From: a virus
Direction: 5' to 3' (one strand)
Virus record (IMG/VR): IMGVR_UViG_3300017951_000144
Location: 1-23,027 of that record
Length of the DNA stretch: 23,027 nt
The position numbers were made by a program, and so were the translations under genes. This document shows positions 1 through 23,027 of the stretch, in pieces (positions within the stretch are counted from its first letter, which is position 1; every line of letters starts with the position of its first letter). Under the pieces are notes generated by a model that had not been told where the DNA came from, searched no databases, and saw nothing but the letters and a program-made list of their open reading frames with translations.

Positions 1-356
1 AGACCGTTTGCTCTAGCAACAAACCGAGTAAACGCAGGAACCTCGATATCAGAAGAGGTGGAGTTACTCAGTGTCACGGTACCCGATGCGTTGCTACGAC
101 TACGAGGAATGTAGTCAAACAAGTTAGCAAGAGCCAGAACTGATTCTCGCTGCTGAGCGGTGGACAAGAAAGTTTCGCTAGCGGCCCGGTCAATGTAGTA
201 GTGCAGGACGTCTGCTGTGTTAGCCCATAGGTCTACCATAACCATACCAAAGTCGGAAGGATCACGGTCAGTCCACTCGGGGGCCACACGGGCAGCACGA
301 GCAAGGAGTTCGGTCTTGATCGTGTCGTAATCGCGACTAGCGTAATCAAAAGGCAT
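1..356 (-). CDS. Baseplate wedge protein, gp6/J-like (N-terminal part, runs off window)
   Basis: Partial gene: it starts with ATG at 356 and stays open to base 1, so only the first ~118 residues are visible. The start MPFDYASRDYDTIK is followed by DPSDFGMVMVDLWA, HYYIDRAASETFL, and QQRESVLAL with LFDYIPR. This is the N-terminal pattern I know from the baseplate J / T4 gp6 wedge family (domain PF04865). These proteins form the wedge ring around the central hub and trigger sheath contraction. The ATG overlaps the TAA of the preceding gp25-like gene by one base (TAATG) and has only a weak Shine-Dalgarno, which suggests translational coupling. The gp25-J order is the normal wedge order in contractile phages. 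The family call is from memory of the motifs, and the rest of the protein is not visible. Confidence 0.85.
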   Translation of the reverse strand, partial: MPFDYASRDYDTIKTELLARAARVAPEWTDRDPSDFGMVMVDLWANTADVLHYYIDRAASETFLSTAQQRESVLALANLFDYIPRSRSNASGTVTLSNSTSSDIEVPAFTRFVARANG

Positions 357-748
357 TAGAGTAGCGGGCTTTCTTCCGTGAAGTCGTCTAGGGCCACCGA
401 AATAGTGGCTACACGAGGTCTAGATATAGGCAATGAATATAGGACTTTTACAACGGCTGTAGTCTCGTAGTACGGGTCTTGTTCGACGGAAACTCCACTT
501 ATAGCGACATCGCTAATGCGGTCATTAAGTTCCATCTTAGCATCAATAGTAATTTCTGCTGAGGTTAACTCGTCGATGGGCTCAAAAAGATGTTGCTGAA
601 TACCAACGCCATAGGTAGGCAACCCGAATCTCTCAAAACGAGATGTTACTAAAACGTCAATAATCTTCTGTTCAGCAATGGTTGTTGGAGAAGTTACTGT
701 GGCAACACGCCCACCAGAGAATTGGAAGGGGGTTTTAATGCTGGCCAA
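356..748 (-). CDS. Baseplate wedge protein, gp25-like
   Basis: This 130-aa protein matches the usual length of the GPW/gp25 family (PF04965), a conserved baseplate wedge subunit that joins the sheath to the wedge in contractile phages and R-type pyocins. Visible family features are an N-terminal segment ending in SRFERFGLPTYGVG, then EPIDELT, and a C-terminal beta strand with VKVLYSLP. The start is a TTG at 748: the codons just upstream read TAA-AAA-TTG, so no upstream start is possible. AGAGG lies six to seven bases before it. A TTG start may keep expression modest. It lies 26 nt after the endolysin stop and overlaps the next wedge gene by one base. Confidence is high for the family, while the exact role is inferred from family and order. 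Confidence 0.85.
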   Translation of the reverse strand: MASIKTPFQFSGGRVATVTSPTTIAEQKIIDVLVTSRFERFGLPTYGVGIQQHLFEPIDELTSAEITIDAKMELNDRISDVAISGVSVEQDPYYETTAVVKVLYSLPISRPRVATISVALDDFTEESPLL

Positions 749-774
749 TTTTTACCTCTCAATTCTGTGAGGGT

Positions 775-1839
775 TCAGAACATGTGTCCCCACGTCTTGG
801 GGCCTACAATACCATCTACGTAAAGACCGTTGGTCTTTTGGTAGCGGCGCACAGCGCGTGCTGTGGCTGGACCGAAGCGACCATCCGGCTTTGCTCCAAC
901 CTTCTTCTGCACCATCACCACGTACTTACCTGTGCTACCAACTTTGATGGACTGGCCGGGGTACGCTTCCTCAGACGCAGGAGCAGGAGCGGGGGCAGGT
1001 GCAGGAGCAGCCTTCTTAGCCGGTGCTTTCTTCGCTGGCTTTGCGCAGTCGCACTCGGCTGCGTGCCCGCTGGACATATTGCCCCAGATACCGTCTGCTT
1101 CTAGACCGTGCTTCTTCTGCCAAGCCTTCACAGCGGCATCAGTCTTTGGACCCCAGTCACCGTCAACGGGCTTTGCGCCGACAATCTTCTGGACTTCCTT
1201 GACTGCTTCACCCTGTGCTCCCTTGCGGAGGGACTGGTTACCCTGCGCCTCTGCTGGGAGGTCTTCAACTTCTGGCTGTGCGTTCGGGTCTGGCTTAGCA
1301 TCGCCCAAGCAGTACTGCCAGTGCCATGCTTCCCACCACTTGGAGTTGCGGTCAGAAGTCTGGAGATAGAAGCCGTACTTGGGGGCGTTCTCGCAGAGCC
1401 ACTCAAAGCAAGCGCCGCTCATGCCACGAAGACGACCATTACTGTCTTCGTAAGCAAGGTCAATTGCGAGACCCCAACCGTGGTTGGAGCCGCGCTTACC
1501 CTCGGGATCGGGGGTTGCTGAGGGGGCTTTTCCGGGCTTCAAGTACCAGTACTTACCTTCGTAGGTACGGCGCACCTGAGGCGAGCGCCCAAGGTCGGTG
1601 GTTGAGTACCGATCCATGAACATGCGCAACTGGCTCTCAAATGAGCGGTAATCCCCAACATTACGGAGTTTGTGCCCAGCAGCGAGAGCCGCGTCGTACA
1701 TCTTGTTGAACTCTTCAGCAACAGGAGCGTACATCTTGCCACCCGTCTTAACGCGAGCAAGCATAGACTCCGGCAACTGGCCGTTCTTCAACCCTTTGAG
1801 GGCTGACGGCATTTGAACAGGAATGCAGGGATAACCCAT
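775..1839 (-). CDS. Endolysin: M15 (VanY-type) peptidase with two peptidoglycan-binding domains
   Basis: A 354-aa three-part enzyme. Residues ~1-185 form an M15/VanY D,D- or L,D-carboxypeptidase-like domain. The zinc ligands are visible as H120 and D127 in SNHGWGLAIDL and H173 in EAWHWQY, with E170 as the general base; DYRSFESQ near residue 63 is another family motif. Residues ~200-255 and ~295-354 are two peptidoglycan-binding type 1 repeats (SLRKGAQGEAVKEVQ..., IKVGSTGKYVVMVQ...), each with a DG-WGP or DG-FGP turn. An Ala-Pro-Lys linker (~266-289) separates them. There is no signal peptide, so export probably depends on the holin just upstream. It starts six bases after the holin stop, with GGAG ahead of ATG. 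It presumably cuts peptide cross-links for lysis. The substrate bond cannot be set from sequence alone. Confidence 0.92.
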   Translation of the reverse strand: MGYPCIPVQMPSALKGLKNGQLPESMLARVKTGGKMYAPVAEEFNKMYDAALAAGHKLRNVGDYRSFESQLRMFMDRYSTTDLGRSPQVRRTYEGKYWYLKPGKAPSATPDPEGKRGSNHGWGLAIDLAYEDSNGRLRGMSGACFEWLCENAPKYGFYLQTSDRNSKWWEAWHWQYCLGDAKPDPNAQPEVEDLPAEAQGNQSLRKGAQGEAVKEVQKIVGAKPVDGDWGPKTDAAVKAWQKKHGLEADGIWGNMSSGHAAECDCAKPAKKAPAKKAAPAPAPAPAPASEEAYPGQSIKVGSTGKYVVMVQKKVGAKPDGRFGPATARAVRRYQKTNGLYVDGIVGPKTWGHMF

Positions 1840-1844
1840 TTAGA

Positions 1845-2075
1845 TCACTTCTCCAAGTTAACAGCCGACGCAGTGGTGTCACCGATTGGGCCTTTAGCCG
1901 CGGCAACGCTCTTTACGACGGACAAGCCTGCGGCAACAGCAGCAGCCTTGAGTGAATCACCGATTCCAACTGAGAGGATGTCGACAGCGTTGGTACCCAC
2001 CAATGCAACGAGGGTCTGTGCAAATGTTGCAACAGCGCGCTCAGCGACGTCCTTAAGGAACTTAGGTTCAAACAT
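1845..2075 (-). CDS. Holin, r1t-type
   Basis: A 76-aa membrane protein starting MFEPKFLKDVAERAVATFAQ. The K-D-AERA--TFAQ motif followed by two hydrophobic segments (about residues 14-34 and 42-62) and a C-terminal GD--ASAV matches my memory of the r1t holin family (PF16945), common in actinobacterial phages. Holins form membrane lesions that time lysis and release the endolysin. The ATG at 2075 was chosen because GGAGG lies seven bases upstream. An in-frame ATG at 2120 would add 15 residues but lacks a ribosome-binding site and lies in an inverted repeat. The endolysin gene follows five bases downstream. Confidence is high for holin identity. Confidence 0.88.
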   Translation of the reverse strand: MFEPKFLKDVAERAVATFAQTLVALVGTNAVDILSVGIGDSLKAAAVAAGLSVVKSVAAAKGPIGDTTASAVNLEK

Positions 2076-2100
2076 ATCAATACCTCCGTAGGGGGTTGTT

Positions 2101-2135
2101 ACTCCATAACCATAGCACATGGGGGGCTATGGAGT
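2101..2135 (-). promoter_or_regulatory. Two competing inverted repeats in the holin leader
   Basis: Plus-strand bases 2101-2108 (ACTCCATA) are the reverse complement of 2128-2135 (TATGGAGT). Bases 2110-2116 (CCATAGC) are the reverse complement of 2126-2132 (GCTATGG). Both pairings use the same arm, so the transcript could fold in two exclusive ways: an 8-bp stem with a 19-nt loop, or a 7-bp stem with a 9-nt loop. The element lies between the 84-aa gene stop and the holin Shine-Dalgarno. There is no U-run, so it is not a typical terminator. A control role over holin translation is inference. Confidence 0.45.
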
Positions 2136-2142
2136 GACTAAT

Positions 2143-2397
2143 CTAGTTACGTGTGATCTTAGCGCCAAGAAACGCTTCGTCGATCTCCTCTGCTGTCAAA
2201 TCACCGTCGATGGCGGCAGCAGCAAGACGCTGAGCCACATTGGCTACAGCCACAAAACCGGCCAGAAGTGCGGCTTTGTGCATCTCGATATCGCCAATAA
2301 TTGCCGCACCCGAGATAATGCTGAGGGCTGAGGCCGTGAAAGTAGCGAACAAGCGGATAGCAATGTCGCCAGCAATGCGAAGTTTATTCTTCATCAT
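2143..2397 (-). CDS. Small membrane protein, holin-like
   Basis: 84 aa from the first of two consecutive ATGs at 2397, with GGAGG five bases upstream; a longer reading from 2424 lacks a good ribosome-binding site. Residues ~8-32 (AIRLFATFTASALSIISGAAIIG) and ~38-57 (AALLAGFVAVANVAQRLAAAA) look like membrane segments. The C-terminus DGDLTAEEIDEAFLGAK is acidic and resembles an EF-hand-like or regulatory tail. Position between a 59-aa membrane protein and the r1t holin suggests a second holin or antiholin. It overlaps the 59-aa gene by 14 nt. The membrane nature is clear, while the holin function is inferred from context only. I do not recognise the exact family. Confidence 0.75.
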   Translation of the reverse strand: MMKNKLRIAGDIAIRLFATFTASALSIISGAAIIGDIEMHKAALLAGFVAVANVAQRLAAAAIDGDLTAEEIDEAFLGAKITRN

Positions 2398-2563
2398 CAC
2401 TACCTCCCCAGATGGCAAACCCAATCATGTGAGCAACCAGCGATATGCCGCTGATCCATAGAGCCCACTTAAGCACATCTCCAGACAGCGTAATCAATAC
2501 AAGAGCGGTACCAGATATAGTCCATACGAGGGCATACCCCTCCTTAAACATTCTTTTTAGCAT
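2384..2563 (-). CDS. 59-aa two-helix membrane protein, possible holin or antiholin
   Basis: A short gene starting MLKRMFKEGYALVW and ending FAIWGGSDDEE. It has AAGGAG seven bases before the ATG at 2563, and that ATG overlaps the stop of the Thr-rich protein gene by one base (TGATG). Two hydrophobic stretches are visible (about residues 10-28 and 31-53), separated by a short SGD turn. The N-terminus is basic and the C-terminus acidic, which suggests both ends are cytoplasmic in a hairpin topology. It is the first of three consecutive small membrane proteins before the endolysin. A role in lysis timing is likely from context. No family was recognised. Confidence 0.72.
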   Translation of the reverse strand: MLKRMFKEGYALVWTISGTALVLITLSGDVLKWALWISGISLVAHMIGFAIWGGSDDEE

Positions 2564-3906
2564 CAGCGTCTCCTTCTGCCACCTCCCGCGGGGGCGGCGG
2601 CTGCTGCTGAGACTGTGGCCGTCACTGCCACAACAACACGTCGATCTTCGACGTTGATGCGGCTACCTGAAGGAACATAAGAGTCAAACGACCCACTAAA
2701 TACATTCACTTCTTCTTCAAACGCTTCTTTTACTTCAGTGGGGGCCTCGGATAGGGCTGCGCTGACGGCCTCTAGAGTCTCCTCGTCAAGGTTGTCGAAG
2801 TTCTCATTATTGACCAATGCGACAACTGCTTCGACGGTTACTTCTTCGGTGAGAACCGTTTCCACGGACTCAGCAAGTTCGATATCGGTTATACGTGAGA
2901 TTATAGCCGATTCAGGGGTCTTGGGGGGCTGGGTCGTGGTGGTTACTACAACTTCAGTCGTAGTTGTGGTGCTTGTTGACGAGGTGGTGGTCGTTGACGG
3001 CACCGTCGTGGAAGTGGAGGAAGTAGTAGTCGTCGTAGAGGTCGTCGAAACGATCGGCACGGTCGTAGATGTCGTCGTCGTTGGGGGGACTGTCGTAGTC
3101 GTGGTTGTTGACGTAGTCGATGGCGGCGGCGGCGGGAGCGTCGTCGTTGTCGTGGTTGTAGTGCTTGTTGAACTCGTCGTAGAAGTTGTCGAAGAGGTCG
3201 TAACGGGCACTGTTGTCGTTGGGGCGACGGTAGTGGTCGTAGGAGGCACGGTGGTGGTAGCGACGGTGGTCGTCGTCGTGGTTGGGGCAGTTGTCGTCAC
3301 CGGTACAGAGGTCGTCGTGGTAGTGGGCGGAACCGTCGTCGTAGATGACGATGTCGTCGTCGGTAACGATGTAGTTGTTGACGTGGTGGTTGTCGTTGTA
3401 GAAGTTGTAGTTGTTACCCATGTTGTCGTAGTGGTAGTAGGGGGCAGAGTGGTAGTTACTATAGTGGTTGTAGAGGTGGTCGTGCCCTCTAAACCGAACT
3501 CTGTTATCAATTCATAGGTGCCGTCACCCCAACTCGGCGTGTTGCCGAGACCCAACTGTGAACAGCAGTAGCCAGCCCGCAAGCGATAATCGCCAGCGTT
3601 CAGCGTCGTGTAAATCTTCGACGACACACACTGGTCAGTCGAGTTGTGATTGCCGTCGTCGTTTGAGGCGATCAGTTGACCAGTTGATTCAGGGTTGTCG
3701 TCGTACAGCCACAAGTGTGGGTCGGTCGTGACCTCGTTGCAGGACTCGTTGCTATTGCCGTAGATAACCACAAGGGTGTTGTCATTATCAACGGTGAAGT
3801 ACCAGTCAGATTCAGAGGTGACTGTGTAAGAAGAGGCGCTTACAGTGCCCCCATATATAAGAGCAAATAACCACAGCAATAAAGGTAGAAAGGTTATTTT
3901 TCGCAT
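2563..3906 (-). CDS. Secreted Thr-rich (mucin-like) protein with Arg-ended C-terminus
   Basis: A 447-aa protein in four parts. (1) A clear signal peptide, residues 1-25 (MRKITFLPLLLWLFALIYGG then TVSAS). (2) A beta-type domain, ~26-140, with DPHLWLYDD, AGDYRLRAGYCC and four cysteines (C56, C93, C114, C115); it resembles pre-peptidase C-terminal (PPC-like) surface domains. (3) A ~186-residue Thr/Ser/Pro/Val tract (141-326), probably extended and possibly glycosylated. (4) A C-terminal helical domain (327-430) with EAPTEVKEAFEEEVNVF and DSYVPSGS, then a hydrophobic stretch and GGGRRRR. I recall similar Thr tracts and C-termini in cell-surface proteins of Acidimicrobiia, suggesting a host-derived gene. 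It sits between a secreted lysozyme and the holins. Function is unknown: it could modify the cell surface, block superinfection or help lysis. Confidence 0.8.
   Translation of the reverse strand: MRKITFLPLLLWLFALIYGGTVSASSYTVTSESDWYFTVDNDNTLVVIYGNSNESCNEVTTDPHLWLYDDNPESTGQLIASNDDGNHNSTDQCVSSKIYTTLNAGDYRLRAGYCCSQLGLGNTPSWGDGTYELITEFGLEGTTTSTTTIVTTTLPPTTTTTTWVTTTTSTTTTTTSTTTSLPTTTSSSTTTVPPTTTTTSVPVTTTAPTTTTTTVATTTVPPTTTTVAPTTTVPVTTSSTTSTTSSTSTTTTTTTTLPPPPPSTTSTTTTTTVPPTTTTSTTVPIVSTTSTTTTTSSTSTTVPSTTTTSSTSTTTTTEVVVTTTTQPPKTPESAIISRITDIELAESVETVLTEEVTVEAVVALVNNENFDNLDEETLEAVSAALSEAPTEVKEAFEEEVNVFSGSFDSYVPSGSRINVEDRRVVVAVTATVSAAAAAPAGGGRRRR
2929..3486 (-). repeat. Thr-codon low-complexity tract
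   Basis: About 560 bases of degenerate trinucleotide repeat (ACN on the coding strand, GTN/GGT on the plus strand), encoding residues 141-326 of the Thr-rich protein. Recurrent units are VPPTTTT, TSSTTST and TTTVP. Codons vary between ACT, ACC, ACG and ACA, so it is not a perfect microsatellite, but any slippage in units of three would change protein length without breaking the frame. All shadow reading frames through it are low-complexity (Val-rich or Asp/Asn/His-rich) artefacts. Confidence 0.85.
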
Positions 3907-3923
3907 ACGGCCTCCGTATGCGA
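3901..3923 (-). promoter_or_regulatory. Perfect hairpin enclosing SD and start codon of the Thr-rich protein gene
   Basis: TCGCATACGG (3901-3910) and CCGTATGCGA (3914-3923) are perfect reverse complements separated by three bases. On the mRNA strand the hairpin contains GGAGG at its tip and the ATG (3906-3904) inside the 3' arm. A 10-bp stem would hide the initiation site. There is no T-run after the stem on either strand, so it is not an intrinsic terminator. Reading it as translational control is inference, but the symmetry and placement are seen directly. Confidence 0.7.
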
Positions 3924-3925
3924 TA

Positions 3926-4609
3926 CTACCTCAGTTCTTTAGGTGTAGAACAGTAATAATTACCGTAATTCCACGGTCCTACACTGCACTCTTCCCACAT
4001 CACGGCACACGCCTCTGCGTTGTAGGCAAAGTTGTCTGCGAAAGCGAACCGGTCGTAGTTCTCCAGCAACTTACCTTCGTCGAACCAGCCAGACAGGTTG
4101 TTCTGCTGACACAAGCCCCATGAATCGTCACGGGTACGAGTGTTGCCGTTATGGGCAGACGGGTCACAGAGCGATTCACGGCTAATAATCCTGAGCATCT
4201 TGGTAACCGTGTCGTCGCTAGCACCACGATCCCACAAGGCACGGGCAACTATGCTCGCTTCTTCGGGAGTACAGCCACTACCTTCTCCGTACACCTCTGG
4301 GATGGAGCCTGTCCACTCGGGTAGAGGGACGGTGGTAGTGGTGGTAGTGGACAAGTAGTGAGAAGTAGGCTCTTGCCCTCCCTCACCTTGGTACCCCGTG
4401 TACACGGGGTTGGGCACCTGTGGAGTCCACTCTTCACTGTCGTGCATGTCTGCACTCAAGTCAGATAGAACCAAGGGGTTACCGCTCCACACTACCGCTG
4501 TAGTTGGCGGGGGCACTTCTTGGGAAGCGTTATCTCGGTTCTCTTCTGCTAAGACCGAAACTGCCAGTGCCAGCCACGCGGACGCGGCCATACATACTAG
4601 ACGAATCAT
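3926..4609 (-). CDS. Secreted lysozyme/transglycosylase-like protein
   Basis: 227 aa with a signal peptide at residues 1-21 (LVCMAASAWLALAVSVLA). A Pro/Thr-rich linker (~31-100, including STTTTTTVPLP) leads to a lysozyme-fold domain (~113-227). That domain carries IISRESLCDP with probable catalytic E145, then DDSWGLCQQN (162-170), the usual SLT/goose-type motif pair. Seven cysteines lie between C113 and C220, suggesting disulfides and an extracellular location. AAGGAG lies eight bases before the ATG at 4609. The N-terminal Thr tract and the neighbouring Thr-rich protein suggest both are exported as a pair. It probably cuts peptidoglycan glycan strands from outside the membrane without needing the holin. 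Whether it helps lysis or modifies the wall of infected cells is open. Confidence 0.82.
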   Translation of the reverse strand: MIRLVCMAASAWLALAVSVLAEENRDNASQEVPPPTTAVVWSGNPLVLSDLSADMHDSEEWTPQVPNPVYTGYQGEGGQEPTSHYLSTTTTTTVPLPEWTGSIPEVYGEGSGCTPEEASIVARALWDRGASDDTVTKMLRIISRESLCDPSAHNGNTRTRDDSWGLCQQNNLSGWFDEGKLLENYDRFAFADNFAYNAEACAVMWEECSVGPWNYGNYYCSTPKELR

Positions 4610-4620
4610 TGGGGTATCTC

Positions 4621-4647
4621 CTTACTGTTGTCTCCTTCGACAGTAAG
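4621..4647 (-). promoter_or_regulatory. Leader hairpin overlapping the SD of the secreted lysozyme gene
   Basis: CTTACTGT (4621-4628) and ACAGTAAG (4640-4647) are perfect 8-bp reverse complements with an 11-nt loop. On the transcript the loop carries an AAGGAG copy (4637-4632). The functional AAGGAG (4623-4618), eight bases before the ATG, has its first three bases inside the 3' arm. Folding would partly cover the true site while exposing a decoy copy. It lies about 12 nt after the oxygenase stop and has no U-run. The regulatory role is inference. Confidence 0.5.
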
Positions 4648-4659
4648 TATACCACAATG

Positions 4660-5316
4660 TTACGGTTCTGTGTCAATAGGGGGCGGTGGGGCGGTAACGA
4701 AGGTACTGAGTATGGACTTGCTTGAAGATTCCGGCACCAAGCCACCGTGCAGGTGTATGAACGTGGCGGGGAATGTGACGATGCGGCCTTCTACCGCGTC
4801 ACAGGTGAAGTCAAAGTAATCGAAGTAGGTGCCCCCACCCTTTTTAACAGTGTTCAGGTACATCACGGACGCGAGTACCCTTTGGCTACCAGTACCCCGT
4901 AAGTACGGAGCACCGTCGATATGCGATCTATACATACCCTTTCCCTTAGGGTACATTTGGTACTGATAGCCAGTGTCAGCACGCGCCACCCACTCACTAG
5001 CAAGACTCTGGTAGGACCGGATATACTCAGACAGAGTTTCTTTGTAGATGCCATAGATGGCGTGCTCTGCGTCAAGCAGGAAACTACGCTCTTCGTCGGT
5101 CTGTGCTAGGGGGTTATCCCCAGAAATGTGGGCGTCGATAGACAACTTGGTCTCTGGGTGCTCCCCGGCTACAGTTCTCCCAGCGAACTGTACGTGAGGG
5201 TGCTTTTTAACAAACTTGATTATGCTCTTACATAATTTGCTGGGAATGGCGTCATCTTGTATACAGATTCCGGCCTGCTTCCCCAGAGGCCACTGAGGTT
5301 CACTCCTCTTCGGCAT
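4660..5316 (-). CDS. 2-oxoglutarate/Fe(II) oxygenase, prolyl-4-hydroxylase-like
   Basis: 218 aa from the ATG at 5316 (MPKRSEPQW). An upstream TTG would add 14 residues but lies within the 47-aa gene and is less likely. The double-stranded beta-helix core is visible. YRSHIDGAPY gives the H132-x-D134 iron ligands, FIHLHGGLVP gives the distal His (H188 or H190), and K200 in SSSKSIL is placed to bind 2-oxoglutarate. VASVMYLN-type beta strands and GGGTYF lie between them, as in phage P4H-like enzymes. The reaction would be hydroxylation of a protein or small substrate; the substrate is unknown. Candidates nearby are the Pro-containing Thr-rich protein and the structural adhesins. The N-terminus overlaps the 47-aa gene by 17 nt. 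Such oxygenases are common in aquatic myoviruses. Confidence 0.85.
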   Translation of the reverse strand: MPKRSEPQWPLGKQAGICIQDDAIPSKLCKSIIKFVKKHPHVQFAGRTVAGEHPETKLSIDAHISGDNPLAQTDEERSFLLDAEHAIYGIYKETLSEYIRSYQSLASEWVARADTGYQYQMYPKGKGMYRSHIDGAPYLRGTGSQRVLASVMYLNTVKKGGGTYFDYFDFTCDAVEGRIVTFPATFIHLHGGLVPESSSKSILSTFVTAPPPPIDTEP

Positions 5317-5443
5317 CAACGTTGTCTTCTGTCTGTACCTGCTCTTGCAACTTGGCAATTTGCACAGCCTGCAAGCAGATGGTGAACTCCTTGGGGAACT
5401 GCTTCTGGAACTCTGCGACGACTTCTTCTAGTGAGATATTCAT
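5300..5443 (-). CDS. 47-aa acidic microprotein
   Basis: A short reading frame starting MNISLEEVVAEFQKQFPKEF and ending in NVDAEEE. It begins with ATG at 5443, with AGGAT about 12 bases upstream, so its ribosome-binding site is weak. It fills the space between the 130-aa tail accessory gene and the oxygenase, and overlaps the oxygenase start by 17 nt in another frame. It is predicted to be helical (residues 4-38) and strongly acidic at its end. Similar small helical proteins follow tail fibre genes in aquatic myoviruses as I remember them, but I do not know a function. Support is the start, the packing and sensible composition. Confidence 0.6.
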   Translation of the reverse strand: MNISLEEVVAEFQKQFPKEFTICLQAVQIAKLQEQVQTEDNVDAEEE

Positions 5444-5477
5444 AGGGTTGTTATCCTAACTGGTTGTTGAAGGTTGG

Positions 5478-5870
5478 TCAAGGGGCAGTTAACTCAACCC
5501 AAGATAATGACTCTTCATCCCATACCCAACCTGACGTAGTGAAGTTGGTGGGATGGGGAACCGGTGGCTCCCAGACGAGCGTATCATCGTTGAGAAGCCA
5601 AGACGGGTACGTCTGAGGGGGAATGAACGCATCCCTATCGGGGTCATATGTGCCGTCGATGTGGGCATAGTGGACACGAGGTCCTCCGTCAATCCAAGTC
5701 TGAACCCACGTGCCTTCGACTATGGTCTGTAGGTATTCTGCCGCTTCCTGTTCACAGTCCGCACCACAAGTACCCGAGCACTCGCACTCTTGGTACATCA
5801 CTACCATGTGTACCACTCCGTCTACGATGTGTGCGAAGTGCCGTATTTCTGGTTGCTCTAACTCGTCCAT
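5478..5870 (-). CDS. Tail-fibre-associated accessory protein, possibly an adhesin chaperone
   Basis: 130 aa. The C-terminal half carries DAFIPPQTYPSWLLND and WEPPVPHP. I remember this Pro/Trp-rich pattern from small proteins next to tail fibre genes in cyanophage-like myoviruses. The N-terminal half has an AHIVDGVV strand and a compact cysteine cluster (C29, C31, C35, C39 in CECSGTCGADC) that could bind a metal. Its start overlaps the end of the glycine-rich adhesin gene by 13 nt. That coupling fits a fibre-assembly chaperone or a small fibre subunit acting on the adhesin. The Cys cluster is not something I associate with the family and may be an insertion. Function is inferred from position only. 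Confidence 0.7.
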   Translation of the reverse strand: MDELEQPEIRHFAHIVDGVVHMVVMYQECECSGTCGADCEQEAAEYLQTIVEGTWVQTWIDGGPRVHYAHIDGTYDPDRDAFIPPQTYPSWLLNDDTLVWEPPVPHPTNFTTSGWVWDEESLSWVELTAP

Positions 5871-7030
5871 ATCAACAAAATCCCTTGATATCCTGCGCCT
5901 CCGCTAGCGTAACCGCCACCACCACCTTGGCCGTAGTTAGTGCCAGCGCCCCCAACACCGCCGTTGTATTGATTGCCAGCACCTCTACCTCCTGAGTGGG
6001 AGGCGCTACCTGAGTAGGATACAGAGCCGTTATTGCCTCCACCTCCACCGCCACCACCAGCAAGGTAGTAGGCACTATAGGAAGCAGCAATGCCGTAGAA
6101 GACAATAGGGGCACCTCCGTTACCACCAGTCTCGTTAGGGCTGGCGTTGCCGTTGGACCCGTGGTTCACGATTGAATAACGGTCTGCTGTGGGGGCGCTG
6201 GAATAAGGCTGTGTGCCAAACTCCATGTCGGTTCTGGAACTTCCGCCGCCGCCACCGTTGTAGAAGCCTCCTGCCCCACCGTTTGCCGCTGCGCCAGTAC
6301 GACTTGATCCAAAACCTCCAGCACCACCTGCGTTCTTACCGCTTGAAACTAGCCCACCTGTAGTGCCCAACTTGCCTCCATAGCCTCCGCCCCTAGCGGT
6401 GAAGCCTGCAAAGGTTGAGTTGCCACCGTTACCGCCGTTAGAGGATGGACCTGCTCCTCCAGCACCACCAGCCCCGATAGTGACTGAGTAGTTTCCCGGA
6501 GTAAGGATTGTCTCTCCGTAGATAACTTCTCCGGCTCCTCCACCTCCAGCGCCGTTACCATCTCCTCCTCCTCCGCCACCTCCGCCGATAAGAAGGAAGT
6601 AGACCTTGCCCGTACCTGACACGTAGATAGTCCTACTTGAGGTAATGGCATAAATAAGTCGTGTTGACTGGTACGCAGTGTACTGGAAGTTGGCATTAGA
6701 TATAGAAACAGTGCCGCCTGCCGCAGTGGTTAACGTAGTAGAAACCGAGGTTGTTCCAATATCGTTTGTAGTACTGATGCTGAACGTGTCTGTCCCTGTT
6801 CTGAGTGGCTTGCCTAGTAAACCGACGTACTCATAGTCACTATTAAGAGGGTCAGTACCGGAATCATAATAAACGCCTTCAGGCAGAGTACCCGACACCG
6901 ATAAAGACTGTGGGCTGTAGGAGTAAAACTCCACCACATCAACGACTGAGTTACCTACTGTCAGGCTGGTGCCTAGTGCGTCGTATTGCTCTGGGGGGAA
7001 TCGCCCACTACTACTGACAGGACCAATCAC
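5858..7030 (-). CDS. Glycine-rich receptor-binding protein (tail tip adhesin)
   Basis: 390 aa starting with GTG at 7030; GTGA overlaps the spike gene stop. Residues ~30-100 look like an Ig-like putative domain (SGTLPEGVYYDSGT...FSISTTNDIGT). Residues ~105-148 form a beta connector ending in GKVYFLLIGG. Residues ~149-385 are a large glycine-rich domain with runs such as GGGGGGGG, GAGGAGGAGPSSNGGNGG and GGGGGYASGGAG. It closes with the hydrophobic strand GILLIWTS. The architecture recalls glycine-rich adhesins (T-even gp38 type) in which polyglycine-II helices display variable recognition loops. Non-glycine loops such as TDMEFGTQPYSSAPTADRYS are candidate receptor-contact sites. It lies between the central spike and a small accessory protein. 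A receptor-binding role is inferred. Confidence 0.75.
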   Translation of the reverse strand: MIGPVSSSGRFPPEQYDALGTSLTVGNSVVDVVEFYSYSPQSLSVSGTLPEGVYYDSGTDPLNSDYEYVGLLGKPLRTGTDTFSISTTNDIGTTSVSTTLTTAAGGTVSISNANFQYTAYQSTRLIYAITSSRTIYVSGTGKVYFLLIGGGGGGGGDGNGAGGGGAGEVIYGETILTPGNYSVTIGAGGAGGAGPSSNGGNGGNSTFAGFTARGGGYGGKLGTTGGLVSSGKNAGGAGGFGSSRTGAAANGGAGGFYNGGGGGSSRTDMEFGTQPYSSAPTADRYSIVNHGSNGNASPNETGGNGGAPIVFYGIAASYSAYYLAGGGGGGGGNNGSVSYSGSASHSGGRGAGNQYNGGVGGAGTNYGQGGGGGYASGGAGYQGILLIWTS

Positions 7031-7884
7031 GTCAAGTCACCAACGAGGTACCAATCTGCTCCGTTTCCGTTTCTACAAATCAGTGTTGCAGCAGAGTACC
7101 GGTAAGCGAGAGACAAGTCACCGTTCCTAGAGCGGATGGTTGTTGTTAACCCGTCGGTGTTTGTTCCAGCGGCAAAACTAACTGCTCCAGCGCCATAGCG
7201 TATCACTGTTATCGTCGTACCTACGGGGATCGTGACATCAGATGCAGTGGTCGGTGGGGTGAGGGTTACAGTTCTTGCTGAAGAACTGGTCATCTCAATG
7301 TAACTACCACCATAAAAGTCGCTATCTATCGTAATGTTTGCTGTGCCCGTGTATCCACAACGGGTGGGGATACGCATACCGCCTGCTTGGATCATGGAAC
7401 TACCGGGCTCTTTGTACTCACGGTCGGACACGAAATGCCACGTACCGGGAAAACTGTTATCCGGTGAATCGCTGTGCCAAATATGGTCGATGTTGGTTGA
7501 ACCGCCGTAGGACGCGATCAGTGCGTTGTTGTTGAAGTAAACGTCGCCACTAACAGTGAGGTCGCCACCGACAGTTTCGTTACCACTTACGTCTAAGTCG
7601 CCCCCAATAGTTACGTTATCGTTGAAGTCGATATCGCTATCAGTAGGGGCAGTTACCGCTGTTACCCATAAGAATTGGGTACGGTCTGTGGATACTGCTA
7701 CAAAGACAGACGATCCTTCTACGGGGACGTTCCATTCTCCAGCGGTCTGCGTCAATCCGGTAGTGGGGACGTTGACTAACTGACCGGCTCCCAACAGGGA
7801 GGGAATGCGTACCTCAGCCGCCCCCGTAAGGACGTTTGATGAGTGGACAATAGCCCTATGCAGTTCATAGTCACTAGTAGACAT
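7027..7884 (-). CDS. Baseplate central spike protein (OB-fold plus beta-helix)
   Basis: 285 aa. Residues ~8-78 look like the gp5/gpV-type OB-fold: HRAIVHSSNV, VRIPSLLG, a VPVEGSSVFVAVS strand and FLWVTAV. Residues ~84-125 contain a short repeated beta stem (VTIGGDLDVSG, ETVGGDLTVSG) expected to trimerise as a spike. The C-terminal region (~205-285) has repeated beta strands, GTTITVIRYGAGAVSFAAGT and ADWYLVGDL, like caps of phage fibres. The middle segment contains WHFVSDREYK and a His/Cys pair. The start has GGAGG four bases upstream and overlaps the hub gene by 11 nt. It would sit on the hub and pierce or contact the host surface. There is no lysozyme domain, unlike T4 gp5. Confidence 0.75.
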   Translation of the reverse strand: MSTSDYELHRAIVHSSNVLTGAAEVRIPSLLGAGQLVNVPTTGLTQTAGEWNVPVEGSSVFVAVSTDRTQFLWVTAVTAPTDSDIDFNDNVTIGGDLDVSGNETVGGDLTVSGDVYFNNNALIASYGGSTNIDHIWHSDSPDNSFPGTWHFVSDREYKEPGSSMIQAGGMRIPTRCGYTGTANITIDSDFYGGSYIEMTSSSARTVTLTPPTTASDVTIPVGTTITVIRYGAGAVSFAAGTNTDGLTTTIRSRNGDLSLAYRYSAATLICRNGNGADWYLVGDLT

Positions 7885-9031
7885 CTACCCTCCCAGTGCT
7901 GGATACCCACTCACGTCCTTTAAGGACAGAGTCTGACGGGGGCTGGAACGCGGGGGCCCCAGTGGGTACGAGTTGAGAATTAGTGTTTCTAGCGATACTG
8001 AGTTCAGTCATATAAGCAGATGAGTGAGCGGTATGTTTCACGGACTGCACATACCATAGCCCATCCATACGAGGGTCATTGTAATTATCTACAAACACTG
8101 TACCTCCGGGGCGACACCCCGGCAGCCCCGTGACTAGAACGGTTGCGTAATGGTCGTAGTCTTCTTTGTTCACCGCTTCGATGGCCCTCTCTGCCTCGGC
8201 AAAGGAGTCTAGAACCATACTGCGGCGGTTTACGTAGAGCGCTTCTCCCTCTATGTTCCCGTTCTGCACGTCAGTGGTAGACACGTCGTAGGCTTTACCT
8301 TCGGCGTCAAGCACAGAAACCACGGTGTCTTTGTACAACCCATCTGGATGCCGTGTAGAAAACGATGCGTCAAACTCAACGATCTGTCCGGGGATGGAGG
8401 CGGGCCTGCCCTGCATTTTGCGGAGAGTCAGCAAGGGAGCATACGATATGCGTCGGCTAACGGCTGCATATGGGTCGTACACATGCAAGTGAGTGCCGTG
8501 TGCCGCAACCGAGAACCCAAGACTAGAAGCGTATCTAGTAAGGAACTGCCAATCGGATTCGTCTGATTGGGTAAGATTACGGTGGTACACCGGCAGTGAG
8601 GGTACGTCCACGCTAAAACCATACTTCTCTGCAAGTTCTGTGGCGATACCTGACAACGAGTACCTGTCCCAATTACGGGACGTAGCGCCGCGCATGTTGT
8701 ACGAGGCACCCATACAGTACAGTTCCGCCGTCTGAAAGGGGCTGTTGTTGACCAGCCCTGCGGCTGTGACAGAGACCGGTCGGACATCGACTATGTACCC
8801 ATAGAACTCGTAAGAGTTGGACACACTGGACGCCAACTTGAACATGACGGGTACATCAATGTAGTCAAGAACTGCTCGTGCGGCAATGCCACTAACCGAG
8901 ACGATTAGCATGTCGTGAGAGTTTTCCTCTAACACAATCTCTACTCTGCTAATGCTGTTGTAGTCGAAAGAAGCACCATTTACCTCCATTTGAATGGAGG
9001 CAGAGGCACCTAGTTTCTGGTTAGGTATCAT
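7874..9031 (-). CDS. Baseplate hub protein, gpD/gp27-like
   Basis: 385 aa. The N-terminal segment SISRVEIVLEENSHDMLIVSVSG, then YGYIVDVRPVS, LSGIATELAEKYG and SDWQFLTRYASSLGF are the landmarks I know from late-control gpD / T4 gp27 hub proteins (PF05954 type). These form the trimeric hub that adapts the tail tube to the spike. The C-terminal part has LPGCRPGGTVFVDNYN followed by GLWYVQSVKH, a typical hub beta motif. ATGA overlaps the LysM gene stop, and the spike gene follows with an 11-nt overlap. The LysM-hub-spike order is standard for contractile tails, which supports the call strongly. Confidence 0.85.
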   Translation of the reverse strand: MIPNQKLGASASIQMEVNGASFDYNSISRVEIVLEENSHDMLIVSVSGIAARAVLDYIDVPVMFKLASSVSNSYEFYGYIVDVRPVSVTAAGLVNNSPFQTAELYCMGASYNMRGATSRNWDRYSLSGIATELAEKYGFSVDVPSLPVYHRNLTQSDESDWQFLTRYASSLGFSVAAHGTHLHVYDPYAAVSRRISYAPLLTLRKMQGRPASIPGQIVEFDASFSTRHPDGLYKDTVVSVLDAEGKAYDVSTTDVQNGNIEGEALYVNRRSMVLDSFAEAERAIEAVNKEDYDHYATVLVTGLPGCRPGGTVFVDNYNDPRMDGLWYVQSVKHTAHSSAYMTELSIARNTNSQLVPTGAPAFQPPSDSVLKGREWVSSTGRVDVY

Positions 9032-9270
9032 CGGGGGAGCCTGATGGTGTTACCGACTACTAGATCAGTGGGGTACTTGATCTGAGGATTTAAGTCCGCA
9101 ATTTCCCAGAACCGCTTTGTATCCCCGAAGTGTTTTAGGGCGATGTTCTCTAAGGTGTCCCCCTGCCTAACCGTGTAAGGGGTGTACCTTGAACCAACTT
9201 CTTCAACACGGTTTGCGTGCCTGCCATCCTTGCTGACACGGTAACGGGATTGAACACTGTAGTTAGCCAT
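9028..9270 (-). CDS. LysM-domain baseplate protein, gp53-like
   Basis: 80 aa. An N-terminal beta strand (YSVQSRYRV) is followed by a single LysM domain at ~28-78: YTVRQGDTLENIALKHFGD, then FWEIADLNP and TIRLPR. Small LysM proteins occur beside the hub in contractile tails and injection systems, where they attach the baseplate to the tube or to neighbours rather than to the host wall. AGAGGTGAT precedes the ATG, and ATGA overlaps the hub gene. There is no signal peptide, so binding to peptidoglycan outside the virion context is unlikely. Confidence 0.88.
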   Translation of the reverse strand: MANYSVQSRYRVSKDGRHANRVEEVGSRYTPYTVRQGDTLENIALKHFGDTKRFWEIADLNPQIKYPTDLVVGNTIRLPR

Positions 9271-9283
9271 AACAAATCACCTC

Positions 9284-11218
9284 TTAGGGCCCAAACTCAG
9301 GAGGGGCTTCTTCGGAACCGTTAGCGGAATCTGATCCCGACCCGAATGGGGACTCGGGAGCGGGGGCAAGACCCGACAAGAAGTCGAAAGAAACAGTAGC
9401 AGAAACATACTGCTCTGGCAGACCCGTGTTGACATACTTAGTTCCGGGGCCTTGTCCGTCATACTGCTGCGACCAACATTTACGTACTTCGCTGGTTTGC
9501 GACTGGCCGTCCTTCTGTACCGTGACCTTACCGGTGAACTCATAAGCCCACCAGTAATACTCGTGAAGCACGTTTCTGGTGGCGACGTTACCCGGTCCCA
9601 CTTCAGACGAAGGCAGAACTCCATCGGATACGGTACTGTGGTCTTTGTAAATCTTTTCCCACTCATCAAGTGTGCTCGCGGTGGTGTTTTGCCCAGAAGA
9701 AATACTGGGGACATCGACAATCTTGAACAAGTGATCTAGTTCCAGACTAGAACTAGGAACAGGCCACTGACCAGTCCCCCCGTTAACTTTGTTGTAGGAG
9801 TTGACAGACGACTCAGTGGTAGAGCGGTCCTGTAGGTAATCCAGCAAAACGTTCGATGCTTGCTCGCTATGGGTGCTGCTAATAACGCTATCAAACCAGT
9901 CTTTAGCGTCAGGACTGTAGGCGTATACTGCAACGCTACCATCTACTTCTACGTAAGGATTCCCACCTTCAGCGAACGCCTTACCAATTAGACCGCCTTC
10001 GTAAGTGGTTCCCTGAGCCGCTTGCTGTGCTGGGTTAGCGTCGGTTACGGCCTGTAAGTCTTTGACAAAGAAGTGAGAGTACACCCTGTCGCGATCTATT
10101 AGGTCAGATAAAGCAATAACCCCATCGCCGCTTGTTGGGGCGGTGGCTGCGTTCGGGTTCTGGCGTTGGTACTGCCAATCGTTGAGGGAAAGCACCACCT
10201 TGTCGAAGTCGTGCTGTCCTAGACCACCAATCTCAGCAGGAACTTCATACTCCGTGCGTATGGTTTCCTCGTAAGCACCACGGAGTGATTCTGTCAAGAA
10301 AGTAGACTCACGAGCAAACCCTACATACTTCGCATCAACTTGTAGGTTGACAGCGACTTGAAGAGGAACCATAGTCCTACTGAACTTGGTAAACACAGTT
10401 CTAATTGAAGTTACGAACCCCTCAACGATATACAGAGAAGAAAACACAGTCCTAATAGGAAATGGCAACAAAAATGCAGCGTTACCTACATTCACACTAA
10501 GAAGTGTTTCAAGATTAGACAGAGCAGATGCGGTGTCCCCAGAAATGTCCGTGGTGATGACGTCCTCTTCTTGATCTTCTTCGTCTTGGCTGGACTCTGT
10601 ATTAGTAAGGTCCTCAATGGGGGTCTGAGCGTTGATCTGTTGAGTGTAAACGTCCCTAGCGAAACTCTGAGTAGCCCTAGATAACCCAACACCAATAACG
10701 GAATAGAGAATACCGATGTCGTGGAGAACGCCCACCTGAGAGGGGCTACTTGCCTCCCAAGCAAACTCTGTGTTTAAAACATCGCCAACTCTGGGATTGT
10801 TGAACTCCATGGTTCTATCAAAGAACAAATCAAAACTAAACTGGGTAGAACCCGGAATTGGTTGGGACATGTCTTCAGGAGACATCAGTAGAAAGTTACG
10901 AATTTGCTGGTTTTGACTAACTGCGTGCTGAATAGCCTCTGGGTTAAACTGGAACTGACACTTTACGGTTTTTGCGTTTGGGCTAACCATATCGTTGAGG
11001 CTTCTGATGTACCCCCTACTTAATCTGGTAGAGCCGTTAGGGTTATACCTACCGATTTCCCTAATCTCACGATTAGGGTAAATAAACTTTTTATTGATGT
11101 GGCCGCTGTAAGAAGAGTCGCCAGTGCTGTAGTACCCACTGCTGTTGGACTCAAAATTAGTGTTCTCGTTAGCAACCCCGATGTTGTAGTACTGGTCGTT
11201 ACGGTAACTGTCGGCCAT
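9284..11218 (-). CDS. Baseplate/tail-tube initiator protein with CIS-tube-like domain
   Basis: 644 aa. Residues ~85-150 contain CQFQFNPEAI, QPIPGSTQFSFDLFFDRTME and NNPRVGDVL. This FNP...LFFD...DV pattern is the one I know from the contractile-injection-system tube-associated domain next to LysM proteins. Residues ~200-225 are acidic (ESSQDEEDQEED), a probable flexible loop. The C-terminal half is long and Ser/Gly/Pro-rich at its end, and the segment around EYYWWAYEFTGKVTV looks like another beta domain. Its ATG overlaps the tape-measure stop by one base (TAATG), and the LysM gene follows. It probably caps or starts the tube at the baseplate. The length is large for such proteins, and the large extra part is unassigned. 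Confidence 0.7.
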   Translation of the reverse strand: MADSYRNDQYYNIGVANENTNFESNSSGYYSTGDSSYSGHINKKFIYPNREIREIGRYNPNGSTRLSRGYIRSLNDMVSPNAKTVKCQFQFNPEAIQHAVSQNQQIRNFLLMSPEDMSQPIPGSTQFSFDLFFDRTMEFNNPRVGDVLNTEFAWEASSPSQVGVLHDIGILYSVIGVGLSRATQSFARDVYTQQINAQTPIEDLTNTESSQDEEDQEEDVITTDISGDTASALSNLETLLSVNVGNAAFLLPFPIRTVFSSLYIVEGFVTSIRTVFTKFSRTMVPLQVAVNLQVDAKYVGFARESTFLTESLRGAYEETIRTEYEVPAEIGGLGQHDFDKVVLSLNDWQYQRQNPNAATAPTSGDGVIALSDLIDRDRVYSHFFVKDLQAVTDANPAQQAAQGTTYEGGLIGKAFAEGGNPYVEVDGSVAVYAYSPDAKDWFDSVISSTHSEQASNVLLDYLQDRSTTESSVNSYNKVNGGTGQWPVPSSSLELDHLFKIVDVPSISSGQNTTASTLDEWEKIYKDHSTVSDGVLPSSEVGPGNVATRNVLHEYYWWAYEFTGKVTVQKDGQSQTSEVRKCWSQQYDGQGPGTKYVNTGLPEQYVSATVSFDFLSGLAPAPESPFGSGSDSANGSEEAPPEFGP

Positions 11219-14052
11219 TACGCTGTCCTCATTTCATTGCGAGCAAGTTCGTCCCTAAGAATCTTTGTGACAGTTCTAGCAATCTCGTGCAGGTCTGCCC
11301 TCTCTGGCACACCGTTAAAGGAGATGTTGGGGGCGACGTTGATTGTAGGGGCCGAGTTGTATACGACAGAAGAACCTTTATTACCAGACTGGCGGCTTCC
11401 CCTAGAGGTCGCGCTAGAACCAATCGGGTCACCCCCGTTGTTCATCAGCCCAGCATTTTGTACCGCAGTCCTTGCTGATGCTAGGTCTGTGTTGTAGAGG
11501 TTCGATTCTTCCTTGTATTCGCCCCAGTCATACAGAGAGTTGTTTCTAACTTGATACAACTTAAACGCCGCATTCATGTTTGTCTGGGGGTCAAACAACT
11601 GCTCTTTACTAGAGAGACCAAATAGGTCTAGGCGGTACTGCTCTAAGTCCCCTAGCATGTTGATCTGCATGAGACCGAAGGAATCGTCGCCGGTAGCACG
11701 ATTGGGGTTGTACGCTCCTGTCTGCCAACCGCTTTCGCGTTGAGCAATGGCGACCACGTTCACCAAATCCTGACCCCGGAACCCTGCGTTGTAGGCTAGT
11801 CTGGCGACTTCTTCACCGGTGAGTTGGCGGTTACGGATAGAGAAACCTGACGAAGAAGAGGGGGACGAAGACCCGCTAACAAACGAAGTAGCACCAGTTC
11901 CACCCGCCATAAGTTGTGCGGTACCAGCAGCCGACAGCGCCTTGAGCATGTCCGATATGCTCTGGTTCTTGGTGTCAATAAACCCGATCCCACCCACATT
12001 GGTGTTCCCGTGGAAGGCGGACTCGGCATTACCGGGGAGGTCGGTGTCGTCGTATGCACCATCAGTTCCCCATACCGCTCCCTGTTTCTCGTACTCAAAG
12101 CGACTACGTGGGAGTTCCGCAGGCTGCACGTGATGCGGCTCGTTGTTAACATCTAGGAAGTGCTGTAATCCAAATTGCTGAGCGTGGTCGACCACCCAAC
12201 CGATATCGCCTACCAAGTCGGCAGCAAGACCAATTTCGTGCATAGAACGCCCGGGGGGCGCAGCGGCGAGACCAGAATGGTGTTCCCAGTAACTGCCGTC
12301 CCAGAATATGTTCTTGTCTCCATTTGCGTTGTACTCTGCATCTGTCCGCCTATACCGCTTGAGGAACATATCCCTCTGCTCGGACTCGTTACGAGTACCT
12401 CCACCAAAACCCACGGCAGGGTTGGCTCTAAACATATTCAAAAGCCTGTTCTGCATGTTCCTGTGGAGGGAAGCAAAACTAGGCTTAGACTTGAGTTGAT
12501 CGAGGGTGATGGTCCCACCTTGATAACCGTACGGAATAGTTGTGGTGCTGTCTTTACCGCTACCGCTGTTACCGGCACCGCTAGAAACTCCCCCAGTTCC
12601 TCCGCTTCCTCCGGACTCGCTGGAACCGATGGGGTCACCAAGACCCAACGCACCTAAAGCACTGCTGAACAAGCGCATTGGCGCAGTAGCGATACCTTTT
12701 AGGGTGCTAGTTACCGCACCGGCATAACCTTGTCGCATCTTGTATGCGTACTGAAGAGCGGTATCCATACTGGTCAGAAGTTCAATGACTTTCTGCTGGT
12801 ACTTCTCAGTGTTAGCCATGTCATCGATCTGTCGAGACATGAACTCTTCTTCTCTACGTACCTGTTGGCGCGAGGTTTCTTCTTGCTGTAGAGCGAAGTT
12901 GCCTTCAGCATCTCCCAACATCTTACGGTGCTCTTTGCTAGACGGGTCGTAGAAACCCTGTCCACCAGACTCCCCAAAGGCTACGTTCTGGCGAGCGTAC
13001 TCCAAGATGGCCGTCTGCTCAGCCTCGTCTGTAATACCGGCATCAGCCATACGGGCGCGTGCCACAGAACCTAGTTTTAGTGCACTAGATATCTGGCTTT
13101 TACTAGTCAGACCCATCCTTTGGATGATCTGTTGACGCATCTGAAGGGGGTCAGTCTCTGTTCCGCCTACGCCATAAGCACTAGTACCCAGCATGTAGAA
13201 CATGCGGTTTACAGTCTCGGGGCGCATCAACGCTTGCTGGCTATTAAGAATGTCCTGTGTCGAACGAGTGAAACCACTGGATACTCTAAGAGCCTCTACA
13301 GAACGTCCCATTGAAGCGATACTGGCTTGGTCCATATCCATTCCGTATGCCATACGGAATTGCAGAACGTCATCAATACCCCCCATACCCAGTTTGTATG
13401 GGATAAGAGGCTTACGGTATGCGTCGATAACGCTACCCCTGCCCGATTCCTGTCTGCCAGACGCTTGTTGAAGAAGAAGGTTAGTTCTAGATGCACCGGC
13501 GGCGTACTGCCTGCCCTGCTCAATGCGGGCGTCTAGTTTGTTGAACGCCCCATCGATAGCCCCAATAACTGCATCCATAATAGGCTTGGCGAGTTGAGCC
13601 GCCGCCATAGCGGCCATACCTTGAGGCGTGCCCCCAGCCGCCGCTCCAAGACCTCCCAGCCCAGCACCTCCACCACCGCCGCCTATACCCCCGGGTAGTG
13701 AGAGCAAAGCAGCGCCACGACTTTGCGAAGGGGCTAGCCCCCCGGACTTGACAATAGGGGAAGTGCCTGCGCTGTTAAGGCCGACGCCAATGTTAGCCAG
13801 ATTACCGCTACTTGAAGGTTTAGAAGAAGCGCCCCCGACACCAGCCATAGCGGACTGAGCCTTACCTGCCGAAGTAGACAGTTTGTCCATAGACTTCTTA
13901 AGAAGGTCTACTTCTGTACGGATTCCTTTAAGGGACTTACTAACGCCGTCAAGTGCCTTGGTGTCAACCTTTAGCCCGAGTTTGACATCGCCAATAGTGC
14001 TCTTGTCTACTAGGGCTCTTTCGGCTTTAGGTGGTTGTGGGGTGGGGGCCAT
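11218..14052 (-). CDS. Tape measure protein with M15 peptidase and lytic transglycosylase domains
   Basis: 944 aa. Residues ~1-70 have heptad-like helices. A glycine-rich and hydrophobic section (~120-170) and a long helical part (~170-460) are usual for tape measures, which set tail length inside the tube. Two enzyme domains follow. The first is an M15 peptidase (~523-645) with zinc ligands H605 and D612 in SMHEIGLAADL and H641 in NEPHHVQ, with E638 as general base. The second is an SLT-type transglycosylase (~740-865) with E773 in AIAQRESGWQ and SFGLMQIN at 791-798. Its C-terminus has coiled-coil-like helices. It begins 11 nt after the frameshifted chaperone ORF. After ejection it could cut both peptide and glycan bonds for DNA entry. 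Ser-rich linkers separate the domains. Confidence 0.9.
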   Translation of the reverse strand: MAPTPQPPKAERALVDKSTIGDVKLGLKVDTKALDGVSKSLKGIRTEVDLLKKSMDKLSTSAGKAQSAMAGVGGASSKPSSSGNLANIGVGLNSAGTSPIVKSGGLAPSQSRGAALLSLPGGIGGGGGGAGLGGLGAAAGGTPQGMAAMAAAQLAKPIMDAVIGAIDGAFNKLDARIEQGRQYAAGASRTNLLLQQASGRQESGRGSVIDAYRKPLIPYKLGMGGIDDVLQFRMAYGMDMDQASIASMGRSVEALRVSSGFTRSTQDILNSQQALMRPETVNRMFYMLGTSAYGVGGTETDPLQMRQQIIQRMGLTSKSQISSALKLGSVARARMADAGITDEAEQTAILEYARQNVAFGESGGQGFYDPSSKEHRKMLGDAEGNFALQQEETSRQQVRREEEFMSRQIDDMANTEKYQQKVIELLTSMDTALQYAYKMRQGYAGAVTSTLKGIATAPMRLFSSALGALGLGDPIGSSESGGSGGTGGVSSGAGNSGSGKDSTTTIPYGYQGGTITLDQLKSKPSFASLHRNMQNRLLNMFRANPAVGFGGGTRNESEQRDMFLKRYRRTDAEYNANGDKNIFWDGSYWEHHSGLAAAPPGRSMHEIGLAADLVGDIGWVVDHAQQFGLQHFLDVNNEPHHVQPAELPRSRFEYEKQGAVWGTDGAYDDTDLPGNAESAFHGNTNVGGIGFIDTKNQSISDMLKALSAAGTAQLMAGGTGATSFVSGSSSPSSSSGFSIRNRQLTGEEVARLAYNAGFRGQDLVNVVAIAQRESGWQTGAYNPNRATGDDSFGLMQINMLGDLEQYRLDLFGLSSKEQLFDPQTNMNAAFKLYQVRNNSLYDWGEYKEESNLYNTDLASARTAVQNAGLMNNGGDPIGSSATSRGSRQSGNKGSSVVYNSAPTINVAPNISFNGVPERADLHEIARTVTKILRDELARNEMRTA

Positions 14053-14063
14053 AGGCGTCTCCG

Positions 14064-14207
14064 TTAGTCCTTACGCCATCTAGCCATCTTAAACCAGTAT
14101 GTGCGTTGACGAACTGACAAGTTCTGTATGCTGTGTAAGTCGAACCCTTTATAGACGTAGGCTATGGCTTCGTATTCCCAATATAGGTTTGCGGTGTTAA
14201 CTGAATA
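14064..14207 (-). CDS. Frameshift extension of the tail assembly chaperone (47 codons)
   Basis: Read in the +1 frame relative to the chaperone, these bases encode 47 residues with YWEYEAIAYVYKGFDLHSIQ and RQRTYWFKMARW, ending at TAA. A TAG in this frame at 14231-14229 limits how far back it extends, and the first ATG comes only near its end. It therefore has no usable start of its own. It fills the gap between the chaperone stop and the tape measure. The helical, aromatic and basic composition looks like the C-terminal T part of phage gpG-gpGT chaperones. It is best explained as the tail of a ~310-aa fusion protein. The mechanism is inferred. Confidence 0.72.
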   Translation of the reverse strand, partial: YSVNTANLYWEYEAIAYVYKGFDLHSIQNLSVRQRTYWFKMARWRKD

Positions 14208-14228
14208 AAAGGGAGACCCAGTCGAGCG
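14197..14228 (-). promoter_or_regulatory. Candidate +1 frameshift zone at the end of the chaperone gene
   Basis: The shift must occur between the +1-frame TAG (14231-14229) and the chaperone TAA (14199-14197). Within this zone the chaperone frame reads TCC-CTT-TTA. A Leu tRNA on CTT (14211-14209) can re-pair with TTT one base on, as in bacterial prfB (CUU-UGA), with the Leu TTA codon next. No AGGGGG-like stimulator was seen upstream. A -2 shift would reach the same frame and cannot be ruled out. Confidence 0.55.
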
Positions 14229-14997
14229 CTAACGGAGACTCTTCTCCGCAAGCCGCACAATGGGTGTCCACCTCCCCCAGTTTAGGGCCTACTTCAACGT
14301 CAAGTAGGGCATTTACGAGTTTACGCCTATCAGAAATGTTTAGGTTGCGTGCCCACGCCACGACATCCTCTGGGGCTTTGCCTTCTGGCCACACTACGCA
14401 CTTAGACAACATAAGCGTGTTCAACTCTGCATCCGAGTCGGACTTCTTCTGAATCTGGGAAACGTCTCCGCCAGAGGGAAGACGCAAAGTGAGTTCTCCC
14501 TTAGAGGTTTTAACTTTTAGCCCCTTCTGGAGGTCGAAGTCAGCCTCTTTAATTGGGAAATCGTCTACCAAATCAATGTACAGGTCATTAGGGGTTTCGC
14601 ATTTCTGACATACGTAGGTCAGTGCCCGTTCGCGCCCGTACGTTGCCCTAATGATTCCCAAATACAGGACGTCACGATCCGCAAAAATCAAGGAATCGAT
14701 AACTGCGGGGTGCTCCGAGACGGATACGTCTCCTACTTTGACGACTGCCAACTTTAGAATCTCGGTCATGTAATCAGAGTAAAGAAGGTCTTTCTTCTTG
14801 GAAATTACAGCCAAACGCTCCTCATCTGCGCCGGTTAGTTCCCGAACCTCTGCGGTGGTCAACCACTTTTCTTCTTCGGAGGATTTGTGGTAAACACCAC
14901 GAAGAAGTTTAACAACGTTACTACCAGAGTCCGGCATAGCCGGAATCGGGTCATTTATAGCGTCGTTGATAGTAGAGGCGTCTTTTTCTTCACTCAC
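14197..14997 (-). CDS. Tail assembly chaperone, short form, with zinc-ribbon cysteines
   Basis: 266 aa starting with GTG at 14997, with AGGAG six bases upstream. It lies exactly where tail assembly chaperones are found, between tail tube and tape measure. The sequence resembles T4 gp26/gp51-type baseplate-assembly proteins (PF12322-like), e.g. LYLGIIRATYG and WARNLNISDRRKLVNALL. Two CxxC pairs (C130/C133 and C247/C250) could form a zinc ribbon. They are far apart in sequence and the second is just before the frameshift zone. The chaperone would bind the tape measure during tail assembly and be absent from virions. Chaperone identity rests on position, the split-gene structure and weak motif memory. 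Confidence 0.75.
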   Translation of the reverse strand: MSEEKDASTINDAINDPIPAMPDSGSNVVKLLRGVYHKSSEEEKWLTTAEVRELTGADEERLAVISKKKDLLYSDYMTEILKLAVVKVGDVSVSEHPAVIDSLIFADRDVLYLGIIRATYGRERALTYVCQKCETPNDLYIDLVDDFPIKEADFDLQKGLKVKTSKGELTLRLPSGGDVSQIQKKSDSDAELNTLMLSKCVVWPEGKAPEDVVAWARNLNISDRRKLVNALLDVEVGPKLGEVDTHCAACGEESPLALDWVSLLFS

Positions 14998-15023
14998 GTT
15001 GTACTCCTAGTTTGTTGTTATGA

Positions 15024-15040
15024 GGCTGATTGTATCAGCC
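15024..15040 (-). promoter_or_regulatory. Short hairpin at the tail tube stop codon
   Basis: GGCTGAT (15024-15030) and ATCAGCC (15034-15040) are perfect reverse complements with a 3-nt loop. The TGA stop of the tail tube gene lies inside the 5' arm on the transcript. The following bases TCATAACAACAAAC have no U-run, so a classical terminator is unlikely. It may protect the 3' end of the abundant sheath-tube message or lower read-through into the chaperone gene. Only the symmetry is directly seen. Confidence 0.4.
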
Positions 15041-15670
15041 AAAGTCGTGGACGTCTGCGCCTTCGTCGAGGTCTCCAGCCCACAAGATTTCAAAACCTTC
15101 GTGGTTAACCACCAACTGCTGGATGAGCAGTGACGAATCGCCAGCGTTAAGATCGCCCAAGGCAAACGATGCTGGCCAGCAGTTGTACAAACGGTACCCC
15201 ATCTTTGGCGTAAGAGCATTACCGTCTGCTGAGGCTACGGGAGACTCGCCGTTAGCCGGGTTGTCGTCATACGTGGCCGCAGAAATGGGGTGGTCGAAAA
15301 TCGAAACGGAGATATTGCAACGATAGTCGTTGTTGTCCGTACCGGCAGTAGAACCCTCTTCAAATCCTCCCTGTCCCCAAGTGTGGAGGAACGTCTGCCA
15401 CTTGTACAGACTGTCTTGGTTAGGGAATACTCCACGAGTAAAGGTCACAGGGCCGTAGTCGGACTGACCAATCATCTTGTGTGGATGCGTGTTCATGCCG
15501 CCTTCGCGGTATGCAATCATCTCATTTTGTACTGAAATACCGGAAACAACGGAGAACCCAACTTCAAAGTCTTTGCCGTTGTCGGTGAGTGTGGAGAGCC
15601 GCCCCGATGGGTGAATCTTTACTCGGAACTTAAAGTTCCTTAGCGGATCAGTTACTGCTGAACGTGCCAT
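15035..15670 (-). CDS. Tail tube protein, gp19-like
   Basis: 211 aa, a normal length for T4 gp19-type tube proteins (PF06841). The N-terminus has DPLRNFKFRVKI, followed by EVGFSVVSGISVQNEMIAYREGG and GPVTFTRGVFPNQDSLYKW. The GFS-VSG...YREGG...VT--RG order is the family signature. The C-terminal part contains NCWPASFALGDLNAGDSSLLIQ and NHEGFEI, also typical. It polymerises into the inner tube through which DNA passes. AAGGAG lies eight bases upstream of the ATG. It follows the sheath gene by 16 nt, and the two are normally made in similar large amounts. A hairpin overlaps its stop codon. Confidence 0.92.
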   Translation of the reverse strand: MARSAVTDPLRNFKFRVKIHPSGRLSTLTDNGKDFEVGFSVVSGISVQNEMIAYREGGMNTHPHKMIGQSDYGPVTFTRGVFPNQDSLYKWQTFLHTWGQGGFEEGSTAGTDNNDYRCNISVSIFDHPISAATYDDNPANGESPVASADGNALTPKMGYRLYNCWPASFALGDLNAGDSSLLIQQLVVNHEGFEILWAGDLDEGADVHDFG

Positions 15671-15686
15671 TTACATATCTCCTTGA

Positions 15687-17531
15687 TTAGAGGCTCTCAA
15701 CGGCGTTGCTACCGCCGCTCCATTGAGAAAGGTTAATAACGATGAACTCTGCCGGGTACTGGAGCGCAACGCCGACTTCGACGTTTACAATCCCCTGATC
15801 GATGCTGATGGGCGTGTTGTTGGTCTCGTCACACACAACGTAGAAGGACTGGGCGGCGTTTGCGCCCTTGAGTCCGCCTTCGTTGTAGAACGAACTGAGG
15901 TTCGAGGAGACTGCTCCACGAATACGTGCCCACAGACGCTGATCATTGGGTTCAAACACGGCAAACTTGGTCAAGTTGTCGAGAGTGTATCGCAGGTAGT
16001 TCAGCGTACGGCGGATAGGAATGTAGCGGTCGGCACCAATCTTTGTAAGAGTACGGGCTCCGTAAACCACGATGCCGCCTCCGGGCACTGCCTTAAAGCA
16101 GTTCGTCTGAGGGGTGCGTGCGCCACTGTAGAAATCACCGATATTAGCGTCAGTGAGGTTAACCGAGAGGCCGAGGGCTCCACGGATATCTGCGGCGTAG
16201 CCAGCGGGAGCCTTTGCCACGTTCTGCTCAACGTCAGTGCGGACATAGAGACCAGCGACAGCACCACCGGGGTAGGTATCGCGGATAGCGCCCGGACCCG
16301 ATTTGGCCGGATCAACCATGAGCAACGACGGGGTGTAATGCGCACCGTAGTTACCGTTAGACGCAACTGTTGAGCGGTTTGCGACGGTCTCCAAATCGGA
16401 AACTGTTGCGACGCCCTTGTCTGGGTCGACAATGACAAACGCGGTGCCGCGCTCCTGAGCCTTGTTGAGGAACGCAGTTGTGGTGTTGGTGTCGTTGCCG
16501 ACGGAGTCTCCATTGGCGTTTACGTAAGGAACAGCGTTCATGACCACAACGCCCTCAACACCATCAATGGTGTTTAGAGCATCAGTGTATTCAGTGCTGG
16601 TGGGTTCTCCACCATCATCTCCGCCATCGAAAGGAACTGATGAGGTGTAGTAAGTGGAGGAGGCGCTAGCAGCAACAGCATCTGGGTTAACGGAATCAAC
16701 CTTGATGTAATCGCTGTAGGTGTTAACGATGGTGGCAACGTAACGGTTGTCTGTGGACTCGACTGCAACTTCGTTCCAACGCTCTACTTCGACGCCGTCC
16801 AGACGGACAACGAGGTTGAAAGAACCGAAGCGTTCACTGCTGGACGGTACCGTACCTGCTTCAATTTGCAAAGTTAGGTCGTTGCCCCACGCTCCAGCAC
16901 TGATTGCCTCTGCGTCAAACAAAGACTTCCAACGAGCAGCAGAAGTGTTACTGACGTCGAGAGTACCGGCATCGGCAGTCTCTGAGACGTCGGAGGCTCC
17001 GGAAGCAGCGAAGGTGAACGTGGTGTCATCGACTACAGAAACAACGGTCTGATCACCGTCGATAGCAGCGACCGTGCCTGCTGAAGCAATAGTCACGACG
17101 TCACCAACAATGAGGTTGTGAGAAGCAGTGGTGGTGATGGTCGCTACCTCAGAAGTAATGGCGTAAGTAGCCAACGTGTACGTCGAAGAGTTCTGACCGT
17201 ATGGGTAGAACGGAACTCCATTACCTGAGAAGTTGTTAATCGCAGAGACATCAGCAGCAGCGGGGTTGGTGGGGCCGACAACGCGAGCAACCCAGCAGCC
17301 TCGGCCACCGTTTGCGAAGAAGTGATACACGGCGTAACCGAGATCATATGCGTCGGTTAGGTTGCCATACAGGCGACGATATTCGCCCCAGTTAGCAACG
17401 TACGTAGCATCCGTAGGTCCGCGGCCAGCGCGGCCTGCGAAGAAGGCTGTAGGACCTGAAGGGACGTTGTTCGACCGCGAGTTAAGACGAGACTCGTTGA
17501 TGTAAACGCCGGGAGTTGTGTAGTTAGGCAT
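15687..17531 (-). CDS. Tail sheath protein with an inserted Ig-like beta domain
   Basis: 614 aa. The start MPNYTTPGVYINE and GPTAFFAGRAGRGP are typical of contractile sheath proteins (PF04984 family). The C-terminal domain (~470-612) carries GGIVVYGARTL, YIPIRRTLNYL, FEPNDQRLWARIR and NVEVGVALQYPAEFI. It wraps the tube and contracts to drive it into the host. Residues ~120-196 form a separate beta domain (ITSEVATITTTASHNLIVGD ... DDTTFTFAAS), a module seen in many virion proteins. It interrupts the sheath fold and probably projects outward. GGAGG precedes the ATG, and the gene begins three bases after the preceding stop. Confidence 0.95.
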   Translation of the reverse strand: MPNYTTPGVYINESRLNSRSNNVPSGPTAFFAGRAGRGPTDATYVANWGEYRRLYGNLTDAYDLGYAVYHFFANGGRGCWVARVVGPTNPAAADVSAINNFSGNGVPFYPYGQNSSTYTLATYAITSEVATITTTASHNLIVGDVVTIASAGTVAAIDGDQTVVSVVDDTTFTFAASGASDVSETADAGTLDVSNTSAARWKSLFDAEAISAGAWGNDLTLQIEAGTVPSSSERFGSFNLVVRLDGVEVERWNEVAVESTDNRYVATIVNTYSDYIKVDSVNPDAVAASASSTYYTSSVPFDGGDDGGEPTSTEYTDALNTIDGVEGVVVMNAVPYVNANGDSVGNDTNTTTAFLNKAQERGTAFVIVDPDKGVATVSDLETVANRSTVASNGNYGAHYTPSLLMVDPAKSGPGAIRDTYPGGAVAGLYVRTDVEQNVAKAPAGYAADIRGALGLSVNLTDANIGDFYSGARTPQTNCFKAVPGGGIVVYGARTLTKIGADRYIPIRRTLNYLRYTLDNLTKFAVFEPNDQRLWARIRGAVSSNLSSFYNEGGLKGANAAQSFYVVCDETNNTPISIDQGIVNVEVGVALQYPAEFIVINLSQWSGGSNAVESL

Positions 17532-17534
17532 TTC

Positions 17535-18245
17535 TTAAAAATCCTCCGAAATAGGGGTGGTAGGAACGTCATTGGCGAATTGTCGGTCGGTCAATGTACC
17601 AGATACACTAAGAACCTTTTGTACCTCATAAATATTACTTTGGGGAATCTCTGCGTTAACCGAAGCGGTCATCACTTTACGAAACACCCTCTTTTTATAC
17701 CCTGCCTCCTGATCTAGGAGGTCCGCTGTGCGCCAGTCTAGTATAGATAGACGGCGCATGGTGTCATCTTCGGGCACGTGGATATATCCGCGCCTGAATG
17801 GGAATACATGCCGAAGCATGTACGCGGTCAGTTCCCTATCGTGCCGCTGGCTGCGGCAGTAGGTGGAGATTTGGTAAATAAGGTCAACGGGGACAAACTG
17901 GTCCATACGAATGTACCCATCAGAGCCCGCTAAGTCAGCCATCCCATCTGGGTCATATTCGGACGGGTAATAGTCAATACTTGTACCAGTGGTTACTTGC
18001 TCAGCACTAAACGCTGCGTCCTGAGTGAAGTAGTAGTCAGTTTCTGAGTGCTGACGGTCAGAGGCGTACGCGATATCGATCAACTCGATAGTAATAAACG
18101 GGTAGTGCTTTTCGGTCTCACCGTCTGGATACCTGAAAAACACCTGAACACGTCGGTCTGCATCGCGGTCGTCGCTAACCCGTAGGTTGGCTAGACGGTT
18201 CTTAATGGCTGCATCTTCAGCAAGAGTGAAACCGGGATTAGGCAC
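17535..18245 (-). CDS. Probable tail terminator/completion or neck protein
   Basis: 236 aa, starting with GTG at 18245 (GTGCCTAA overlaps the previous stop), with AAGGTGG upstream. It contains VQVFFRYPDGETEKHYPFITIELIDIAYASDR, where the F-YP---...YPFITIELIDI part recalls tail completion or terminator proteins that cap the tube and sheath end. YYPSEYDPDGM, QISTYCRSQRHDRELTAYMLRHVFP and an RKVMTASVNAEIP strand follow. It precedes the sheath gene directly, which fits a terminator or sheath stabiliser. I do not recognise an exact family, and assignment rests mainly on gene order and length. Confidence 0.6.
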   Translation of the reverse strand: MPNPGFTLAEDAAIKNRLANLRVSDDRDADRRVQVFFRYPDGETEKHYPFITIELIDIAYASDRQHSETDYYFTQDAAFSAEQVTTGTSIDYYPSEYDPDGMADLAGSDGYIRMDQFVPVDLIYQISTYCRSQRHDRELTAYMLRHVFPFRRGYIHVPEDDTMRRLSILDWRTADLLDQEAGYKKRVFRKVMTASVNAEIPQSNIYEVQKVLSVSGTLTDRQFANDVPTTPISEDF

Positions 18246-18624
18246 TGGGGACCACCTTACTCAAGTCGTTAGACAACTTAGTACTGAGGTGCTTAGATGC
18301 CCGTATTGCTTGGGGGCGAATAACGGGAGTTGGCCGTGCCCCAAACTCGAAGTTAGCGACATCCGCTGCCACTTCATCTTCTGCTTTGTACACAAAACCA
18401 CCGTTTTGGTATTCAACGCTAAGCCCATCCGCAATATCTTGCCCCCACTTACTAGCGGCGGCTTTTTTGAGACTGGATTCTTCTTCTTCAATAGCAGCAT
18501 TTACGTAGTCAACAACCTGCTGCTCAAATTCATCAACAAAAGAAGATAGACGGTGCATTACATTAAGATACCCGTCAATAAACGAACTAGAACCAAAGGT
18601 ATGTGAAGGTGTCAAGTCCTGCAT
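18238..18624 (-). CDS. Probable neck/minor tail protein (HK97 gp10-like position)
   Basis: 128 aa from the ATG at 18624 (MQDLTPSHTFGSSS), chosen for GAGGAG about six bases upstream. A longer reading from 18678 would start inside an inverted repeat and lacks a ribosome-binding site. A helical section (~16-55: VMHRLSSFVDEFEQQVVDYVNAA) precedes FEFGARPTPVIRPQAIRAS and a C-terminal amphipathic helix. The EFG---P-P...PA sequence is similar to the HK97 gp10-like neck family motif in which FEFG is followed by Pro residues. That and its position between other neck proteins and the terminator support a neck or head-tail joining role. Not certain. Confidence 0.58.
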   Translation of the reverse strand: MQDLTPSHTFGSSSFIDGYLNVMHRLSSFVDEFEQQVVDYVNAAIEEEESSLKKAAASKWGQDIADGLSVEYQNGGFVYKAEDEVAADVANFEFGARPTPVIRPQAIRASKHLSTKLSNDLSKVVPSA

Positions 18625-18663
18625 TGGACTCTCCTCAGTTCTAGGCGTTGTCAGGCTTATACC

Positions 18664-18685
18664 GTACGTAACGCGCATTACGTAC
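18664..18685 (-). promoter_or_regulatory. Perfect 8-bp inverted repeat in a neck-gene gap
   Basis: GTACGTAA (18664-18671) and TTACGTAC (18678-18685) are exact reverse complements separated by CGCGCA. It lies in the 78-nt gap between the 174-aa and 128-aa neck genes, one of the two longest gaps in the window. No U-run follows on either strand. Possible roles are a protein binding site, an RNA processing site or a leader hairpin, followed downstream by GTATAAG. No function can be assigned. Confidence 0.45.
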
Positions 18686-18702
18686 TAGTGACATGATACA
18701 CC

Positions 18703-19227
18703 CTAACTGGGGAGCGATGTAGGCCAAGGAAGGTCTGAAAGGCGGGGGTTCTGGGGGCCGATGTCGAAGGGCATCTCTTGGTCAAGGTATATCTGGAACC
18801 CAGAAATAAGAACCATTACCTCTTCCCCTAAACGACCTCTAACCACGTACTCATTGACTTTGTAGTACAGACCATCATAATGAAACACGTCATTGAGATG
18901 CTGCTCATACTCGTCTGGGGAGTCAAGGCCAGCCGCAACGATGTCCCGGTACAGGACGGTGGCTTTTACATTCTGGGTGGTTTGGCGACCATCGGGAATA
19001 GCCCTAAAGGCATCCTCTTGCTCAGACACGTAGACAGTAGGTACGACCACACCAGACTTGTACACGCGACCGCCTGAGCCGGGGACGCCCTCGTCGTATA
19101 CGTCGTCATAAGAACTATAACCGCCGGATATGGGGCTGTACTCAAACCATATCAATTGCTCACCGGATTCACGGTTGCGTCGACGAACGTGCTTATTGAT
19201 CAACCCTAATTCACGTCGCTGATCCAT
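18703..19227 (-). CDS. Probable head-tail connector or neck protein, 174 aa
   Basis: 174 aa. The start overlaps the preceding stop (TGATG) and has only a weak Shine-Dalgarno, so it is probably coupled. The N-terminus RRELGLINKHVRRRNRESGE is very basic, followed by IWFEYSPISGGYSSYDDVYDEG and a beta-rich middle (VVVPTVYVSEQEDAF, KATVLYRDIVAAGLD). The segment FHYDGLYYKVNEYVVRGRLGEEVMVLISG resembles the beta strands of head-tail joining proteins, which seal the connector, but I do not recognise a specific family. The position is between two other small neck-like genes and before the sheath block. The role is inferred from order. Confidence 0.55.
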   Translation of the reverse strand: MDQRRELGLINKHVRRRNRESGEQLIWFEYSPISGGYSSYDDVYDEGVPGSGGRVYKSGVVVPTVYVSEQEDAFRAIPDGRQTTQNVKATVLYRDIVAAGLDSPDEYEQHLNDVFHYDGLYYKVNEYVVRGRLGEEVMVLISGFQIYLDQEMPFDIGPQNPRLSDLPWPTSLPS

Positions 19228-20027
19228 CAGTAGTGACCAGTCGATAGGTAGCCGGGTGGCGGCTCACCGTCGAGATACACTTCCTGACGGTTGTCGTCTT
19301 CCTCTTCTTCAAGGTTGATAAGCCCATCATCAATATCGGTAAAGATACGTTCGATAGGGCCGTAATCCCCAACTTCACGCGGCTTGAACAGCGGTACAAG
19401 ACGATTCGTTGTACGACTGACACGGCGGAGATTGACAACTTCCAACCGCTCCAGACCAATGTTGAGTGCTTGAGCACGCTTGTTGTACTCCTGCGTCCAG
19501 TACTCCAAAAGGCTAGAAACCATGCGGTAACGCTGGGAGGATTGGATATGCACAGACTCTGAGGTGATGACATCGATGTCGCGAGCGTACTCAGATAAGA
19601 GTCCCCATAAAGCCTGAATCAGAGTATGAATACCTATGACATCCGCTACGGCGGGAGCGATGTTAGCCAAAGGGACTTTAATATTGTGCGTATTAAGATT
19701 GATAGCCATATCGGCGTAGAAATCTAAATCGTCAGGCAGCAACCATTCGTAGTAGTTACCCTCAACCATCAGAGTGTCATTAGGGGAAACCGCCGTAGTA
19801 AGCCGAAGCCACCCATTACGAACATCTAAATCATAGTTATCAGAAGTAATCTCTGTGGCGGCGGCGTCCGTTGGGCCAATTGTAGCCACCCACAAAGTAG
19901 ACGACTCAATATTGGGCTTACCTATATCGTAGGTGCGGCCCTGAGCAGCAAAAGTAGTTCTAAATGGTCTTTTATAGTCGCGCAAGTAGTTGCGCGCGGT
20001 GTTTACGATGTCAGCCTTAGTAGCCAT
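19227..20027 (-). CDS. Probable neck/head-tail adaptor protein, 266 aa
   Basis: 266 aa with GGGAGG before an ATG that overlaps the fibre gene stop by one base. Residues ~1-110 are beta-rich with TARNYLRDYKRPFRTTFAAQGRT and DLDVRNGWLRLTTAVSPNDTL, ending in YYEWL; this looks like a carbohydrate- or adaptor-like sandwich. Residues ~115-210 are helical (PAVADVIGIHTLIQALWGLL, SSLLEYWTQEYNKRAQALNIG). The C-terminus has an acidic strip (LEEEEDDNRQ). The helical bundle recalls head-tail adaptor proteins. It is probably a structural component near the neck because it begins the neck block. I do not recognise the family. A baseplate-side role is also possible. Confidence 0.5.
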   Translation of the reverse strand: MATKADIVNTARNYLRDYKRPFRTTFAAQGRTYDIGKPNIESSTLWVATIGPTDAAATEITSDNYDLDVRNGWLRLTTAVSPNDTLMVEGNYYEWLLPDDLDFYADMAINLNTHNIKVPLANIAPAVADVIGIHTLIQALWGLLSEYARDIDVITSESVHIQSSQRYRMVSSLLEYWTQEYNKRAQALNIGLERLEVVNLRRVSRTTNRLVPLFKPREVGDYGPIERIFTDIDDGLINLEEEEDDNRQEVYLDGEPPPGYLSTGHY

Positions 20028-22165
20028 CAGTCCTCCCTAGTGAAATACAGGGTAACTGTAAGCGGTCCTTCATCATATGTGTTTGCCGAATCAATATCAA
20101 ATGTAAGCAGAGCGTCGTTAGCAATGGCGCTATCACTAATAACCGCTGGCGTAGCCGCAGTCAGCGAGGTGTCCTCGTTCTGGTCGATGGTGATCTCTGT
20201 GCTGAGGACGCTTGTACCGCCTTCATTCACGTCGATAGTCACAGCCCCGTTAGTGTTAGTACCGTTACGGTTGGCCTTGACCGCAGTCAGAGTAGCAGCC
20301 CAAGGAACTCGGTAGTAAGCAGTGCTGGTAACAGAGCCGCTTGAAGTGTCCGGCAGGGTTGTTGCACCCACCAACTCAATGGTAACAACCTCTTCACGAG
20401 CCTCTGAAAGGATGTTATCGCCATCTGCCGCAGCCGCTGTCAGCGTTCCTTGAGCGCGGATAATCCAACGAATAGAGGAGTACGCAGGCATTGTCTGCAT
20501 CGTAACGCTCTGAGTTCCAGCGTAAGCAGTGAGGGCATCGTTAGCGGACAGGTTGCCTGTGTCGTCCTTGTTTGCGGAGTTGTTAGAAGCGCTAGCAAGG
20601 GGGCGCTTGCCCAACAAAGTGTTACCAGTACTATCAACACTTACGCCGTGACCGTGATAACCAGATACGCCTCCTGTGTTGTTAGTAGCGGCACCAGTGT
20701 TTGGGTGAACCGGACCACCCACACCTACGTTATGGCTGTGAGTGGCGGTTTTTCCATCTGTGTTGGTCTTGTTTGTGTTGGCAACACCAATGTTATGGCC
20801 GTGGTTACCGTCGTCAACGTAGTTAGGAGCCCCAGTAGTTCCTGAATAACTAGAGTTGAACTCGCTGGTAGTAATGCGCTGCTTCATCAACCCTTCGGTG
20901 TCGTTTTCGGTGCCTTCGTGCTTCCAGTAGCCAGTTGTTTGTACGTAGTTCTTTGGGCGAGCAGCGTGCCAGTTATAAGTGTTGCTATTGGGGGAGCCTC
21001 CAACTTCATCGAACCACGCACCGTGGGAGTGCGTACCCTCGCTGTCGATGTCGGCAGTGTGGGTGTGCCCCATACCGTGTGAGTGCTCGTTACCACCATC
21101 GGCAGCGTTACCGTTGTGTTTGTGGTTATACCCGTGGGTGTGATCTGTGCTGTTATTGTCAGCGTCAGCATCGTGGGAGTGATCTACGTCGTGGTAGTGG
21201 ATCATCCCATGCTTATGATCGTGACTATGACGGTGATAAGGAACAGGAACTTCGGTGTTGTCAGAACCTCCAGTTGTTCCTACAGCGTTAGCGGTAGTAG
21301 TTCCTCTCAAAAACTTGTTGTTCAGGTTAGGTAAACTAAACTCAGTAGAGGAGGGGGCACCGAACTGCGTTCCAATAGCAGAAAATAGATCAGCATACGT
21401 AGTGCGATTAAGGGTTGCTCCGTTGCATTCCAGCCAACCAGTTGGCAGAGAACCTGTTCCGCCCCATGCAACAATCGACCCAACAGGAACCTGAGGGCCA
21501 TTGTTTTGCGCCAACTCCAACCAACTTCCAGTGGAGTTCTTGACGTACACACCTGAGCCGCTGCTGCCTTGAGCGCGGTTATTCCTGAAGAATACGCTAC
21601 CGGTTGACCCGCTCGTAGATAACGGGGCTGCCGCACCAACATCGTAAATTGCGCTGGAAAGCATGACCCGCTTGTCGACTACTTCGGACGGGCCGACGGG
21701 AGAAGACAGGTTGCGGTACAGCGACGCCAACACGACATCTGTAGAAAGGTCGATGTCAGTGGTGGAAGAGTAGGAAGAAGCGGTGTTGGCGGTTCTAGGG
21801 AACCGAATACCGCCGTTGTCAGCAAACCCCTGCTTGATAACCACCGAAGCCGTGCCGTTGGTGACACGAGCAATAACTAGGTCAAAACGATAGGTGGGGT
21901 CGTCCTGTGCCGTAGGACCGGCTGGAAGGGCTACTAGCCCGCCACTAACGCTGTAGGAGACACCATTGACGATAATACGACCAGCGCCAACGGTCACTGT
22001 GGAGTTACTTGAAGTACCAGTAACAGCACAGCCCGAAATAACGCCGGAACGACCGGCGTTACCCAGAATCTCAAAATCAATTGAGTCTGGCTCTGATTGA
22101 TCCAGAGTTGTGTAGCGACTGGAAGAACCAGTCGCATCCCCTGCGTTAGGGATTACTAGAGCCAT
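20027..22165 (-). CDS. Tail fibre/collar protein with His-rich needle
   Basis: 712 aa. Residues ~1-200 are beta-rich with VTVGAGRIIVNGVSYSVSGG, probably the virion-attachment part. Residues ~226-290 are a phage tail-collar domain (PF07484): VPVGSIVAWGGTGSLPTGWLE, CNGATLNR and TEFSLPNLNNKFLRG. Residues ~311-382 and ~455-506 carry many HxH motifs (HRH, HYH, HSH, HTH, HKH), like the iron-binding needle of T4 gp37. ~557-571 has MPAYSSIRWIIRA, the collar-associated end motif. The C-terminal beta domain (~590-712) starts VVTIELVGATTLP and resembles fibre tips. GGAGG precedes the ATG by six bases. It probably binds the host surface or is a short fibre. The metal is inferred; the trimer is by family analogy. 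Confidence 0.88.
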   Translation of the reverse strand: MALVIPNAGDATGSSSRYTTLDQSEPDSIDFEILGNAGRSGVISGCAVTGTSSNSTVTVGAGRIIVNGVSYSVSGGLVALPAGPTAQDDPTYRFDLVIARVTNGTASVVIKQGFADNGGIRFPRTANTASSYSSTTDIDLSTDVVLASLYRNLSSPVGPSEVVDKRVMLSSAIYDVGAAAPLSTSGSTGSVFFRNNRAQGSSGSGVYVKNSTGSWLELAQNNGPQVPVGSIVAWGGTGSLPTGWLECNGATLNRTTYADLFSAIGTQFGAPSSTEFSLPNLNNKFLRGTTTANAVGTTGGSDNTEVPVPYHRHSHDHKHGMIHYHDVDHSHDADADNNSTDHTHGYNHKHNGNAADGGNEHSHGMGHTHTADIDSEGTHSHGAWFDEVGGSPNSNTYNWHAARPKNYVQTTGYWKHEGTENDTEGLMKQRITTSEFNSSYSGTTGAPNYVDDGNHGHNIGVANTNKTNTDGKTATHSHNVGVGGPVHPNTGAATNNTGGVSGYHGHGVSVDSTGNTLLGKRPLASASNNSANKDDTGNLSANDALTAYAGTQSVTMQTMPAYSSIRWIIRAQGTLTAAAADGDNILSEAREEVVTIELVGATTLPDTSSGSVTSTAYYRVPWAATLTAVKANRNGTNTNGAVTIDVNEGGTSVLSTEITIDQNEDTSLTAATPAVISDSAIANDALLTFDIDSANTYDEGPLTVTLYFTRED

Positions 22166-22177
22166 CAGGCCCTCCTA

Positions 22178-22441
22178 TCAGAGCGTGTCGTAAATGTTGC
22201 CGGAGCCCTTAAGGTAGTTAAAGAGGTCCATGGTGAGGTCATACCGCTGACCATCGACGAAGTCCCAACGCTTTCCGGCGTAGTACATCGTCCAAGTTCC
22301 CTTAACTTTTGCATTCTTGGTTGTGGGGGCGACAATTGTCGGCTCTGGAGCGGGTGCGGGTGCCTCAGCAACCGCCTCTTCAACGGCTTCCTCTTCGATG
22401 AGGACTTCCGCAATCTTGCTCGCTGTCTTTTTGGTAGCCAT
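22178..22441 (-). CDS. Small accessory protein, unknown function
   Basis: 87 aa. The N-terminal half is Lys- then Glu/Ala/Pro-rich (EEEAVEEAVAEAPAPAPEP), a probable disordered linker. The C-terminal half is a compact domain with GTWTMYYAGKRWDFVDGQRY and LFNYLKGSGNIYDTL, which looks folded and aromatic. AAGGAG lies five bases before the ATG. It starts 66 nt after the previous gene and ends 12 nt before the fibre gene. The linker-plus-domain layout could anchor or decorate a virion part. I do not recognise a family with a known function. Confidence 0.6.
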   Translation of the reverse strand: MATKKTASKIAEVLIEEEAVEEAVAEAPAPAPEPTIVAPTTKNAKVKGTWTMYYAGKRWDFVDGQRYDLTMDLFNYLKGSGNIYDTL

Positions 22442-22507
22442 TTGTACTCCTTGGTCAGGGTTTCATTTAAGAGTGTATCACTATGTTAGTGGTTTGGGGG
22501 CGAGATT
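22442..22507 (-). other. 66-nt gap with a weak inverted repeat
   Basis: Gap between the 91-aa and 87-aa genes. It holds CACTA-3 nt-TAGTG (13 bases) on the transcript strand, then AAGGAG and the next ATG. No terminator U-run and no clear promoter was seen. The purpose is unknown. Confidence 0.35.
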
Positions 22508-22783
22508 CTATGGATTGCCAGCAGCGAGTTCTGCTTCCATCGCCGCTTTTTGGTCAGCGGCACTCTGAACATCAGCGGCAAGAACCACCGCTTCCTTATC
22601 GGCAGGAATCGAAGTGATGTCAGGGTCAGCGGTCATGCGTGCAACCTCGGCATTGTAGATTTCGTCTACAGCAATCTGGCTACGAGCATGAGCGGCGTTA
22701 TCAATCCACTCCTGCGGGTCAACAACAAACGCACGCATAGCCTTATCTTCTGCATCTGTCAATGTAACTGTGTATGTTGCCAT
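22508..22783 (-). CDS. Conserved small tail-associated protein, unknown function
   Basis: 91 aa starting MATYTVTLTDAEDKAMRAFV, with AAGGAG six bases before the ATG. The sequence EWIDNAAHARSQIAVDEI and DITSIPADKEAVVLAADVQS is like small proteins that accompany fibre or structural genes in cyanophage-type myoviruses as I remember them. The start strand TYTVTLT---D then an acidic helix is their usual layout. The ending is Ala-rich and helical. It follows the partial right-edge gene by nine bases. No function is known to me, and the comparison is from memory. Confidence 0.65.
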   Translation of the reverse strand: MATYTVTLTDAEDKAMRAFVVDPQEWIDNAAHARSQIAVDEIYNAEVARMTADPDITSIPADKEAVVLAADVQSAADQKAAMEAELAAGNP

Positions 22784-22792
22784 TTTTTCTCC

Positions 22793-23027
22793 TTATCCCA
22801 AGAAAGCAACCGAGTAGTAAGTGTAGTCCCTGTAAAGACCGTCACTAGAAGTGTGAAAGTAGAAATAAGGGTAGATGTATTGGTTAGCCGCAAGGTAGAT
22901 AGTGTAAGAAACCTGCACACCTTCCGAGTACGTTGAGTTAATACCGTAACCGTTGATTGTGTACGGAGTTTTACTTGCGTTCCAAGACGGGTTGCCATCA
23001 ATCGTCAGCAAGGGATGTATGTATCCA
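22793..23027 (-). CDS. Partial gene: C-terminal beta-rich structural domain
   Basis: The gene is open to base 23027, so only its last ~77 codons are visible and the true start lies outside the window. A TTG at 23011 is not needed as a start because the frame continues upstream of it. The visible part is Tyr/Ser/Gly-rich beta sequence (TINGYGINSTYSEG, YIYPYFYFHTSSDGLYRDYT) ending in VAFLG. That resembles the last strands of C1q-like or fibre-tip domains of phage proteins. It is probably a fibre or decoration protein of the same block as the collar fibre. Confident as coding, uncertain on type. Confidence 0.6.
   Translation of the reverse strand, partial: GYIHPLLTIDGNPSWNASKTPYTINGYGINSTYSEGVQVSYTIYLAANQYIYPYFYFHTSSDGLYRDYTYYSVAFLG

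Follow-up and report, generated by a model that had tools for sequence, protein, structure and literature searches.

Phage tail chaperones that are made in a short and a long form by ribosomal frameshifting are a known kind of system. The shifts are -1, -2 and +1 in different phages; most of those known are -1, as a sequence-only reading of the present locus had also stated, and T4 is named as the exception (PMC5009743). In phage lambda, the forms gpG and gpGT arise by a -1 shift that fixes their ratio (PMC5009743). In phage P2, the chaperone gene lies between the tail tube and tape measure genes, and a small helical domain (E', PF06528, the frameshift half of gpE+E') is appended to gpE, a small PF10109 protein, by a -1 shift at a T-run close to the 3' end of the gene. 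Phage T4 also has a short and a long form, gp26 with 208 aa and gp51 with 249 aa. Both belong to PF12322 and both are listed as hub assembly chaperones (PMC3004832), but they are encoded by two genes and no frameshift is involved. T4-like phages are described as carrying a short and a long copy of the chaperone gene in place of a frameshift (Vladimirov et al. 2022, as described in PMC10885494).

Two further systems are relevant. The prfB gene (RF2) is read with a +1 shift in which CUU is the P-site codon and the tRNA slips to UUU; UUU itself is among the next most slippery codons (PMC10885494; PMC3711429). In prfB, an in-frame UGA occupies the A site and a Shine-Dalgarno sequence lies upstream (PMC3711429). 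Extracellular contractile injection systems carry a small DUF6760 domain directly behind a chaperone of the PF12322 type. In the Streptomyces injection systems (L116-L119), this domain is encoded by a separate gene with a GTG start, which overlaps the chaperone gene in a GTGA.

The locus described here is part of a 23-kb virus record (the window, i.e. the whole stretch of 23,027 nucleotides that was analysed) whose minus strand encodes a contractile-tail module (Table 1). The gene order is tail tube, chaperone, extension and tape measure, which is the position of a tail assembly chaperone and bears out the earlier remark that the extension sits where gpG-gpGT frameshifts occur. The SLT lysozyme domain of the tape measure protein is located near its C-terminus, and a stretch in the middle of the protein is weakly similar to a VanY-like peptidase (E=0.019). 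Elsewhere in the window, long runs of threonine dominate a 447-aa ORF (2563-3906, minus strand), opposite which the other strand is open as well (2738-3517), probably as an effect of composition.

Table 1. Features of the tail module and of the proposed frameshift site in the window
Feature	Position	Strand	Details
Tail sheath	15687..17531	-	phrog_23 E=4e-40
Tail tube protein, gp19-like	15035..15670	-	PF06841 E=6.3e-24
Chaperone, short form (TAC-N)	14197..14997	-	266 aa, PF12322 and phrog_150
+1-frame extension	14064..14207	-	47 aa (YSVNTANLYWEYEAIAYVYKGFDLHSIQNLSVRQRTYWFKMARWRKD) and stop; relatives and profile matches
Overlap zone obligatory for the frame change	14197..14228	-	TAG 14231-14229, TAA 14199-14197
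Slip codon CTT (P site), frame 0 Leu263, proposed re-pairing on TTT	14209..14211	-	CTT in 16/16 group clusters
0-frame A-site codon TTA	14206..14208	-	NTA (TTA/CTA/ATA) in 16/16 relatives
Tape measure protein with SLT lysozyme domain	11218..14052	-	PF18896 E=2.5e-12, PF01464 E=9.3e-8, position

The chaperone gene begins with GTG and ends with TAA. Its product is a member of the T4 gp26/gp51 family: it matches PF12322 (T4_baseplate) with E=1.6e-9 and 38.2 bits, against a Pfam gathering cut-off of 24.5, and the baseplate hub family phrog_150 with E=8.5e-12. PF10109, the family of P2 gpE, gave a sub-threshold match only (E=0.0059). The AlphaFold model is confident, with a pLDDT of 93.7, and its best viral fold matches in BFVD are T4-like baseplate hub assembly proteins; a fold search against the PDB returned nothing significant (best E 0.74). 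The zinc-ribbon character noticed before corresponds to two CxxC pairs that are zinc-ribbon-like, and the assignment can now be sharpened to PF12322. Cys 130, 133 and 250 are unchanged across 59 relatives.

The end of the chaperone gene is crossed by an ORF in the +1 frame (14228-14064, minus strand). It is open from just after a TAG to a TAA (14066-14064), which is followed 11 nt later by the ATG of the tape measure gene, and comprises 54 codons from stop to stop, 47 of them past the proposed slip. It shares 32 nt with the 3' end of the chaperone gene, which reads TCC-CTT-TTA-TTC-AGT-TAA. No ATG, GTG or TTG is present upstream of the conserved part of this ORF in the window; the first TTG and the sole ATG both lie in its second half. 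The start-less ORF of 47 codons, the two stops that bound it and the TCC-CTT-TTA in the overlap had all been pointed out in the sequence-only reading, and on checking they were correct in every coordinate. The -1 frame of the window ends at 14162 without an extension domain, so the locus does not follow the -1 arrangement of P2 and lambda.

We propose that +1 slippage on CUU yields a minor protein of ~310 aa (TAC-NC) beside the 266-aa TAC-N, and we put the probability of this reading at roughly 0.9. Most ribosomes would stop at the TAA of the chaperone gene and release the short form. A minority would stall when CUU occupies the P site and the rare UUA the A site; the leucine tRNA would then shift from CUU to UUU, and decoding would resume at UAU in the +1 frame. 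The long form would then consist of the chaperone with a small helical domain at its C-terminus. If lambda gpG/gpGT and P2 gpE/gpE+E' are taken as a guide, the short form may coat the tape measure, while the rare long form may recruit tail tube subunits. We infer the frameshifting at the end of the chaperone gene from the comparison of related sequences described below; that slippage occurs, its efficiency and the functional roles of both forms are likewise inferred.

This comparison covered 176 related loci from viral contigs, phage records and genomes, which fell into 92 clusters at 90% identity. The survey was blind to frame, with a profile (HMM) of the extension run against each of the three reading frames in the region of the chaperone stop. 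The extension was found in the +1 frame, overlapping the chaperone stop, in 89 of 92 clusters (the clusters share ancestry, and such counts do not represent independent events). It was found in the -1 frame behind T-runs in two clusters, both from Burkholderiales (L111 and L112), and was not found in one (L106), where the downstream sequence looks degenerate. The chaperones of the 89 clusters are about 25–74% identical to that of the window. In the nearest relatives (chaperone 73% identical), the extension is kept in the same frame, and in the nearest one it is 79% identical at the protein level. The Streptomyces phages BRock, LuckySocke, Alone3, pSt2308 and GiJojo, with 32–35% identity, also have it in the +1 frame. 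The ORF is thus not a product of chance, since the same +1 ORF and protein motif recur in 89/92 clusters of relatives and are so well preserved in the nearest one.

Surveys of PF12322 by phylum produced few matches. Two distant records, the SP15-like Listeria phage LIS04 and a jumbo phage, have a +1 ORF that spans the end of the chaperone gene, a TTT nearby and weak profile scores (E of 0.006 and 0.11, respectively). These long +1 ORFs are located at about 1750-2080 in LIS04 (L232) and about 1240-1480 in the jumbo phage record (L231); in LIS04, the annotation leaves a gap at the chaperone end, before the tape measure. Streptomyces chromosomal loci were also considered as injection systems, and the one examined (L098) proved to be a prophage: upstream of the locus lie genes for terminase, portal and major head.

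The proposed slip codon is found at a fixed short distance from the chaperone stop. Counting sense codons back from the stop, CTT is the fourth in 16 clusters, including the window (16/16 in that group); leucine has six codons, and CTT accounts for 21.8% of those used elsewhere in these genes. A TTT takes its place as the second, third or fourth in the other clusters (73/73) and is followed by C in 72. In the clusters with >60% GC, TTT is present at the site in 42/42, as compared with 12/268 (4.5%) of the other phenylalanine codons. The influenza PA-X site likewise depends on slippage at UUU_C. An out-of-frame extension over the 3' end together with a conserved slippery site, a feature of TAC-N/TAC-NC pairs, is found in 89/92 clusters, in each case as +1 with CTT or TTT.

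Within the CTT group, upstream and neighbouring wobble bases vary and CTT never does. It is followed by T, C or A and then invariably by TA, which gives Leu or Ile in frame 0 and Tyr in the +1 frame. As TA is fixed in NTA while the wobble bases upstream vary, the constraint from both frames (dual coding) starts just after CTT. The sequence-only reading had singled out the extension and the CTT-TTA for comparison among relatives: the extension is retained in the same +1 frame without a start codon, and CTT is kept throughout, but TTA alternates with CTA and ATA. In the window, TTA is the rarest leucine codon of the genes (8.4% of Leu codons). CTT is the commonest leucine codon of this phage, so the slip site alone would be weak evidence there. 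We could find neither a downstream stimulatory RNA structure (z 0.23; consensus -1.2 kcal/mol) nor a clear or conserved Shine-Dalgarno-like stimulator. The suggested likeness to prfB therefore holds for the P-site codon, whereas the A site is occupied by a sense codon (TTA, CTA or ATA) and not by UGA, and the conserved Shine-Dalgarno sequence is missing.

Could the extension instead be a separate small protein, translated by coupling or from a near-cognate start after the chaperone stop, with no fusion made? The GTGA-overlapping DUF6760 gene behind the chaperone of the Streptomyces injection systems is such a case, an overlapping ATG is present in Burkholderiales L111 too, and a start or near-cognate codon occurs within nine codons in 43/89 clusters. 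However, true ATG, GTG or TTG codons are found near the site in only 12/89 clusters and are absent from the first nine +1 codons past it in the other 77, and in the window none precedes the conserved domain. Coupling would also leave unexplained why the stop is preceded, at a short and constant interval, by an invariant CTT or TTT_C, and why the +1 frame is open upstream of the stop. We therefore regard a separate protein as improbable.

Slightly less probable still is an entry into the +1 frame by -2 slippage or by transcriptional slippage. A -2 shift, known from phage Mu (PMC5009743), leads to the same frame, and the UUA of the window could re-pair on UUU. At the CTT-CTA, CTT-ATA, TTT-CGN and TTT-CAG sites of the relatives, however, -2 re-pairing is poor, so that of the two shifts originally put forward (+1 or -2), +1 fits better. 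As to the polymerase, the T-run of most loci, with two to four bases, is too short for it to slip. A start-less, out-of-frame ORF is also what a sequencing indel in a single in-frame gene, or a decayed remnant, would leave behind, but this idea is refuted by the 89 clusters from many samples and isolates that keep both the frame and the open extension. A programmed +1 frameshift that fuses the extension to the chaperone, as first suggested for this locus, is thus the reading favoured by the sequence comparison: the extension, its frame and the CTT are kept, and starts are lacking.

The 47-aa extension of the window alone has no meaningful Pfam, PHROG or NCBIfam match, and it reaches the gathering score of neither PF06528 (no match) nor DUF6760 (PF20546). 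Among 60 aligned relatives, five match Phage_P2_GpE (PF06528; best E=1.9e-4) and eight match DUF6760 (best E=0.0027). In profile-profile comparison, the extension profile aligned with that of P2 E' with a probability of 93.7 and with that of DUF6760 with 87.9; none of 200 column shuffles reached either score. These profile comparisons link the extension to the P2 E' domain and to the DUF6760 domain of injection systems; the window copy is a remote relative of E' and not a Pfam member. The locus would share with P2 a small helical domain of related sequence, added by a putative frameshift near the 3' end of the chaperone gene. The related domain of the two Burkholderiales clusters (L111, about 4690-4890; L112, about 4600-4806) is in the -1 frame behind a P2-like T-run, across which RFFFAE is read, much as RFFVAE in P2. 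T4 gp51 continues for about 48 residues past the PF12322 core, and this tail resembles the extension weakly (probability 19.5, P=0.0012, above all 150 shuffles). In the T4 record (L113), gp51 and gp26 are encoded at 4480-5229 and 3803-4429, respectively, and the C-terminal tail of gp51 reads YSLNSISKMIPAER.

These observations raise the possibility, to which we give even odds, that four interchangeable wirings supply one ancestral C-terminal domain to T4-type chaperones: +1 slippage at CUU or UUU_C, in the window phage, in phages and prophages of Streptomyces and possibly in jumbo phages and those of the SP15-like type; -1 slippage at T-runs; a separate gene that overlaps, as in injection systems; and gene duplication plus fusion, as in T4. 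The +1 wiring may be the commonest form in phages of Gram-positive hosts. In the literature searched, with partial coverage, we found no description of +1 shifts at CUU or UUU_C with sense A-site codons in T4-type chaperones, none of frameshifting in injection systems, and no paper that names DUF6760.

The arrangement is mostly unannotated across about ninety related phage and prophage groups. In Streptomyces phage records, the extension is annotated from an internal codon or omitted, and the conserved domain is partly or wholly lost; cases are L006 2695-2877 (BRock gp135), L007 2827-2982 and L009. The present reading would correct the records of isolates, BRock and GiJojo among them, whose annotation has the extension truncated, separate or missing. 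The loci of the survey also form a comparative set on how UUU_C and CUU sites with sense A-site codons drive bacterial +1 slippage. Over a wide range of phages and prophages, chaperones of this T4-type family appear to be read with a +1 shift at an invariant codon and without an obvious RNA structure.
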